In this document: piece after piece, positions 1 to 64,000 of the stretch
Layout: every line of letters begins with the position of its first letter
How positions within the stretch are numbered: the first letter of the stretch is position 1
NCBI RefSeq assembly: GCF_000420505.1
Contig: NZ_ATVB01000010.1
Span: 1 to 64,000, forward strand
Length of the DNA stretch: 64,000 nucleotides
Origin: Alloscardovia omnicolens DSM 21503
Lineage (GTDB): Bacteria > Actinomycetota > Actinomycetes > Actinomycetales > Bifidobacteriaceae
Direction: 5' to 3'
The notes under the pieces: model-generated
The model's input: only the letters and a program-made list of their open reading frames with translations
The model's database searches: none
Told to the model about the DNA's origin: nothing
Made by a program: the position numbers and the translations under genes

Positions 1-58
1 CGGGTGTGGAAGCGTGGTAACACGTGGAGCTGACTGGTACTAATAGTCGAAGACAATA
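1..58 (+). rRNA. rrl: 23S rRNA, 3' end (partial)
   Basis: The window opens inside the conserved 3' tail of 23S rRNA: the segment containing ggtaacacgtgga and gactggtactaatagtcga matches the universally conserved end of helix 98-101. The gene starts before the window. The exact 3' end is set by processing and is approximate. A 5S gene follows about 155 bases downstream, giving the usual 23S-5S order. Confidence 0.93.
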
Positions 59-213
59 ACACACCATAATTTTTTATGGTTTTGGTTAAACATTGAATAC
101 TCTTCCTTGCAACAAGGAACATTAAATCTGCGTACAAAACGATTCGCGTCTGCTAGCCGGTCCCCAAACCAACACGAGCCTCGTGTCGGTGGATACGAGG
201 ATAATTAAAGATT
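59..213 (+). other. 23S-5S internal transcribed spacer
   Basis: This AT-rich spacer has no ORF of note. It holds short inverted repeats (accataa/ttatggt at about 63-80, ttccttg/caaggaa near 102-118, cacga/tcgtg near 175-187) of the kind that form processing stems in rRNA precursors. Function as RNase III processing signals is inferred. Confidence 0.6.
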
Positions 214-331
214 TTGCGGTGGTCATGGCCTAGGGGAAACGCCCAGTCTCCATTTCGAACCTGGAAGCTAAGACCTAGCACGGTGATGGTACTGCACTCG
301 ATAGGGTGTGGGAGAGTAACAAACCGCCGCA
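214..331 (+). rRNA. rrf: 5S rRNA
   Basis: The sequence carries the 5S hallmarks: ggggaaacgccc in the 5' half, the loop-C segment ccatttcgaacctggaagctaagacc, and ggtgtgggagagta near the 3' end. The ends (tgcggtgg... and ...ccgccgca) pair to form helix I. The boundaries are good to a few bases. Confidence 0.95.
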
Positions 332-341
332 ACAACACTTA

Positions 342-385
342 TGGAGGGGTTGCACCATGAACGGTGCAACCCCTCCAACTTTTAT
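342..385 (+). terminator. rRNA operon terminator 1
   Basis: A perfect 15-bp inverted repeat (tggaggggttgcacc, 342-356; complement 363-377) has a six-base loop atgaac and is followed by acttttat. It lies directly after 5S, so it is the first of two intrinsic terminators for the rRNA operon. Confidence 0.88.
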
Positions 386-417
386 AAGCATAAATATAGG
401 CCGCAACAACACTTATC

Positions 418-455
418 AAAGGGGGCGACCATGATAGGTCGCCCTCTTTCCATAT
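418..455 (+). terminator. rRNA operon terminator 2
   Basis: A second hairpin (aaagggggcgacc, 418-430; ggtcgccctcttt, 437-449, one mismatch) has loop atgata. It is preceded by the same 16 bases that precede terminator 1 (ccgcaacaacacttat at 327-342 and 401-416), so the two terminators look like a duplicated module whose stems have diverged while spacer and loop start are kept. Confidence 0.8.
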
Positions 456-533
456 ATACACTCCCCACAAATTCAGGGAAGGCTCAGGGATAATCAGGGC
501 GATATTTAGATCCGAAAGTTCTACCATGGAAGT

Positions 534-902
534 ATGAGACTTTTAGGAAATATCATATGGCTCGTGTGCGGTGGACTCATGACAGCAGCGTCATGGTTTA
601 TTCTTGGTGCTGTTTTCTGTCTAACTCTGGTGGGCATCCCTATCGGTATTCAATGTTTTAAAATGGCTGGACTGACGTTAACGCCTTTCGATCAAACCGT
701 TGTATACGGTGAAAGCATCACTTCCACACTGGTTAATATTCTGTGGGCAATCACTTTCGGCTGGTTGTTTGCCTTCGCCTACCTCTTTAGCGGCATCGTC
801 AATTGCTTAACGATTATTGGTATACCCTTCGGCATCCAATCATTCAAAATGATGAAGCTCGCCTTTGCTCCGTTTGGTGCACGCATTGTGCCAATCATAT
901 AA
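534..902 (+). CDS. yccF: YccF domain integral membrane protein
   Basis: This 122-residue protein is made of two tandem YccF repeats. Each has a hydrophobic helix followed by a G-I-P-I/F-G-I-Q-x-F-K-M signature (around residues 35-43 and 97-105) and a proline-phenylalanine turn (TPFDQ, APFGA). About four membrane segments are visible. YccF proteins are inner-membrane proteins of unknown function found across bacteria. The gene stands alone between the rRNA terminators and a hairpin at 917-948. The ATG at 534 has only a weak Shine-Dalgarno sequence (ggaag). Confidence 0.88.
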   Translation: MRLLGNIIWLVCGGLMTAASWFILGAVFCLTLVGIPIGIQCFKMAGLTLTPFDQTVVYGESITSTLVNILWAITFGWLFAFAYLFSGIVNCLTIIGIPFGIQSFKMMKLAFAPFGARIVPII

Positions 903-916
903 GCGTAAAAATACAC

Positions 917-952
917 AAGAGCCAGGCTACATAAGTAACCTGGCTCTTCGTT
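917..952 (+). terminator. Hairpin between yccF and convergent glycosylation operon
   Basis: A 10-bp perfect stem (aagagccagg, 917-926; cctggctctt, 939-948) sits between the convergent ends of the YccF gene (902) and the minus-strand gene ending at 963. It probably stops transcription in at least the plus direction; the T tract is short. Confidence 0.65.
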
Positions 953-962
953 TACCTGGAGA

Positions 963-1781
963 TTATTTCTCAGTCTGAGTTAAATCATAAACCGTTACGC
1001 CATCAATAGTTTGCGCGGTGAAGTTTTCCTGTACCCACTGAGCAATCTGCTCAGCAGCTGAAGAACCACCATTAGCCTGACCTCCCATACTATTGCCAGC
1101 AATATAATAATGAATCAATTTTTTGCTCACATATTCTTTGAACTGTTCCAGCGTAGGATAATTATCCGTTCCATTAAAACCGCCAATCGCCATAACAGGA
1201 ACTTCACTGGCTAACTGGTATGAAGCCGCAGATTGAGATTCAGTTGTGGCCGCTGCCCATCGGTACTTAGGAGCATCCTCTTGCAAAAGAGCAATCAGTT
1301 CAGTACTCGTGGAAGCACCACCACCGCCCACTAAACCGCCCATGCCACCCATACCGCCTGACTCCGTATTATTGCCAGAAGAAGCTGAGCCGTTCGAATT
1401 TGATGAATTGGATGATGTGTCAGAACCTGATGAACCTGTTGGTGGGGCGCCACCCATGTTGGAATCTCCACCGCTTGGCGCGCCCTGAGCTCCTTGACCT
1501 TGAGGCATAACGCCTTGGGAATTCGAGTCGTTATTCGATGCACCTCTAGGAGATTCGCCTTGAGGGGCTGCCTGGGAAGTATTGCCCGATGAAGGGCCTT
1601 GTTGTTGAGACTGCTGCGGGCCAGCAGACTGCGATGAAGTAGCAGAAGTTACACCTGATGCGTTCTGTGTTGCGTACGCCACAGACCACACAGTTGGAGT
1701 GATAAGAGTGGCTGCAGCAATTAGACCGATAGAGAAATTACGTATCATATGGGAGGCTGCAGGTTGGGTATGAGTTGTCAT
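963..1781 (-). CDS. Membrane-anchored YkcB/ArnT-type C-terminal domain protein
   Basis: The 272-residue product has a single membrane segment near residues 15-35 (IGLIAAATLITPTVWSVAYA), then a long Ser/Gly/Asn/Gln-rich stalk (about 36-160) and a folded C-terminal domain with YRWAAATTESQSAASYQLAS, VPVMAIGGFNGTDNYPTLEQ and KLIHYYIAG. This domain is normally the extracytoplasmic C-terminal part of actinobacterial GT39 (YkcB-like) mannosyl/aminoarabinosyltransferases. Here it is a separate protein, encoded third after the GT39 catalytic gene. Start ATG at 1781 is preceded by aggattata, nine bases after the upstream stop. Likely it works with the neighbouring GT39 enzyme outside the membrane; its own activity is unknown. 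Confidence 0.82.
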   Translation of the reverse strand: MTTHTQPAASHMIRNFSIGLIAAATLITPTVWSVAYATQNASGVTSATSSQSAGPQQSQQQGPSSGNTSQAAPQGESPRGASNNDSNSQGVMPQGQGAQGAPSGGDSNMGGAPPTGSSGSDTSSNSSNSNGSASSGNNTESGGMGGMGGLVGGGGASTSTELIALLQEDAPKYRWAAATTESQSAASYQLASEVPVMAIGGFNGTDNYPTLEQFKEYVSKKLIHYYIAGNSMGGQANGGSSAAEQIAQWVQENFTAQTIDGVTVYDLTQTEK

Positions 1782-1790
1782 TATAATCCT

Positions 1791-2207
1791 TTAGCTATTG
1801 GTATCGGAATTAGAAGAATCCGATTGCGAATTATTGTTATTGTGTGTTTGATCCTGCGGAGCCGTGTTATTAGAGTTATCTGAGTTTCCAGAGTTTTCGG
1901 AGTTATTCGACCCATCAGGTCCACCTTGCATTCCACCCTGAGAATTCTGACCGCCAGGACCGCCTTGCATGTTCTGCGACATTGGCTGCATAGTGCCGTG
2001 AGCGCTGCTGGAAGCAATCATCCACGTTGTAGGAGCAATAAGAGCAGCACCCACGATAAAACCTATAGCTATGTGAAGGAAGGTTTTCTTCTTTTCTGCA
2101 GATGTTTGGCTTGGCGCTACGGGCATAGCTGCCTGAGCTGAGGCTGCTGCAGGAGCGTCGTTCTGAGAAAAGTCCTGATATGGAGCGTTCTGTGTATTGT
2201 CTGTCAT
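1791..2207 (-). CDS. Small single-TM stalk protein, paralogue of the downstream protein's N-terminus
   Basis: 138 residues: a cytoplasmic Ala/Pro/Gln-rich N-terminus, one membrane helix at about 47-66 (IGFIVGAALIAPTTWMIASS), then a low-complexity Gly/Asn/Ser/Gln tail with no folded domain. The helix resembles that of the downstream 272-residue protein (IGLIAAATLITPTVWSVAYA) and the last helix of the upstream GT39 enzyme (LALVSALAGPIAWTAATIST), including the spaced G/A...P..W pattern. It therefore looks like a duplicated last helix plus linker without the C-terminal domain. RBS aaaggaataatc precedes ATG 2207. Function unknown. Confidence 0.72.
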   Translation of the reverse strand: MTDNTQNAPYQDFSQNDAPAAASAQAAMPVAPSQTSAEKKKTFLHIAIGFIVGAALIAPTTWMIASSSAHGTMQPMSQNMQGGPGGQNSQGGMQGGPDGSNNSENSGNSDNSNNTAPQDQTHNNNNSQSDSSNSDTNS

Positions 2208-2222
2208 GATTATTCCTTTGTT

Positions 2223-3809
2223 TTAATTATTGGTTGATGGAGGTGCCATTCCGCCTCCTCGTGGCCCGCCACCCATGGAGGTTTGAGGTCCAGCAGAGAC
2301 GATAGATCCGCGATGACCGGTAGAGATAGTAGCTGCCGTCCACGCGATAGGTCCAGCCAAAGCTGAGACAAGAGCAAGAGCTGCACCCAGAGCTGAGATA
2401 GTTCTGAGCAATGGTAGGTTCAGATTTAGTTCTGAGATATTACTGATACCGAGAGCAATAAAGATGATTCCAGCGATACCACCAGTAATGAGAACTGTGT
2501 AAGCGATCATGGCATAGCCAGAAGCTTGAGAGATAAGAGTAAAACTCCATCCAGCAGTAATCATAATTGTTACCGCAGCAGTCAGAGGTGCCCAGATAGT
2601 ATGACGTTCTGACCATAAGAGAGCAACGCCTGCAGCACTGAGAACTGCGATAGCTGGGGCGATTGCAACTGTATAATATGCGTGGAAGATGCCAGACATA
2701 TAGCTGAAAATTAGCCATGTGACAATAAGCCAACCGCCAAAAATAATTGCGCATGCACGGCGAATATCTGTACGGTTTTTCCATCCTGCAACAGCAAGAG
2801 CTACAATCAAACCTGCAAGGGCTGCGAAAACGAGCCACGAAATCTGACCGTTAAAATCGCTCGTGAACAAACGATTCCAACCAGTTTCTCCCCACTGTCC
2901 ACCTTGAGATTTACCAGATTCGCCTGGCACAACCGATCCAGTTTCATCGCCAGTTAAACGACCTAAACCGTTGTATCCGAAGGTCAGCTCCAAGAAGGAG
3001 TTATTCTGAGATCCGCCGATATATGGGCGCATACTTGCAGGAACGAGAACGGTGAGTAAAACCCACCAGCCTGCCGAGATGGTCATGGTAACCAGCGCTA
3101 CTATACCATCAAGGAGCCGACGCCAGAATTTTGTTGGCGAAGCAATCATAAATGCCAGAGCAATTCCCGGAAGAATGAGCATAACCTGCAACTGTTTCGT
3201 TAAGAATCCAAAGCCTACAGCAACACCTGCCAGAGCCATCCACCCTGTGCGACGCAGATTACCCAAGCGGGTAGTATCATGCTCAAGAGCGCGCAAAGTA
3301 GCAGCTACAGCAGCAACTTCAAGGAAAACGAGCAAAGCATCAGGATTATTAAAACGGAACATCAAAGCAGCTACTGGAGTAGTCATAAAAATAACTGAAG
3401 CTAAAATGCCGGTCCAGTTGCCCCAATATCTGCGCGTAACGCTGTAAATCAATCCGGTGGTTAATACTCCCAACACAGCTTGAGGAAGTAAAATCGCGAA
3501 GGAGTTCAGTCCAAAAGCGCGCACAGAAAGAGCCATAAGCCAAATAGACGCAGGCGGTTTATCTACAGTAATCGCATTACCGGCATCAGACGAACCCCAC
3601 AGAAAAGCCCACCAATTCTGCGATCCTGCTTGAGCTGCGGCCGAATAAAACTCGTTGGCATAACCTGAAGCTGTTAAGTTCACAAAGAACACAGCTACTG
3701 CAGCAAGCATAACGGCGCCAAAAGCAATCCAATCAGTTCGCGAGCGTGAGGGCAGAACGAAGCGATTTGTGTAGCGATTCGTAGAGCGTGAATGAGTAGA
3801 AGAAGTCAT
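2223..3809 (-). CDS. GT39-family (YkcB/ArnT-like) polyprenyl-phosphate glycosyltransferase
   Basis: This 528-residue polytopic protein transfers a sugar from a polyprenyl-phosphate donor to an envelope acceptor. The first periplasmic loop has ANEFYSAAAQAGSQNW and DKPPASIWLMAL, and the second loop MFRFNNPDALLVFLEV; these are the conserved acidic/aromatic motifs of YkcB-like GT39 enzymes. About twelve hydrophobic segments follow. The protein ends soon after its last helix with a Gly/Pro tail (GPQTSMGGGPRGGG), where homologues continue into a soluble C-terminal domain; that domain is encoded by the gene at 963-1781. It lies 9 bases after the GT2 gene, with RBS aaggatacttt. Confidence 0.87.
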   Translation of the reverse strand: MTSSTHSRSTNRYTNRFVLPSRSRTDWIAFGAVMLAAVAVFFVNLTASGYANEFYSAAAQAGSQNWWAFLWGSSDAGNAITVDKPPASIWLMALSVRAFGLNSFAILLPQAVLGVLTTGLIYSVTRRYWGNWTGILASVIFMTTPVAALMFRFNNPDALLVFLEVAAVAATLRALEHDTTRLGNLRRTGWMALAGVAVGFGFLTKQLQVMLILPGIALAFMIASPTKFWRRLLDGIVALVTMTISAGWWVLLTVLVPASMRPYIGGSQNNSFLELTFGYNGLGRLTGDETGSVVPGESGKSQGGQWGETGWNRLFTSDFNGQISWLVFAALAGLIVALAVAGWKNRTDIRRACAIIFGGWLIVTWLIFSYMSGIFHAYYTVAIAPAIAVLSAAGVALLWSERHTIWAPLTAAVTIMITAGWSFTLISQASGYAMIAYTVLITGGIAGIIFIALGISNISELNLNLPLLRTISALGAALALVSALAGPIAWTAATISTGHRGSIVSAGPQTSMGGGPRGGGMAPPSTNN

Positions 3810-3818
3810 AAAGTATCC

Positions 3819-4718
3819 TTAAACAGCGGGAACAAGAAGACGAACAGGAACAAGGCTTCCTCGGAAAACGGGTGCGCGGAGCGACTCCATGCGTACAGCA
3901 CGTTTTTGCAAAGCACCGATAGTGCCGCGACCGTAGCGAGAACGCATACGAATCATGCCCTGAATGTCTTTGCGTGCAGTGTCAATAATGTGTACGGAAC
4001 TATTCGGATCTTCAACCCAGTACACGGGGATTTGATTGAGTTGAAGACCGCGGTTTTGAGCCAGAAGAAGAAGCTCTGTGTCGAAGAACCATTCATTATC
4101 TTGAATGGATGGAGCTAGAGCACGGAAAACATCGGCGCGTACAGCTTTAAAACCGCATTGCGCATCGCTAAAGTTTGCGCCCGAATAGCTGCGCAGTAAG
4201 AAGTTGTAGCAGCGCGAAATAATATCGCGGAGAAAACTGCGCGCGGTTTTTGATTCTTTCATAAGTCGCGAACCAATCGCCAAATCCGCCTTATGATGAA
4301 GAAGAGGAAGAACGAGATCATCGATGTGCTCCAAACTTGTCGATAAATCCGCATCCATATAAGTAACAACCTCAGCGGACGAACTCATCCACGCGGTTTT
4401 TAACGCTAAACCGCGACCTTTACGCTGAAGATGCATAGCTCGAATAGATTGCGGGTGCTGAGCTGTTAACTCAGTAGCGATATTCCACGTAGAATCGGTG
4501 CTGGCATTATCGATAACAACAATGCGCCAGGAGAACGTAGTATTATGCCTCTCAGCGAGATACTCGTGTAAGGATTCGACTGCATTGTGCAGGCATGATT
4601 CCTCGTTATACACCGGTATCATAAACTCTACGTCCGCTGGTTCGGGAGCGCCGTAATACGAAACTCTTTGAGATTCAAATGAAACGATGGATGAGTGTTC
4701 CATGGAGGGGTGTTCCAT
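3819..4718 (-). CDS. GT2-family polyprenyl-phosphate glycosyltransferase
   Basis: 299 residues with a GT-A fold: EFMIPVYNEE near the N-terminus, IDNASTDST for nucleotide binding, the metal-binding DADLS motif, IGSRLM, and SDAQCGFKAVRADVF typical of dolichyl/undecaprenyl-phosphate glucosyl- or mannosyltransferases. It likely charges a lipid carrier with the sugar that the downstream GT39 enzyme then uses. No C-terminal GtrA-type membrane domain is present. Start ATG 4718 follows aaaggagcacat. It is the first gene of the four-gene minus-strand operon and is divergent from the aldo/keto reductase. Confidence 0.88.
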   Translation of the reverse strand: MEHPSMEHSSIVSFESQRVSYYGAPEPADVEFMIPVYNEESCLHNAVESLHEYLAERHNTTFSWRIVVIDNASTDSTWNIATELTAQHPQSIRAMHLQRKGRGLALKTAWMSSSAEVVTYMDADLSTSLEHIDDLVLPLLHHKADLAIGSRLMKESKTARSFLRDIISRCYNFLLRSYSGANFSDAQCGFKAVRADVFRALAPSIQDNEWFFDTELLLLAQNRGLQLNQIPVYWVEDPNSSVHIIDTARKDIQGMIRMRSRYGRGTIGALQKRAVRMESLRAPVFRGSLVPVRLLVPAV

Positions 4719-4874
4719 ATGTGCTCCTTTCAGGATGTCTGGTTTAAGTTAAACGAAAGAATCTGAAGGCAAACTCCATGTAAAGTTTGGTTCTTCTCCA
4801 CGTTCGCTGAAAGCTTTCTGAAAGGTGAAGAGTGTATAGTGACTGGTGAAGGCAAAAATATCAAGGAGGATTAT

Positions 4875-5813
4875 ATGAAAACAGTGAGCATTGGTCGCAC
4901 ACCAGTGAAGTCGTCGGCTGTGGCTCAAGGCGTGATGCGTATGGCTGAAAAGTCAGCAGCAGAAGCTGAAAAAATTACTGCCGCAGCTCTTGAAGCAGGC
5001 ATTACCTTCTTCGATACTGCAGATGTGTATACGGATGGTGAGAGCTCGCGTAAGCTTGGCGCTGCTTTGAAAAGCTTGAACGTTGATCGTTCTTCTATAG
5101 AACTGCAAACAAAAGTCGGTATTATTGCTGCAGAAGAAACAGGCTCGGTAACTGTTTATGATTTTTCGAAGAAACGCATTCTTGACCGCGTTGATTATGA
5201 ACTGAAAAACTTACAGACCGATTATGTTGATTTTTTGCTTCTCCATCGTCCGGATACGCTGCTTGAGCCTGATGAGATTAATGAGGCGTTTGCCGAGCTT
5301 AAGACTGCTGGGAAGGTGCGTCATTTTGGTGTGAGCAATATGTCCGCTTGGCAGACCGAGTTCTTGCAAAGCGAGCTCGATGAGAAGTTAGAGGTTAATC
5401 AGTTGCAGCTGAGTTTGGCGCATAGCGGCATGATTGATCAGAATATTTACACCAATATGGAAGAGACGCGCAGTATCGATCGTGATAGTGGGTTGCTTGA
5501 GTATTCTCGTTTGCGCAAGATGACTATTCAGGCATGGAGTCCGCTGCAAGCAGGATTCTTTGGCGGCACTTTCGTGGATAATCCGGAATTCCCAGAGCTT
5601 AATGCGAAGCTCGAAGAATTGGCAGGCAAGTATAACAGCACAAAGAATGGTATTGCGGTAGCATGGTTGCTGCGTCATCCATCCAATATGCAGGTGATTA
5701 TTGGTTCGATGAATACTGAGCGTATCGCACAGTTTGCTGCAGGAGCAGATGTGCAGCTGAGCCGCCAAGAATGGTATGAGCTCTATGCTGCTGCAGGCAA
5801 TTTGCTACCATAA
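4875..5813 (+). CDS. Aldo/keto reductase (YdhF-like)
   Basis: A 312-residue NAD(P)H-dependent oxidoreductase of the aldo/keto reductase superfamily. The catalytic tetrad is recognisable: Asp and Tyr in FDTADVYTDGESS, Lys in LQTKVG, His in LLLHRPD; the C-terminal cofactor segment is VIIGSMNTERI. An upstream in-frame start exists at 4839, but the ATG at 4875 has a perfect aaggagg six bases before it, so I chose it. Substrate is unknown. It is a single gene facing away from the GT operon. Confidence 0.88.
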   Translation: MKTVSIGRTPVKSSAVAQGVMRMAEKSAAEAEKITAAALEAGITFFDTADVYTDGESSRKLGAALKSLNVDRSSIELQTKVGIIAAEETGSVTVYDFSKKRILDRVDYELKNLQTDYVDFLLLHRPDTLLEPDEINEAFAELKTAGKVRHFGVSNMSAWQTEFLQSELDEKLEVNQLQLSLAHSGMIDQNIYTNMEETRSIDRDSGLLEYSRLRKMTIQAWSPLQAGFFGGTFVDNPEFPELNAKLEELAGKYNSTKNGIAVAWLLRHPSNMQVIIGSMNTERIAQFAAGADVQLSRQEWYELYAAAGNLLP

Positions 5814-5818
5814 CTTCC

Positions 5819-6100
5819 ATGTATAACTTCACTCCACAGCGTTGCACGTCTACCAAGAAGATTATGTACAAGACGCGTGACCAAGCGCAAAATGCGGTTC
5901 GCGACAGCTATATTGAGCGAGGCGTGCAACTGTGGGTGTATGTGTGTGATTATTGCGGCACATGGCATTTAACAAGTCGGCCGCCCGTCCAGGATGCGAT
6001 TCGCAACGTGGGCAGAACATCTGCTCCTACAGGGCGTAAATCCTGGTCGGGCAAGCCGGTTTTATCTCGTAAGCGCGGATTTAAGCCGCGCAAGCACTAA
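5819..6100 (+). CDS. Small basic CxxC zinc-ribbon-like protein
   Basis: 93 residues, Arg/Lys-rich (C-terminus SRKRGFKPRKH). It has an upstream Cys (RCTSTKK), a central CDYCGTWHLTS motif and the pattern of a one-finger treble-clef or ribbon; Cys9, Cys43, Cys46 and His49 could bind zinc. Similar small CxxCxxWHLT proteins are seen in actinobacteria without a known role. It starts five bases after the aldo/keto reductase stop, so it may be co-transcribed. A nucleic-acid-binding role is only inferred from charge and the ribbon. Confidence 0.68.
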   Translation: MYNFTPQRCTSTKKIMYKTRDQAQNAVRDSYIERGVQLWVYVCDYCGTWHLTSRPPVQDAIRNVGRTSAPTGRKSWSGKPVLSRKRGFKPRKH

Positions 6101-6106
6101 TCAATT

Positions 6107-6895
6107 TTAGAAACTGCGTCCCGTAAAGCCTTGCTCACGAGCAGGTTTACCGAAAGCACGTGTTAAGCGACCGGTATCCGCGGTCTGAGAAGCGATGTGC
6201 TCAGTAAATGCCATCACAGGCGTATTAGGGTTGCGCAAATCATAATACTTCTTTACTTCTTCATCGAAATCGTGCAGAGCATCGGTCATGCTTTCAATCT
6301 CGCTGTCTGCAGGGTAGCGGTTCTCAAAGAACTGCAGCGAGCGGTCCATACGCGGCTTAATCTGAGGTTGCTGGGACGGACGGCCAATCGCCAAACCGAG
6401 CACAGGGAATGTACGCTCCGGCAGATCAAGCAAATCAATAACTGCCTGCTGATCGTTTAAAATCGAGCCCAAAATAACTGCACCCAAACCGAGGGACTCC
6501 GCGGCTGTCTCCATCGCATGCAGAGCCAAAACAGCATCGTTCTGCCCCTGAGTAAAGGTGTAATCAGAGTCCAAAGTAATAGAATCCTCAGGAACACCGG
6601 CCTCGCGAGCGATGCGCAAGTTGCGGTGGTCATCGATAATAAAAATGTAGAGGAGTGGAGCCTGCGCAATATACGGCTGATTGCCAATCTCAGCCAAACG
6701 CTGTGCCACAACCTTATCGCTAATGCGGATCGCGAACCATGCGTTAAAGTACTGACTGGTTGCAGCCTGCTGAGCGGCGCGCTCGAGCGTTTCGCGCTCA
6801 TCCTCGCTAATCGGCGTATCCTCGAAAGCGCGAATCGTGCGGCGGGTGAGCAAAGTATCTACAGTAGGGTTGTGAATAATAGCCATAATACGCAT
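6107..6895 (-). CDS. Nitroreductase-family NADPH-dependent flavin oxidoreductase
   Basis: 262 residues of the NfsA/FRP nitroreductase group. The N-terminal RRTIRAFEDTPI is the FMN-binding arginine motif, GLGAVILGSI is the conserved flavin-binding glycine segment, and LAIGRPSQQPQIKPRM is the dimer/FMN C-terminal motif. It probably reduces nitro compounds, quinones or flavins with NADPH. The start at 6895 is downstream of a hairpin whose 3' arm holds the only purine-rich SD-like sequence (aaggtaaggg). It converges on the zinc-ribbon gene. Confidence 0.86.
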   Translation of the reverse strand: MRIMAIIHNPTVDTLLTRRTIRAFEDTPISEDERETLERAAQQAATSQYFNAWFAIRISDKVVAQRLAEIGNQPYIAQAPLLYIFIIDDHRNLRIAREAGVPEDSITLDSDYTFTQGQNDAVLALHAMETAAESLGLGAVILGSILNDQQAVIDLLDLPERTFPVLGLAIGRPSQQPQIKPRMDRSLQFFENRYPADSEIESMTDALHDFDEEVKKYYDLRNPNTPVMAFTEHIASQTADTGRLTRAFGKPAREQGFTGRSF

Positions 6896-6901
6896 ACTAA
6901 T

Positions 6902-6930
6902 AAAGCCCTTACCTTGAGGGTAAGAGCTTT
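6902..6930 (-). terminator. Hairpin between DUF4235 gene and nitroreductase start
   Basis: A 12-bp stem with one mismatch (aaagcccttacc, 6902-6913; ggtaagagcttt, 6919-6930) separates the end of the DUF4235 gene (6955) from the nitroreductase ATG (6895). On the minus strand it is followed by gctttatt. It could terminate the upstream transcript, or hide the nitroreductase SD, or both. Confidence 0.55.
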
Positions 6931-6954
6931 AAGCATTGAGTGAAAATTGCGTGC

Positions 6955-7359
6955 CTACTTTTTGCCGTTCTTCCGCGCGGCGCGCGTGTGACGGTACTTT
7001 ACGAAACTCTCTGAACCTCGCTGCGACAAATTCGTGAGCAGAGAACCGAGCGCAGCCGAAAGAGCAGCAAAAATCATAGAGGCAATAATGCCGTCGGCTA
7101 AATCGTTGCCATCGTCGTCCACAGCCTTCGCACCCAAAACCTTGCGCTTACCGCGCTTCCATATGGTTTCAGACAGCTTGCCTGCAATAATACCTACGAC
7201 AGCTGGGATGCCAAACTTGAGCAGTTTATCGAAAGCATCGTCTGGATCGCTTTTAATCTGCGTGCGCAGGGTATTAACCTTCGTATCGACCTTGCGCAGC
7301 TGCTCGACGGCCTGCGGTTGGGAAGTGCCTTGCGAAGTATCTGATGTGTGCTTGCTCAT
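6955..7359 (-). CDS. DUF4235 domain small membrane protein
   Basis: 134 residues. The core reads FGIPAVVGIIAGKLSETIWKRGKRK...DGIIASMIFAALSAALGSLLTNLSQRGSESFVKYRH, matching the DUF4235 pattern of two hydrophobic helices around a Trp-Lys turn and a C-terminal R-G...Y motif. The family is actinobacterial and of unknown function. An in-frame start at 7434 would overlap the divergent gene's promoter and coding start, so I chose the Met at 7359 (MSKHTSD), which has a weak aagaga SD. Confidence 0.78.
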   Translation of the reverse strand: MSKHTSDTSQGTSQPQAVEQLRKVDTKVNTLRTQIKSDPDDAFDKLLKFGIPAVVGIIAGKLSETIWKRGKRKVLGAKAVDDDGNDLADGIIASMIFAALSAALGSLLTNLSQRGSESFVKYRHTRAARKNGKK

Positions 7360-7391
7360 GTCTCTTATTATCGCATAGCAAGCATACTTCG

Positions 7392-7426
7392 TTGCACTCT
7401 GCTCATTCTTTGTTAGTATAAAAGGG
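7392..7426 (+). promoter_or_regulatory. Leaderless promoter of the histidine phosphatase gene
   Basis: TTGCAC (7392-7397), a 16-base spacer and TAGTAT (7414-7419) form a near-consensus sigma-70-type promoter. The predicted transcription start, six bases after the -10 box, coincides with the GTG start codon at 7426. No usable SD lies between. Confidence 0.65.
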
Positions 7427-8094
7427 TGAATCAACGAGGACGTTTATTTTTATTGCGCCATGGTCAAACCATGTGGAGCGAAACAGGACAATATACCGGT
7501 CGAACGAATATCCCGCTAACTGCAGGGGGAGAGCAGCAGGCTGTGGCTGCAGGTCAGCGTTTGCGGGCGTTTGGCGCTCGCATAAAGAGCGAGAACGTGT
7601 ATGTATCGCCGCTGCGTCGCGCGCAGAAAACGGCTGAGCTTGCCGGCTTCTCTTCTTTTGTGGTCGATAATAATCTGGCTGAGTTTGATTACGGTCCAGC
7701 AGAAGGTCGCACGCGTGCTCAGATAGCAGCTGCTTTGGGCGCGGACACATGGAATATTTGGGATATTGGACCGTTGAACCTGCCAGAAGAGCTGCAAGGG
7801 ACGCGCGTAGAGAAGATCGATAACTTTGGCGACATCGAGGTCGTTGCGGGAGTTGGCGAGTCAGCGCATGAGGCTGCGGTACGCGTTTCTGAGCTGATCG
7901 ATAAGGTTATGCCGAAGCTGATGGCTGGTGAGGATGTTCTGTGTGTAGCCCACGCTCATATTTTGCGTATCTTGACGACGCAATGGCTTGATTTATTGCC
8001 AGAGCATGCGCGCAACTTCCGTTTGGATACGGCCCACTTCTGTGTGCTGGATTGGCATCATGAGGATAGGGTTGTGGCGTACTGGAATTTGTAG
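7426..8094 (+). CDS. Histidine phosphatase / phosphoglycerate mutase-like protein
   Basis: 222 residues. LLRHGQT at residues 9-15 is the catalytic RHG motif; GRTNIPLTAGGEQQA, SPLRRAQKTAEL, FDYGPAEGR and the second histidine in CVAHAHILR complete the family signature. Members dephosphorylate sugar phosphates or act as cofactor-dependent mutases; the substrate cannot be told from sequence. Start GTG at 7426 appears leaderless. A large hairpin at 8128-8190 ends the unit. Confidence 0.87.
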   Translation: MNQRGRLFLLRHGQTMWSETGQYTGRTNIPLTAGGEQQAVAAGQRLRAFGARIKSENVYVSPLRRAQKTAELAGFSSFVVDNNLAEFDYGPAEGRTRAQIAAALGADTWNIWDIGPLNLPEELQGTRVEKIDNFGDIEVVAGVGESAHEAAVRVSELIDKVMPKLMAGEDVLCVAHAHILRILTTQWLDLLPEHARNFRLDTAHFCVLDWHHEDRVVAYWNL

Positions 8095-8127
8095 AGGTTT
8101 CTCTTCTTTTTTGACGAGATTTTGACG

Positions 8128-8195
8128 ATTCACCTCGTACTACACGTTTAAGCCAAAAGTTTTGGCTTGTTTCTGTAGTACGAGGTGAATTGTTA
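8128..8195 (+). terminator. Long two-stem hairpin upstream of dnaK
   Basis: A 17-bp perfect inverted repeat (attcacctcgtactaca, 8128-8144; tgtagtacgaggtgaat, 8174-8190) encloses a second inverted repeat (aagccaaaa/ttttggctt). It probably terminates the phosphatase transcript and insulates dnaK. It could also be a palindromic repeat element; no second copy was noticed in the window. Confidence 0.6.
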
Positions 8196-8249
8196 TGTGG
8201 GTCAATCAAAATCTCCAAGAATCTCCGGGAATAAATTTGCCAAATAAAA

Positions 8250-8270
8250 GTTGAGTGATGTAGACTCAAG
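8250..8270 (+). promoter_or_regulatory. HAIR operator 1 (HspR site) of dnaK
   Basis: gTTGAGT-N7-ACTCAAG matches the HspR-binding HAIR consensus CTTGAGT-N7-ACTCAAG at 13 of 14 positions. It overlaps a plausible promoter (TTGCCA 8237-8242, TAGACT 8261-8266), so bound HspR would block RNA polymerase. Confidence 0.88.
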
Positions 8271-8286
8271 TTTAGGAAAGCAAAAA

Positions 8287-8307
8287 GTTGAGTATGAACA
8301 AATCAAC
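8287..8307 (+). promoter_or_regulatory. HAIR-like operator 2 of dnaK
   Basis: GTTGAGT-N7-AATCAAC is a second, degenerate HAIR-type inverted repeat, centred 37 bases downstream of the first (between the first and the dnaK start codon). Its arms are symmetric except for one base. A second HspR contact is inferred from the spacing and context. Confidence 0.6.
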
Positions 8308-8368
8308 TTTGAAGCTTTGATGAACGAGAAACGTAAAACGCAAAGACTTATAAGAAAGGATACACATT

Positions 8369-10243
8369 ATGGGTCGCGCAGTAGGTATTGATTTAGGTAC
8401 AACAAACTCCTGCATTGCAACATTGGAAGGTGGTCAGCCAACCGTTATCGTAAACGCAGAAGGCTCCCGCACCACGCCATCGGTTGTTGCTTTTAGCAAG
8501 TCCGGCGAAATCATTGTTGGCGACGTAGCAAAGCGTCAGGCGGTTACGAACGTAGATCGCACCATCTCCTCGGTAAAGCGTCATATGGGTACCGATTGGA
8601 CCGTAAAGATTGACGACAAGGAATGGACTCCACAGGAGATTTCCGCTCAGATTCTTATGAAGCTCAAGCGTGATGCCGAGGCATACCTCGGCGAGCCAGT
8701 AACCGATGCAGTTATTACCTGCCCTGCATACTTCAACGATGCTCAGCGTCAGGCAACTAAGGATGCTGGTACCATCGCTGGCTTGAACGTGCTTCGTATT
8801 ATTAACGAGCCAACCGCAGCAGCTTTGGCTTACGGCCTCGAAAAGGGCAAGGAAGACGAACGTATTCTCGTCTTCGATTTGGGTGGTGGTACCTTCGATG
8901 TGTCCCTGCTTGAAATTGGTAAGGATGATGAGGATGGCTTTGCAACCATCCAGGTTCAGGCAACCAATGGTGATAACAAGCTCGGTGGTGACGATTGGGA
9001 TCAGGCTATTATCGACTGGATCGTAACCGAAGTTAAGAACAAGTACGGTGTAGATGTTTCTAAAGATAAGATTGCAACTCGCCGCTTGAAGGAAGCAGCT
9101 GAGCAGGCAAAGAAGGAGCTGAGCTCCTCAACATCCACCACAATTTCTCAGCAGTACTTGGCTATGGCTCCTGACGGAACTCCAGTACATTTGGATGAGA
9201 CTTTGACCCGTGCAAAGTTCGAAGAAATGACTTCTCATCTCTTGGAACGCACCCGCAAGCCATTCAATGCAGTACTTGCAGACTCTGGTATTTCTGTATC
9301 TCAGATTGACCATGTGGTGCTCGTAGGTGGTTCTACTCGTATGCCAGCCGTGCAGGAACTCGTAAAGGAGCTTACTGGCGGTCGCGAAGCTAACAAGTCC
9401 GTAAACCCAGATGAGGTAGTGGCGGTTGGTGCAGCAGTTCAGTCCGGTGTTATTAAGGGCGACCGTAAGGACGTTTTGCTTATTGACGTTACCCCATTGA
9501 GCCTTGGTATTGAAACCAAGGGCGGCATTATGACTAAGCTGATTGAACGCAACACTGCTATTCCAACCAAGCGCAGCGAAGTCTTCTCTACTGCAGAAGA
9601 TAATCAGCCAAGCGTTTTGATTCAGGTTTACCAGGGTGAGCGTGAATTCGCTCGCGATAACAAGCCACTGGGAACCTTCGAATTGGGCGGTATCGCTCCA
9701 GCACCTCATGGTGTGCCACAGATTGAAGTAACCTTCGATATTGATGCAAACGGTATTGTGCACGTATCTGCAAAGGATAAGGGCACAGGTAAGGAACAGT
9801 CTGTAACCATTTCCGGCGGTTCCGGCCTCGATAAGGACGAAATCGATCGCATGGTGAAGGAAGCTCAGTCTCACGAAGCAGAAGATAAGAAGCGTCGTGA
9901 AGAAGTGGATACCCGCAACCAGGCTGAAGCATTTGCATATCAGACTGAAAAGCTTGTTTCTGAGAACAAGGATAAGATTTCCGAAGAACTTGCTTCCGAT
10001 GTAACCGCTAAGACCAATGCTTTGAAGGAAGCCTTGAAGGGCGAGGATATCGAAGCTATTAAGGCTGCACAGTCTGAGCTGATGACTGCTGCACAGAAGA
10101 TTGGTGAGTCTTTGTACTCCCAGCAGCAGGCAGAAGGTGCAGCAGGTGCTGCCGGCGCTGGTGCAGCAGGAAACGGTGCTGCAAACAATGGCGGCGATGA
10201 TGATGTAGTAGATGCTGAAGTAGTGGACGACGACAAGGAATAA
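8369..10243 (+). CDS. dnaK: Chaperone protein DnaK (Hsp70)
   Basis: A 624-residue ATP-dependent chaperone. The N-terminus [14 protein letters not shown] is the Hsp70 phosphate-1 loop; VPAYFND-like [35 protein letters not shown] (phosphate 2) and [17 protein letters not shown] (adenosine) follow. The substrate-binding domain starts around 370 with [14 protein letters not shown]. The C-terminal tail is Ala/Gly-rich and ends in an acidic segment. RBS agaaagga precedes ATG 8369. It is the first gene of dnaK-grpE-dnaJ-hspR and works with GrpE (nucleotide exchange) and DnaJ (ATPase stimulation) in folding. Control is by HspR through the two HAIR sites. Confidence 0.98.
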
Positions 10244-10244
10244 T

Positions 10245-10889
10245 ATGTCTGAATTCAATACAGAGGACTATGTGAACGGTATGGATGATGTGGATAAGCT
10301 TGCCAATCAAGAGAAGGTTGAACAGACTGATCACACGTCTCCTGCCGAGCAGGTAGAGGAAACTGAGAAAGCTTCTGAACCATCACAAGAGAACTCCCAA
10401 GAACAGTCTCAAGACGCTCAGTCTCAAGACGCGAGCGAAGACAGTCTTACCCCGCTCGGTAAAGCGAAAGCAGAAGCAGCTGAGTATCTCGAAGCTCTTC
10501 AGCGTGAACGCGCTGCTTTTGTGAACTTCCGTAACCGAGTATCCAAAGAGCAGGATCGTTACCGCGAACATGGCGTGGTTGATGTGCTCACAGCATTACT
10601 TCCAGCTCTTGACGATATTGATCGTATTCGCGCGAACTCGCAGATGGATGACTCTTTCAAGGCAGTAGCTGCCAAGATAGATAAGACTTTCGAAAAGTTT
10701 GGCGTAGAAAAATTCGGTGAGGCAGGCGAGGACTTCGATCCAACGCATCACGAGGGCATTTTGCGCAAGCCAGATGCCGATGCTTCACACGAAACGGTTG
10801 ATACTGTGGTGGAAGCTGGCTACAAGATAGGCGACCGAGTTATTCGAGCAGCTCGCGTTGTTGTAGCAGTTCCTCAAGATAACGAGTAA
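10245..10889 (+). CDS. grpE: GrpE nucleotide exchange factor
   Basis: 214 residues; the first 75 are acidic and Gln/Ser-rich and probably disordered. The GrpE core begins near AEYLEALQRERAAFVNFRNRVSKEQDRYREHG, a long dimerising helix, followed by VLTALLPALDDIDRI and the beta domain with FDPTHHEGILR and GYKIGDRVIRAARVVVA. It releases ADP from DnaK. The ATG is one base after the dnaK stop, so translation is coupled. A hairpin at 10897-10924 follows. Confidence 0.96.
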   Translation: MSEFNTEDYVNGMDDVDKLANQEKVEQTDHTSPAEQVEETEKASEPSQENSQEQSQDAQSQDASEDSLTPLGKAKAEAAEYLEALQRERAAFVNFRNRVSKEQDRYREHGVVDVLTALLPALDDIDRIRANSQMDDSFKAVAAKIDKTFEKFGVEKFGEAGEDFDPTHHEGILRKPDADASHETVDTVVEAGYKIGDRVIRAARVVVAVPQDNE

Positions 10890-10896
10890 AGAAAGT

Positions 10897-10930
10897 ATGG
10901 CGGTTGGCTACGGTCAGCCGCCATTATTCT
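10897..10930 (+). terminator. Hairpin in the grpE-dnaJ gap
   Basis: atggcgg (10897-10903) and ccgccat (10918-10924) pair around a G/C-containing loop and are followed by tattct. As dnaJ and hspR lie downstream in the same operon, this is more likely an attenuating or processing hairpin than a full terminator. Confidence 0.5.
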
Positions 10931-10991
10931 AAAAGTGTTCTTAAACGTGTGTATAACAAAAACAGCTGTGTATAACCAGTAAGGAGGAGTC

Positions 10992-12005
10992 ATGGCTGAA
11001 CAAGATTGGCTAGGAAAAGACTTCTACGCAGTTCTGGGAGTCTCTAAAGATGCTGATGATAAAGAAATATCAAAAGCTTTCCGTAAATTAGCGCGAAAAT
11101 ATCATCCGGATTCTCATCCAGGAGATGCCGCTGCCGAGGAAAAATTTAAGGAAATTTCCGAAGCATACGAAGTGCTGAGCAATAAAACAGAACGTCAAAA
11201 ATACGATGCAATCCGCTCTTTCGGTGCTGGAGGCGCTCGCTTTGCAGGCGGATCGGGGGCTGGCGGATACGAAGATATTTTCGGTTCAATGTTCGGCGGC
11301 ATGGGGTCAGGTCATGGCGGATACTCGTCCATGAACTTCGGCGGCATTAATCTCGAAGATTTAATGGCGCAAGCTCAAGGTGGCTTTGGTGGTAATCCGT
11401 ACGGTCAGCCGCGTCGTTCCGGTTTTTCTTCATATAATCCGTATGAACCGCAACCTGAACCTGTTAAAGGTGAAGATCGTAAGGCAAGCGTGAGCTTAAG
11501 CTTTGAAAAAGCTGTGCGAGGCGCGACGGTATCGCTCAATATTAAAGGGGAAAGTTTCAAAACTAAAGTTCCAGCAGGTATTCATGATGGCCAAAAAATT
11601 CGTGTTGCTGGCAAAGGTAAGCCGGGAACTAATGGCGGAGCACACGGAGATCTGTATTTAACTGTGCAAGTTAAAGACGACCCAGTTTTCCATATGGAAG
11701 GCATTGATTTAGTGCGTTCCGTGCCGGTTACTGTGGCTGAAGCAGCTTTAGGTGCGAAGATTTCTGTGCGTGATTTTGCCGGAGAGCAGGTTGAAGTAAA
11801 AGTACCGTCTGGCTCAACAACAGGTACGCAAGTGTGCGTGAAAAAGCATGGAGTAAAAACAAAGAAAGCAACTGGCGATTTGATTGTGCGCTTGGACGTG
11901 CAGATACCTACGAAGCTTGGCTCGGACTATAAGAAAGCAGTTAAGGCTTTTGACGAGGCTACTGCTGATTTTTCTGAAGAGATTGCACAGCAACGCTTAA
12001 GCTAG
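10992..12005 (+). CDS. dnaJ: DnaJ-type co-chaperone without zinc finger
   Basis: 337 residues. The J domain (DFYAVLGVSKDADDKEISKAFRKLARKYHPDSHPGD...) has the HPD motif near residues 39-41. A Gly/Phe-rich region (about 77-150) follows, then the two C-terminal beta domains (VSLSFEKAVRGATVSLNI; VPVTVAEAALGAKISV). The CxxCxGxG zinc centre of DnaJ is absent, so this is the CbpA/DnaJ1 architecture usual in the actinobacterial dnaK operon. It stimulates the DnaK ATPase and delivers substrates. RBS aaggagg is nine bases from ATG. Confidence 0.94.
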   Translation: MAEQDWLGKDFYAVLGVSKDADDKEISKAFRKLARKYHPDSHPGDAAAEEKFKEISEAYEVLSNKTERQKYDAIRSFGAGGARFAGGSGAGGYEDIFGSMFGGMGSGHGGYSSMNFGGINLEDLMAQAQGGFGGNPYGQPRRSGFSSYNPYEPQPEPVKGEDRKASVSLSFEKAVRGATVSLNIKGESFKTKVPAGIHDGQKIRVAGKGKPGTNGGAHGDLYLTVQVKDDPVFHMEGIDLVRSVPVTVAEAALGAKISVRDFAGEQVEVKVPSGSTTGTQVCVKKHGVKTKKATGDLIVRLDVQIPTKLGSDYKKAVKAFDEATADFSEEIAQQRLS

Positions 12006-12109
12006 GATCTGCTTGCATAGCGATGCTCAGAGAGAACCTTCTCGAAAAGACAAGCAGCAGAGCGCTATGATCGTAAGAGAAGAAAACTGACGGATAAGGA
12101 TGAGACAGA

Positions 12110-12796
12110 ATGGCACGGCTTGATAGGCAAACCAAACAAGCGTATATTGCGTGCGCTCAGGCAATAACCGAGGGGCGCATAGACCTTGATGCTGCTGATG
12201 CTTCTGGGTTCAGCGTTGATCAACCCGTGTTTTCTGTCTCTCAAGCAGCTCAACTTGTTATTATTCATCCGCAAACATTGCGTCAATACGACCGTTTAGG
12301 ATTAGTTGTTCCGCAACGTACAGAAGGCGGCTCTCGCCGTTATGCATTACGTGATATTGATCGACTTATGCTCACCCAACATTTAGTTCAAGATGAGTCG
12401 ATTAATTTAGCAGGTGTTTCGCGCATTTTGCAGTTAATGGAAGAAAATCGCCAACTGCGCAGACAGGTACGTCGTCTAAAGCAGCCAGAAGGAGCAAGTG
12501 TCTTTACTGCAGGTATGGATGGGGAAGTGGTGGAAATTCTGCGTTCGAACCGCGAGCGGGCGCAGGCGATGGCTCAGGCGCGTGGTCTTGGCGTGCATAC
12601 TGCGGGTGAAGATGGTGTGGAACGTGTGGGAGCACATGGTGTGCGCCCTGCTCGAGGTCGATTTTTGCCACGGGGAGCCTCGGCGAGCTTTACGAGAGAA
12701 CTGACGTCAGCGCCGAGTGAAGATGTTCTTGGCTCTGATGAGGACTTTAATGTGCCTTTTACTCAGGTTTCTCAGGAATATTCCCAACTGTATTAG
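12110..12796 (+). CDS. hspR: HspR, MerR-family heat-shock repressor
   Basis: 228 residues. The MerR winged helix at about 40-105 holds VFSVSQAAQLVIIHPQTLRQYDRLGLVVPQRTEGGSRRYALRDIDRL and INLAGVSRILQLMEE, the HspR signature. HspR binds HAIR inverted repeats with DnaK as co-repressor, and this gene is the last of the dnaK operon, closing the loop; sites are visible upstream of dnaK and clpB. There is an N-terminal extension of some 38 residues and a long C-terminal tail (about 150-228) beyond the usual HspR core; the tail looks disordered. Confidence 0.93.
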   Translation: MARLDRQTKQAYIACAQAITEGRIDLDAADASGFSVDQPVFSVSQAAQLVIIHPQTLRQYDRLGLVVPQRTEGGSRRYALRDIDRLMLTQHLVQDESINLAGVSRILQLMEENRQLRRQVRRLKQPEGASVFTAGMDGEVVEILRSNRERAQAMAQARGLGVHTAGEDGVERVGAHGVRPARGRFLPRGASASFTRELTSAPSEDVLGSDEDFNVPFTQVSQEYSQLY

Positions 12797-13122
12797 ATAG
12801 GCTCTTGGGATTTTAGCATAGCCTAGTTTGGCTCGTTGTATTTGCTTATTCTTGCGGCAGATGGGAGCTTGAGCGGTTCATAGAACATGACTTGCTCTAG
12901 CACTTCATGATTCGCACATGAACGAGGACTTCAATCATTGTAAAAGTGGACGTGAGTATTGTGCGCGTGCAACGCTAGCAGCTTTCAGGAACGTATGAGA
13001 GCTGATATCACATGAAAAATCGACGCCAAAGTTGTGAGCGCTCCGTGCTCACAACTTTGGCGCACCTGCAACCCACAAACCTACAAAATCCGCTAAGTCA
13101 GATGAACCATTAAACAGAGAAA
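12797..13122. terminator. hspR/lacI convergent gap with 16-bp hairpin
   Basis: The 326-base gap holds no ORF. A perfect 16-bp stem (cgccaaagttgtgagc, 13024-13039; complement 13047-13062, loop gctccgt) lies between the convergent hspR and lacI genes and is best read as a bidirectional terminator. The rest shows nothing I can assign. Confidence 0.72.
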
Positions 13123-14133
13123 TCACTGCACAGTTGGTGAAGCTGTTGTATTGCGCACAAGCAACTGAACCGGCACAATATCGTGTGTGGCAGCCGAGTT
13201 GTCTCCCTCAATTAAACGTAATGCTTTGTGCGCTGCTTCCATGGCCAAATCAAGTGGCTTTTGCTTAATTGTGCTCAATCCCACCTCTCCTGAGAAGGTG
13301 GAATTATCGTAGCCTAATACCGAAATATCTGATGGAATGCTCATTCCCAGTTCGCGATACTTAAAAATAAAAGGAATGGCTAAAGAGTCTTGGTGGAAGA
13401 ACAAAGCTGTAGAACGACCAGCATCCGTAGTCATGATTTGAGAATATACAGCATCAAAAACATCATCTCCGTTAGGAATAGTAACCAACGAAAAACTCAG
13501 ATTCTCGCGCTTACAAGCTTCTTTGAAACCATCAACACGTGACCATGAGCTAAAATGGAGTTCTCGCTCAAATTCTTCGAAGCAGTACGTTAAATGAGTG
13601 TGTCCTAATTGTTTTAAGTAACGCACGCCAATAGAGGTGCCTTCATAATCATCAATACTTACCGAAGCTGTATAGCCAAGCGTATCGGCAACATTGATGC
13701 CGACAATAGGCAGATGGGCATCTTGTAAACGTGTGACTTCATCGGAACTAATACCGAAAGAAGACACCACAACAGCATCTACATTGCCGCGTAGAGGAAG
13801 CGTGTCAAAGAACTCTTTTCTCTCTTCCAAAGTAGTAATAGGGAAGATAATTAAATCGTAATGAGCTGTGCGGAAGACGTTGTTTAAGCCCTCAATAATA
13901 CGTCCTGTGAACCAGTCAATCTTGCTTGATCCCACAAGAAAAGCAATACGTTTAGCTTGTCCGGATTTTAAGACCCCCGCCGAGCGAGAAATATAGAAGT
14001 CAAGAGATTCTGCCACTGCGAGGACTTTGGTGCGTGTTTTGTTAGAAACTCGATCTGGGTGAGAAAATACTCGAGAGACGGTAGCAGTGGAAACGCCTGC
14101 AGCTTGTGCAACATCACTGATACTTGCTTTCAT
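13123..14133 (-). CDS. LacI-family transcriptional regulator of the GH31 cassette
   Basis: 336 residues. The N-terminal helix-turn-helix ISDVAQAAGVSTATVSRVFSHPDRVSNKTR (about 4-34) and hinge are followed by a periplasmic-binding-protein-like effector domain (IAFLVGSSKIDWFTG..., ISVLGYDNSTFSGEVGLSTIKQKP). It likely represses the divergent importer/GH31 genes until a sugar binds. A palindrome tgtaaccggttaca lies in the intergenic region. RBS gagaggg precedes ATG 14133. Confidence 0.9.
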   Translation of the reverse strand: MKASISDVAQAAGVSTATVSRVFSHPDRVSNKTRTKVLAVAESLDFYISRSAGVLKSGQAKRIAFLVGSSKIDWFTGRIIEGLNNVFRTAHYDLIIFPITTLEERKEFFDTLPLRGNVDAVVVSSFGISSDEVTRLQDAHLPIVGINVADTLGYTASVSIDDYEGTSIGVRYLKQLGHTHLTYCFEEFERELHFSSWSRVDGFKEACKRENLSFSLVTIPNGDDVFDAVYSQIMTTDAGRSTALFFHQDSLAIPFIFKYRELGMSIPSDISVLGYDNSTFSGEVGLSTIKQKPLDLAMEAAHKALRLIEGDNSAATHDIVPVQLLVRNTTASPTVQ

Positions 14134-14215
14134 TATGCCCTCTCTAGTCCTCTCGTATTTTCATGGCTCGACACGCCGTGTGCTACAGAAATAGTATCAC
14201 AAAAGCCTTGAAAAA

Positions 14216-14229
14216 TGTAACCGGTTACA
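14216..14229. promoter_or_regulatory. LacI-type operator palindrome
   Basis: TGTAACCGGTTACA is a 14-bp perfect palindrome with the central CG typical of LacI-family operators. It sits 83 bases from the lacI start and 112 bases from the binding-protein start, so it could control both directions. Confidence 0.72.
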
Positions 14230-14290
14230 AATTAACATAAAAAATGTAATGAATTTTGCAAAAGATGCTTCCATAGTTACAAACAAAGTG

Positions 14291-14317
14291 TATAATTAGA
14301 TGTGCAAGAAATTGCAC
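14291..14317 (+). promoter_or_regulatory. -10 box and inverted repeat of the importer operon
   Basis: TATAAT at 14291-14296 is a perfect -10 box; a clear -35 box is missing. Immediately downstream gtgcaa-gaaa-ttgcac (14302-14317) forms a perfect 6-bp inverted repeat at the expected transcript start. It may be a second repressor site or a 5' stem. Confidence 0.55.
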
Positions 14318-14340
14318 TTACATTGAGGTAAGGAGAGGAA

Positions 14341-15726
14341 ATGCAATTAAAAAAGATGGCGGCAGGTGCAATTGCAACCGTTAGCATTATTTCTATGCTG
14401 GGTGCATGCTCGAGTGCTGCGAAGGGCGTAACAGATACCAAGAAAGATAAAGGGTTGGATGTTATCGGTACAAATATTAAGTACGATCCAAATCACTTGG
14501 TGAATAATGGAAAGCCAATTACACTCGAGTATTGGACATGGTCCGATAGCGGTGTTGATCCTGTTTATCAGCTGTCCAAGGACTATTCCAAGATCTATCC
14601 GAACGTTACTATTAAGATTAAGAAGCAAACCTGGGAAGATTATTGGACAAAGTTGCCGTTGCAGCTCAAGGGCAAGAATGGTCCTGCAGTCTTTAACGTG
14701 CATAATTCTTATGATTCTGTTATTCGCCCATACGCTGCTGATTATGACATTGACAAGGCTCAGCTCGATGCAGATTATCCAACAGCATCGGCGCACGAAG
14801 ATGAAAACGGCAAAGTAAAGTATATCGATTCCGTTATTAATACGGGCAATATTTACTACAACAAAACCATGTGGAAAGATGCTGGTTTAACCGATGCAGA
14901 TATTCCAACAACATGGGATGAATTCGTTACTGTGGCTAAGAAGCTCACCAAGTTTGATGGTTCCAAAATGACTCAGGCTGGCTTCAATATTAACGGTGGC
15001 GCTTATTCAGCAATTTACCAAGGCTTGAACTATCAGAAGGGCGAGCTGCTCTTTGATTCCACTGGTAAGAAGGCAAACTATAACAACAAAGCTACGAAAG
15101 AAAATATGCAGTTCCTCAAGGATTTGTATGAGAAAGATAAAGTAGGCTCTGCTGATTTTGGTAATGAGTATTCGGATTCCTTCGGTCAAGGTCAAACTGC
15201 AATGGTTTATGCATGGGGTTGGCTTGAAGGAACTATGAAAGACAAGTATCCAGATATTGATTACGGTGTATTTGCTACCCCAACCTTCAGTAAAGATACT
15301 CCTTTTGCTTATGATCGCTATAACGGTGAATCAACTCCAGGTATTAATAAGAATCAGTCTAAGGAACAGCAAGCAGTTGCTCAGGACTTTGTGAAGTACT
15401 TGCTGGCAAACGATGATTACGTGCGTAAATCTGTTGAGGGATTGAACTCCTTCCCAGCTAAAGCAAACCTTCAAAATGACCCAGAAATTTTGAAGAGCCC
15501 TGTTATGCAGGCTATTCAACCGCGTGTATCGCGCTTAATTTGGCCTGGTCCAGCTCCTGCAACAGTAGAAACTTCTGGCAAAGTTGCTTTCGAAAATGTT
15601 ATGCATAATGGCATGTCTATTGATGAGGCTGTGAAAGAAGGTCAATCAACAATGGACAAGGATATGAAGGGGTCGAACTTCATGTCGGCAGAAAGTAAGT
15701 ACGAGTTCTACGACGAGCATAAGTAA
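14341..15726 (+). CDS. Sugar ABC transporter substrate-binding lipoprotein
   Basis: 461 residues. Lipobox LGAC places the lipidated Cys at residue 23. The mature part is a family-1 solute-binding protein (LEYWTWSDSG..., YPNVTIKIKKQTWEDYWTKLPLQL, TWDEFVTVAKKLTKFDG, AMVYAWGWLEGTMK). It captures an oligosaccharide outside the cell for the two permeases encoded next. RBS aaggagagg. The linked GH31 enzyme suggests an alpha-glucoside or similar substrate; this is inference. Confidence 0.9.
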   Translation: MQLKKMAAGAIATVSIISMLGACSSAAKGVTDTKKDKGLDVIGTNIKYDPNHLVNNGKPITLEYWTWSDSGVDPVYQLSKDYSKIYPNVTIKIKKQTWEDYWTKLPLQLKGKNGPAVFNVHNSYDSVIRPYAADYDIDKAQLDADYPTASAHEDENGKVKYIDSVINTGNIYYNKTMWKDAGLTDADIPTTWDEFVTVAKKLTKFDGSKMTQAGFNINGGAYSAIYQGLNYQKGELLFDSTGKKANYNNKATKENMQFLKDLYEKDKVGSADFGNEYSDSFGQGQTAMVYAWGWLEGTMKDKYPDIDYGVFATPTFSKDTPFAYDRYNGESTPGINKNQSKEQQAVAQDFVKYLLANDDYVRKSVEGLNSFPAKANLQNDPEILKSPVMQAIQPRVSRLIWPGPAPATVETSGKVAFENVMHNGMSIDEAVKEGQSTMDKDMKGSNFMSAESKYEFYDEHK

Positions 15727-15804
15727 AACCGTAGGTGCAGTGCGGGGAAGTGAAGGCTTCCCCGCACATAATGACAGACGTGTTAAGCGGTTAGGGGAGA
15801 GAAG

Positions 15805-16707
15805 ATGAATAAGAAAGGTTCATTCGCGAGTGCTGGACGCTCAGTTTTATCGCGAATTTTTACCTTGAGGAATATGGCGGTTACTTTCCTCGTTGTGTAT
15901 TTTGCTATCTTTTTAGCGTATCCAATTTTTAAGGCGTTTGCGGGAAGTCTGCATAATTGGAACCCTCTCAACGATACATATGAGTGGGTTGGATTTGAAA
16001 ACTATACAGATATTTTTACCGATAAGCTGTTTTGGACATCCATGGCGAATACGGGAGTATTCTTGGGATGGTCCACAGTATTTCGAGTAGTTCTTGGTTT
16101 AGGTTTGGCATTGTTACTGAGCTCACGTCTTGTGCGCGCGAAAGATACATTGCGTGGATTGTTCTACATGCCAACTATTACGCCACTTGTAGCAGTGAGT
16201 TTCGTATGGTTATGGATGTTTGATCCGCAGTTCGGCATGATCGATAAAGTAACTGGTCTGCATATTAACTGGTTGCACGATTCCAAGTGGGCTATGCCTG
16301 CTGTGATTATTATGACAATCTGGAAAGATTTTGGTTATGCTACCGTGCTGTATTTAGCAGGTATTATGAATCTTCCTCGCGATGTGTATGAGGCAGCCTC
16401 GATTGATGGTGCTAATAGCGTGCAGACTTTCTTCCGCATCACCTTGCCTTTGCTTAAATCCACCACGTTATTCATTGTTATTACTTCTATGATTAGCTAT
16501 TTGCAAGCCTATGTGCAGTTCTTGGTTATGACAGAAGGCGGTCCAGGAACTTCTACATATACTATTAGCTATTTAATTTTTGATCAGGCATTTAATAAGA
16601 ATAATTTTGGTATTGCATCTGCTCAGGCTGTTGTTTTATTCCTCTTTACGGGAATTCTTACATACATCATGTTTAAGGTCTCGGGCGATACGGAGGTGTT
16701 GTCATGA
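15805..16707 (+). CDS. Sugar ABC transporter permease (MalF-like)
   Basis: 300 residues, six predicted membrane helices. The EAA loop reads YEAASIDGANSVQTFFRITLPLLKSTT, the contact site for the ATPase. It forms a heterodimer with the next permease; their genes overlap by four bases (ATGA). RBS aggggag. No ATP-binding subunit is encoded nearby, as is usual for actinobacterial importers that share one ATPase (MsiK type). Confidence 0.93.
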   Translation: MNKKGSFASAGRSVLSRIFTLRNMAVTFLVVYFAIFLAYPIFKAFAGSLHNWNPLNDTYEWVGFENYTDIFTDKLFWTSMANTGVFLGWSTVFRVVLGLGLALLLSSRLVRAKDTLRGLFYMPTITPLVAVSFVWLWMFDPQFGMIDKVTGLHINWLHDSKWAMPAVIIMTIWKDFGYATVLYLAGIMNLPRDVYEAASIDGANSVQTFFRITLPLLKSTTLFIVITSMISYLQAYVQFLVMTEGGPGTSTYTISYLIFDQAFNKNNFGIASAQAVVLFLFTGILTYIMFKVSGDTEVLS

Positions 16708-17540
16708 TGAAAAATCCAAAAACAGCACGTACTATTGGTTCGGTTGTTCTTACCGTTCTCCTGTTCGTTGTGGCATTGATTACTATTGTTCCATTCTTGT
16801 GGATGTTTATTTCCTCATTCGCTCCCAATAGCGAAATTGTGAAAATTAACGGTGGCTTATTCCCAACGCCTTCTACTCTCGATAACTATGTGAGCATTCA
16901 AGAGAACTTTAACTTCTTGCGCTTGTTTGGTAATTCGGTTTTTGTGGCAACGGTAAAAACTGTCATTATTATTTATACATCTGCTTTGCTTGGCTTTGTT
17001 TTTGCAAAGATGCGCTTCTTCGGCAGAGATTTCCTCTTTGCTATTGTGATGAGTACCATGATGATTCCGTGGGCTGTGACCATTATTCCTCAGTATGAAA
17101 TGATGGTAAGTTTTGGCTGGTTAGACTCATATAAAGCGCTGATTATTCCTGGTTTAGTATCCGGGTTTGGTATTTTCTTATTCCGTCAGTCTATTTCAGG
17201 TATTTCAGATGAACTGATCGAAGCTGCACGCTTAGATGGAGCCAGTGATACACGTATTTTCCATAGCTTAATATTGCCGTTAAGCCATAATACTATTGCT
17301 GCTCTTGCTATTTTTACTTTCTTATGGAACTGGGAAGATTATCTGTGGCCATTCCTGATGATTACAGATGAAAGCAAGCAGTTATTGGCTGTAGGTTTGA
17401 AAGCTTTTAACGGTCAGTATGGTACGGATTACGGCGGATTATTTGCAGCAACATCCTTGGCAATTGTTCCAGTCATTATTGTTTATATGGTCTTCCAAAA
17501 GCAGTTTATCGCTGGCATTGCTACGGGAAGTTCTAAGTAA
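16704..17540 (+). CDS. Sugar ABC transporter permease (MalG-like)
   Basis: 278 residues with six hydrophobic segments and the EAA motif IEAARLDGASDTRIFHSLILPLSHNT. It pairs with the preceding permease. The ATG overlaps that gene's stop, indicating coupling. A terminator hairpin at 17559-17594 follows, so the downstream GH31 gene probably has its own promoter. Confidence 0.93.
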   Translation: MMKNPKTARTIGSVVLTVLLFVVALITIVPFLWMFISSFAPNSEIVKINGGLFPTPSTLDNYVSIQENFNFLRLFGNSVFVATVKTVIIIYTSALLGFVFAKMRFFGRDFLFAIVMSTMMIPWAVTIIPQYEMMVSFGWLDSYKALIIPGLVSGFGIFLFRQSISGISDELIEAARLDGASDTRIFHSLILPLSHNTIAALAIFTFLWNWEDYLWPFLMITDESKQLLAVGLKAFNGQYGTDYGGLFAATSLAIVPVIIVYMVFQKQFIAGIATGSSK

Positions 17541-17558
17541 ATCTTTCTAAGCATGTGC

Positions 17559-17599
17559 GGGCCGTTAGATAGTTCCAAGATAATCTAGCGGCCCTTATC
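17559..17599 (+). terminator. Terminator after importer genes
   Basis: gggccgttagat (17559-17570) pairs with atctagcggccc (17583-17594) with one G-U; the tail is ttatca. The GC-rich 12-bp stem right after the permease stop fits an intrinsic terminator. Confidence 0.75.
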
Positions 17600-17722
17600 A
17601 TGTTCGGCATATCGTCATGAAATGCAAACGTTGCCAGAAAATATCAGAAGTATACGGTCAAAATTTTCAAGTTATCTCTATATAAGAGTTACAATATAAG
17701 ATATAATATAACTAAGTAAAAA

Positions 17723-17736
17723 TGAAAACGTTATCA
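17723..17736. promoter_or_regulatory. Putative LacI-type operator before GH31 gene
   Basis: tgaaaacgttatca is palindromic apart from one base pair, with an AACGTT core. It lies in an AT-rich region with several -10-like boxes (tataat at about 17702-17707), 75 bases before the GH31 start. The sequence differs from the operator at 14216, so a different repressor or a global regulator may bind. Confidence 0.5.
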
Positions 17737-17810
17737 TCTTTCTCTTTATATCTCAACCAATAGTAAGAGAAGAGGCGCAGTTTTCACGCATACGAAGCGA
17801 AGGAGCTAAT

Positions 17811-20330
17811 ATGACAGCCCAAGGAAATGGTGCTTTTGCTGAATTTGAAAAGATGTGCAATCCTGTAATGGATAGCCAGCGCGTTATTGCTGGCGATAAG
17901 TGGCGCATCGGTGTTATAACAAATTCTCTGCTACGTTTTGAGTGGTCGGAATCTGGTGTTTTTGAAGATAAGCCAACGCAGGTTGTGGTCAATCGTAATA
18001 TTGACGATGATGTAACCATTAACGTAACCGAGCGCGACGGCTTGCTTATTATTGACACAGGCGAGTTATATGTAACCTACAATAAGCAGCCTTTCAGCAA
18101 AGAGGGCTTAAGCGTTGTTGTAAAGCACTTAACCACCTCCCAGTTCAACACCTGGCATTATGGTGATGACACTCCAGGAAATTTGCGCGGAACTACACGA
18201 ACTTTGGATACGATTAATGGTCGTACCGAGCTTGAAGAAGGTATTTTATCTATTGATGGTTGGGCAATCCTAGATGATTCTCACTCGAATGTTGTGTCCT
18301 ATGAGGGAGCTTCTCCAAAAGCGGCTTTCGGTGAAGACAATATTAATGCCGGCGGATGGCGTATTTCCTCGCGAGATCATGAAGAAACAGATTTTTACTT
18401 CCTTGGTTATGCGCATAACTACAAGCAGGCTATGCGTGACTTCTTTAAGCTAACCGGTCCTCAGCCTTTGCTGCCACGATGGTCTTTGGGTAACTGGTGG
18501 AGCCGTTATTTTGCTTACAAGCAGGATGAATACTTGCAACTGCATGACCGCTTTAAGAAGGAAGGTATTCCTTTTACCACAGCCGTTATTGATATGGATT
18601 GGCATATTACCGATATTGAGGAAAAGTACGGTTACGGTTGGACTGGGTACACATGGAATACTGAGCTGTTCCCAGATCATGTGCAGCTGCTTTCTGATTT
18701 AGCAGACCGCGGTTTGAAGACCACGCTGAACGTACATCCTCGTGACGGTGTGCGCGGTTACGAGAAGCCATATAAAGAGCTTGCTCAGAAGGTGGGAATT
18801 GATCCGGCAACTGATGAAGCTGTGGAGTTTGATCCAACGAATCCTGCATTTGTGGATGGGTACTTCGATATGCATCACGAGTTGGAAGATGAAGGCGTTG
18901 ACTTCTGGTGGCTGGATTGGCAGCAGGGTGGCGTAACTCGTCAGCCTGGTTTGGATCCTTTGTGGCTACTGAACCACGTGCATTATATTGACTCCGCACG
19001 CAATGGCAAGTGGCCTTTGACCTTCTCGCGTTACGCAGGACCTGGCTCGCATCGTTACCCAGTAGGATTCTCGGGCGATTCTATTGTGTCTTGGGAATCC
19101 TTGCAATTCCAGCCTGAGTTTACTGCTCGCGCATCGAATATTGGTTTTGGCTGGTGGAGCCACGATATTGGCGGCCATATGATGGGCTACCGCGATGATG
19201 AGCTCGAAGTGCGCTGGTATCAGTATGGAGCATTCAGTCCAATTAATCGCTTGCATTCGAGTAACTCGCCATTTACAAGCAAAGAGCCATGGAATTTCCG
19301 ACCAGAAGTACGTTCGGCTATGGTGGAAGCCCTCCAGTTGCGTCACCGTTTCATTCCATACCTCTACACGATGAATTATCGTGCTCATAACGAGGGCGAA
19401 CCACTGGTGCAGCCAATGTATTGGAGTGACCCAGAAAACGAAGCGGCATATAGAGTGCCACAGGAATTCTGGTTTGGTACCCAGCTGGTTATGGCTCCAA
19501 TTACCACACCATCAGATAAGAACGTTGCGCGTGCGAAAGCAGATGTGTGGCTTCCAGCTGGCGAATGGTTCGACTTCTTCTCAGGACGCCGCTACGTTGC
19601 AGGGAGCAATGGACGTTCATTAGAAGCATGGAGAAAGCTGGATCGTCAGCCAGTATTTGCCCGTTCTGGTGCAATCGTGCCACTGGCGCAGTTGGGTGAG
19701 GGTGAGGCGATAAACTCGGTGGCTAACCCGCAAGCTCTGGAGGTGGTGCTCTTCCCGGCAACCGATGGTGCTACCAATGAGTTCACTCTGGTCGAAGATA
19801 ATGGTCAGTTTAACGATGCTCGCCAGGGCAAGAACGCACGCACACGTTTCACGTGGAACGGCTCTGCTCTTACCATTAGCGCGGTAGAAGGAGATGCTGA
19901 AGCTGTGCCAGCACAGCGCACATGGACTCTTACTGTGCGCGGTGTAGACGATTTGGGTGAAGCTGCTTTGAGTGGTGCTCGCGTGGTTGCCTACAACTAC
20001 GATGCAGAAGATATGAGTGCTAGCTATGTGCTCGAAGCTGTTGCAACCGACACAGACGTGCATGTTGAGATTGCTGGCGTAAAACCTGCTGAAAATCCTG
20101 TGGCAGAAGACACACGTAAGATGCTTCTGGGCACTCAGATTGCCTACAATATGAAGGATGCTGTGTATCAGGTGGCTTTGAGTGGCGATATTGCAGAGCT
20201 GGCTGCTATTGGAGCTAAGCGTTTCGATTATGAATACGGTCTGCACGGCAATAGTCAAGAACATAGCGTGGGCTTGCGCATTCCATCTGCTATTGAGTCG
20301 GCAGTCAAGGAAATTATGTTGCGCTCTTAA
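17811..20330 (+). CDS. GH31-family alpha-glycosidase
   Basis: 839 residues, intracellular (no signal peptide). The catalytic barrel starts near residue 220 (PRWSLGNWWSRYFAYKQDEYLQL, VIDMDWHI). The nucleophile is Asp369 in FWWLDWQQG and the acid/base Asp423 in VGFSGDS, by family alignment; GFGWWSHDIGGH follows. The usual alpha-glucosidase motif is WxDMNE, so LDWQQG marks a different GH31 subgroup and the specificity (alpha-glucosidase, xylosidase or other) is open. It likely hydrolyses sugars brought in by the upstream importer. Confidence 0.9.
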   Translation: MTAQGNGAFAEFEKMCNPVMDSQRVIAGDKWRIGVITNSLLRFEWSESGVFEDKPTQVVVNRNIDDDVTINVTERDGLLIIDTGELYVTYNKQPFSKEGLSVVVKHLTTSQFNTWHYGDDTPGNLRGTTRTLDTINGRTELEEGILSIDGWAILDDSHSNVVSYEGASPKAAFGEDNINAGGWRISSRDHEETDFYFLGYAHNYKQAMRDFFKLTGPQPLLPRWSLGNWWSRYFAYKQDEYLQLHDRFKKEGIPFTTAVIDMDWHITDIEEKYGYGWTGYTWNTELFPDHVQLLSDLADRGLKTTLNVHPRDGVRGYEKPYKELAQKVGIDPATDEAVEFDPTNPAFVDGYFDMHHELEDEGVDFWWLDWQQGGVTRQPGLDPLWLLNHVHYIDSARNGKWPLTFSRYAGPGSHRYPVGFSGDSIVSWESLQFQPEFTARASNIGFGWWSHDIGGHMMGYRDDELEVRWYQYGAFSPINRLHSSNSPFTSKEPWNFRPEVRSAMVEALQLRHRFIPYLYTMNYRAHNEGEPLVQPMYWSDPENEAAYRVPQEFWFGTQLVMAPITTPSDKNVARAKADVWLPAGEWFDFFSGRRYVAGSNGRSLEAWRKLDRQPVFARSGAIVPLAQLGEGEAINSVANPQALEVVLFPATDGATNEFTLVEDNGQFNDARQGKNARTRFTWNGSALTISAVEGDAEAVPAQRTWTLTVRGVDDLGEAALSGARVVAYNYDAEDMSASYVLEAVATDTDVHVEIAGVKPAENPVAEDTRKMLLGTQIAYNMKDAVYQVALSGDIAELAAIGAKRFDYEYGLHGNSQEHSVGLRIPSAIESAVKEIMLRS

Positions 20331-20348
20331 AATCTAAAACGCAATAAT

Positions 20349-20388
20349 GGCGGTGGGCGATATCATATATCTCCGCCGCCTTTGTTGT
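20349..20388 (+). terminator. Terminator after GH31 gene
   Basis: ggcggtgggcgatat (20349-20363) pairs with atatctccgccgcc (20367-20380), with a one-base bulge, and is followed by tttgttg. Confidence 0.75.
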
Positions 20389-20430
20389 ATGCTAATCAAG
20401 AGGTCTACATAAAAAGTAAAGGATAACGCA

Positions 20431-20820
20431 ATGGCTATTGAAGAAGTGGCAACCAGCAACGCTCCTCAAGCTTTGGGAGCATACAGTCAAGCAGTAAAAG
20501 CAAACGGATTCGTCTTCGTATCCGGTCAGCTCGGCATCGATCCAGAAACTGGCGAACTGGCAGGTTCAACCCCTGCTATTCAAACGCATCAAGCGATGAA
20601 AAATATCGAAGCTATCCTCAAAGAAGCAGGAAGCGGTCTCGATAAAATCGTGCGCGCAACAATTTATATGCAAAACGCTGCAGATTTCGCGCAAATCAAC
20701 GACGTATATGCCAAGTATGTGGAGGGTGCAGTGAAACCTGCTCGCGTAGCTTTTGGCTCCAATGTTATTCCTAAGCCAGGCGCTGTTGTGGAGATTGATG
20801 CTATTGCTGTGCAAGAGTAA
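20431..20820 (+). CDS. RidA-family enamine/imine deaminase
   Basis: 129 residues, full length for the Rid family. Motifs: APQALGAYSQAVKANGFVFVSGQLGIDPETG, the conserved Arg in VKPARVAFG (substrate carboxylate) and VVEIDAIA at the C-terminus. Members hydrolyse reactive 2-aminoacrylate-type enamines formed by PLP enzymes, as homotrimers in the cytoplasm. It is monocistronic, before argS. Confidence 0.93.
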   Translation: MAIEEVATSNAPQALGAYSQAVKANGFVFVSGQLGIDPETGELAGSTPAIQTHQAMKNIEAILKEAGSGLDKIVRATIYMQNAADFAQINDVYAKYVEGAVKPARVAFGSNVIPKPGAVVEIDAIAVQE

Positions 20821-20936
20821 GTAAGTGTTAATGCAGTGCTAACAGAACTGAACGCCCTATCTCAAGCTGAGCGGTAAGCCGCGCGCCACCCCGTGCAACG
20901 GCTCGTGTGTAGGGCGCAACTATTAAACTAGCGCTC

Positions 20937-22709
20937 ATGAGTCCAGAAGCACTTGCACAGTTAATTTATGACATCGCCACCGCTCTTGTAGATACGGGTA
21001 AAGCAGGCGATTTACAGATTGAACAGATTCCTGCCGTAGAAAAGCTCGCCGTTATGCGTCCAAAGGATCGCGCTCACGGTGACTGGTCTACCAATATTGC
21101 CATGCAGTTGGCTAAGAAAGCGGGTATGGCGCCGCGCGACTTCGCTACGCTTTTTGCTGCCGAGCTTGAGAAGGCTGACGGTATTAAAAGCGTTGATATT
21201 GCAGGCCCTGGTTTTATTAATATTGTTCTTGATTCAGCCTCCGCTGCGGCTATCGTTGACACTGTTTTGGAAGAGAAAAGCGCTTTCGGAACAAATACGC
21301 ATTTAAGCGGACAAACATTGAATTTGGAGTTTGTATCGGCTAATCCAACTGGTCCTATTCATATTGGTGGTACCCGTTGGGCTGCTGTGGGCGATTCCAT
21401 GGCGCGCGTATTGGAAGCTAATGGTTCCAAAATTGTGCGCGAATATTACTTCAACGATCATGGAACACAGATTGATCGTTTTGCTAAGTCTCTCGTGGCT
21501 GCAGCGCATGGCGAAGAAACGCCAGAAGATGGCTATAAAGGCGCTTATATTGACGATATTGCCGCTCGCGTTGTGGAGCAGGGTAAAGCTGAGGGAGTGG
21601 ATGTTCTTGCTCTGCCTCGCATCACTGGTGAAGATGGCGCTGAAGGCAATTCCGAGCAGCGCGAAGAATTCCGCAAGCGTGCAGTGCCAATGATGTTCGA
21701 CGAGATTAAGCAGTCCATGAAGGACTTCCGCGTGAACTTCGACGTGTACTTCCACGAGAATGCTGTGTATGAATCTGGTGAAGTAGACCGCGCAATTGCT
21801 CAGCTGCGCGCTCAGGGAGATATTTTCGAAAAAGATGGCGCAACCTGGTTTGAATCTACTAAGTATGGTGACGATAAAGACCGCGTTATCATTAAGTCTG
21901 ACGGTAATGCCGCCTATATTGCTGGCGATATTGCTTACTATATGAACAAGCGTCACCGCGCTCAAGATCCTGCAGATGTGGCTATTTACATGCTGGGTGC
22001 AGACCATCACGGTTATATTGGTCGCATGATGGCTGTATGTGCTGCTTTTGGCGATACGCCACATAAGAATATGCAAATCTTGATTGGTCAGCTCGTTAAC
22101 GTTATGAAAGACGGCGAAGCAGTTAAGATGAGTAAGCGCGCTGGAAACGTTATTACTATCGATGATCTTGTTGATGCTGTGGGAGTGGATGCTGCCCGTT
22201 ACTCGTTGGCACGCACCTCATACAACCAGAACCTCGACATTGATTTAGGTTTGTTGGCTTCTCATACCAACGATAATCCTGTGTATTACGTGCAATATGC
22301 TTTCGCGCGTTCTAAGAACGTGGATCGCAATGCGGTTGCAGCAGGAATTTCATATGATGGTGCGGACTTGAGCTTGCTCGATACCGAAGCAGATTCTGAA
22401 TTATTAGCTGAACTTGCTTTGTATCCATCTGTGGTAGCAACTGCTGGTGATTTGCGTGAACCCCACCGTTTGGCACACTATGCTGAGGAATTGGCTGGAA
22501 AGTATCACAAGTGGTATGCCGCTGAGCGTGTTGTTCCTATGGAACTAACCGGCGCAGAAGCCGCACGCGACAATGCTGAAGCCATACGCATTGCGAAGAA
22601 TCCTGAGCCAGCTCGCGCAGCAGCTCGTTTGAAGCTCAACGACGCTGCTGGTCAGATTTTGGCGAATGCTTTAGGTTTGCTTGGTGTTTCGGCTCCGGAG
22701 AAAATGTAG
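20937..22709 (+). CDS. argS: Arginyl-tRNA synthetase
   Basis: 590 residues, class I synthetase. The HIGH motif appears as PTGPIHIGGTRW and the KMSKS loop as VKMSKRAGN. The N-terminal Add1 domain and the C-terminal DALR anticodon-binding domain (YVQYAFARSKN onward) are present. No SD precedes the ATG; a -10-like TAAACT at 20924-20929 lies seven bases before it, suggesting a leaderless message. lysA follows, as in many actinobacteria. Confidence 0.97.
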   Translation: MSPEALAQLIYDIATALVDTGKAGDLQIEQIPAVEKLAVMRPKDRAHGDWSTNIAMQLAKKAGMAPRDFATLFAAELEKADGIKSVDIAGPGFINIVLDSASAAAIVDTVLEEKSAFGTNTHLSGQTLNLEFVSANPTGPIHIGGTRWAAVGDSMARVLEANGSKIVREYYFNDHGTQIDRFAKSLVAAAHGEETPEDGYKGAYIDDIAARVVEQGKAEGVDVLALPRITGEDGAEGNSEQREEFRKRAVPMMFDEIKQSMKDFRVNFDVYFHENAVYESGEVDRAIAQLRAQGDIFEKDGATWFESTKYGDDKDRVIIKSDGNAAYIAGDIAYYMNKRHRAQDPADVAIYMLGADHHGYIGRMMAVCAAFGDTPHKNMQILIGQLVNVMKDGEAVKMSKRAGNVITIDDLVDAVGVDAARYSLARTSYNQNLDIDLGLLASHTNDNPVYYVQYAFARSKNVDRNAVAAGISYDGADLSLLDTEADSELLAELALYPSVVATAGDLREPHRLAHYAEELAGKYHKWYAAERVVPMELTGAEAARDNAEAIRIAKNPEPARAAARLKLNDAAGQILANALGLLGVSAPEKM

Positions 22710-22731
22710 AGCTCGCATGGTTTAGCTTAAG

Positions 22732-22779
22732 TTTCCGCGTATGTTTTCGTGTAAGTTTTCGCGTGGTTTTTCACGTAAG
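22732..22779. repeat. Four degenerate 12-bp tandem repeats
   Basis: Four consecutive 12-base units (tttccgcgtatg, ttttcgtgtaag, ttttcgcgtggt, ttttcacgtaag) lie just after argS. They share a ttttcgcgt core. No role can be assigned. Confidence 0.7.
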
Positions 22780-22792
22780 CTGTGAAAAGTAG

Positions 22793-22820
22793 GGCGTTGG
22801 CAGTCAGCCAGCGCCTTTAC
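22793..22820 (+). terminator. Terminator-like hairpin between argS and lysA
   Basis: ggcgttggc (22793-22801) pairs with gccagcgcc (22807-22815) with one G-U, followed by tttac. Confidence 0.65.
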
Positions 22821-22871
22821 TATATGTACTAGAACAATAAGCAAGACGACAAGCAAGAGAAAGATGCGCGC

Positions 22872-24284
22872 ATGACAACACCAGACATTACCCGAATTTG
22901 GCCAAGTGGTGTACACATCAATGAACACACGGGTGCATGGGAAGACCGCGGCGAAAGTTTTGAACAGCTCGCTACCACTTATGGCACGCCACTGTATGTG
23001 ATGGATACTACTGATGTTGCCGATCGTGCTCGCTATTTTGTTAATACTGTGCGTGAGGCTTTTGCTAATACCACCTCTCATGTGAGCTTTGCTGGTAAAG
23101 CTTTTCTGAGCAAAGAAATTGCTCGCATTGTTACCGATGAAGGCATGTATGTAGATACCTGTACATGGGGTGAAATGAAGATTGCTCTGGCTGCGGGTGT
23201 GCCAGGTCGTCGTTTAGTTTTGCACGGTAACAATAAAAGCGATGACGAAATTCGTTTAGCTATTGAGAACGATTTCGACAAGATTGTGATTGATGAGCCG
23301 CATGAAGCGCAACGCATCGCCCGTATTGCCTGTGAAGTAGGCAAGCGCGCTCGCGTTATGGTGCGTGTGACCGTAGGTGTGCATGCTGGAGGTCATGAAT
23401 ATATTTCGACTGCTCATGAAGATCAGAAATTCGGTATTGCTTTGCTTCCTGCTGACCATAGCGACGTGAGCGATGTGCAGTCAGTGGAATTCTTTGATCA
23501 GGTTGCTCATGGTCCAGCTGTAGCTGCAATGCACGATGTTTTAGATATGCAGGATGATTTGGAACTTGTGGGTATTCATTCACATATTGGGTCTCAAATT
23601 CACGATGCTGATGCTTTTATTGCCGCAGCTGAGCGTGTGATGGTATTGCGTCGCGCATTTTACGCTACAGATGGCTATGTTGCTCCTGAAATTGATTTGG
23701 GTGGCGGTTATTCTGTTGCCTATGTTGATGGCGATGCGTCTATGGATGTTGACGTAACGATGAAGCGTATTGCCGCTGCTTTGCAAGATGATTCATCGCG
23801 AGCAGGACTGCCATTACCAACGGTGAGCTTTGAGCCGGGACGTTGGATTGTGGCTCCTGCTGGCTACACCATTTACCGTGTGGGCACGGTAAAGACTGTG
23901 CAATTAGAAGGCGGAGCTTCCCGTGTATATGTGAGCGTTGATGGCGGTATGAGCGACAATATTCGTCCAGCATTATATGGTTCACAATATACCGCAACTA
24001 TTACTAACCGCGCACCTGCAACAACGGATACGATTCAAGCTCGTATTGTGGGTTCGCACTGCGAATCAGGCGATATTGTGGTGCATGATGTGAAGCTTCC
24101 AGCAGATGTGCAACGCGGTGATTTGCTTGCTGTGCCAGTAACCGGCGCTTATGGTCGTACCATGGCAAGTAACTATAATCAGATTTTGCGCCCAGCAGTG
24201 GTAGCTGTGAACGAAGAAGGCTCGCATATTATGATGCGTCGCGAAACTGTAGACGATTTACTGTCTTTGGATGTGAGTGAGTAA
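22872..24284 (+). CDS. lysA: Diaminopimelate decarboxylase
   Basis: 470 residues, PLP-dependent fold-III enzyme making L-lysine from meso-diaminopimelate. The PLP lysine is Lys76 in SFAGKAF; GIHSHIGSQ, EIDLGGGYSVAY, SFEPGRW and the C-terminal active-site segment GSHCESGD are all present, the last with the catalytic Cys donated to the partner subunit. SD gagaaaga precedes ATG 22872. A 12-bp terminator follows. Confidence 0.96.
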   Translation: MTTPDITRIWPSGVHINEHTGAWEDRGESFEQLATTYGTPLYVMDTTDVADRARYFVNTVREAFANTTSHVSFAGKAFLSKEIARIVTDEGMYVDTCTWGEMKIALAAGVPGRRLVLHGNNKSDDEIRLAIENDFDKIVIDEPHEAQRIARIACEVGKRARVMVRVTVGVHAGGHEYISTAHEDQKFGIALLPADHSDVSDVQSVEFFDQVAHGPAVAAMHDVLDMQDDLELVGIHSHIGSQIHDADAFIAAAERVMVLRRAFYATDGYVAPEIDLGGGYSVAYVDGDASMDVDVTMKRIAAALQDDSSRAGLPLPTVSFEPGRWIVAPAGYTIYRVGTVKTVQLEGGASRVYVSVDGGMSDNIRPALYGSQYTATITNRAPATTDTIQARIVGSHCESGDIVVHDVKLPADVQRGDLLAVPVTGAYGRTMASNYNQILRPAVVAVNEEGSHIMMRRETVDDLLSLDVSE

Positions 24285-24294
24285 ATTCTGATTC

Positions 24295-24350
24295 AAGCGG
24301 TCAGCTTTCCTGTGCTCAATATGGTAGGAGAGAGCTGACCGCTTTGTTGT
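24295..24350 (+). terminator. Terminator after lysA
   Basis: aagcggtcagct (24295-24306) and agctgaccgctt (24333-24344) form a perfect 12-bp stem followed by tgttgt. Confidence 0.8.
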
Positions 24351-24415
24351 GACTACTGCGCGTTCAATAAGTCAACATGAGGAACAGCTACGTGCCTCCT
24401 AAGAAGCGCGAATAA

Positions 24416-24444
24416 TTGACTCAAATCTACCGGCTTTGTATACT
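24416..24444 (+). promoter_or_regulatory. Strong promoter of the NMT1-type lipoprotein operon
   Basis: TTGACT (24416-24421), a 17-base spacer and TATACT (24439-24444) are close to the sigma-70 consensus. Transcription should start near 24451, leaving a leader of about 115 bases. Confidence 0.78.
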
Positions 24445-24450
24445 AATTCA

Positions 24451-24565
24451 GGAAAATTTAATGCCGTACAGTTTATACCTTTCACAATTTCTGGTGAATT
24501 GTACGGGCTTGAGTGCCGTGCTACTCAAGCAAGAACTGGCAAGAAATTGTGGAGAGAAAAGGTTC
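24451..24565 (+). promoter_or_regulatory. Structured mRNA leader, possible cis-regulator
   Basis: The leader holds nested pairings: gccgtac (24463-24469) with gtacgggc (24501-24508, one bulge), enclosing acaatt/aattgt (24484-24489 and 24497-24502), then a second hairpin cttgagt (24508-24514)/actcaag (24523-24529) with loop gccgtgct. The loop repeats the 5' strand of the first stem (gccgt[a/g]c), so the two folds could compete. It matches no riboswitch I recognise; TPP-box elements were looked for and not found. The second hairpin also resembles an HspR HAIR site with an 8-base spacer. Confidence 0.5.
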
Positions 24566-25666
24566 ATGATGCCACGAACGTCTATTCATCGTATTGTATC
24601 TGTATGCATTAGCTCTGTAACTGCTGTAGCTCTAGCCGCTTCTTTAGCAAGTTGCTCAGCATCTTCTCAAGAAAAATCACAGAATAATCTCAAAACGGTA
24701 TCTTTCATGCTCAGCTGGGCTCCTGATACCAATCATATTGGCGCTTACGTTGCTGCTCAGCGCGGCTATTTTAAGCAAGAAGGATTAAACGTCGATATTG
24801 TTGCTACCTCTCAGGCAGGCGCTGAACAGTCGGTATCAACGGGAGCCGCAAATTTCGCGTTATCTAATACCTTTAACGTGGGAGTTGCCAATATTAAAAA
24901 AGCAGGTCTGAAGGTTATTGCTCAGATCCAGCAGCGCACTTCTGCTATTTGGTGTTCTTTGAAATCGAATAAAGATATTACTCGTCCGCGCGATTTCGAT
25001 GGTAAAACTTTTGCTACTTTTGGCGCGAACGAATCTGATGCCGTTATTCGCCGTATGATTCAGACCGATGGCGGCGAAGGTAAGTTCGATAAAGTTACTG
25101 TGGGCACGTCAACTTTCCAAACCTTAAGCTCGGGCAAGGCTGATTTTGGTGGTTTCTATAGCACTTGGGAAGGCGTGCAAGCTGAGATGTATGGCCCTCA
25201 ACTCAATTGCTGGACTGAACCAGATTATGGTGTTCCGGGTAATGCGGATGAAATTGGTGTTATTACTTCTGAGAAGATGATTTCTAGCGACATGAAGACC
25301 GTAGAAGGCTTTACCCGCGCTATTCAAAAGGGTTACACATGGGCATATCTGCACCCAGATGAGGCTGCCCAGATTCTTGTAGATGGAGCTAAGGGTGCAA
25401 AGCTCGACCCGAAGTTCGTGAAGCGTTCTATGCAGGTTATTGTTGACGGAAATTACTGGGGTAAGCACGATGATGTGAAGTCAGGTGCTTTTACCATCGG
25501 TACTATGGATCCTGATGATGCGCAGAAGTACTTTGACTTCGTAGCAGATGCTGGCGCGTATACGGATGCAAATAATCAGACAGTAACCACTGCTCCTCAA
25601 GCAACTCAACAGATTGATAAGAGTTTCCTCGTGTCTGGAAACGATATTGTGAAAGCTATTCAATAA
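24566..25666 (+). CDS. NMT1/THI5-like ABC substrate-binding lipoprotein
   Basis: 366 residues from the ATG at 24566 (SD ggagagaaaagg). Lipobox LASC puts the lipidated Cys at residue 30. The mature domain reads VSFMLSWAPDTNHIGAYVAAQRGYFKQEGLNVDIV, the start of the NMT1/THI5-like family that binds thiamine-pyrimidine precursors, riboflavin or related compounds; GNADEIGVITSEKM is another family segment. An in-frame start at 24416 falls on the promoter and is rejected. No permease or ATPase is adjacent. The next gene, a nucleoside hydrolase, starts directly after its stop, which hints at a nucleoside-like ligand. Confidence 0.83.
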   Translation: MMPRTSIHRIVSVCISSVTAVALAASLASCSASSQEKSQNNLKTVSFMLSWAPDTNHIGAYVAAQRGYFKQEGLNVDIVATSQAGAEQSVSTGAANFALSNTFNVGVANIKKAGLKVIAQIQQRTSAIWCSLKSNKDITRPRDFDGKTFATFGANESDAVIRRMIQTDGGEGKFDKVTVGTSTFQTLSSGKADFGGFYSTWEGVQAEMYGPQLNCWTEPDYGVPGNADEIGVITSEKMISSDMKTVEGFTRAIQKGYTWAYLHPDEAAQILVDGAKGAKLDPKFVKRSMQVIVDGNYWGKHDDVKSGAFTIGTMDPDDAQKYFDFVADAGAYTDANNQTVTTAPQATQQIDKSFLVSGNDIVKAIQ

Positions 25667-26659
25667 ATGACTCAGCGTATTATTCTCGATTGCGACACTG
25701 GTATTGACGATACCGTTGCCCTCATGTATCTTTTCGGCTCTTTGGGGGTAGAGATACTGGGCGTTGTGGGCACTTTCGGTAACGTGACTGAAGATCAGGC
25801 AACGCGCAATAACCGTGCTTTGCTTGATGCTGCAGGATTAGCTCGTGTGCCGGCTTATCATGGTGAGCCAGTGCCGTCCTTCGAGAAAACGCTGAGTGAG
25901 TACGAGGTTGATGAAGGCTGTGAGAGATTCCATGGGCGAAACGGTTGGGGAGGAGCTCAGTTAGAGCTTCCCGCACATGTTGAGCGAGGAGATATTCTCG
26001 AGGGCGGAGTGGAATTCGAAGCGCGGATTGTGGAAGAATTGGGTTCGAAGGTTACTGTTATTGCTACCGGTCCTTTGACCAATATTGACGCCATGCTCAC
26101 ACACTACCCTCATCTTGCTGAGCGTTTGCATCTGGTGATTATGGGTGGAGCACTCACGCAGCCTGGTAATTGCTATAACCTTATTAGTGAAACCAATATG
26201 GTTAACGACCCGGAAGCTGCCAATCGTGTTTTCCACAGTGGAGCAGATATTACCGTTGTGGGAATTGACGTGACGCATCGCACTTTAATGACTCGCGCTC
26301 ATATGAACGGTTTTGCACAGCAGGGTGGAACTGCTGGACGCTTCTTGGCGGATGCTTTAGCCTATTATATTAATGCAAATGAGCAGGCGGATCCTGTGTT
26401 TATGGCTGGATCTCCGCTGCATGATCCTTTAGCTGTGGCAGCTGCTTTAGACCCAACGCTGATTACATGTTTCCCGATTAACCTCATGGTTGATTTAGAA
26501 GGACCGCAGCGTGGACGCACGGTAGGAGATCCTACGTTGATTAACTCTCCGGCTGAACATGTGCGCATGGCATTAGGCGTTGATGCTGAACGATTTGTGC
26601 CTGAATGGTATGCGCGTGTTTTGTCTGCATGTGAGCGGATGAATGCGGTGATGGAGTAG
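25667..26659 (+). CDS. Inosine/uridine-preferring nucleoside hydrolase
   Basis: 330 residues. The N-terminal calcium-binding motif is LDCDTGIDDTVALMYL, the oxyanion/substrate segment VIATGPLTNIDAML, and the C-terminal metal Asp lies in SPLHDPLAVAAALDP. The enzyme cleaves the N-glycosidic bond of ribonucleosides to base and ribose. ATG follows the lipoprotein stop with no gap, so the two are coupled; import of a nucleoside-like compound and its hydrolysis is a reasonable inference. Confidence 0.92.
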   Translation: MTQRIILDCDTGIDDTVALMYLFGSLGVEILGVVGTFGNVTEDQATRNNRALLDAAGLARVPAYHGEPVPSFEKTLSEYEVDEGCERFHGRNGWGGAQLELPAHVERGDILEGGVEFEARIVEELGSKVTVIATGPLTNIDAMLTHYPHLAERLHLVIMGGALTQPGNCYNLISETNMVNDPEAANRVFHSGADITVVGIDVTHRTLMTRAHMNGFAQQGGTAGRFLADALAYYINANEQADPVFMAGSPLHDPLAVAAALDPTLITCFPINLMVDLEGPQRGRTVGDPTLINSPAEHVRMALGVDAERFVPEWYARVLSACERMNAVME

Positions 26660-26752
26660 GCTGGCTTTTTGTACGGTTATATGGGCTATCTATGAGGCTT
26701 TGATCCGCTATTCTTTCCCTCTCCATCGCGTGAAGTCGATATGCGCAACCGA

Positions 26753-26795
26753 TATGCCACTTTTGAAGCCATTTTTGTGCATCAAAAGTGGCATA
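26753..26795. terminator. 14-bp hairpin after nucleoside hydrolase
   Basis: tatgccacttttga (26753-26766) and tcaaaagtggcata (26782-26795) form a perfect stem with a 15-base loop, about 95 bases after the nucleoside hydrolase stop. Downstream T's are lacking, so it may be a terminator or a palindromic element. The rest of the 26660-26940 gap shows nothing else. Confidence 0.55.
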
Positions 26796-26940
26796 GCAGG
26801 TGTATTAATCGGTTAAGCCGGCATGTGTGACATGTGCGGTATGTGCGCTACAACAGAAGACGCAACATTGCCCTTCTTCAGCCCTCAAACAACTACGAAA
26901 CTGGCGAAAACAGCCATCAATTCCAACCCCGCCCTCAAAA

Positions 26941-26961
26941 CTTGAGTCCTACTCACTCAAG
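26941..26961 (+). promoter_or_regulatory. Perfect HAIR operator of clpB
   Basis: CTTGAGT-CCTACTC-ACTCAAG is an exact match to the HspR consensus, and the arms extend to 12 bp (caaaacttgagt/actcaagttttg). It lies about 100 bases before clpB, upstream of a -10-like tataca at 26991-26996. HspR repression of clpB is well known in actinobacteria. Confidence 0.92.
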
Positions 26962-27058
26962 TTTTGGGAATAAGTAGAAATACAAACTGTTATACATATC
27001 AGAAACAAGGAAACTTGCATAAACAGAAGCATGCAAGTAAGAATAAAAGAGGTCTGAT

Positions 27059-29680
27059 ATGGAACAGAAATTTACAACAATGGCGCAGGAAGCCATTTCA
27101 TCAGCAGTTCAAAGCGCCTCTGCTGCAGGAAATCCTCAAGTAGAAACGCTTCACTTAGTTGATGCTCTCCTGAATCAAGAGCAAGGCGTGGTACGCGGTT
27201 TGCTGGAGGCTACCGGTGCAGACGTGCAGTCAATTGGCGCGGCAATCCGTAATGCTCTCGTAGCTTTGCCGCAGGTCAGAGGAAATACTACTACCCAAGC
27301 ATCAGCAGCACGCTCAGTTGAAGTAGCCCTGGTAGACGCTCAAAAAATCATGTCAAAAATGGGCGATGAATATATCTCAACCGAGCATCTGCTCATTGCT
27401 GTGGCTCAGGGTCAATCTCAAGCAGCAGGCATTCTCAAGAAGTTTGGCGCAACGGCTCAAGCCCTCACGCAAGCAGTTCCAAGCGTGCGTGGAGGGGCGA
27501 AAGTAACCAGCCCAGACGCAGAAGGCTCGTACAAGGCGCTCGAAAAGTACTCAACAGATTTAACTGCGCGCGCTCGCGAGGGAAAGTTGGATCCTGTTAT
27601 CGGTCGCGATAAGGAAATTCGCCGTGTTATCCAAATTCTGAGCCGCCGCACGAAAAACAATCCAGTACTCATCGGCGAGCCAGGTGTGGGTAAAACTGCT
27701 GTTGTTGAAGGTCTGGCTCAGCGCGTGGTAGCGGGAGATGTGCCAACAACGCTGCAAAATAAACGTGTAATTACGCTCGATATGTCATCAATGGTGGCTG
27801 GGTCAAAATATCGTGGTGAGTTTGAAGAGCGTTTGAAGGCTGTGCTGGAGGAAATTCAGCGCGCAGAGGGCAATATTATTACCTTCATCGACGAAATCCA
27901 TACCATCGTGGGTGCTGGAGCTACAGAAGGTTCAATGGATGCGGGCAATATGCTCAAGCCTATGCTGGCTCGCGGTGAGCTGCGCTTAATTGGTGCAACA
28001 ACGCTGGATGAGTATCGTGAAAATATTGAGAAAGATCCAGCTCTTGAGCGTCGTTTCCAGCAAGTATTCGTGGGTGAGCCAAGCGTAGAAGATACGGTTG
28101 CGATTTTACGTGGTTTGAAGGAGCGCTACGAAGCACACCATAAAGTGACGATTGGTGATGACGCTTTAGTGGCTGCAGCAACACTGTCTAACCGTTATAT
28201 TTCGGGTCGTCAGCTGCCAGATAAGGCTATTGATTTGGTCGATGAAGCAGCCGCTCATTTGCGTATGGAACTCGATTCTTCTCCAGAAGAGATTGATGAG
28301 CTGAGCCGTCGCGTTACGCGCTTAGAGATGGAAGAAATGCAGCTGAAAAAGTCCGAAGATATTGCATCTCAGGAGCGTTTGGAAAAGTTGCAATCGGAGC
28401 TTGCAGATACGCGCGAACAGTTGGCAGGTTTGAATGCTCGCTGGGAGTCTGAAAAGAGTGGACATAACAAGGTGGGCGATTTGCGTGCTCAGCTCGATGC
28501 TTTGCGCGTGGAAGCGGATAAAGCAACTCGTGAGGGTGATTTAGAGAAGGCATCGCGCATTTTGTATGGCGATATTCCGTCTATTCAAAAGGAGTTGGCT
28601 GCGGCTGAAAGGAACGCGGATGATAGCAAAGCTGAACAGAGCGAAACTGAGCCAATGGTTCCAGATCATGTAGATGCTGATTCTATTGCTCAAATTGTGT
28701 CGGATTGGACGGGCATTCCTGTTGGTCGCTTGATGCAGGGAGAAAACGAAAAGCTCCTGCATATGGAAGATGAGCTGGGCAAGCGCGTTATTGGTCAGAA
28801 AGAAGCTGTGCGTGCCGTTTCGGATGCTGTGCGCCGTTCTCGTGCAGGTATTTCTGATCCAAACCGCCCAACGGCTAGCTTTATGTTCCTGGGGCCAACA
28901 GGTGTGGGTAAAACGGAGCTGGCTAAAGCTTTGGCAGATTTCCTCTTTGATGATGAACGAGCGGTTGTGCGCATTGATATGAGCGAGTATATGGAGAAGT
29001 CCTCCGTTTCGCGCTTAATTGGTGCGGCTCCTGGCTATATCGGCTACGAAGAAGGCGGGCAGTTGACCGAAGCTGTGCGTCGTCGTCCGTACTCTGTTGT
29101 GCTCTTTGATGAGGTGGAGAAAGCGCATCCAGAAGTTTTTGACATTTTATTGCAGGTTCTTGATGACGGTCGTTTAACTGATGGTCAGGGTCGAACAGTG
29201 GACTTTAAGAACACGATTTTGATTATGACCTCGAACTTGGGTTCGCAGTTCCTTGTCTCGTCGGAGCTTGAAGGTGAGGCGCGCAAGCAGGCGGTAATGA
29301 ACGCTGTTCATGCGCACTTTAAGCCAGAATTCATTAACCGTTTGGATGATTTGATTGTTTTCGATCCTCTAACTCGCGATGAGCTTGCTCATATTGTTGA
29401 TATTCAGGTGAAGGCTGTGGCTGACCGTTTAACAGAGCGTCGCATCACTTTGAACGTAACGAAGTCTGCTCGCGAATGGCTTGCCGATAGGGGCTATGAT
29501 CCAGCTTTCGGTGCGCGTCCTTTGCGTCGCTTGGTGCAAAGTGAAGTAGGAGATCAGTTGGCGCGCATGCTTTTGTCGGGAGCTGTGCACGACGGCGATA
29601 CCGTGCTGGTCGATCAGACCGGTGGCGAGCATTTGGAGCTGAGCAGTTGGGCTACTGAAGACGTGCAACTGAACGATTAA
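27059..29680 (+). CDS. clpB: ATP-dependent disaggregase ClpB
   Basis: 873 residues, full length. N-domain ([15 protein letters not shown]...), first AAA module with Walker A GEPGVGKT and Walker [13 protein letters not shown], the coiled-coil M domain (about 410-530), then the second module with GPTGVGKT and [37 protein letters not shown]. ClpB hexamers thread aggregated proteins and hand them to DnaK, whose operon is also in this window. A HAIR site gives HspR control. Confidence 0.98.
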
Positions 29681-29726
29681 ACGCAAAACAGTAACAGCTT
29701 AAATAACAAGCTTAAATAACAAGCTT

Positions 29727-29760
29727 AGCCCTCTGCAGCTGTCTGTAGAGGGCTTTCTTG
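29727..29760 (+). terminator. clpB terminator
   Basis: agccctctgcag (29727-29738) and ctgtagagggct (29743-29754) pair with one G-U around ctgt and are followed by ttcttg. A 15-bp tandem repeat (cttaaataacaag twice) lies just before it. Confidence 0.82.
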
Positions 29761-29781
29761 TGCTCGCTGTACAGTTACATT

Positions 29782-30369
29782 ATGAAGAACATCAGTATTG
29801 AAAGCAATGATTTAGTTGATCCGAGCCGTTTTATTCGTGGTTATAAGGTGATGGTTCAGCTCGATAACGGTGAAACGAACCGCTATGACGTGGTTACGCG
29901 CCATCCGGCTGAAAATTTAGAAGATCTTAACCGTGACGAAGGCGATGCGGTCTCTATTATTGCTCGCTCTGCTGATGGTGAGCGTATGCTCATTATTAAA
30001 GAGTATCGTCCACCAGTTAACGGCTATGTGTGGGCTTTCCCTGCTGGGCTTATTGATGCTGACGATTCGAGCTTTGAACAGGCCGCCGCGCGTGAGCTTA
30101 AAGAAGAAACTGGTTACGATGTTGTGCGTGTTGACGATGTATTGCGTGCCACATATACCTCACCAGGGATGACGAACGAAACTGTTGCGTTTGTGTATAT
30201 GACGGTAGATGACGCGCAGACAGATGTACATCAGCACTTAGAAGATAGTGAGGATATTACTGTGCGTTGGGTAGACCGTGCTCAGGCTCGTGCAGTGCTT
30301 GAAGGCGCTGATTCCATAGATCAGCGCATGTCATTGGTCTTGCATGAGTTTATTCGGGAGAAGAAATGA
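29782..30369 (+). CDS. NUDIX hydrolase (ADP-ribose pyrophosphatase-like)
   Basis: 195 residues from ATG 29782. The Nudix box is GLIDADDSSFEQAAARELKEETGYD with the catalytic R-E-L-x-E-E; the box has the standard spacing with an acidic insert-like start. YRPPVNGYVWAFPAGL before it is typical of ADP-ribose pyrophosphatases. A TTG-initiated longer form from 29758 would read through the clpB terminator, so it is rejected. No SD is visible; a -10-like tacagt six bases before ATG suggests a leaderless message. Confidence 0.85.
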   Translation: MKNISIESNDLVDPSRFIRGYKVMVQLDNGETNRYDVVTRHPAENLEDLNRDEGDAVSIIARSADGERMLIIKEYRPPVNGYVWAFPAGLIDADDSSFEQAAARELKEETGYDVVRVDDVLRATYTSPGMTNETVAFVYMTVDDAQTDVHQHLEDSEDITVRWVDRAQARAVLEGADSIDQRMSLVLHEFIREKK

Positions 30370-30863
30370 TATTACGTTCGCCAGTTGAGCCGGATCGCGC
30401 AGCTATCGAGGATATGGTTAGCGATTTTGAAAGCCATAACTCTGCTTATGATGGAGCTTTCTGGGAGAAAGGTTCTTTTGATTTTGATGTTTGGTTAGAT
30501 GAGTGTCGTCGAGCACAAACTGAGCCAGTAAAAGAAGGATTCGTTTGCGCTCAACAGTTTGTTTCTTTTGATGAGACTGGTACAGCACTTGGATTTCTTA
30601 ACCTGCGTTTAGAACTCAATGATTATCTGCGTGAACAAGGTGGGCATATTGGATATTCCATTCGCCCTACCCAACGCGGACGGGGCTATGCGAAAGAGCA
30701 GTTGCGTTTAGGTTTGCAGAAGGCTTATGAAGCTGATATTAATCCTGTTCTTATCACCTGCCATAATACGAATCCTGCTAGCCGTGCAACTATTCTCTCG
30801 CAAGGTGGCGTTCTCGAAGATGTGCGCAGGGGAGTGGAGCGGTACTGGTTAAGCTTGGAATAA
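30366..30863 (+). CDS. GNAT-family N-acetyltransferase
   Basis: 165 residues; overlaps the NUDIX gene by four bases (ATGA). The acetyl-CoA site is the loop RPTQRGRGYAKEQLRLGLQKAYE, preceded by LGFLNLRLELNDYLREQGGHIGYSI. CHNTNPASRATILSQGG completes the fold. The substrate is unknown. A bidirectional hairpin at 30912-30946 follows. Confidence 0.88.
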   Translation: MILRSPVEPDRAAIEDMVSDFESHNSAYDGAFWEKGSFDFDVWLDECRRAQTEPVKEGFVCAQQFVSFDETGTALGFLNLRLELNDYLREQGGHIGYSIRPTQRGRGYAKEQLRLGLQKAYEADINPVLITCHNTNPASRATILSQGGVLEDVRRGVERYWLSLE

Positions 30864-30911
30864 ATTTGGAAGCATCTAAGATGATGGTGAAATGAGCGAT
30901 TAAATTATAAG

Positions 30912-30946
30912 TGTGGGCAGCTCTGTTAAAACATGAACTGCCCACA
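30912..30946. terminator. Bidirectional terminator
   Basis: tgtgggcag (30912-30920) and ctgcccaca (30938-30946) form a perfect 9-bp stem between the convergent GNAT and GH1 genes. Confidence 0.7.
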
Positions 30947-30957
30947 TGTGATTATTC

Positions 30958-32145
30958 TTAACGTGTCGGATGTTGAACTATACTGGTTTGTCCAATCTCA
31001 CCTAGCCAGCCTAGTGAAGGGCGTGGCTGGCGTTCGAAAGTTTCTTTATCCCAGCCAATCAATCCGAATGTTGGTTTGTATGATCCCCACTCATAATTAT
31101 CAAGTAATGACCAATGCAAATAACCATGTACTGTAATACCATCGTTCATAGCACTGTGTAATCCAGCAAGAGCATCGTAGGTATAGTCGATACGACGACT
31201 ATCGTCAGACGTGGCAATTCCATTTTCTGTTACAAAAATCGGTGTATGTCGTCCTACTTCCCAAGTGTGATGTACCGCTATGCCAAGTGCAGGTGGGAAA
31301 TATTCCCATCCTGTTAAAGTTCGCTCGGCATCAGTAGGAATCGGGACGGGGCCATTTTTACCGATAAATGTTCGCAGATATGCTTGAACTCCGATGAAGT
31401 CATCGCCTGCTGCAGCTTCAGTAAAATAATCCTCACGCGGATATTGGTATGCCTCCATTTCAGCTTCACATCCTGGTATCGCATGAAATGCTTGGCATGC
31501 AATTGTCCAACCTGCTTTGACTCCTTCTATAGAAGAAAGAACATCGCGTGCTCGTTTATGTGCTTCAACAAGATGCTGAGAGATAATTGAATCTGGTGAT
31601 GGTAAGGAAGAAGCCGCAAAATCAGACCCTTCTGTACCTCCCTGAGTGAGCGCAACCATATTTGGCTCATTGATAGTGCATACCCACGTCACATCATGAA
31701 GAATCGGCTTGACGTATTCAATATAGCGAGAAAAAATATCTGCGGCATCATCACGCAACCAGCCACCTTGGGAAGCAAACCAGAGAGGTAAAGTCATGTG
31801 ATGTAGCGTTACCATAGGTTCGATGTTGTACTTATGGCATGTATCAATAACTGCACGATAATGTAAAAGTTGTGCCCGAGAATACACACCTTCTATAGGT
31901 TCGATTCGCGCCCATTCAATGCTGAAGCGATACATAGTTAGACCAGACTGTGCCAGTAAGCGTATATCTTCTTCATATCGATTGTAACTATCACAGGCAT
32001 CACCTGAAGGTTCCTTCAAATCAGTCTGTGGTGCGTATTCGCGAGCCCACCAGTCGCTATTTGTATTGTTGCCTTCAATTTGGTGTGCAGCGGTGGATGC
32101 TCCCCAAATGAAATCTTGTGGGAATTTATATGACTGGGCAGTCAT
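30958..32145 (-). CDS. GH1-family beta-glycosidase
   Basis: 395 residues, cytoplasmic. FIWGASTAAHQIEG near the start, acid/base Glu160 in CTINEPN, and nucleophile Glu307 in FVTENG define a retaining GH1 enzyme (beta-glucosidase, 6-phospho-beta-glucosidase or beta-galactosidase). HWSLLDNYEWGSYKPTFGLI is the aglycone/glycone subsite segment; the Glu-Trp there binds the non-reducing sugar. It is shorter than the common 440-480 residues. It is the last gene of an importer operon, so it likely splits the imported disaccharide. SD aaaggaaa. Confidence 0.93.
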   Translation of the reverse strand: MTAQSYKFPQDFIWGASTAAHQIEGNNTNSDWWAREYAPQTDLKEPSGDACDSYNRYEEDIRLLAQSGLTMYRFSIEWARIEPIEGVYSRAQLLHYRAVIDTCHKYNIEPMVTLHHMTLPLWFASQGGWLRDDAADIFSRYIEYVKPILHDVTWVCTINEPNMVALTQGGTEGSDFAASSLPSPDSIISQHLVEAHKRARDVLSSIEGVKAGWTIACQAFHAIPGCEAEMEAYQYPREDYFTEAAAGDDFIGVQAYLRTFIGKNGPVPIPTDAERTLTGWEYFPPALGIAVHHTWEVGRHTPIFVTENGIATSDDSRRIDYTYDALAGLHSAMNDGITVHGYLHWSLLDNYEWGSYKPTFGLIGWDKETFERQPRPSLGWLGEIGQTSIVQHPTR

Positions 32146-32166
32146 AGCTTTTCCTTTCTTAAAGTC

Positions 32167-33009
32167 TTACTTAATACCTGTCATTGCTACGCCTTCAATG
32201 AAGTAACGTTGTAGGAATATGAACAGTAAAAGAATCGGTGTAATAATAAGTACTGCTCCAGCAAGTAGAACGCTGTAATTGGTTGCATTTTGACCAGTAG
32301 AGTAGAGGGAGAGCGCTACCGGCAATGTGTACATTGAGTCGGATTGAGCAGCTACTAATGGCCAGAGGAAATTATTCCAACTAGATAGGAAAGTCAAAAT
32401 AGATAGCGTTGCAATAGCGGGGCCACATTGTGGCAGTACTATCTGGAAGAAAATCCTTAGCTCCCCGGCTCCATCGATTCGAGCTGCTTCAATAACGGCA
32501 TCAGGAATCCCGGTCATAAATTGTCGCATGAGGAATACTCCCACAGGTTGTGTGAGGAAAGGTAAGATTAATGCGGCATATGTGTTAGAAAGTCCCAGAT
32601 TTGCAATAATCACAAAGAGCGGCACAAATGTTGCAACGCTTGGCACCATAAGCGTTACCATAACTGCGCCAAACACAATATTTTTGCCACGAAATTGCAT
32701 TTTAGCTAAGGCATATCCAACCATTGAGCAGAAAATGATATTTCCCAAAACAGTAATGACAGCAACAATAATGCTATTAGTGAAATATGTACTGAAATTT
32801 AGCTGTTCAAACCATTTCGTAAAATTCGCAAGGGTTGCGTGATCTGGCAGTAAACGTGGTGGCTTAGCTAATATTTCACGTTGTGTTTTGAGTGAGCCTA
32901 AAGCCATCCACAGAAATGGGAAGACCCATATGAGACTGATAACCGACAGGATAATATAAATTGGAATCCTGCGTGTTGCTGTACGAATATGCTTACTAGT
33001 TGATTGCAT
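32167..33009 (-). CDS. Sugar ABC transporter permease (MalG-like)
   Basis: 280 residues with six hydrophobic segments and EAA loop IEAARIDGAGELRIFFQIVLPQCGPA. SD agaggt before ATG 33009. It pairs with the permease encoded 11 bases upstream. No ATPase gene is in the operon. Confidence 0.93.
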   Translation of the reverse strand: MQSTSKHIRTATRRIPIYIILSVISLIWVFPFLWMALGSLKTQREILAKPPRLLPDHATLANFTKWFEQLNFSTYFTNSIIVAVITVLGNIIFCSMVGYALAKMQFRGKNIVFGAVMVTLMVPSVATFVPLFVIIANLGLSNTYAALILPFLTQPVGVFLMRQFMTGIPDAVIEAARIDGAGELRIFFQIVLPQCGPAIATLSILTFLSSWNNFLWPLVAAQSDSMYTLPVALSLYSTGQNATNYSVLLAGAVLIITPILLLFIFLQRYFIEGVAMTGIK

Positions 33010-33020
33010 TGTACGTACCT

Positions 33021-33938
33021 CTAATCTTCTGATTGCAGTAGGCGGAACTGCAATATGCTGACAAGTGCAATAATGATGAACAATACCCAGCTAGCTGCTG
33101 AAGCAATACCATAGCGGCCGAAACCAAATTGCTGGTAAACATAATATGCAGCTGAAAGTGTTGAATCGAGAGGTCCTCCTTGTGTCATGACAAAGGATTC
33201 CTCAAAGAATTGCAGATATGCAACAGAAATCAACACCGCCCCGAGCAGAATTGTAGGTTTCATTAATGGCAGGGTGATGTGCGTAAATATACGCCATTTT
33301 CCCGCTCCATCAACTGCTGCTGCTTCTTTTAATTCCGTTGGGATTGTTTGCAAGCCAGCGAGGAAAATAATCATGAGTGTTCCCATGTTGCGCCAGATAG
33401 TCATGACCATGAGAGCTGGTAAAGCGAAATGTGTATCGTGCAACCAATCAGGACCATGAATTCCTATGAGAGCTAGTATGGAGTTTAGCAATCCGTCTTC
33501 TTGTAAAATGTAGCGCCATACAACGGATACAGCAACAACACTTGCAACGACTGGAGCGTAGAGCATTGCTCTAAATATAGAATTGAGATGACGAGATCCT
33601 TTATTAAGGGCAGTTGCGCACGCCATCGCGATACAGATAGTTAGGGGCAAGCCGATAACAACGAAGATAGCTGTTGTAAGTAGAGCTTTGTGGAACCGTG
33701 GGTCTGTGAGTAGCGCAATGTAATTTTCCAGTCCTTTAAAATCTACGTTTAAAGGTGTGCGTAAATCACGTGATGTCATATCGGTAAGAGACATTCCAAT
33801 CGACGTAATTAGAGGAATGAACATAAATACGCTGAAGATTACAATGAACGGAGCGATAAAGCCCCAAGCCACTGCATTTTGTCTACGATGTAGAGTGTTT
33901 GGTGGCGTTCCCCTATTATTATCGGCTTGCTGCTTCAT
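33021..33938 (-). CDS. Sugar ABC transporter permease (MalF-like)
   Basis: 305 residues, six predicted helices, EAA motif KEAAAVDGAGKWRIFTHITLPLMKPT. Its ATG overlaps the binding-protein stop by one base (TAATG), showing coupling. Works with the MalG-like subunit. Confidence 0.93.
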   Translation of the reverse strand: MKQQADNNRGTPPNTLHRRQNAVAWGFIAPFIVIFSVFMFIPLITSIGMSLTDMTSRDLRTPLNVDFKGLENYIALLTDPRFHKALLTTAIFVVIGLPLTICIAMACATALNKGSRHLNSIFRAMLYAPVVASVVAVSVVWRYILQEDGLLNSILALIGIHGPDWLHDTHFALPALMVMTIWRNMGTLMIIFLAGLQTIPTELKEAAAVDGAGKWRIFTHITLPLMKPTILLGAVLISVAYLQFFEESFVMTQGGPLDSTLSAAYYVYQQFGFGRYGIASAASWVLFIIIALVSILQFRLLQSED

Positions 33939-35206
33939 TATTTACCTGTCCCGATCTTGTCTGCTTCTGCTTGGAGTTGTTTAAGGCCTTCATCAATCGA
34001 GAGGGAACCTTTATAGATTTGCTCCATAATTCGGTCTCCTGCTGCTGACACTTGTGGCCATCCTGGAACAGCCGGTGGAGCCATGGTGCTCTTTAGCTGT
34101 TCTCCATATGCTTTCAACTTGTCATCATTTGCGAGCGTGCTGTCTTCCCAGGCTTTCTGAGAAGATGGCAGGACTGTAGCAACTTTGTACCATTCGACTT
34201 GAGTGGTTGGATTGGTCATCCATTGGATAAATTTCCATGCAGATTGCTTGTTCTTTGACTCTTTCATAACAACCAAGTCAGCTCCTCCTACGAAGGAAGT
34301 GGAACTTTCACCGCGTGGGATTACAGCTGTGGCATATGACGATGAATCGCCCCCTTGGTCTGCAATTTGGCTGATAGTGGTTGGTCCGCCTGTCATGATT
34401 GGTGATTCTCCTTGAACGAATTGTGTAATACTTACGCCAGGAGTTGTGTCGAGATTAGTGTTGGTTATGCCCTCTTTAAAGAAGCTGTCGAGATATGTAG
34501 TAGCTTTCTTCATCTCAGGAGTGTTTAATGTCCATTTCTCTGAACTATCCATTAGCTGAACGCCGCTGGAGAAGAATGCCCAGAGTGTGCCCTGCCATGA
34601 ATCCGCGCCACTTGGAGAGATTAATATGCCGTTTTTGACGCCATCAACTTTCTTCACATCAGATGCCATTTGTTTGAGTTCATCCAGCGTTTTTGGTGCG
34701 TGGTTCCAACCGGCTTTCGCGGCAATGTCAGTGCGATAGTAGAGTACATGACTATCTACATACCATGGAACACCTAATTGAGTCTCATCTACTTGACCTG
34801 CTTTAAGAGGTCCTTCCGTAAAATCTGATAAATCGAAGTTTTCTGGTACTGCATCGAATGCTGTTGAGAAATCAGCCATCCATGTAGTTCCCATTTGAAT
34901 AACATCAGGCACTGTACCTGCAGCTATTGCGGTTTGAATCTTATCGTGTGCTGATGCCCATGGAATAGCTGTTACCTTTACCTTGGCATCAGGGTTATCC
35001 TTTTCAAATCCTTTGACGAAATCGCCAAGAAGATCACCCTCGTTACCCATTGCCCAAACTGTTAACTCGCCTGAAGCTGGTTTTGAATCTATTTGTGTTT
35101 CGGCTGCGCTGTTTGTATTACTGTTTTGTGAACGTCCGCAAGCGCCCATTCCGCAAATCAGTGCTACGCATGCAGCTAAAGTAATACTTTTCTTCCATTT
35201 GAACAT
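33938..35206 (-). CDS. Sugar ABC transporter substrate-binding lipoprotein
   Basis: 422 residues; lipobox MGAC with Cys23. Family-1 solute-binding protein (GELTVWAMGNEGDLLGDFVKGFEKDNPDAKVKVTAIPWASAHDKIQTAIAAG; VPWYVDSHVLYYRTD; GGADLVVMKESKNKQSAWKFIQWM). First gene of the importer-GH1 operon; two LacI-type operators lie just upstream. Confidence 0.92.
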   Translation of the reverse strand: MFKWKKSITLAACVALICGMGACGRSQNSNTNSAAETQIDSKPASGELTVWAMGNEGDLLGDFVKGFEKDNPDAKVKVTAIPWASAHDKIQTAIAAGTVPDVIQMGTTWMADFSTAFDAVPENFDLSDFTEGPLKAGQVDETQLGVPWYVDSHVLYYRTDIAAKAGWNHAPKTLDELKQMASDVKKVDGVKNGILISPSGADSWQGTLWAFFSSGVQLMDSSEKWTLNTPEMKKATTYLDSFFKEGITNTNLDTTPGVSITQFVQGESPIMTGGPTTISQIADQGGDSSSYATAVIPRGESSTSFVGGADLVVMKESKNKQSAWKFIQWMTNPTTQVEWYKVATVLPSSQKAWEDSTLANDDKLKAYGEQLKSTMAPPAVPGWPQVSAAGDRIMEQIYKGSLSIDEGLKQLQAEADKIGTGK

Positions 35207-35230
35207 GGTCGTTCCTCCTCGAACTCTTGT

Positions 35231-35273
35231 AATCTAAGCGGTTAGATTACATTAATATTTAAGCGCTTAGATT
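35231..35273. promoter_or_regulatory. Two LacI-type operators before the GH1 importer operon
   Basis: aatctaagcggttagatt (35231-35248) and tatttaagcgcttagatt (35256-35273) are two copies of an AATCTAAGCGSTTAGATT-like palindrome with centres 25 bases apart. They lie within 70 bases of the binding-protein start, well placed to be bound by the adjacent LacI regulator. The gap 35274-35475 shows nothing else. Confidence 0.82.
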
Positions 35274-35475
35274 TTATTTTGTCAAGTAGAGAATAGATGA
35301 ATGTCGAGGCATGTCATATGATAGAAAAATTTGATTTGAGGTGTGATTTATTGTAATTACCTGTATGACAGGCAGATAATAGGTAGCGATTTTTGTAGTG
35401 GAGCTTAATTGTATGCTGATTTAGAAAGCATAAAAAAGAAGTAGTAAATCTCCTGTTGCGTCGGGAATGAATGTT

Positions 35476-36570
35476 TTATTGTGTTTTACATCCGCAACTT
35501 TCACCAATAATCATACGCACTGGAAGTTTATATGATTGAGGTGAATCCCATGGTATGCCTGCGCGTTCGTCAAGAAGTTTTGCGGCTAGGCGTCCCATGT
35601 GTTCCATTGGCTGGCGAACAGTTGTGATAGGTGGACGAGAGAATTCTGCTGCCATAATTCCATCAAAACCGGTTATAAGAATATCTTCTGGAATACGAAT
35701 GCCGGCATCGGTTAAGATCTCCATAACATTGAGTGCTGTCTGGTCATTTGCACATACGATTGCTTGAGGAAGTTGATTAGTGTCGATTGCTTCGCAGAGC
35801 TTAACCATCCACTCTTGTGATGTGGCTTCTGAATTATCTAGTAAAGCTGTTGTTACTTGGATGCCTCGTTGAGTGACATGTTGTTGGAAAGCATTGAATC
35901 TGCTACGCATATCAAAAGTTGTAATCTCTCCAATAAAAGACATGTCCGTTATGTGGTGAATATCGATTAAATGGTCGATTAGAGAAATAATTCCAGCAGT
36001 ATTGTCGCAGTATATGCTGGCGCAGGATAAAGTGTTATCAAGATCGCCGATGCGTACTAATGGAACTGTTCGGCATAGTTGAGGTAGTGGCAAGTCGTCT
36101 GTACCGTGATTAGGGAAAACAGCTAATCCGTCCACGCTACCTGCAATGTCAGTAATGGAATTATTTTCTTTTGGAGAGTTTGCGGTGCCGAGTAAAACAG
36201 TTTTACCTCGATGCCAACATTCAAGTTCGAATCCACGCTGTATTTCGTCAACGTAGAGTGGGTAAACGAACATATTTGGGCGAGTAAAAGAAGAATCATT
36301 TTGCTCGTTGAGTGCGTTAAGATCCTCTAGCTCGCTACCTAGTGGACGTTCCAGTAACATGTCAAAGGAATATAGTCCCAATGCACCTGTTTTACCGCGA
36401 GCGAGACCTCGAGCACTAGCAGAAGGTACATAATCTAGAATGGCTGCGGCATCAAGTACTTTTTTTCGAGTTTTATCTTTAACCTTATCTGGATGTCTAA
36501 ATGCAAAAGAAACCGTGGCAGTTGACACTCCTGCCTTTTTGGCGACATCATACACTGTTGATTTTCGCAT
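35476..36570 (-). CDS. LacI-family transcriptional regulator of the GH1 cassette
   Basis: 364 residues. HTH at about 4-30 (VYDVAKKAGVSTATVSFAFRHPDKVKDKTR) and hinge; the effector domain contains a roughly 40-residue insert (LLERPLGSELEDLNALNEQN...) near residues 75-105. It ends with GESCGCKTQ, a Cys pair seen in several LacI-type sugar regulators. It is transcribed in the same direction as, and upstream of, the importer operon; the paired palindromes at 35231-35273 are the likely targets. Confidence 0.9.
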   Translation of the reverse strand: MRKSTVYDVAKKAGVSTATVSFAFRHPDKVKDKTRKKVLDAAAILDYVPSASARGLARGKTGALGLYSFDMLLERPLGSELEDLNALNEQNDSSFTRPNMFVYPLYVDEIQRGFELECWHRGKTVLLGTANSPKENNSITDIAGSVDGLAVFPNHGTDDLPLPQLCRTVPLVRIGDLDNTLSCASIYCDNTAGIISLIDHLIDIHHITDMSFIGEITTFDMRSRFNAFQQHVTQRGIQVTTALLDNSEATSQEWMVKLCEAIDTNQLPQAIVCANDQTALNVMEILTDAGIRIPEDILITGFDGIMAAEFSRPPITTVRQPMEHMGRLAAKLLDERAGIPWDSPQSYKLPVRMIIGESCGCKTQ

Positions 36571-36671
36571 ACGCTACCACACGTTTCTCGGATTGCTTAT
36601 TGTATCGGTTTGTTAAACAGTGTACCCTGAAAAAGTTGTTACGACATAATTTTTAAGAGTCATTCTGCTTA

Positions 36672-36866
36672 CTATTCTTCCATATACTTCTGTGGTTCTG
36701 CCTTAAAAGCTTCTAAACAATGGTCTGAGCAGAAGTGGTATACCTTGCTTCCGTAAGCAAAAGGACGCTGGTCGGCATCAACGGTCATTCCACAGATAGG
36801 GTCAATCAGCACATCCTCAAGACCACTTGTGGCTGCGGTTGGTTTTTTCTTCAAAAAATCAAACAT
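36672..36866 (-). CDS. Possible separate YHS-domain protein from an internal start
   Basis: Inside the P-ATPase frame an ATG at 36866 is preceded by a perfect SD (aaggagaactc). From it a 64-residue protein would be made: a basic start MFDFLKKKPT, then a YHS domain with DPICGM and FCSDHC cysteines for heavy-metal binding. Such small YHS proteins are often encoded next to copper ATPases. Either the fusion is recent and the old start is a relic, or both forms are made. Confidence 0.5.
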   Translation of the reverse strand: MFDFLKKKPTAATSGLEDVLIDPICGMTVDADQRPFAYGSKVYHFCSDHCLEAFKAEPQKYMEE

Positions 36867-39143
36867 GAGTTCTCCTTGGTTTGAATGAGTACTATCGTCA
36901 ATAATAATCTGGGGATGAGCAGAGTTCAGTGGTTTCGCTTCGCGCGAGCTGTCTATGCGTGCAGTGCGTACGCGCGAGGAATTGAGCACTAAACTAACTG
37001 AACTAAAAGCCATGGCAAGTCCTGCAATCATTGGGTTGAGTAGCCAACCAGTGAAAGGGTAGAGAATGCCAGTGGCAATAACAATGCCCACAAGATTGTA
37101 AGCAAAAGCAAAACCAAGGTTTTGGTAAATATTGCGCATCGTAGCGCGGCTCAAACGAATCATGCGTGCAACCGATGTAATATCTCCGTTCATCAGCGTT
37201 ACATCAGCGGATCGCATAGCAATATCTGTGCCAGTTCCCATAGCAAAACCTAAATCAGCCTGAGCTAAAGCAGGCGCGTCGTTAATGCCATCACCCACCA
37301 TAGCAATCATATGGTTTCTCTCGGCACCGCGCTGCTGTTGAGCATGAGAAATCCAAAAAGCTTTGCCATCTGGTTTCACCTGTGCAATCGCAGTGGATAT
37401 TCCTGCCTCACGAGCAACCTGTTTGGCAACCTCAGTCTTATCTCCTGACAACATAATCGTGCGGATTCCCATGTCGGTAAGCTCAGCCAAAGCTGCTGCA
37501 GACGTCGGTTTAATGCGGTCGTGCGTATAAGAAATACGGGCAGAACTCACATCCTGTACCTGTGCTACACCCTGTGTAATCGTTCCTGTTTTATCAAAAA
37601 ATATCGTGCGAATAAAACGCGCCTTATCGAGCGCATCAGCAGAGGAAATCAAAATACCATACTGAGCGCCGCGCCCAATAGCTGCGGTAATAGATAGAGG
37701 GGTAGCTAAGCCTAAAGCGCATGGACAAGCAATAATAAGCACAGTAACAGCAGTAGTTAATGCAAAACTAAAAGCGGACCGCTGGGCAAAAATCATCCAC
37801 AGTGTGAAGGTCCACAAAGCTATAAGAAAAACAGCAGGAACAAAAACGCGGGCAATTTTATCGACAACTGCCTGAACAGGAGCTTTACTTGCCTGAGCAG
37901 AAGCAACGAGCTGAATAATCTGCGACAAAACCGTATCCTGACCGGTTGCCGTAATGCGCAGCGCAACAGGAGCATTAAGATTCAAAGTGCCACCCGTAAT
38001 AGCATCTCCTATTACGCGCTCAATCGCAGCCGACTCGCCGGTCATCATAGACTCATCGAAACGAGCTGAACCGCGCACAATCACACCATCAGCAGGAACG
38101 CTGTGCCCGCCAGGGACTTGCACAATATCGCCAGTTTTAATCTGGCTCATTGGCGTTTGAGTGCCAGCCTGCGGCAAGCGCCACGCTTCGGTTTTGAGCT
38201 CGGAATCGCTGAGAACGCGTGCAGTATCAGGGCGCAGAGCCATGAGCGCTTCAATGGCACTATTCGTGCCAGCTCGCGCTCGCGATTCAATAAGCGAACC
38301 CATAACAACAAGAGTGAGTACAACAACAACTGTGTCGAAATAGACGTGGCGAGCGGTTGCTGGAAGAATCTCAGGAGCAATGCATACCAGCATGCTAAAG
38401 ACATAGGCGGCACTCGTTCCCACTGTAACAAGCGCATTCATTTCTGGATTGCGGTGAATAAGTGCGCTCCAGCCAATACGGTGAATATCCCAGCCAGTAT
38501 AGAGCATAACAGGCGTGGCGAGAACAGCCTGAATCCAAGGGTTATTGAGTGTGTGGAGGATTGGAAGCGAGGAGTTGTGTCCCCAAAACATGAAGCCCAT
38601 GCCCAGAATAAACACGGGAATACTAAAAATAACGCCGACGAGGAAGCGCTTCTTCAGGGTGTTGAGTTCGGCAGTGCGGTCGTCTGAATGGGAATCGGTA
38701 ACTTCGGTGGTGTTGTTTGTTTCTCTGATGGTGGCATCAGTATCGGAATCAGTATCGCTATCAATATTCGTGCCGCCTTCGCCGGTGACGCGTAACATGC
38801 CGTGCACCATATTCATACCGCAGGCAAAAGGATAATCACCAGCAGATAAAGCAGGTAAATGTATAGCGGTTGTGCGCCCTGCAGGAAGAAAAGTGTCTCG
38901 TCCCAAATCGGAAAAAACCACATGTGAGGTGCATTCGCCACTATCTTTGCGGTCAAAATATATGGTCAGAGGTGTTCCTGCCTGTGCGTAGATAAGAGCA
39001 GGAGAATATGAGCCGTTAATGCTTATGGTAATCTCTTGCTTTGCGCCATTGATAACGGTGTGCTCGCCTTTGCGTGGAGCAAAAAAGAACCAGACTAAAG
39101 CTATGCTGAGGACTATTGCAACTGCGCAGTATACAAAAATCAT
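36672..39143 (-). CDS. Cupredoxin-P1B-ATPase-YHS fusion lacking most of the N domain
   Basis: 823 residues in one frame. Order: a membrane anchor (1-20); a cupredoxin-like domain (about 28-125; GECTSHVVF and CGMNMVHG as copper ligands); an acidic linker; the P1B core with TGES (MMTGESAA), metal-binding CPCALG, phosphorylated Asp517 in DKTGT, then MLSGDK (Asp568) and MVGDGINDAPAL; and a C-terminal YHS domain (DPICGMTVD, HFCSDHC). Only 51 residues separate Asp517 from Asp568, against about 150 in CopA-type pumps, so the nucleotide-binding domain with its HP motif is missing. The N-terminal HMA domain is also absent. It is likely a copper export relative, but ATP hydrolysis by this form is doubtful. 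Confidence 0.85.
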   Translation of the reverse strand: MIFVYCAVAIVLSIALVWFFFAPRKGEHTVINGAKQEITISINGSYSPALIYAQAGTPLTIYFDRKDSGECTSHVVFSDLGRDTFLPAGRTTAIHLPALSAGDYPFACGMNMVHGMLRVTGEGGTNIDSDTDSDTDATIRETNNTTEVTDSHSDDRTAELNTLKKRFLVGVIFSIPVFILGMGFMFWGHNSSLPILHTLNNPWIQAVLATPVMLYTGWDIHRIGWSALIHRNPEMNALVTVGTSAAYVFSMLVCIAPEILPATARHVYFDTVVVVLTLVVMGSLIESRARAGTNSAIEALMALRPDTARVLSDSELKTEAWRLPQAGTQTPMSQIKTGDIVQVPGGHSVPADGVIVRGSARFDESMMTGESAAIERVIGDAITGGTLNLNAPVALRITATGQDTVLSQIIQLVASAQASKAPVQAVVDKIARVFVPAVFLIALWTFTLWMIFAQRSAFSFALTTAVTVLIIACPCALGLATPLSITAAIGRGAQYGILISSADALDKARFIRTIFFDKTGTITQGVAQVQDVSSARISYTHDRIKPTSAAALAELTDMGIRTIMLSGDKTEVAKQVAREAGISTAIAQVKPDGKAFWISHAQQQRGAERNHMIAMVGDGINDAPALAQADLGFAMGTGTDIAMRSADVTLMNGDITSVARMIRLSRATMRNIYQNLGFAFAYNLVGIVIATGILYPFTGWLLNPMIAGLAMAFSSVSLVLNSSRVRTARIDSSREAKPLNSAHPQIIIDDSTHSNQGELMFDFLKKKPTAATSGLEDVLIDPICGMTVDADQRPFAYGSKVYHFCSDHCLEAFKAEPQKYMEE

Positions 39144-39221
39144 GATTATCCCTTCGTTGTCTCTACCTATCTTAATGAGCTTGAAGGGCTGTATATTTCA
39201 ACGCAACGCGAGGTTCAGCTC

Positions 39222-40667
39222 GTGGCGATACCTTCTGCTATTGTCGAACATATGTTCGAATTTATTATTGCTCTTGTTATTGGTGCTCTTCTCGGTGGCG
39301 CGCTGGGTTTTATGTACGCGCGCATGAGTTCGCGTGCGGGGGCGAAGGGCGAAAATCAAGACTCTGCTGAGCATCTTACACAGCAAGTGCAGGAACTAAC
39401 GAGTGCTCGTGATAGTTTGACTGAGCATGTGGAACAACTGCGCGGCGATTTAGCTGCTGAACGTGAGGCAACTGCTAAGCTCGAGGGAACAGTGCAGGGA
39501 GAGCGTGAGAAACTTGTGCTGCTTCAGGAGCAACTCGACGCTGCCCGTAAAGACGTGCAGTTAGCGCGTAAGGCAGAAGAAGAGCGTGTAGAGCGTGAAC
39601 GAGAGAAAGAGCTTAAGCGCGAAGAAGAACTGCGCGCTAAGCAAGAGCAAGAACTCACAGAACAGTCTCGCGTGCTGAAGGCACTGACTCCAGTGCAGAA
39701 GAACTTAGATATTCTGCAGCAAAAAGTGGCTCTGATGGAAGAAAGCCGCAAGAGTGAAATGGGTAAGCTGGGAGAGCAGCTGCTCGGTTTGGGTAAAGCG
39801 CAAGAAAAGCTCGATAAAGAAACAACGAGTTTGGCTATGGCTTTGCGCAATAACAAGATTCGCGGTGCATGGGGCGAAGCACAGCTGAAGAATATTGTGG
39901 AATCTGCTGGTTTGCGTGAACATGTTGATTTTGAAACACAATATGTGGTGCACGGTAATGATGGGCAACGGCAGCGTCCTGATATGGTGGTGAATTTGCC
40001 AGATGGAAAGTTCATTCCAATCGATGCGAAAGTGCCATATTCTGCTTATCAGAAGGCATGTGAAATAAGCGATGCTGCTCCTGAGCAAGAATTGCAATTG
40101 CGCGATGAATATCTGCATGAACATGCTAAAGCCTTACGTGCGCATATTGATGAGTTGGGCAAGCGCGAGTATTGGAAAAATGGCGATGATCGTGTGGCGC
40201 CAGATTTCGTTATCGCCTTTATTCCAAACGAATCGCTTCTGCAGGCAGCTTTGGATGTTGACCCAACAATTCTGGATTATGCGTTTAATAAGCAGGTGGC
40301 ACTTACTTCACCCGTTACCTTATGGTCGGTGTTGAAGTCCGTCGCTTTCGCTTGGCAGCAGCAAACATTAAGTGACGAAGCGCAGCAGCTTTTCGACCTA
40401 TCTCGAGATCTTTTCGATCGTTTAGGAACGATGAGCGCTCATGCCACAAAGCTCGGTCGTACGCTGGGAACAGCTGTGCTCGACTACAATAAATTCGTTG
40501 GTTCCTTACAATCGAAGGTGGTGCCAACGGCACGCAAACTCTCGAAATTAGACGGTGGGAATTTGTTTGAGCTGCCACAGCCTATTGAAGACGAGAAAAA
40601 GAGCGATATTCGCGAAATAACCGCGCCGGAACTTATTACCACATGGGACGACGAGACGGAAAGATAG
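39222..40667 (+). CDS. rmuC: RmuC-family DNA recombination protein
   Basis: 481 residues. One N-terminal membrane helix (MFEFIIALVIGALLGGALGFMYA), a long coiled coil (about 45-190, rich in Glu/Lys/Arg) and the RmuC nuclease-like domain (NNKIRGAWGEAQLKNIVESAGL, RPDMVVNLPDGKFIPIDAKVPYSAY, VAPDFVIAFIPNESLLQAAL). RmuC limits inversions and acts in DNA repair/recombination. The GTG at 39222 has an SD (gcgagg); an alternative ATG at 39252 lies inside a LexA box. Divergent from the P-ATPase. Confidence 0.92.
   Translation: MAIPSAIVEHMFEFIIALVIGALLGGALGFMYARMSSRAGAKGENQDSAEHLTQQVQELTSARDSLTEHVEQLRGDLAAEREATAKLEGTVQGEREKLVLLQEQLDAARKDVQLARKAEEERVEREREKELKREEELRAKQEQELTEQSRVLKALTPVQKNLDILQQKVALMEESRKSEMGKLGEQLLGLGKAQEKLDKETTSLAMALRNNKIRGAWGEAQLKNIVESAGLREHVDFETQYVVHGNDGQRQRPDMVVNLPDGKFIPIDAKVPYSAYQKACEISDAAPEQELQLRDEYLHEHAKALRAHIDELGKREYWKNGDDRVAPDFVIAFIPNESLLQAALDVDPTILDYAFNKQVALTSPVTLWSVLKSVAFAWQQQTLSDEAQQLFDLSRDLFDRLGTMSAHATKLGRTLGTAVLDYNKFVGSLQSKVVPTARKLSKLDGGNLFELPQPIEDEKKSDIREITAPELITTWDDETER
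39244..39259. promoter_or_regulatory. LexA/SOS box at the start of rmuC
   Basis: TCGAACATATGTTCGA is a 16-bp perfect palindrome containing GAAC-N4-GTTC, the LexA-binding core of Gram-positive and actinobacterial SOS genes. It overlaps the first codons of rmuC and lies 101 bases from the P-ATPase start. Confidence 0.72.
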
Positions 40668-40677
40668 ACTATCAATC

Positions 40678-41454
40678 ATGACAGATTTCAAAGCAACAGG
40701 AAGCGCCGATTTACTTCAGCAGATTGCTGATTTACCGGAAGAAATGCTTGAGCCAACGCAACGCTTAGAAAAGTTGGTGCGTGCTGAAGTAGTGAATAAA
40801 CAGTTTAGCGAACTCACCTCTGTAACCTATCATCATGATGGTGCAACGCTTGCTGGTCACGCTCTCCTTGATGTTTTAGAAACTCATGGTTTTATGCTCG
40901 ACGATTTTGACGCTGTGGGAGCTATGACCACCGCAGGCATTCCGTTAGTTACTGCAATGATTCATGCAGCGGCGTCTCGCGGTCAAATTCTTGATGGTTT
41001 CCTAATGGATTTTGTGTTCCCTGGTATTAAAGGGCCGTCAATAGCAGGAAAGCGTGTTATTCTTGTGGATGCATGGCTGTCGGAAAAGTCCTTTGTGCAA
41101 ACTTCTTCCGTTGTTACGCTTACTCACGGCAATGAGTTGAATGTAGATTTTGCTGTGCTCGAAAATGAAGGTGCTCAGATTTGCGCTATAACTTCCTTAG
41201 TAGGAAGCGTGGGAGGGCATGGCGAGAGTATGCATGGCGAAGACCACGTGTGCCAATGCGGTAATGGCGGTTGTGGCAACTCAGATAGTTGCTGCGGTGG
41301 CGGTTGCGACCATGATCATGCGTCACAAGAGCTCGAGATTCAGCTTGTGAACCCTGTTAGCGGCTATGTTACATCTGTACCATTCATTCCTGTGTTCTCA
41401 GATAAAGACGTACAAGGTGATGGCGTACAAGGTGAGGATGTGCACGAAGCATGA
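40678..41454 (+). CDS. Phosphoribosyltransferase-like protein with Cys/His cluster
   Basis: 258 residues. The middle (AVGAMTTAGIPLVTAMIHAAASRGQ..., GKRVILVDAWLSEKSFV) has the type-I PRTase fold seen in orotate phosphoribosyltransferases, but the PRPP loop reads VDAWLSEKS instead of the usual acidic VDDVxTTG, so catalysis is doubtful. Residues 181-214 hold His181, His186, His190, Cys192, 194, 199, 205, 206, 210 and DHDH, a likely metal site. The gene starts 10 bases after rmuC and overlaps the methyltransferase by four bases. Function unknown. Confidence 0.72.
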   Translation: MTDFKATGSADLLQQIADLPEEMLEPTQRLEKLVRAEVVNKQFSELTSVTYHHDGATLAGHALLDVLETHGFMLDDFDAVGAMTTAGIPLVTAMIHAAASRGQILDGFLMDFVFPGIKGPSIAGKRVILVDAWLSEKSFVQTSSVVTLTHGNELNVDFAVLENEGAQICAITSLVGSVGGHGESMHGEDHVCQCGNGGCGNSDSCCGGGCDHDHASQELEIQLVNPVSGYVTSVPFIPVFSDKDVQGDGVQGEDVHEA

Positions 41455-42149
41455 TTCCACCAAGTGAGTTTACACGGCGAGTAATGGCGGCAGGCAATCC
41501 TGGATTGCGAGAAATCGGTGTCGGCTCATGGGAAGAAGAGCATCCAGATGAGCCACGCCCAATAGGTGAGCAGTATGATGAAGAACTCCTTAATGAAGGA
41601 GACCGTCGCAATGTGATGGATCGCTACCGTTACTGGAGCGTTGAAGCAATCAAAAAAGATCTCGATGAGCGTGGACGCTACGGTTTTGAAGTAGCGGTAG
41701 AAAACTGGACGCACGATTTCAATATCGGTTCCATTGTGCGAACTGCTAACGCCTTCACTGCTAATGCCGTGCATATTATTGGTCCTAAAAAGTGGAACCG
41801 TAAAGGATCACTAATGACTGAGCTGTATCAGCATGTGCATCATCATGCCAGTATTGACGAGTTCATTGATAATCTCACAGCACGAGCTGAGCAAGAAGGC
41901 AAGCCACGTCCTCGTATTATTGCTCTCGATATTGTGCCAGGAGCGCAGCCAATAGAACGCTATGATTTTCCAGAAAATTGCGTCATGATTTTCGGAGCAG
42001 AAGGCCCTGGTTTAACAAGCCGAGCTCTAGAACGCGCTGATGATGTGGTGTATATCTCTCAAACAGGCTCCGTTCGTTCCCTCAATGCAGGCGCTGCTGC
42101 TGCAGTTGCCATGCATACATGGGTTATGCAACACGGCGTAATCGGTTAG
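41451..42149 (+). CDS. SPOUT (TrmH/SpoU) RNA 2'-O-methyltransferase
   Basis: 232 residues. SpoU motifs: VENWTHDFNIGSIVRTANAF (motif 1), CVMIFGAEGPGLTSRAL (motif 2) and VYISQTGSVRSLNAGAAAAVAMH (motif 3), forming the trefoil knot that binds S-adenosylmethionine. An acidic 60-residue N-terminal extension precedes the domain. It methylates tRNA or rRNA ribose; the target is not determinable. ATGA overlap with the preceding gene. Confidence 0.92.
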   Translation: MIPPSEFTRRVMAAGNPGLREIGVGSWEEEHPDEPRPIGEQYDEELLNEGDRRNVMDRYRYWSVEAIKKDLDERGRYGFEVAVENWTHDFNIGSIVRTANAFTANAVHIIGPKKWNRKGSLMTELYQHVHHHASIDEFIDNLTARAEQEGKPRPRIIALDIVPGAQPIERYDFPENCVMIFGAEGPGLTSRALERADDVVYISQTGSVRSLNAGAAAAVAMHTWVMQHGVIG

Positions 42150-42299
42150 AGTGTTCTAACAGTCAAAGTGTTGTATTGCTTCAAGTGTTGCTGGCTAGGG
42201 TTGCTTATGAGTAGCTCGCCAGTCGCACTGAAATTACGATATCTAAGCGATACAAACTCGTAACCTAAGTGTCTGGTTAAACATCTAATATGGGGCATT

Positions 42300-42593
42300 A
42301 TGCCTACATTTACACGTGAAGAAATCGAGCATTTGGGTGAATTAGCTCAAATTGCTTTAACAGATGAAGAAATTACTCGTCTTCAAGGTGAACTTAACGC
42401 AGTTGCAGAGGCTATTGCACAGGTGCAAGAAGTTGCTTCAGAAAATATTGCGCCAACTGCAAATCCAGTACCTCTCGAAGCATATATGCGTCCAGATGAG
42501 CCTGCGACACCATTAACTCAGGATGAAGCACTTTCGGGCGCTGCAGCATCCGAGGACGGTATGTTCGTAGCTCCACAGATCTTGGGGGAGTAA
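42300..42593 (+). CDS. gatC: Asp/Glu-tRNA amidotransferase subunit C
   Basis: 97 residues, normal GatC length: [22 protein letters not shown], a helical core, and a C-terminal extended part ([16 protein letters not shown]). It bridges GatA and GatB in the GatCAB enzyme that converts Glu-tRNA(Gln) and/or Asp-tRNA(Asn) to the amidated form. First gene of gatCAB. A -10-like taatat (42286-42291) lies eight bases before ATG with no clear SD, so the transcript may be nearly leaderless. Confidence 0.94.
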
Positions 42594-42596
42594 AAC

Positions 42597-44129
42597 ATGG
42601 ACAAGAACATGCGTAACGATTTAGTTAAGCTGTCTGCAGCTCAGATGGCAGAAAAATTCAAAGCAGGCGAAGTAAGCTCTCGCGAACTTGTTGACGCACA
42701 TGCAGAAGTTATTGAAGCTGCTGAGCCAGCAATCAATGCTTTCTTGAAGCTCAGCTTTGATCAGGCTCGCGAACAAGCAGATGCTATTGATGCAAAGCGT
42801 GCAGCGGGTGAAGAGCTTGCTTCATTAGCGGGTGTGCCTATTGCAATTAAAGACATGATTGTTACTAAGGGCATCGAAACAACTGCAGCATCGAAGATTT
42901 TAGAAGGCTGGGTTCCTCCATACGATGCCACAGTTATTACTCGCCTGAAGAAAGCTGGTCTGCCAATTTTAGGTAAGACGAATCTCGATGAGTTCGCTCA
43001 GGGTTCTTCTACCGAGCATTCTGCTTACGGCAACACGCAGAACCCATGGGATACAGACCGCGTTCCAGGTGGTTCAGGTGGCGGTTCGGCTGCAGCAGTG
43101 GCTGCTTTCGAAGCTCCACTCGCATTGGGAACAGATACAGGTGGTTCTATCCGTCAGCCAGGTGCCTTTACTGGAACAGTGGGCGTGAAGCCAACATACG
43201 GTGGCGTATCTCGTTTCGGCGCAATTGCTATGGCATCCTCCCTTGATCAGATTGGTCCTGTGAGCCGCACCGTTTTGGATTCTGCTTTGTTGCAAGAAAC
43301 TATTGGTGGCCACGATCCTCACGATTCCACCTCTTTGCCTGGCTCTGCTCCTGCAATGGTGGCAGCAGCTCGCGAAGGTGCAAAGCGCGATCTTAAAGGC
43401 TTGAAAGTTGGTCTTATTAAGGAGCTGTCTGGCGAAGGTTTCCAAGAAGGCGTATCGAAGCGCTTCAACGAGGCTGTAGAGCATTTGACTGCTATGGGCG
43501 CTGAGGTTGTTGAGATTTCTCTGCCAAACCTCAAGTATGCTTTGGGCGCTTACTACATTATTATGCCATCGGAAGTATCGTCCAATTTGGCTCGCTACGA
43601 TGGTATGCGCTATGGTTTGCGCGTTATGCCTCCAGAAGGCGTTCCAGCAACAGCAGCTAATATGATGGCTTATACTCGCGAAGCAGGTTTCGGCGACGAA
43701 GTAAAGCGCCGTATTATTTTGGGAACTTATGCTTTGTCCGCTGGATATTATGACGCTTGGTATGGTAGCGCACAGAAGGTACGCACCCTGATTATCGAAG
43801 ACTTTAAGAAGGCTTTCGAAAAGGTTGATGTTTTGGCATGCCCAACATCTCCATCGACTGCTTTTAAGTTCGGTGAGAAAACGAAGGATCCATTAGCCAT
43901 GTATCTGGATGATATTGCAACCATTCCAGCTAACTTGGCAGGCGTTCCAGCTATTTCCGTTCCCGCAGGTGTAAGCGATGACGGTATGCCAGTTGGCTTC
44001 CAGTTTATTGCTCCACAAAAGCGTGACGATGTTCTCTACAAGCCAGCTGCTGCATTGGAAGCTGCATTAGAAGAACAGTGGAACGGTCCAGTATGGCAGT
44101 GGATGAATACTCCATGGTTGGGCGAGTAG
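42597..44129 (+). CDS. gatA: Asp/Glu-tRNA amidotransferase subunit A
   Basis: 510 residues, amidase-signature family. Ser-cisSer-Lys catalytic set: Lys in [10 protein letters not shown], Gly/Ser-rich [15 protein letters not shown] and [12 protein letters not shown]. It releases ammonia from glutamine for GatB. SD ggggg-ag is inside the gatC end. Between gatC and gatB. Confidence 0.97.
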
Positions 44130-44145
44130 GTCGAAGGACAAGAAA

Positions 44146-45642
44146 ATGGCTGAAAAATTAATGAAGTTTTCCGAGGCTGTGGAAAAGTACGATCCTGTTA
44201 TCGGTCTCGAAGTACATGTGGAGCTGAACACCAAGACCAAGCTTTTCTGCCCTGCAGAAGTATCGTTTGGTGGTGAGCCAAATACTCAGCTCACCCCTGT
44301 ATCCCTTGGTTTGCCAGGTTCTTTGCCAGTGGTGAATAAATCTGCTATTGACTACGCTATTAAGCTTGGTTTGGCGTTGCATTGCGATATTGCTGAATGG
44401 TCTCAGTTCGCTCGTAAGAACTACTTCTACCCAGACATGCCTCGCGATTACCAGATTTCGCAGTATGATAAGCCACTAAACGGCGAAGGTTACCTCGACG
44501 TAGAGCTGGAAGACGGTGAAATCTTCCGCGTTCCAATTGAGCGTGCTCACGTAGAAGATGATGCTGGTAAGAATACACACGTCGGCGGTGCAGATGGTCG
44601 TATTGAAGGTGCCGACCATTCCCTCGTGGACTACAACCGTGCAGGTGTGCCATTGGTAGAAATCGTAACCAAGCCAATTACTGGTGCAGGTGCACGCGCA
44701 GCTGAAGTTGCTGGCGCTTATGTGCGCACTATTCGCGATATTGTTCGTGCTCTCAACATTTCCAACGCTCGCATGGAGCAAGGAAATATGCGTGCCGACG
44801 TGAACGTATCGTTGCGTAACAGTCCAGATGCACCATTTGGCACTCGTTCCGAAACGAAGAACGTGAACTCCTTCCGTGGTATTGAGCGCACTATTGTGTA
44901 TGAAATTCGCCGTCAAGCTGCTGTGTTGGAAGCGGGTGGAGAAGTTCTTCAGGAAACCCGCCACTGGGATGAGGCTAACCAAACAACTGCCGGTGGTCGT
45001 GTGAAGACTGATGCCGACGATTACCGCTACTTCCCAGATCCAGACTTGGTTATGGTTCACACCACCAAGGAACATATTGACGAGCTTAAGGCTCAGATGC
45101 CAGAAATGCCACGCGAACGTCGCAACCGCTTGCAAACCGAATGGGGTTTGAGCGATAACGATATGCGCGATATTATTAACGCTTCTGCATTGGATCTCGT
45201 AGAAGAAACTGTGAAAGCTGGCGCTAGCCCAGCCGGTGCTCGCAAGTGGTGGATGGGTGAAATTTCCCGTACTGCTAACGAGAACGACACAACTTTGGAA
45301 GAGCTAAGCATTACTCCAGCCGATGTAGCGCGTGTAGAAGCCTTGATTGCTGAGGGCAAGCTCAACGACAAGCTGGCTAAGCAAACAGTTTCAGGAGTTA
45401 TTGCAGGCGAAGGCACTCCAGATGAGGTAGTGGCTAAGCACGACTACGAGGTTGTTCAAGATACTGGTGCTTTGGAAGCAGAAGTCGATAAGGCTCTTGC
45501 CGCAAACCCAGATATCGTAGAAAAGCTCAAGAGCGGCAATATGAAGCCAATGGGCGCTATTATTGGTGCTGTTATGAAGGCAACTCGCGGACAAGCCGAT
45601 GCTAAGACTGTTACTGGCATCGTTATGTCTAAGATTAAATAG
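44146..45642 (+). CDS. gatB: Asp/Glu-tRNA amidotransferase subunit B
   Basis: 498 residues. [17 protein letters not shown] at the N-terminus, [28 protein letters not shown] and the C-terminal YqeY-like tRNA-binding domain ([25 protein letters not shown]) are all present. It binds the mischarged tRNA and carries out the ATP-dependent amidation. Sixteen bases after gatA. Confidence 0.97.
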
Positions 45643-45682
45643 CGCACAATAACTCAGGTATAAAGAAGGGGAAAGGCAATCA

Positions 45683-46558
45683 ATGCAAGATCGCACTCTC
45701 GATGAAAGCGTGGTACTGCCAGAAATTCGCGGAGAAATGGTTAAACTTCGCGCGGCAAGCTGGGAAGATTTCAGCACCATGGATCGCATTCACGCCTTTT
45801 CCTCTTCTTTAACACTGGTAGGAAAATCTGAGGAAGCTGAGCGCGCTATTGTGCGTTCATGGATTCAGCGTTCATTACGCTGGCAGAAAGGCGTTCGCAC
45901 CCAAGAAGAAGGTCTGCAAGATGCTGAAGCTCGAGGAGTGATGGCATGGTCTCTGTTCGCGAATGACTCGCAAGACGCAGACGGTGATGAACTTATTGGT
46001 ATGGCTTTCCTCGTAGACATTGATGCATGGGCACAATCCGCTCGCATTCAAGTTATTTTGGGTCAAGATTACCGTGGTCGAGGATATACCCGCGACGTTA
46101 TGCCCCGCGTAATGACCTACGGTTTCGCTCCACGTCCGGCAGGCTTAGGATTGCACCGCATTTGGATTAGCACATCCTCATCAAATATGCGCGGTCACGC
46201 AGTATATAAATCACTTGGTTTTATTGAATCGGGTACATCTCGTGACGCTTTATGGGATGACAGCGAAGCCCACTACATGGATTTGCATGTTTTCGACATG
46301 CTCGTTGATGAATTTGATCCTATTCAATCGCTGGCTACTTTCGGTTTGCATACTATCATGGATAATCCTGGCGTGCGTGAAGCGCTGGCTCAGCATGAAC
46401 GTACCCAAAATATCAAAAAGAAAAATCACGAAGAGCAAGCCGTGCAACTTCCTCCTATCTCTGGTCAGCGTCAAACTATTAGCGGCGACGATATGGTAAA
46501 CCAAGACGAAGAGTTGCCATGGTGGCGTAAACTAGGAGCCAACCGAAAGCGCGACTAA
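45683..46558 (+). CDS. GNAT-family acetyltransferase (RimJ/RimL-like)
   Basis: 291 residues. The acetyl-CoA loop ILGQDYRGRGYTRDVMPRVMTYGF and LGLHRIWISTSSSNMRGHAVYKSLGF are typical of the RimJ/RimL branch. A C-terminal extension of about 80 residues (after HVFDMLVDEF) has no clear domain. SD ggggaaagg. It lies downstream of gatB and may be co-transcribed; the substrate is unknown. Confidence 0.85.
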   Translation: MQDRTLDESVVLPEIRGEMVKLRAASWEDFSTMDRIHAFSSSLTLVGKSEEAERAIVRSWIQRSLRWQKGVRTQEEGLQDAEARGVMAWSLFANDSQDADGDELIGMAFLVDIDAWAQSARIQVILGQDYRGRGYTRDVMPRVMTYGFAPRPAGLGLHRIWISTSSSNMRGHAVYKSLGFIESGTSRDALWDDSEAHYMDLHVFDMLVDEFDPIQSLATFGLHTIMDNPGVREALAQHERTQNIKKKNHEEQAVQLPPISGQRQTISGDDMVNQDEELPWWRKLGANRKRD

Positions 46559-46590
46559 GTTCATAGCAATCCCACCATAAGGAGAGCTTT

Positions 46591-46902
46591 ATGAGTGCAG
46601 AAGATCTCGATAACTACGAAACAGAAGCTGAACTGGCACTGTATAAAGAGTATCGTGATGTTATTAAACTTTTTACCTACGTTATTGAAACTGAACGTCG
46701 TTTTTATTTAGCCAATCGTGTAGATTTTAACGCTCGTCAGGCAGGTCAAGACGTGTATTTTGACGTCCAGCTAACCGATGCGTGGGTGTGGGATGTCTAT
46801 CGTCCTAACCGTTTCGTAAAAACGGTGCGCATCGTTACTTTCAAAGACGTGAATGTAGAAGAAGTACAAAAAACTGATATCGAAGTACCGCGCAATTTGT
46901 AG
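46591..46902 (+). CDS. DUF2469 protein
   Basis: 103 residues, acidic N-terminus (MSAEDLDNYETEAELALYKEYRDVIKLFTYVIETERRFYLAN) and conserved DVWDVYRPNRFVKTVRI-type C-terminal part. This is an actinobacteria-specific family usually encoded next to rnhB. SD aaggagag. Here it is separated from rnhB by the flavoprotein, rplS and lepB. Function unknown. Confidence 0.88.
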   Translation: MSAEDLDNYETEAELALYKEYRDVIKLFTYVIETERRFYLANRVDFNARQAGQDVYFDVQLTDAWVWDVYRPNRFVKTVRIVTFKDVNVEEVQKTDIEVPRNL

Positions 46903-47043
46903 TCTATCGCATAAAACACACACAGTATCTGTGCGTATATGTGCATGAACTGCAAAAAATTTGTGTGCAGTATCGAGGAAAGTCAAGAAAAACTGTAGTT
47001 TGCGATATCCTTAGAAAGAGTGTCTAAAGTTAGAGGAGTTAAT

Positions 47044-48633
47044 GTGACAGATAAACAATCTGTTGTGATTATCGGTGGTGGCCCAGCAGGTCTTACCGCA
47101 GCGTGGGAATTAGTTAAAGATAATGCCGACGCTTACGATGTCACCGTGCTGGAAGCAAGTCAAGAATTTGGTGGCATTGCTCGCACTGTAAAGTACAACG
47201 GTAATCGTATGGATATTGGCGGTCATCGCTTCTTCTCCAAAGACGATCGCATTATGCAGTGGTGGCAAGATGTTATGCCATTGCAAGGTGCTCCATCCTA
47301 CGATGACAAAAAATTGGGACGCCATCATGATTTGAACCCTGGCGGACCAGATCCAGAAAAAACTGATGTAGTTATGCTGAAGCGTCACCGCTTGTCCCGC
47401 ATTTTCTGGAATCAGCATTTCTTTGATTATCCAATTAGCTTGACCCCTAATACCATTAGAGCGATGGGCTTCTTCCTGACTATGCAGGCAGGTTTTAGCT
47501 ACTTGTGGTCAACCGTTCACAAGCTTCCAGAAGATAATCTGGAAAACTTCTATATTAACCGTTTCGGCCGCAAACTCTACTCGCTGTTCTTCGAGGGATA
47601 CACTGAGAAGCTCTGGGGGCGCCATCCAAGCGAAATTTCTGCTGACTGGGGTGCTCAGCGTGTTAAGGGTCTGAACATTTGGAATATTTTAGGCAATGCT
47701 TTTAAGAAGCTTATGCCAGGTCATAAGGCAGATAATTCTAAGGTAGAAACTTCTCTGATTGAAGAGTTCTGGTATCCAAAGCTTGGTCCAGGTCAGCTCT
47801 GGGAGGTTGTGGCAGATAACTCTACTGCTAAGGGCGCAACAATTATTAAGGGCGCTAAGGTTACCTCTATTCACAGCGAAAACGGTAAAGCGTCTGCAGT
47901 AGATTACACCACTGAAGATGGCAAGGTTGTGAGCTTAAAGGCTGACCATGTTATTTCTTCTATGCCGCTCAATCACTTGATTGACGCGATGAACAACGGT
48001 GGCGTAGACGTTCCGGCTTCTGTAACAGAAGTTGCGCACGGTTTACCATTCCGCGACTTCGTAACCGTTGGTTTGCTCGTAAAGAAGTTGCGCGTAAAGA
48101 ACACCACAGATGTTCCAACTTTGGGTAATCCTCCTATCGTTCCGGATAACTGGATTTATGTGCAAGATCCTGGATACAAGGTAGGACGTATTCAAATCTT
48201 CAATAACTGGAGCCCATATCTCTTAAAGGATCCAGATAATACCGTATGGATTGGTTTGGAATACTTTACCGACGAAGGCGACGATTTCTGGAACCTCAGC
48301 GACGAAGAAGCTCGCAAGTTTGCTATTGCCGAAATGATTCGCATGCGCATTATTGAAAGTGCAGATGATGTGCTTGATGCTCACCGCGAACTCGTTCCTA
48401 AGGCATATCCAGCATACTTCGATACCTACGATCGCATCGATGAGCTAACCGGTTGGATTGATTCCTTAAGCAATGTGTACTGCGTAGGACGTAACGGACA
48501 ACACCACTACAATAACCAGGATCATTCGATGGCAACATCGATTGAAGCTGTGGAGAACATCAAGACTGGTCGCGAAGACAAGTCCAATGTATGGGGCGTG
48601 AACACCGAAAAGTCTTACCATGAGTCAAAGTAA
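47044..48633 (+). CDS. UDP-galactopyranose mutase-like FAD oxidoreductase
   Basis: 529 residues from GTG 47044 (SD agaggag, five-base spacing); an in-frame GTG at 47020 lacks an SD. The N-terminal FAD loop VVIIGGGPAGLTAAWEL is followed by FGGIARTVKYNGNRMDIGGHRFF, and later YTEKLWGRHPSEI and YCVGRNGQHHYNNQDHSM, a family resembling UDP-galactopyranose mutase and amine oxidases. It may make a furanose or oxidise a sugar nucleotide for cell-surface polysaccharide; the exact reaction is uncertain. Single gene with terminator at 48664-48704. Confidence 0.83.
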   Translation: MTDKQSVVIIGGGPAGLTAAWELVKDNADAYDVTVLEASQEFGGIARTVKYNGNRMDIGGHRFFSKDDRIMQWWQDVMPLQGAPSYDDKKLGRHHDLNPGGPDPEKTDVVMLKRHRLSRIFWNQHFFDYPISLTPNTIRAMGFFLTMQAGFSYLWSTVHKLPEDNLENFYINRFGRKLYSLFFEGYTEKLWGRHPSEISADWGAQRVKGLNIWNILGNAFKKLMPGHKADNSKVETSLIEEFWYPKLGPGQLWEVVADNSTAKGATIIKGAKVTSIHSENGKASAVDYTTEDGKVVSLKADHVISSMPLNHLIDAMNNGGVDVPASVTEVAHGLPFRDFVTVGLLVKKLRVKNTTDVPTLGNPPIVPDNWIYVQDPGYKVGRIQIFNNWSPYLLKDPDNTVWIGLEYFTDEGDDFWNLSDEEARKFAIAEMIRMRIIESADDVLDAHRELVPKAYPAYFDTYDRIDELTGWIDSLSNVYCVGRNGQHHYNNQDHSMATSIEAVENIKTGREDKSNVWGVNTEKSYHESK

Positions 48634-48663
48634 CAGCATATAGACCATATGTACTCAGCACAC

Positions 48664-48708
48664 AAGCACTGAAGAGGTCGTGAACACCGATTTCTTCAGT
48701 GCTTTAGT
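48664..48708 (+). terminator. Terminator after the flavoprotein gene
   Basis: aagcactgaag (48664-48674) and cttcagtgctt (48694-48704) form a perfect 11-bp stem ending in tagtg. A -10 box TATACT (48710-48715) directly after it may drive rplS. Confidence 0.75.
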
Positions 48709-48764
48709 GTATACTAGCAACTTGTATGTGCCGAGTGGAAGCATTGCCACATAGATGCGCCACT

Positions 48765-48963
48765 CACTAGGTCTAGCTCAAGCTAGTTCAGCCGGCTCAA
48801 GCCTAGCTTAAGCCAAGCTATGAGCCTAGCTACAAACCTAGCTCGCTCTAGCTATGAGCAGACTGGCCTCTTTGCAAGCAAACTTGCAAAGGAGAACGAG
48901 GAATATACCAAGCGTATTATTCCCAGACTTAACGCTGATATGTGGCGGCGTACGAGGATTACA
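48765..48963 (+). promoter_or_regulatory. rplS leader with CTAG cluster and hairpin
   Basis: The leader holds six CTAG tetranucleotides between 48768 and 48857 in agcctagct/tctagct contexts, a tetramer normally rare in bacterial DNA. Farther on, ctttgcaag-caaa-cttgcaaag (48870-48891) is a strong 9-bp hairpin. Both lie in the probable 5' UTR of rplS. L19 leader regulation is inferred only from position. Confidence 0.5.
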
Positions 48964-49326
48964 ATGAACGCTATTGAAGCATTCGAAGCTAAGCAGCTCA
49001 AGGCTGCAGATTCCATTCCTGCATTCCGTCCAGGCGACACCGTTAAGGTGAACGTAAAGATTCAGGAAGGTAACAACTCCCGTATTCAGGCATTCCAGGG
49101 CGTCGTTATTGGTCGCCAGGGTGCTGGCTTGCGTGAAACCTTCATCGTTCGTAAGGTTTCCTTCGGTGTTGGCGTAGAGCGTCGCTTCCCAGTACATTCC
49201 CCATCTATCGATTCTATTGAATTGGTACGTAAGGGTAAGGTACGTCGCGCAAAGCTCTACTACTTGCGCAACTTGCGCGGTAAGGCTGCTCGTATTGTTG
49301 AGCGCCGCGACAACTCTGCAAAGTAA
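48964..49326 (+). CDS. rplS: 50S ribosomal protein L19
   Basis: 120 residues from ATG 48964: [33 protein letters not shown]...[36 protein letters not shown] longer frame reaches back to 48820, but the family starts at MNAIEAFE and an SD (cgagga) is present there, so the shorter form is used. L19 lies at the 30S-50S interface. Terminator at 49337-49372. Confidence 0.97.
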
Positions 49327-49336
49327 GCGAGATGGA

Positions 49337-49376
49337 GAGAAACCCGGGGCTCTACCTCGGGTTTCTTTATTTTCGT
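49337..49376 (+). terminator. rplS terminator
   Basis: gaaacccgggg and cctcgggtttc pair around ctcta and are followed by tttattttcg, a textbook intrinsic terminator. Confidence 0.92.
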
Positions 49377-49403
49377 AAGAGGCGAAGCACAGTGGAGACC
49401 AAT

Positions 49404-50123
49404 ATGAGCACAGCCAAACATTCTCGTCGTGAGAACTATATTCCTGCACATAGCACAGGTGAACGGCACTATCGAGCAAGCGAACGCCGCCTTATGGGAG
49501 CGCTAGATTGGTTATTCTATTTCGTTGTGCCTATGGCTATAGTTTTAGTGCTGCGTTTTGTTGTTTTCGGTCTTTTTATTATTCCCTCCGCCTCGATGGA
49601 AAACACGTTGATGATTGGTGATCGTATTATTACCAATAATCTCAATATTTCTTCTCAAACTTTAAAGCGCGGTCAAGTGATTGTTTTTGCTGATAATTCG
49701 CACTGGCTGACCGCACAAGACATGAATGAAGCAGCCAGCTCCACACATAGTTTTGGCATAGATAGCGACAAACTGTTTCTCGTGAAACGTCTTATTGGCT
49801 TGCCGGGCGATGTGGTGGCCTGTGATGGTGGGGGAGCGCCTGTAACAGTAAACGGTCAAGCTATCGATGAATCATCGTATTTGAAGCCAGGTGTTGCGCC
49901 ATCGGATGAAGCTTTTTCTGTTACTGTTCCTCCCGATAGCGTTTTTGTTATGGGAGATAATCGTTCAAATTCTGCTGATTCGCGCTTCCATCAAGACGAT
50001 GGTAATTCAGGCTGTGTGCGCATTAGTTCCGTTACAGGCGTAGCGATGGCTGTTTTCTGGCCTTCATCCGATTGGAAAACTTTGAACACAGGCCGCCAAG
50101 CATTTGAAAGTGCAGGCTTGTAA
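49404..50123 (+). CDS. lepB: Signal peptidase I
   Basis: 239 residues from ATG 49404 (SD gtggaga). One membrane helix (about 35-60), then the catalytic Ser64 in PSASMENTL and the Lys in FLVKRLIGLPGD; VMGDNRSNSADSR is box E. An in-frame ATG at 49332 would translate the rplS terminator and is rejected. It cleaves Sec/Tat signal peptides at the outer face of the membrane. Overlaps rnhB by one base. Confidence 0.95.
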   Translation: MSTAKHSRRENYIPAHSTGERHYRASERRLMGALDWLFYFVVPMAIVLVLRFVVFGLFIIPSASMENTLMIGDRIITNNLNISSQTLKRGQVIVFADNSHWLTAQDMNEAASSTHSFGIDSDKLFLVKRLIGLPGDVVACDGGGAPVTVNGQAIDESSYLKPGVAPSDEAFSVTVPPDSVFVMGDNRSNSADSRFHQDDGNSGCVRISSVTGVAMAVFWPSSDWKTLNTGRQAFESAGL

Positions 50124-50827
50124 TGGCTAGCCCTCTTCCAACGTGGGATTATGAATCAGAAATTGTAGCTCAAGGTGCTCAGTGGATTATTGGCCTCGAT
50201 GAAGTAGGCCGCGGCTGTTTAGCAGGACCAGTAACGCTTGGCGCTGCAGCTTTTCCAGCCGCTCGTATTGGCAGCGATACTATTCCTCACGATCTGAAAG
50301 ATTCGAAACTACTGACCGAGCGTAAACGCGAAGCCCTCATAGAACCTGTGCAATCATGGGCTGCAGCTGTAAGCACAGGCTCGTGCAGTAATCAAGAAAT
50401 TGATGAATGGGGTATAGCGGCATGTTTAGGTTTAGCTGCTGTGCGTGCTTTACATACTGTTGAGCATATGCTTGCTCAGAAGTATCCTGACGACTTTTAT
50501 GATCGCGTGCGCCTTGCTGTTATCTTGGATGGCCCGCATGACTATATAACACCCGCGCTATCGATGCTAAACGCTCCTGCTATACCCGTTATTCCACGCG
50601 TATATACGCAGGTTAAAGCTGATCAAAAATGCGCAAGCGTAGCAGCAGCATCTGTTTATGCGAAAGTACAGCGCGATCATGAAATGATGCGCATAGCCCG
50701 CGAAAATCCGCAGTGGTCTGCCTATGCGTGGGAGAAAAATAAAGGCTACGGATCTGCAGCACACAGAGCCGCTATACAAGAATATGGTCCAACACCATAT
50801 CATCGCATTAGTTGGAAGTTGGGATAA
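50123..50827 (+). CDS. rnhB: Ribonuclease HII
   Basis: 234 residues. Catalytic Asp26-Glu27 in GLDEVGRGCLAGPV, another Asp in VILDGPHDY and VKADQKCASVAAASVYAKVQRD. It removes RNA from RNA-DNA hybrids, including single ribonucleotides. The lepB stop and this ATG share a base (TAATG), and the LacI regulator starts one base after its stop. Confidence 0.95.
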   Translation: MASPLPTWDYESEIVAQGAQWIIGLDEVGRGCLAGPVTLGAAAFPAARIGSDTIPHDLKDSKLLTERKREALIEPVQSWAAAVSTGSCSNQEIDEWGIAACLGLAAVRALHTVEHMLAQKYPDDFYDRVRLAVILDGPHDYITPALSMLNAPAIPVIPRVYTQVKADQKCASVAAASVYAKVQRDHEMMRIARENPQWSAYAWEKNKGYGSAAHRAAIQEYGPTPYHRISWKLG

Positions 50828-50828
50828 T

Positions 50829-51926
50829 ATGAGCACACGCAAAGTATCCATTGTCGATGTAGCCAAGGAAGCTGGAGTCTCGTATCAAACTGTATCGCGA
50901 GTTATTAATAATTCGCCTGCTGTACGTGAAGCAACCCGTCGCAAGGTTCAGGAAGCTATCCGTCAGCTGAATTATCATCCATCGCTGTCTGCGCAGTCTC
51001 TCAAAACGCAGCGTACCCGCATGATCGGCGTTATTGCATCACAAACGCAATACTCAGGTCCTCTGCTTACTATCTCGGCTATCGAAAGAATGGCGCGCAG
51101 CCGTAATCTCTTCGTTTCTGTGGCAACGGTTGATGAATCACGTCTTAATCCCGCTGATTTTAGCGAGATAGAGGAAAGCTTCGTTAAGCTCGGCGTAGAA
51201 GCTGTTGTTATTGTTGCGCCAACAGAAGCGATGGTTACGCTGGCCGTAGAAAGTCATGTGAATATTCCTCGCGTGATTATTACCGCTCCTGAGGGCACGC
51301 AGCAGCTCAGTTCGCGCAATTTTGATTCGTCGCGCGTGAAGTTTGTTTCCGCGAACCAAGATGCAGTGAGTGAGCAGATTGTGCATGGTCTGCGCGCTTC
51401 GGGCATAGAGCGCGTACTGTATATTAGCGGTCCGCAACAGTGGCGAGATGCTTATACCCGTTGCCATGCGTGTGTGCGTGCGTGTGAGCATAACAGTTTG
51501 ACCGTGCAGGTTATTGATGCTGGTGACTGGTTAAGCATGAACAGTTACGATAAGCTGACTGCTTTGTTGCAGGCAGATGCTTCGACTGTGATGAAAAATA
51601 CAGCGATATGGGCTGCTAATGATTTACTTGCTATGGGTGCTCGAAGAGCTTTGCTAGAAGCAGGTTTAGATGTTCCCGGCGATGTGCAGGTGATTGGTTA
51701 TGACGATATGCCAGGAACAGAAAGCTTGGTACCTCCGCTGACAACAGTGAACCCAAACTATGAGAAGGTTGGGTCTATTGCCATGCGTTTAGTTCTTGAC
51801 CTGTTGGGATATACTGCTGAGGACGATGAAGATGATTCCGTAGAAGAATACACTCTTCTTGATGGCTCAGATTGCGTGTATCTTGTTGAACCTCGTTTAG
51901 TTTTGCGTGCATCAACGCTTTCGTAG
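50829..51926 (+). CDS. LacI-family regulator, likely arabinose repressor
   Basis: 365 residues from ATG 50829; a longer frame from 50724 lies inside rnhB and is rejected. HTH VSIVDVAKEAGVSYQTVSRVINNSPAVREATR (about 5-36), effector domain ending VQVIGYDDMPGTESLVPPLTTVNPNY. An acidic stretch (AEDDEDDSVEEY) precedes the C-terminus. It sits directly upstream of araBDA, whose promoter carries a 16-bp palindrome, so it likely senses arabinose or a derivative. Translation is probably coupled to rnhB. Confidence 0.85.
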   Translation: MSTRKVSIVDVAKEAGVSYQTVSRVINNSPAVREATRRKVQEAIRQLNYHPSLSAQSLKTQRTRMIGVIASQTQYSGPLLTISAIERMARSRNLFVSVATVDESRLNPADFSEIEESFVKLGVEAVVIVAPTEAMVTLAVESHVNIPRVIITAPEGTQQLSSRNFDSSRVKFVSANQDAVSEQIVHGLRASGIERVLYISGPQQWRDAYTRCHACVRACEHNSLTVQVIDAGDWLSMNSYDKLTALLQADASTVMKNTAIWAANDLLAMGARRALLEAGLDVPGDVQVIGYDDMPGTESLVPPLTTVNPNYEKVGSIAMRLVLDLLGYTAEDDEDDSVEEYTLLDGSDCVYLVEPRLVLRASTLS

Positions 51927-51962
51927 AGGGCTGTTGATTGTTTAGATTGAGCGTGTGTTTAT

Positions 51963-52012
51963 TTGATTAATACAACGTTATAGTGTAAAATGTATTATGT
52001 GAACGTTCACAT
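51963..52012 (+). promoter_or_regulatory. araBDA promoter and operator
   Basis: TTGATT (51963-51968), 17 bases, TAAAAT (51986-51991). The predicted start overlaps atgtgaacgttcacat (51997-52012), a perfect 16-bp palindrome with a central CG. A repressor there would block initiation. Confidence 0.8.
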
Positions 52013-52061
52013 TACAGTGTGAATAAAGAAGTGCATTATCTAACACGACGGAGTGAAGACT

Positions 52062-53678
52062 ATGACGGACATCGCACGCGCACAAGAAGCTATTGCTGCG
52101 GGTAATATTTCTCTGGGCGTGGAGTTTGGTTCTACGCGCATTAAAGCTGTTCTCATTGATGAGCAATACAATACCTTGGCTCAGGGTGACCATGTGTGGG
52201 AAAATCATTTAGACAATGGATTATGGACTTACGGTTTGGATGAAGTATGGGCTGGCGTGCAAGATGCATATGCACAATTAGTTGCCAGCGTGCATGAAAC
52301 ATACGATGTTGAGCTCACTCGTATTGCACGCATGGGCTTCTCCGCCATGATGCATGGCTACCTCGCCTTCAATAAGAACGGTGAGCTCCTTGTTCCGTTC
52401 CGCACCTGGCGCAATACCAATACGCATGAAGCTCACGAACAGCTGTCTGAACTCTTCCAATTCAACATCCCAGAACGCTGGTCTATCGCGCACTTGTACC
52501 AAGCCATTCTCAATAACGAAGAGCATGTTCCTGAGGTAGATTTCTTCACCACCCTGTCTGGCTACGTACACTGGCAACTCACCGGCCGCAAAGTACTCGG
52601 AGTGGGCGATGCGTCGGGCATGTTCCCAATCGACCCACATACACACAACTTCGACGAAGAATTCCTAGCTCAATTCGAGCAACTCAGCAATGTGGCATCT
52701 CAGCCATGGAATATTCGTGAGATTTTGCCAACCGTCCTCGTTGCCGGCCAGAATGCAGGCGAACTCACTGAAGAAGGAGCGCGCCTACTCGATCCAAGCG
52801 GACGCTTACAGGCTGGTTCTGTTCTCGCTCCACCCGAGGGTGATGCAGGGACGGGCATGGTAGCCACCAACTCCGTACGAGTGCGCACTGGTAACGTGTC
52901 TGCAGGAACCTCCATCTTTGCCATGGTTGTGCTGGAAGACAAGCTCAAAGCGCTCCACCCAGAAGTGGACGTGGTCACCACACCTGCAGGCGATTTAGCG
53001 GGCATGTCTCATGCGAATAACTTCACCTCCGACCTGAACGCATGGGTGGGCTTATTCCGTGAATTTGCAGCGGCTGCGGGAACTCCTGTAGACAATGCTA
53101 CGCTGTTCTCCACGCTGTTTAATGCGGCTATTGCCGACAACACCGATGACAACGCAGGCGGATTGCTCAACTATTGCTTCTATTCGGGGGAATTCCTCGT
53201 TAATCTGGCTGAAGGTCGTCCTGTGTTCGCGCGCGGACCTCAAGCCCGCATGAGTCTGGGCAACTTTATGCGCGCTCAGCTCTTCTCCGCCTTCTCCCCA
53301 GTAAAAGTGGGCATGGACGTGATGACCAAAGATGAGGGAGTGCGAGTAGATTCTTTGGTTGGTCATGGTGGCATTTTCACCACGCCTGTGGTAGCTCAGC
53401 GTATTTTGGCTGCCGCGTTTAACACGCCTATCCGCGTGATGAGCACGGCTGCTGAAGGCGGCGCGTGGGGTATGGCAGTGCTCGCTGATTACACTGCTCA
53501 CGCTCAGACCGCTCTCGACGACTATTTGGATAACACGGTTTTTGCTGGCGCGCAGTATTCTACAGAAGAACCGCAGCCTGCAGACGTTGACGGTTTCGAA
53601 GACTTCTTTGAGCGCTTTAGGACCGGATTAGCGATTGAACAGGCTGCGGTAGAAAGTATTGATTTGGAATCACGGTAG
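52062..53678 (+). CDS. araB: L-ribulokinase (FGGY family)
   Basis: 538 residues from ATG 52062, which has ggag eight bases upstream; the GTG at 52053 is too close to it. FGGY kinase: GVEFGSTRIKAVLID (phosphate 1), MGFSAMMHGYLAFNKNG, FRTWRNTN, and the C-terminal GHGGIFTTPVVAQRILAAAF with ATP-binding GG. It phosphorylates L-ribulose to L-ribulose-5-phosphate. First gene of araB-araD-araA. Confidence 0.92.
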   Translation: MTDIARAQEAIAAGNISLGVEFGSTRIKAVLIDEQYNTLAQGDHVWENHLDNGLWTYGLDEVWAGVQDAYAQLVASVHETYDVELTRIARMGFSAMMHGYLAFNKNGELLVPFRTWRNTNTHEAHEQLSELFQFNIPERWSIAHLYQAILNNEEHVPEVDFFTTLSGYVHWQLTGRKVLGVGDASGMFPIDPHTHNFDEEFLAQFEQLSNVASQPWNIREILPTVLVAGQNAGELTEEGARLLDPSGRLQAGSVLAPPEGDAGTGMVATNSVRVRTGNVSAGTSIFAMVVLEDKLKALHPEVDVVTTPAGDLAGMSHANNFTSDLNAWVGLFREFAAAAGTPVDNATLFSTLFNAAIADNTDDNAGGLLNYCFYSGEFLVNLAEGRPVFARGPQARMSLGNFMRAQLFSAFSPVKVGMDVMTKDEGVRVDSLVGHGGIFTTPVVAQRILAAAFNTPIRVMSTAAEGGAWGMAVLADYTAHAQTALDDYLDNTVFAGAQYSTEEPQPADVDGFEDFFERFRTGLAIEQAAVESIDLESR

Positions 53679-53809
53679 AAATACCGCGCTAATAAACGCG
53701 CTAATAAACGCGATAAAAGGCCGCGAAAAACTAGTACAAAAACCCGCGCAAAAACTAGCGCCAAATCAGCAGAAAACTTTATAAGACACACAACATAAGG
53801 AGATATACA
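53679..53809. repeat. araB-araD gap with short direct repeat
   Basis: cgcgctaataaa occurs twice in tandem near 53687-53712, followed by a G/C-A-rich stretch with actag twice (53740 and 53755). No hairpin strong enough for a terminator is seen, in line with co-transcription. Nothing else is recognised. Confidence 0.5.
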
Positions 53810-54502
53810 ATGGCAACTTTGGCAGATTACTCAGAAGAAACCCGTGCTGAAGTCAAGCAAGTACGCGAAATTGTTGCAAGCTTGCACGATCAACTTCTTA
53901 AATGGAATTTGGTTGTATGGACTGCAGGTAATGTTTCTCAGCGGTTGAAAACAGCAGATTTAATGGTTATTAAGCCTTCTGGTCTGCGCTACGAATATCT
54001 TACCCCAGCAAGCATGGTGGTATGCGATTTAGATGGCAACGTGGTTGATGGAGTAGCATCGCCATCTTCAGATACTGCATCGCATTGCTATATTTACCGT
54101 AATATGCCAGATGTATATGGCGTTGTACACACGCATTCCACCTATGCCACAGCATGGGCGGCAACAGGTAAGAATATTCCTTGCGCTCTCACCATGATGG
54201 GCGACGAATTTGGTGGGGAAGTGCCGGTTGGTCCTTTCCGTCTTATCGGTTCCGAAGCTATTGGCGAAGGCGTTGTAGAAACTCTCAAGAAGTATCCAAA
54301 GTCTCCTGCAGTTCTTATGCAAAATCATGGTCCTTTCACTATTGGCAAGGATGCTGAATCTGCTGTGAAGGCTGCGGCAATGACTGAGGAAGTGGCACAT
54401 ACTGTATGGGCTGCTCAAATGCTGGGAGGCGTTATTCCAATTCCTCAGGCAGATATTGATAAGCTCAACGACCGTTATCAGAACGTGTACGGTCAGCACT
54501 AA
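53810..54502 (+). CDS. araD: L-ribulose-5-phosphate 4-epimerase
   Basis: 230 residues, class II aldolase/epimerase. WTAGNVSQRL, MVIKPSGLRYE, the zinc histidines in VVHTHSTYAT and the third in LMQNHGPFTIG. It makes D-xylulose-5-phosphate, which enters the bifid shunt through phosphoketolase. SD aaggaga. Confidence 0.95.
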   Translation: MATLADYSEETRAEVKQVREIVASLHDQLLKWNLVVWTAGNVSQRLKTADLMVIKPSGLRYEYLTPASMVVCDLDGNVVDGVASPSSDTASHCYIYRNMPDVYGVVHTHSTYATAWAATGKNIPCALTMMGDEFGGEVPVGPFRLIGSEAIGEGVVETLKKYPKSPAVLMQNHGPFTIGKDAESAVKAAAMTEEVAHTVWAAQMLGGVIPIPQADIDKLNDRYQNVYGQH

Positions 54503-54656
54503 AGCTGCGAAGGATTGCTTTGGGAGAGTGCCTTGATTCGATGCGCTCTCACCTTTCCCTCGCACACTCCCCCCGCACCCTCGCGCCCCACAAAAACACC
54601 CACCCAAAAAATCACCCCCACAAAACAATAAATTTTCATAAAAGAAAGGTAATTCA
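54503..54656 (+). promoter_or_regulatory. C-rich, G-poor araD-araA gap (possible rut-type site)
   Basis: From about 54545 to 54640 the plus strand is C/A-rich and almost without G (ctccccccgcaccctcgcgc, cacccacccaaaaaatcacc). Such C-rich, G-poor unstructured RNA is the hallmark of Rho loading sites. No intrinsic terminator is present. An intra-operon polarity role is inferred only. Confidence 0.45.
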
Positions 54657-56165
54657 ATGAAGAATCCATTTGAAGGTAAGGAAATCTGGTTCGCTGTTGG
54701 CTCTCAGGATCTTTACGGCGAAGAAACGCTCAAGCAGGTAGCTGAGCAGTCTCGCGACATCGTCAATGCTCTCGATGCAAGTCCAGCCATTCCTGTGAAG
54801 CTTGTTTTGAAGCCAACACTTAAGGACTCAGACTCCATTAAGGAATTTATGCAGGCAGCCACTGCTTCACCTGAATGCATTGGTGTGATTGCATGGATGC
54901 ACACCTTCAGCCCAGCAAAGATGTGGATTCGTGGTCTGAACGAGCTGAAGAAGCCTTTGTTGCAGCTGAACACACAGCATCATGAGGAAATTCCTTGGAA
55001 GACCATGGATATGGACTTCATGAACCTGAACCAGGCTGCTCATGGCGACCGCGAGTTCGGCTACATTGTCACCCGTTTGGGCATTCCTCGCAAGATTGTT
55101 GTAGGTCACTACACTGATCCAGACGTAGCAGAGCGTATTGGCGTATGGACTCGCGCATGTGCAGGTTGGGAAGCTGCCAACACGATGAAGGTTATGCGTT
55201 GGGGCGATAACATGCGCAACGTAGCTGTAACTGAGGGCGATAAGACCGAGGCAGAGCGCATATTCGGTGCATCCATTAACACATGGCCAGTTAATGAGCT
55301 TGTAGAGCATGTGAATGCTGTGTCTAAGGAGCGTGTAGAAGCTCTTATTGAAGAGTACAAGAAGGAATATGACGTTGCTCCAGAACTGCTTGGCGAGCGT
55401 TACGAATCCTTGTACGTTGCTGCTCAGGAAGAGCTGGGTATGCGCGACATGCTTGAAGAAGTAGGGGCAACAGTAGCTGTAGATAACTTCGAGGATTTGG
55501 GAGCTTTACGTCAGCTGCCAGGTGTAGCTGCTCAGCGTTTGATGGCTGATGGTTACGGCTTCTCTGCAGAAGGCGATTGGAAGACCGCTATGCTCATTCG
55601 CATTGGAAATGTGATGGGCTATGGTCTTGAAGGCGGTTGCTCTTTGATGGAGGACTACACCTATAACCTTGTTCCTGGTAAGGAAAAGATTTTGGGTGCG
55701 CATATGCTTGAAGTTTCGCCAACTTTGAAGACTGATGGAAAGGCTAAGCTTGAGGTTCATCCGCTGGGTATTGGCGGTAAAGAAGATCCTGTGCGTTTGG
55801 TCTTTACTGCAACTCCTGCAAAGGATGCAGTAGTAGTGGCTATGAGCGATGTGCGTGAACGTTTCCGTTTGGTTATGAACGTTGTTGATGTTGTCGAACC
55901 AGATGAGGAACTGCCAGCATTACCAACTGCCCGCGCTTTGTGGCAGCCTCGGCCAAATATGAAGGATGCAACTCAGTGCTGGCTGCTTGCTGGTGCTGCA
56001 CATCACACTTGCATGACTACCACGGTTAATCGTGAGGCATGGGAAGACTTCGCTCGCATTGCTGGTGTAGAACTTGCCATTATTGACGAGAATACCACTC
56101 CAGCTCAGTTCGAAACCAACCTGCACGTAAACGACGTGTACTACCGTTTGAATGAGCACTTCTAA
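54657..56165 (+). CDS. araA: L-arabinose isomerase
   Basis: 502 residues, normal length. [25 protein letters not shown] at the N-terminus, [57 protein letters not shown] (metal ligands) and GAAHHTCMT. It converts L-arabinose to L-ribulose, with Mn2+. SD aaagaaagg. Last gene of the operon; terminator at 56187-56221. Confidence 0.96.
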
Positions 56166-56186
56166 AAAGCTGATTTTATAACTAAC

Positions 56187-56221
56187 TAAGGCTCTCCCTG
56201 TTTTAAGCGGGGAGAGCCTTA
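56187..56221. terminator. Bidirectional terminator
   Basis: taaggctctccc (56187-56198) and gggagagcctta (56210-56221) form a perfect 12-bp stem between the convergent araA and the DUF6020 gene. Confidence 0.85.
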
Positions 56222-56224
56222 GTA

Positions 56225-58174
56225 TTACATTACCTTTGCAATCCTATGCTGCGCGTAAGCGCGGCGAGCGAGGTGCGCGAAATGCATGAGCATCAGCCAG
56301 CCAACGAAGCACAGCGGCAGCATGTGACGCTCGAAATTGTTGGCTGGAGCCATAATCATCACGCCCATCAGCAAAATAAGCGGAATGTAACGCAACAAAT
56401 CCATCCAACGGCGCAAAATAATCACCGCACAGCCGAGCAAAATCGCCCCCACAACATAGAAGTTACCGTGCGTAATCCAACCAATCACAGGAACAGAACC
56501 CCATACGAAGGCAAGGAAGCTTTCGAAGCTGCGCACTTGCGGTGCCCAATCGTTCAAAATCGGGGCCGCGCTTAATCGTGAATTATCGAGGTAATACGTG
56601 GTCGATACATACGGCTGATCGTTCACGTCAAAATAGCCGTACACCTTCGCTAAGAACGCGTCAGTATAGATAATCGGATGCTGCTTACCCAGCTCAAGCC
56701 AAGCTTGCGTAAACTTATCCATATCCTCTTGCGTCACCGTTTCCCACTTATAGGTTTCGATTTTGCCGTCACCACCCGAGGATTTAACACGATCCGCATC
56801 GTTAGGGAAGTAGTTAGAACCCATAGCGTAGAGGTTAAAAATCGGCTGCAGTTTCTTGCGCACGTCGGGCGAAACGCTCAGCGGATCGTAGCGCATAACG
56901 CGGGCAATCTGCTGAACTTGCACACCGCGGCTTTCAATAGAATCACCCGAAATAATCGTGCCCGTATTTACCGCAACAGTCAGCGCGGTCTGGAAAACGA
57001 GGAACGGTAAAACAAGGGCAACCAGGTACGAGCGCCAACGGTTGCGGTCAACGATAAAAATAAGCACAATCTGCACGGCAATAATATACGTGGCGTATTT
57101 CGCGGAGACGAGCATAATCGCGGTGCTCAGCGCAATGCCGACCACCAAAGTGCGCGGAATATGCGTGCGGTCGCGGTGGTTAAAGACCTCATACCATTGG
57201 CCAAACCACCACAGGAACGCATAGGCAAACAGTGGCGACTTCGTAAGCGCCGTAGCCGAAAACAAAGCCTGCGGATTAAGAATAAAGAAGAACATTACGA
57301 CGGTTCGCCAGCGCGAACCCACCGTAATAAGCTGTGCCGGACTTGTGCACAAAACCGAGCGTGCGTACACGCGGGTAGGGTGAGCCAGGTTAAAGAAACG
57401 GTCAACCGTTACGCTCACCACAAAAATCGCGAAAAGCATTTGCGTGGCCGAAAGAAAAACGAGGCCTAAATCAATCGTACCGGTCCACGAATCCGACCAG
57501 TAGAGCACGCCGCCATAGAAAAGCGTTAAGACAACATTGTGCTGATTCGTCAAATACGTGGGCGTATCCGGCCACATATAATGAGCAATCGGATAGACAT
57601 CCACCACATTAAAACTGTCGGCGTAGGAGACATGCACGCCGCTGAGCGCGCTGAGCCAGCGGATCATTTCCGCGCACTGACTCATAAGATCGGCCGCGAA
57701 CACGGTGGGCACAAAAATAAACTGAAGACCCCAGCAGGTTAAAAGAATCAGCGCGATTTTCCACCAACGGTCGGTAAGGAAAACAATATGACGCCTCGTA
57801 GCGCTCCAACCACGCGACATGGTCGCGCACAGCTTGCTCAGTTTTTTATGACGCGCAACGAAAGCGCTCACACGTGGCGCAGTACGGTTCTTAAAACGCT
57901 TCCACCATCGCGTCCACGGATGCAAAACCCCTGAGTGAGGCTCGCTAAACCGCACCAAACACCATATAATGCCCATGCACACAGCCCAGGTTGCCGCGAA
58001 AAGAACAGTATTCACCACGTCGTAATGCACAATCGACGAGTTTGCGCGATACAGTGGCCCCACGCTCACACACAAAGCAATCCACGCGCTCGCCACGGCT
58101 GCAAGCGTCCACGATGCTGCGCTGGCAAAGAAACGCCCCCACGAGAACCGATGCTGCTGTGCGGAACGTTTCAT
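56225..58174 (-). CDS. Large polytopic membrane protein (DUF6020-type)
   Basis: 649 residues from ATG 58174 (agaggc upstream); an upstream Met at 58210 is possible. There are about twelve hydrophobic segments, a cytoplasmic Arg/Lys-rich loop (about 95-140) and an extracytoplasmic loop with SFNVVDVYPIAHYMWPDTPTYLTNQHNVVLTLFYGG, similar to GT-C type membrane glycosyltransferases. DUF6020 members are common in bifidobacteria and have no proven role; a glycosyltransferase-like function is a guess. Confidence 0.72.
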   Translation of the reverse strand: MKRSAQQHRFSWGRFFASAASWTLAAVASAWIALCVSVGPLYRANSSIVHYDVVNTVLFAATWAVCMGIIWCLVRFSEPHSGVLHPWTRWWKRFKNRTAPRVSAFVARHKKLSKLCATMSRGWSATRRHIVFLTDRWWKIALILLTCWGLQFIFVPTVFAADLMSQCAEMIRWLSALSGVHVSYADSFNVVDVYPIAHYMWPDTPTYLTNQHNVVLTLFYGGVLYWSDSWTGTIDLGLVFLSATQMLFAIFVVSVTVDRFFNLAHPTRVYARSVLCTSPAQLITVGSRWRTVVMFFFILNPQALFSATALTKSPLFAYAFLWWFGQWYEVFNHRDRTHIPRTLVVGIALSTAIMLVSAKYATYIIAVQIVLIFIVDRNRWRSYLVALVLPFLVFQTALTVAVNTGTIISGDSIESRGVQVQQIARVMRYDPLSVSPDVRKKLQPIFNLYAMGSNYFPNDADRVKSSGGDGKIETYKWETVTQEDMDKFTQAWLELGKQHPIIYTDAFLAKVYGYFDVNDQPYVSTTYYLDNSRLSAAPILNDWAPQVRSFESFLAFVWGSVPVIGWITHGNFYVVGAILLGCAVIILRRWMDLLRYIPLILLMGVMIMAPANNFERHMLPLCFVGWLMLMHFAHLARRAYAQHRIAKVM

Positions 58175-58284
58175 ACACGCCTCTCGTTGGTCGTAACGGA
58201 CAATAGACAATACTTAGACTTTTAGCCTTCGCAAAATTATATCAAAAGCGCCGGTTGTTAGAGCTACCGAAATCTACTCGCGCC

Positions 58285-58825
58285 CTACCCGCGCTCGATC
58301 CGAAAATCTCTAAACGTGCGCGCAATGTCTTGCGGGGTTTCGGCACACCCATTTTGAGTCACATGCGATACACACTAAAGAAACCACCCGCAATAAACAT
58401 CTGCTGGTACAAGTTGCGGTCGCTGGGAGAGGCATTGAGAAAATTCTCGTCGCAAACGTCCTCGACGATGTAGAGCAGATGGTTGTGGAGCAGTATGCGC
58501 CCGAACTCGCGATGCTCATACAAGTGCGTAAACAGGTCGAGCATATAGTCCTCGAAATTTTGCTGGCCGTACGTAAAACTGTGTGTGCGTAAAACGCTCG
58601 GTAATAGAACGCGTGTAGCGCGCCAGCACGTCCTCCTTACTCGAAAAAATTGCGATAGAACGAAGCGTGTCCCACCCCAGCCACTCGCACCAGCTTGGTT
58701 ATAGAAATCTGGGCGAGCGGCTTCTCGCTCAGCAGCTCGAGCAGAGCGGTCGTGAGCTGTGAGAGAACATAGCTATGACGGTTTTCATTGCCCTTCGCTG
58801 AGACAAAAGAGTCCGTTTGATTCAT
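58285..58825 (-). pseudogene. TetR-family regulator, multiply broken
   Basis: The first frame (from 58825) gives LSQLTTALLELLSEKPLAQISITKLVRVAGVGHASFYRNF, a TetR helix-turn-helix, then shifts at a run of six T (58645-58650); with five T the frame continues SSKEDVLARYTRSITERFT. A second shift near 58575 leads to NFEDYMLDLFTHLYEHREFGRILL, a TGA replaces the expected Trp in VYRM*LKMGVP, and a third shift restores ETPQDIARTFRDFRIERG to a stop at 58285. At least four lesions make it non-functional. Confidence 0.85.
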
Positions 58826-58937
58826 TTAATCCGCGCTCCTTGACCGTGCAGTAAAGCCAATGCCAAGATTAATACAACGCTAAACGCTGAGACAACTGTA
58901 TTTTTTGACTTTACGATTTTTGAGAGGGGAGAGAGCC

Positions 58938-59072
58938 ATGTCGCTTACACAGAAACGTCTGCTGATTGTAGCAGGCTTGATTGTTCTGGGCATCGTTTTG
59001 GGACGTTTGGGATTCCACGTGTTTCTTGACTTTATGCTGGGCGGAACGTTGTTTGGGGGCAATATTCTATGA
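58938..59072 (+). CDS. 44-residue small membrane peptide
   Basis: MSLTQKRLLIVAGLIVLGIV begins a single hydrophobic helix; the rest is Gly/Leu/Phe-rich (GGTLFGGNIL). SD ggggagaga. Its stop overlaps the ATG of the broken alpha/beta hydrolase (ATGA). It may be part of the former hydrolase operon; function unknown. Confidence 0.6.
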   Translation: MSLTQKRLLIVAGLIVLGIVLGRLGFHVFLDFMLGGTLFGGNIL

Positions 59073-60059
59073 GCAACGAGCAGAAGAAAACCAAGAAAAA
59101 AGGACGTGTTTGTGGGTCTTCATCTATATTCTCGCATTTATTGTTGCTTTTATTGGCGGTATTGCCAGCAAATCCATCCCACCATCGTGGATGAAAGACT
59201 ATAGCGTTAAGTGGAGCGACAAGGTAGGCACAGCGCATAAAGGCGAAACCTTTGACCTCTACACGCCAGCTAAAAAAAAGAGAAAACCTACGGGCTGGTT
59301 GTGTACTTGCACGCTGGCGGCTTTACAACCGGTGACAAGGCAGACGATACGGCCATGCTTCAATGGTTGTGCTCCAAAGGATACGTGGCGGCAGGTATTA
59401 ACTACACGTTGCGCAACGAAAAGAACCCTACTGCCAGTGTCTATTCGCAGTCCATGGAAATTAAAGAACGCATCCCTCAGGTTATAGAAGTAGCCAAAAA
59501 GCTTGGCTATCCTATCGACAAGATGGCTATCGGCGGCTGATCGGCAGGCCACGCGCTCGCCATGCTCTACGCCTACCGTGATGCAAGTACAGCTCCAGTT
59601 CCGGTAAAAATGGTCTTCGGGGCGGTCGGCCCGTCCAGTTTCTACCCTGAGGATTGGAGCAACTACGGTCTGGATAAGAACACGGAAGAATCCAAGAAAG
59701 CTGCTGCAGGATTATTCGGCATTATGGCAGGTAAGACAATTGATCCGTCCATTTTTGGTACCCCGCAATACGACGAACAGATGAAAGATATTTCTGCGCT
59801 CTTGTGGGTAAATAAGGACTCTGTTCCATCTCTTATGGTCTACGGTAAGCACGATAAAGTGCAACCTTTCGCGGCTTCGGTTCGCTTAGAGAAGGCGTTA
59901 GAGAAGAACAAAGTTCCGCACGATTATATTGTGTTCGAGCGTTCGGGTCACGGTTTGCAAAATGACGACGCAGATATGTACACGTACTACCAAAAACTCA
60001 CTGAATATTTGAATAAGTACATGCCAGTGAAATGGCGTCTATTGCCCACTGGGCAATAG
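59069..60059 (+). pseudogene. Alpha/beta hydrolase (esterase/lipase-like), broken
   Basis: Three pieces of one protein lie in series. A short start (MSNEQKKTKKK) shifts frame at a run of six A (59096-59101) into an anchor WVFIYILAFIVAFIGGIASK; a second shift at eight A (59272-59279) leads to YLHAGGFTTGDKADDT, the HGG-type oxyanion region; then an in-frame TGA (59538-59540) replaces the residue before the nucleophile Ser in GG*SAG. The rest (YGKHDKVQPF, ERSGHGL) holds the Asp and His of the triad. The last residues are read from a repeat. Three lesions. Confidence 0.85.
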
Positions 60060-60107
60060 ACGCCATGAATAGAAAGCCCTAAGATTACGGAGTAGAACTG
60101 CTGTAAT
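60036..60107. repeat. 72-bp direct repeat, copy A
   Basis: Matches copy B at 62852-62923 at 67 of 72 positions. It starts with a perfect 12-bp stem (cgtctattgccc-act-gggcaatagacg) and ends in tagaactgctgtaat. It forms the extreme 3' end of the hydrolase frame. The segment between the copies is about 2.74 kb. Confidence 0.92.
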
Positions 60108-60174
60108 TAATATAATCTTGTAGAAACAAGACGACCGAGCCATCGCGGTCCTGCTGTTTTAAAACACGTTCTCA

Positions 60175-60660
60175 CTAATTGTCAGCTGTGAAAAGATACT
60201 TCCAATAATAACCACTCGAGGAGTGAACAAGAGCATAATACTCCATATTACGCTCACTCGTACCGTGAACGTCATAAGCATCTACAACTACTAAAGCAAT
60301 TTTAGCCTTACCGTACTTCATGATTGCTTCGTAGAGTTTTGAAACGTCGCATTGGGGGCATGTTTTCAGTAAGTCAGTCTGGGTGCGAATCTCTGATTGA
60401 ATATGAAACTGCGTAGTTTGCTCATTGTAGGTACGCACAATTTTTGTCACGTTTTTATGGGCATAAACAGTGTGTGCATGTGAGGCGACTAAATCGTTTA
60501 GTTCGTCGCGCGTAAAGTATCTTGAGGTAGATATATGCGTTTCTTGGGGTACCGCATGCAAGTTGTCATATAACAGCATGAGAGATACAAGAAGTGCAAT
60601 ACAGCTTATAATAGCCAGCCCGAGAACTGGTTTACGAATTTTCTCAACAATTTGCGACAT
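60175..60660 (-). CDS. Membrane-anchored protein of unknown function
   Basis: 161 residues: N-terminal anchor (VLGLAIISCIALLVSLMLLY, about 12-31), then an extracytoplasmic part with KTCPQCDVSK (a CxxC pair) and a C-terminus HSSSGYYWKYLFTADN. No family recognised. SD ggagggg about ten bases upstream of ATG 60660. It lies inside the repeat-bracketed segment, divergent from the broken amidase. Intact frame. Confidence 0.55.
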   Translation of the reverse strand: MSQIVEKIRKPVLGLAIISCIALLVSLMLLYDNLHAVPQETHISTSRYFTRDELNDLVASHAHTVYAHKNVTKIVRTYNEQTTQFHIQSEIRTQTDLLKTCPQCDVSKLYEAIMKYGKAKIALVVVDAYDVHGTSERNMEYYALVHSSSGYYWKYLFTADN

Positions 60661-60741
60661 TAAATCAACGCCCCTCCAATCACAAGAGTACTACGAACAC
60701 CGATATGGTTTCAACGTAAACCATTAGAAGAGGGAAACAAT

Positions 60742-61883
60742 ATGATAGCTGGAACTGTTAAAACGTTGATTTGTGGGATTGCTACCTGTGGCTTACTTAT
60801 TTCTCCGACGAAAATGGCATCCTTCACAGTGCAAGATAGTTTGGATATAAATAAGGTTGCTGAGCAATACTCATCGGCATTAGAATCGCAGTACTTAGGA
60901 CATAGAGATTCATCAGGTGCGGTCGTGGATAGAAGATCAATTAACTACGATTTATATTCTCTACGAGACGTGGCGCCATCTAACCTTAATGTGGAAACTG
61001 TCCCCCTCAAAGAGATGTAAACTCAGAGCGGTCATACCCAAGTTCTGGTTTCAGTTACACACATGCTAAATTCACTCCAAGAGCTGGAACTCAGGTTTAT
61101 TTGCATGGTGAACAAGTAAAGGAATTCGAAAGCTCCGCAACCGATTACCACAGATTAGAAGTTAGTAGCGATAACACATCTGACTCGCAGATTGTTGACG
61201 ATACTATCATCACTCCAGTGGAAGATAGCTCAGATCAACAAACCCTAACGAAAAATACGTAGACAGCTTTACGAAACACATCTAGCAAGGTTTCGAAGAT
61301 TGTTTACAAGGTAAGTGCTGCCACTAGGTACGACTATCTTAAAGCAATTATGTACGCTGAAAAATGGACTCAGAGCGACTCAATGAATCCCGCTTTTCCG
61401 ATCTTTATGGACTTTAATATTACAGATCCTTTCGGGAATATTACGCCAACACGAGGGAATAATTGTACAAACTTTGTTTCACAAGCACTATATACAGGCG
61501 GAGTACCAGTTTCTGAAAAAACGATAAATAAATCAGATCCTCAGAATTGGACATGGAAAGTTGGATTACTAGGCCCTTCTTACACGTGGAGAGGAGCACA
61601 AAATAATTATGAATATATGAGTTCAAATGCAGGTATTTTCTCTCGAGAGAGTAATCCTTGGAAAGCGTGGGAAGGTAGTGTGATTTATGCAGATTGGAAC
61701 AATGACGGAACTCTTGATCATGCAATGATAGTTGTTGGATACATGTATGCAAATGGTAAAGTGCAGCCTATTATTTGCCAGAAGTCAAGCAATAGACATG
61801 ACTATCCTTTTTCTCAGTCCTACGCAAATGCGACAAGGGATCATCCTAATACAACATGGAAAATTTTACAGTATCAGCCATAA
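60742..61883 (+). pseudogene. Secreted amidase-domain (Amidase_6) protein, broken
   Basis: A signal-peptide-like start (MIAGTVKTLICGIATCGLLI) opens a frame that ends at 61020 after a shift near five C (61002-61006). The next frame continues (DVNSERSYPSSGFSYTHAKF...) to an in-frame TAG at 61260-61262 and then to MYAEKW. The last part has NNCTNFVSQALYTGGVP and SWRG-like YTWRGAQNNYEYM, and LDHAMIVVGY, the Cys/His signature of the Amidase_6 domain of cell-wall-related proteins. One shift plus one stop; 61350-61883 alone could still make a domain-only protein without signal. Confidence 0.78.
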
Positions 61884-62851
61884 ACCTATTGATGGCACTA
61901 TATCTTCGTCTGCTTTGCTCTAAATAAGATAAAACGAAGGCAGGCGTAGAAGTGAGTAATATACTTCTAGCAATCCGAGTGCACGACAGATTCGGGAATA
62001 TCAACTTTTGTCTGATAAATAGTGGTTTCGGGAATAAATTTACGTGCTAAATGTCACATGTTGAACGTAATAGATGTTTTACTAGGGTTTTAATAAACCA
62101 ATTTATTCTTGTAGGCTAATCACCTATGTACAAGTTTTGGTGCGGAATAAAGTGTTGTCTTTTTGCGTATCTCTCTGGCTATCGATAATGGTTGTTTTAT
62201 AGCCAGAGAGATACGGGAAACCCAAGATAATCAAAATTTTAAGAATAAGAGACTTAAGTGCTTTTCACAGTACAGACGTATCCACCAGTGTTATGTATGA
62301 CCCCTATGAGCTCTAAGAAGGACAACACCCAGTACCGATGTGAAGCCTGTTTGTTGGATAGCTCTGCTGACCCACTTGTGCCTCTGATTTGTTTTCTGCA
62401 TTTTATTGGCGGTTAGGTTACCAATTGTGTGTTTATTGTGGCGCGTGATCGTAGATGGGCAAAAGGGTGTTGTAGATTCTATCTCGTTTTCATCGTGCAA
62501 GATGATTCAATACGCGCGTTATATACACAGTTTCCTTTTAAAGACATGCATTGAGTTAAGTCCATGACTGTTAGTCTGTCGCGATAGGTATAAGACGTGT
62601 ACTGTATGCCATTGCATGAGTGAAGTATGGAATCTGTCAAATAACTATGTGTTTTATTCGGCAAAATAACGCGTGGCATTTATTATCTCGTAGGATTATG
62701 ATTTTTGATGTAATGAACAGTTTTAATCAGATTAAAATTATTCGACTTTGAAGAGTTTTGCCTGTGAATGTGAGCTTCATCGCTAGTCGCCTGCGCGTTT
62801 GCAAAGCCTTGTTCACTCCATCCGTTTTTAAACCGCTCAATAAAACACAAA
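61884..62851. other. Non-coding AT-rich segment with one strong hairpin
   Basis: About 970 bases without a supportable gene; only short random-looking frames. A 16-bp perfect stem gtatctctctggctat (62167-62182)/atagccagagagatac (62199-62214) stands out; it may be a terminator or an element end. The ten bases ttcgggaata occur twice (near 61991 and 62027). Possibly remnants of inserted DNA. Confidence 0.5.
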
Positions 62852-62923
62852 CGTCTATTGCCCACTGGGCAATAGACGTCATGAATGGAAAGCCTCAAGA
62901 TTACGGAGTAGAACTGCTGCAAT
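62852..62923. repeat. 72-bp direct repeat, copy B
   Basis: Same orientation as copy A. It lies seven bases beyond the pepC stop and its hairpin could be the pepC terminator, so this is probably the original location. Confidence 0.92.
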
Positions 62924-62929
62924 CAGATG

Positions 62930-64000
62930 TTATGCGCAGCGGCGGCTTACACCCAACCAAGGCTCAATCTCAACCGAGTCAGCCTCGAGCAGAGCCTTAT
63001 CGAGGTAATCCTTGTGAATAATAACCTCGCGCACAAAGCGGTCGAACCATGCTGCAGACAGTACATAATAACCGTCTTTGCCAGCGTCCTTGCCCCAGCT
63101 GTTCTCGACTTTCCAGCGGTTTGGAACGCCGTTTTCGTCTAGGTTCACGCCGGTAAAAGTCATAGCGTGGTTGCTTGGATAATCCATATATTCCAAACCA
63201 TTAGCCTTGCTCATGGTAAAAGTGGTGCCGAACAGTTCATCCACGCGAACCGTGGATTCGTCGAAGAAGCCTCCGTGGCGCAGCGAGAACTGTGTGCAAT
63301 CACAGGCGAACCATACTGGGTGACCTTCCTGCAGCATCTTAATCGCGGCTGCGCGGAAAGTCTCCAACTCGGTGTTGAGCGCGGACATGTTACCGGCCTC
63401 AATAACCGTAGCCGTGTTCTTGGTCACGTAGCGCTTACCGTACGGTGTGGTAGCCATAGGCGAGTTGGTGAGCGTTTCGAAATCGTTTACGTCTACGGGC
63501 ACATACTTCTTGTAGAAATCGAGCGGCGTAATATCGTGCTCTACAATCTGCTTGCGTGTATCGGTACCGGACTTCTTGTCCTTCTTATCTTTATCGTCCT
63601 TTTTCTCTTCTTTCTTGCTCGACGCATCGTCTTCTACGCGCGCAAAGAAATCGAAGGAACGAGGAGGCTCACCCAAAGCGATGCAGCACATGCGATACAC
63701 GAGCTTCATATACTCGTCTTTGCGCTCACGAATCTGTTCAATGCTTTCGCCGGCAGCGTGGGCTGTGCGCATTTCGATAGCAAACTCGCGCAACTTGGAG
63801 TTCGTATACTGAATAAAATCGCTCGTATGGCGAGAATTCTCGGATTCAGGGTACGCGCTCTTTGGCATAAGACCGTACTTACTCACGAGGTTGGCGAAAC
63901 CCTGCCACCAGTTGCCGTCCTCAACTGGACCTGCGTTAATGTGCTGGAAAATACGGCTATCGGTGGTCTCGTCGAGAGTGTCGAGCACATACTCGAGATA
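62930..64000 (-). CDS. pepC: Aminopeptidase C / bleomycin-hydrolase family (N-terminus outside window)
   Basis: The visible 350-odd residues are the C-terminal part; the frame is open to the window edge and the catalytic Cys (QxGxCW region) lies beyond 64000. Present are NAGPVEDGNWWQGFANLVSKYGLMPKSAYPES, GHPVWFACDCTQF, the catalytic His in NHAMTFTGVN and Asn in WKVENSWG. A Lys/Asp/Glu-rich insert (DDASSKKEEKKDDKDKKDKK) sits in the middle. The end, EPWLGVSRRCA, differs from the usual PWDPMGALA-type tail. It trims N-terminal residues from peptides in the cytoplasm. Confidence 0.9.
   Translation of the reverse strand, partial: YLEYVLDTLDETTDSRIFQHINAGPVEDGNWWQGFANLVSKYGLMPKSAYPESENSRHTSDFIQYTNSKLREFAIEMRTAHAAGESIEQIRERKDEYMKLVYRMCCIALGEPPRSFDFFARVEDDASSKKEEKKDDKDKKDKKSGTDTRKQIVEHDITPLDFYKKYVPVDVNDFETLTNSPMATTPYGKRYVTKNTATVIEAGNMSALNTELETFRAAAIKMLQEGHPVWFACDCTQFSLRHGGFFDESTVRVDELFGTTFTMSKANGLEYMDYPSNHAMTFTGVNLDENGVPNRWKVENSWGKDAGKDGYYVLSAAWFDRFVREVIIHKDYLDKALLEADSVEIEPWLGVSRRCA

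Follow-up and report, generated by a model that had tools for sequence, protein, structure and literature searches.

A copper P-type ATPase clade of Bifidobacteriaceae that lacks the nucleotide-binding domain

The phosphorylation (P), actuator (A), nucleotide-binding (N), and membrane domains are regarded as the core that P-type ATPases share. A gene in Alloscardovia omnicolens DSM 21503 raises the question of what becomes of such a pump when one of the four is missing. The window, the whole stretch of 64,000 nucleotides that was analyzed, encodes on its minus strand an 823-residue protein that passes the curated cut-off of the copper-ATPase profile and that is, judged from its domains, a fusion of a cupredoxin, a P1B-ATPase core, and a YHS domain. 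An earlier note on this DNA had described the open reading frame, its strand and coordinates, and its DKTGT, TGES, CPC, and GDGINDAP motifs, all of which were borne out. The parts of the gene are listed here, residue r starting at base 39143-3(r-1).

36672-39143, minus strand: P1B-type copper ATPase without an N domain, 823 aa (open reading frame; TIGR01511, ATPase-IB1_Cu, 483.5 bits against a cut-off of 397)
38793-39104, minus strand: N-terminal membrane-anchored cupredoxin domain, aa 14-117 (Pfam PF13473, Cupredoxin_1, E 2.5e-19)
37662-38237, minus strand: E1-E2 core and A domain, aa 303-494 (Pfam PF00122, E 3.1e-49)
38157-38186, minus strand: clade-specific A-domain insertion with invariant Trp321, about aa 320-329 (alignment against sister proteins)
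38031-38042, minus strand: TGES motif for dephosphorylation, aa 368-371 (no variation in the alignment of the clade)
37719-37727, minus strand: CPC copper site within the membrane domain, aa 473-475, C473-P474-C475 (clade-invariant)
37581-37595, minus strand: DKTGT with the phosphorylated Asp517 (invariant, 40/40)
37524-37568, minus strand: short linker, aa 526-540, replacing the N domain of about 104 residues (phmmer and alignment; modelled as a beta hairpin)
37149-37523, minus strand: second half of the P domain, aa 541-665 (Pfam, P-domain model)
37350-37448, minus strand: signature of the clade, SGD-x22-PxGKAxWI, which contains catalytic Lys594 and Trp597 (alignment, genome scans)
37272-37295, minus strand: GDGINDAP motif, aa 617-624 (motif search; GDGxND invariant)
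36681-36806, minus strand: C-terminal YHS domain, aa 780-821 (Pfam PF04945, E 3.7e-11)
36864-36877, minus strand: internal Shine-Dalgarno AAGGAG (36872-36877) and ATG (36864-36866), 5' of the YHS domain (in 36/39 YHS-bearing clade loci)

The missing piece can be delimited against Legionella CopA (LCopA). With phmmer, residues 158-530 of the pump matched LCopA 76-439 and residues 533-727 matched LCopA 544-733, leaving unmatched the 104 LCopA residues (440-543) that include the N domain with its HP motif. The Pfam Hydrolase profile matched through its C-terminal part alone (aa 540-630), and the absence of the N domain that the earlier note had read from the spacing of motifs is thus upheld. Its figure of 51 residues from DKTGT to SGDK was nearly right; a recount gives 49 from Asp517 to Ser566 of SGDK, or 44 strictly between the two motifs. 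By alignment, the aspartate and GDGxND lie 100 residues apart in the Alloscardovia pump, compared with about 190 to 245 in full-length relatives of the same family.

To follow the gap beyond this genome, we searched 59 related genomes and aligned the matches. Several relatives gave single matches spanning the junction, and the gap proved common to the congeners G001, G003, and G004 and to three further genera. A signature common to the N-less proteins, SGD-x22-PxGKAxWI, is absent from full-length relatives, and a scan for it over 84,980 species genomes yielded 46 Bifidobacteriaceae records and 14 others. All 45 Bifidobacteriaceae records with a readable aspartate motif, which come from Bifidobacterium, Alloscardovia, Pseudoscardovia, and Scardovia, have just 48 to 69 residues from the aspartate to SGD, and all 11 readable P-ATPases with the signature from outside the family have 128 to 173. 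The same gap, sought in relatives as the earlier note had advised, is therefore present in the separately sequenced genomes of about 45 species, while an assembly restoring some 100 codons occurs in no relative of the clade; assembly error was rejected on this ground. Within the family, 57 of 189 sampled genomes carry the signature: 47/112 in the genus that holds Bifidobacterium, 4/5 in Alloscardovia, 4/4 in Pseudoscardovia, and 2/3 in Scardovia, with none in the other twelve genera of that sample.

Individual genomes depart from this pattern. One Alloscardovia genome (G002) has no N-less pump and instead carries an N-domain-bearing CPC pump of another branch (G002:C22:304961-307324). In a Scardovia copy (L019, G034:C1) a stop ends the cupredoxin part and the pump core is a separate stretch, so that the fusion is split; its aspartate-to-SGD distance is 85 residues, with a low-complexity linker and no HP motif. 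In the copy from Scardovia wiggsiae (L052) the YHS domain is missing. A search for independent losses elsewhere in Actinomycetota, by aspartate-to-SGD spacings of about 36 to 46 residues, a range that would also miss the clade itself, found none in 296 genomes, and the pumps listed by a plasmid search all matched in several pieces, consistent with a normal N domain.

A tree built without the N-domain columns joins the N-less proteins in a single clade (SH-aLRT 100), with the full-length cupredoxin-CopA of the same family as its sister group. Inside it, Alloscardovia, Scardovia, Pseudoscardovia, and Bifidobacterium each form their own subgroup. Together with the shared rmuC and clpB setting described below, this indicates a single loss of the N domain before these genera split, followed by mostly vertical inheritance. 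Over the whole tree three changes are needed, as two further proteins, L013 and L015, have lost the domain separately. These are P1B pumps from metagenome-assembled genomes (G006:C69 and G033:C85) with aspartate-to-SGD distances of 41 and 34 residues. They resemble the clade in that short spacing and in otherwise complete motifs and differ from it in belonging to two other P1B branches and other genera of the family, in lacking PxGKAxWI, and in their metagenomic origin. A small open reading frame for an HMA-domain (CopZ-like) protein precedes L013.

The N-less pump is under purifying selection. Over the core, dN/dS by the NG86 method, in which some dS values are saturated, is 0.05 to 0.21 for N-less pairs, similar to or lower than the 0.19 to 0.27 of full-length sisters. 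Asp517 and the rest of DKTGT, SGD, catalytic Lys594, and GDGxND are invariant in 40 of 40 P domains; TGE and CPC show no variation across the clade, nor do H74, C108, and H114 of the cupredoxin domain in the clade alignment. Other positions changed and then became fixed. Phe516, Ser566, Gly593, Trp597, and the inserted Trp321 are fixed in 43 to 44 of 44 N-less sequences and absent or rare in eight full-length sisters; at Trp321 the split is complete, with tryptophan in 44/44 and a gap in 8/8. Catalysis has thus been preserved while what surrounds it was remodeled. The interval from SGD to GDGxND is 48 to 122 residues in the clade compared with about 46 in ordinary pumps, a spread that stems from low-complexity insertions after the catalytic lysine (in L032-L091, e.g., L037, L050, and L088).

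These results bear on the proposal, raised in the earlier note, that a recent deletion had inactivated the pump. The loss of one domain is precise and in frame, as a deletion would be, but it is monophyletic, is common to about 45 species in several genera, predates the divergence of Alloscardovia, Pseudoscardovia, Scardovia, and Bifidobacterium, and has been followed by purifying selection with the residues of the phosphorylation cycle invariant. We give next to no credence to a recent deletion, a pseudogene, or an assembly error as the account of the absent domain. The loss of the N domain from this bifidobacterial copper pump is real, ancient, and conserved.

Structure prediction addresses what remains. 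An AlphaFold2 model of the pump from 36 sequences (pLDDT 83) has the P1B fold, with CopA, ATP7B, and HMA4 as best matches, and the P domain modelled alone reaches a pLDDT of 91.8. Of the 172 residues in that P-domain model, 164 superpose on LCopA 404-672 (Z 26.0), with about 100 LCopA residues skipped, and the model also aligns with the capless KdsC phosphatases at a TM score of about 0.75 in both directions over about 168 alignment columns. Given the fit to both, the P domain is predicted to have a normal fold and an active site with no cap over it.

The surroundings of the gene are partly conserved. Its divergent neighbor in the window is as follows.

39222-40667, plus strand: rmuC-like gene, divergent, a conserved neighbor of the pump (open reading frame, neighborhood comparison)

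In Alloscardovia, Pseudoscardovia, and Bifidobacterium rmuC adjoins the pump, often with clpB, and in many Bifidobacterium genomes pump and clpB are directly adjacent. The clpB of the window lies apart (27059-29644), and between the two are genes for a sugar ABC transporter (two permeases and a binding protein) and a LacI regulator (32167-36570, minus strand). The copper sensor and repressor CsoR is encoded beside the pump in about 17 species and was not found in the Alloscardovia (including the window genome), Pseudoscardovia, and Scardovia genomes tested. The window genome encodes four P-ATPases, among which the N-less pump is the sole CPC type; the others, all with ordinary spacing from the aspartate to GDG, are one P1B pump of the TPC type and two whose motif is VPEGL or IPEGL. 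The idea that a redundant full-length CopA had freed the N-less pump to decay was rejected, as this genome has no second CPC pump.

Inside the open reading frame, shortly before the YHS domain, AAGGAG is followed 5 to 8 bases on by an ATG. The amino acids that spell this element differ, being KENxM in Bifidobacterium and QGELM in Alloscardovia, and several full-length sisters have a similar internal Shine-Dalgarno sequence ahead of the YHS domain. The element suggests that a free YHS protein, rich in Met and His, is made as a second product from the internal start.

How, then, might the pump be powered? Because the aspartyl-phosphate chemistry and the copper site are kept and the nucleotide pocket is gone, a phosphate donor that does not need the N domain would be the best explanation. 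Our main reading, to which we assign a probability of about 0.5, is a functional, copper-responsive P1B transporter that cycles through phospho-Asp517 without an N domain and is probably phosphorylated by a small acyl phosphate, with acetyl phosphate as the first candidate. Copper as the likely cargo is based on the CPC site, the cupredoxin and YHS domains, and CsoR. The metal would still be moved by the E1/E2 cycle, and Asp517 would take its phosphate from a donor small enough for an uncapped HAD-type site. Trp597, beside Lys594, and Trp321, in the A-domain loop, are likely compensating changes whose roles we can only guess; they may line the donor site or, standing in for lost N-domain contacts, link the A domain to the P domain.

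Acetyl phosphate is central to bifidobacterial metabolism: phosphoketolase yields it, and it ranks among the main products of the phosphoketolase pathway in this family. This, and a precedent in the gastric H,K-ATPase, make it the leading donor candidate. When the N-domain ATP site of that enzyme is blocked with FITC, 1.7% of its ATPase and 76% of its pNPPase activity are left, and the modified enzyme can hydrolyze acetyl phosphate or pNPP (PMC4215238). The bifid shunt of bifidobacteria employs phosphoketolase (PMC5315409), and the enzyme is encoded in 12 of 12 genomes tested, including that of the window. It is also encoded in genomes whose pumps have normal N domains; since the full-length pumps share family and metabolism, the correlation offers no contrast, and the identity of the donor stays inferred. 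The pump may use another donor, or ATP weakly. Only tentatively do we extend the argument to P-type transporters that, as a clade, gave up ATP and run on bifid-shunt acetyl phosphate, having evolved by losing the N domain and reshaping the A and P domains.

The other readings differ in what they make of the retained parts. ATP might still be used, its triphosphate held by the P domain with help from the new tryptophans or the A domain and its adenine either unbound or stacked on Trp597 or Trp321, at an affinity lower than usual and yet enough at millimolar cellular ATP. The catalytic and Mg ligands of the P domain are all kept, and the clade-fixed tryptophans, one close to the catalytic lysine and one in the A domain, could stack; however, in P-type ATPases the adenine contact and much of the affinity come from the N domain, and the FITC block costs the H,K-ATPase nearly all of its ATPase activity (PMC4215238), so that we regard continued use of ATP as doubtful. 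The earlier note had offered, as the alternative to inactivation, a function other than ATP-driven transport. The loss of the ATP-binding domain speaks for this, and a role outside ordinary ATP-driven transport is plausible; the strict conservation of Asp517, TGE, Lys594, GDGxND, and CPC nevertheless argues that copper transport through a phosphoenzyme probably persists. That conservation also weighs on the proposal of a phosphorylation-independent copper protein, be it a passive Cu channel, a sensor, or a scaffold that passes copper among cupredoxin, CPC, and YHS. Such a protein would explain why the energy-coupling domain was lost and the metal-binding parts were kept, but the phosphorylation residues, invariant across dozens of species, would then be needless, and constraint on the P domain is not relaxed; we consider it improbable.

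An N domain supplied in trans by another polypeptide is very improbable. Split P-type ATPase parts are conceivable, and N domains are present in the other P1B pumps of this genome. When 10 clade genomes were searched with a profile built from nine N domains, no free-standing domain was found: strong matches lay only inside other full-length pumps and the remainder were weak and short, the best covering 33 residues (E 0.003) in one Scardovia genome. This candidate was rejected on that evidence.

The phosphoenzyme reading without the N domain has consequences beyond this family. The loss of the N domain from a catalytic machinery that is otherwise intact and under strong selection suggests that a P-type pump can be powered another way. 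Dozens of species from which the domain has been cleanly removed amount to a natural experiment on the purpose of the N domain, and the family would permit a direct test of whether aspartate phosphorylation and ion transport need ATP or just some high-energy phosphate. Were acetyl phosphate the fuel, copper defense would be tied to the central carbon flux of bifidobacteria. In the open-access literature searched, we found nothing on N-domain-less P-type ATPases or on such a pump in Bifidobacterium.

Among known systems, the N-less pump resembles CopA and the P1B-1 group (TIGR01511; Legionella CopA, 3RFU and 4BBJ; A. fulgidus CopA) in its CPC, TGES, DKTGT, SGD, lysine, and GDGxND. It differs in having neither N domain nor HP motif, and in the Trp321 insertion of the A domain, Trp597 after the catalytic lysine, and, in many species, a long loop before GDGxND. 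Nearest in the tree are the full-length cupredoxin-CopA-YHS pumps of Bifidobacteriaceae (L009, L011, L012, L014, L016, and L018), which have the same domain order, often an adjoining CsoR, and the similar internal Shine-Dalgarno sequence, but which keep a normal N domain and have none of the clade-specific tryptophans; neither rmuC nor clpB was found within about 10 kb of them. Capless HAD phosphatases (KdsC/YrbI) share with the P-domain model the HAD core fold and the lack of a cap over the active site. They are, in contrast, soluble, without a transport domain, and about 20% identical, and they carry a second aspartate in motif I, the DxD of which is absent from the pump, where DKT stands instead. 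What appears to be new is a natural P-type pump without an N domain, built on the already familiar P1B-1 CopA core.
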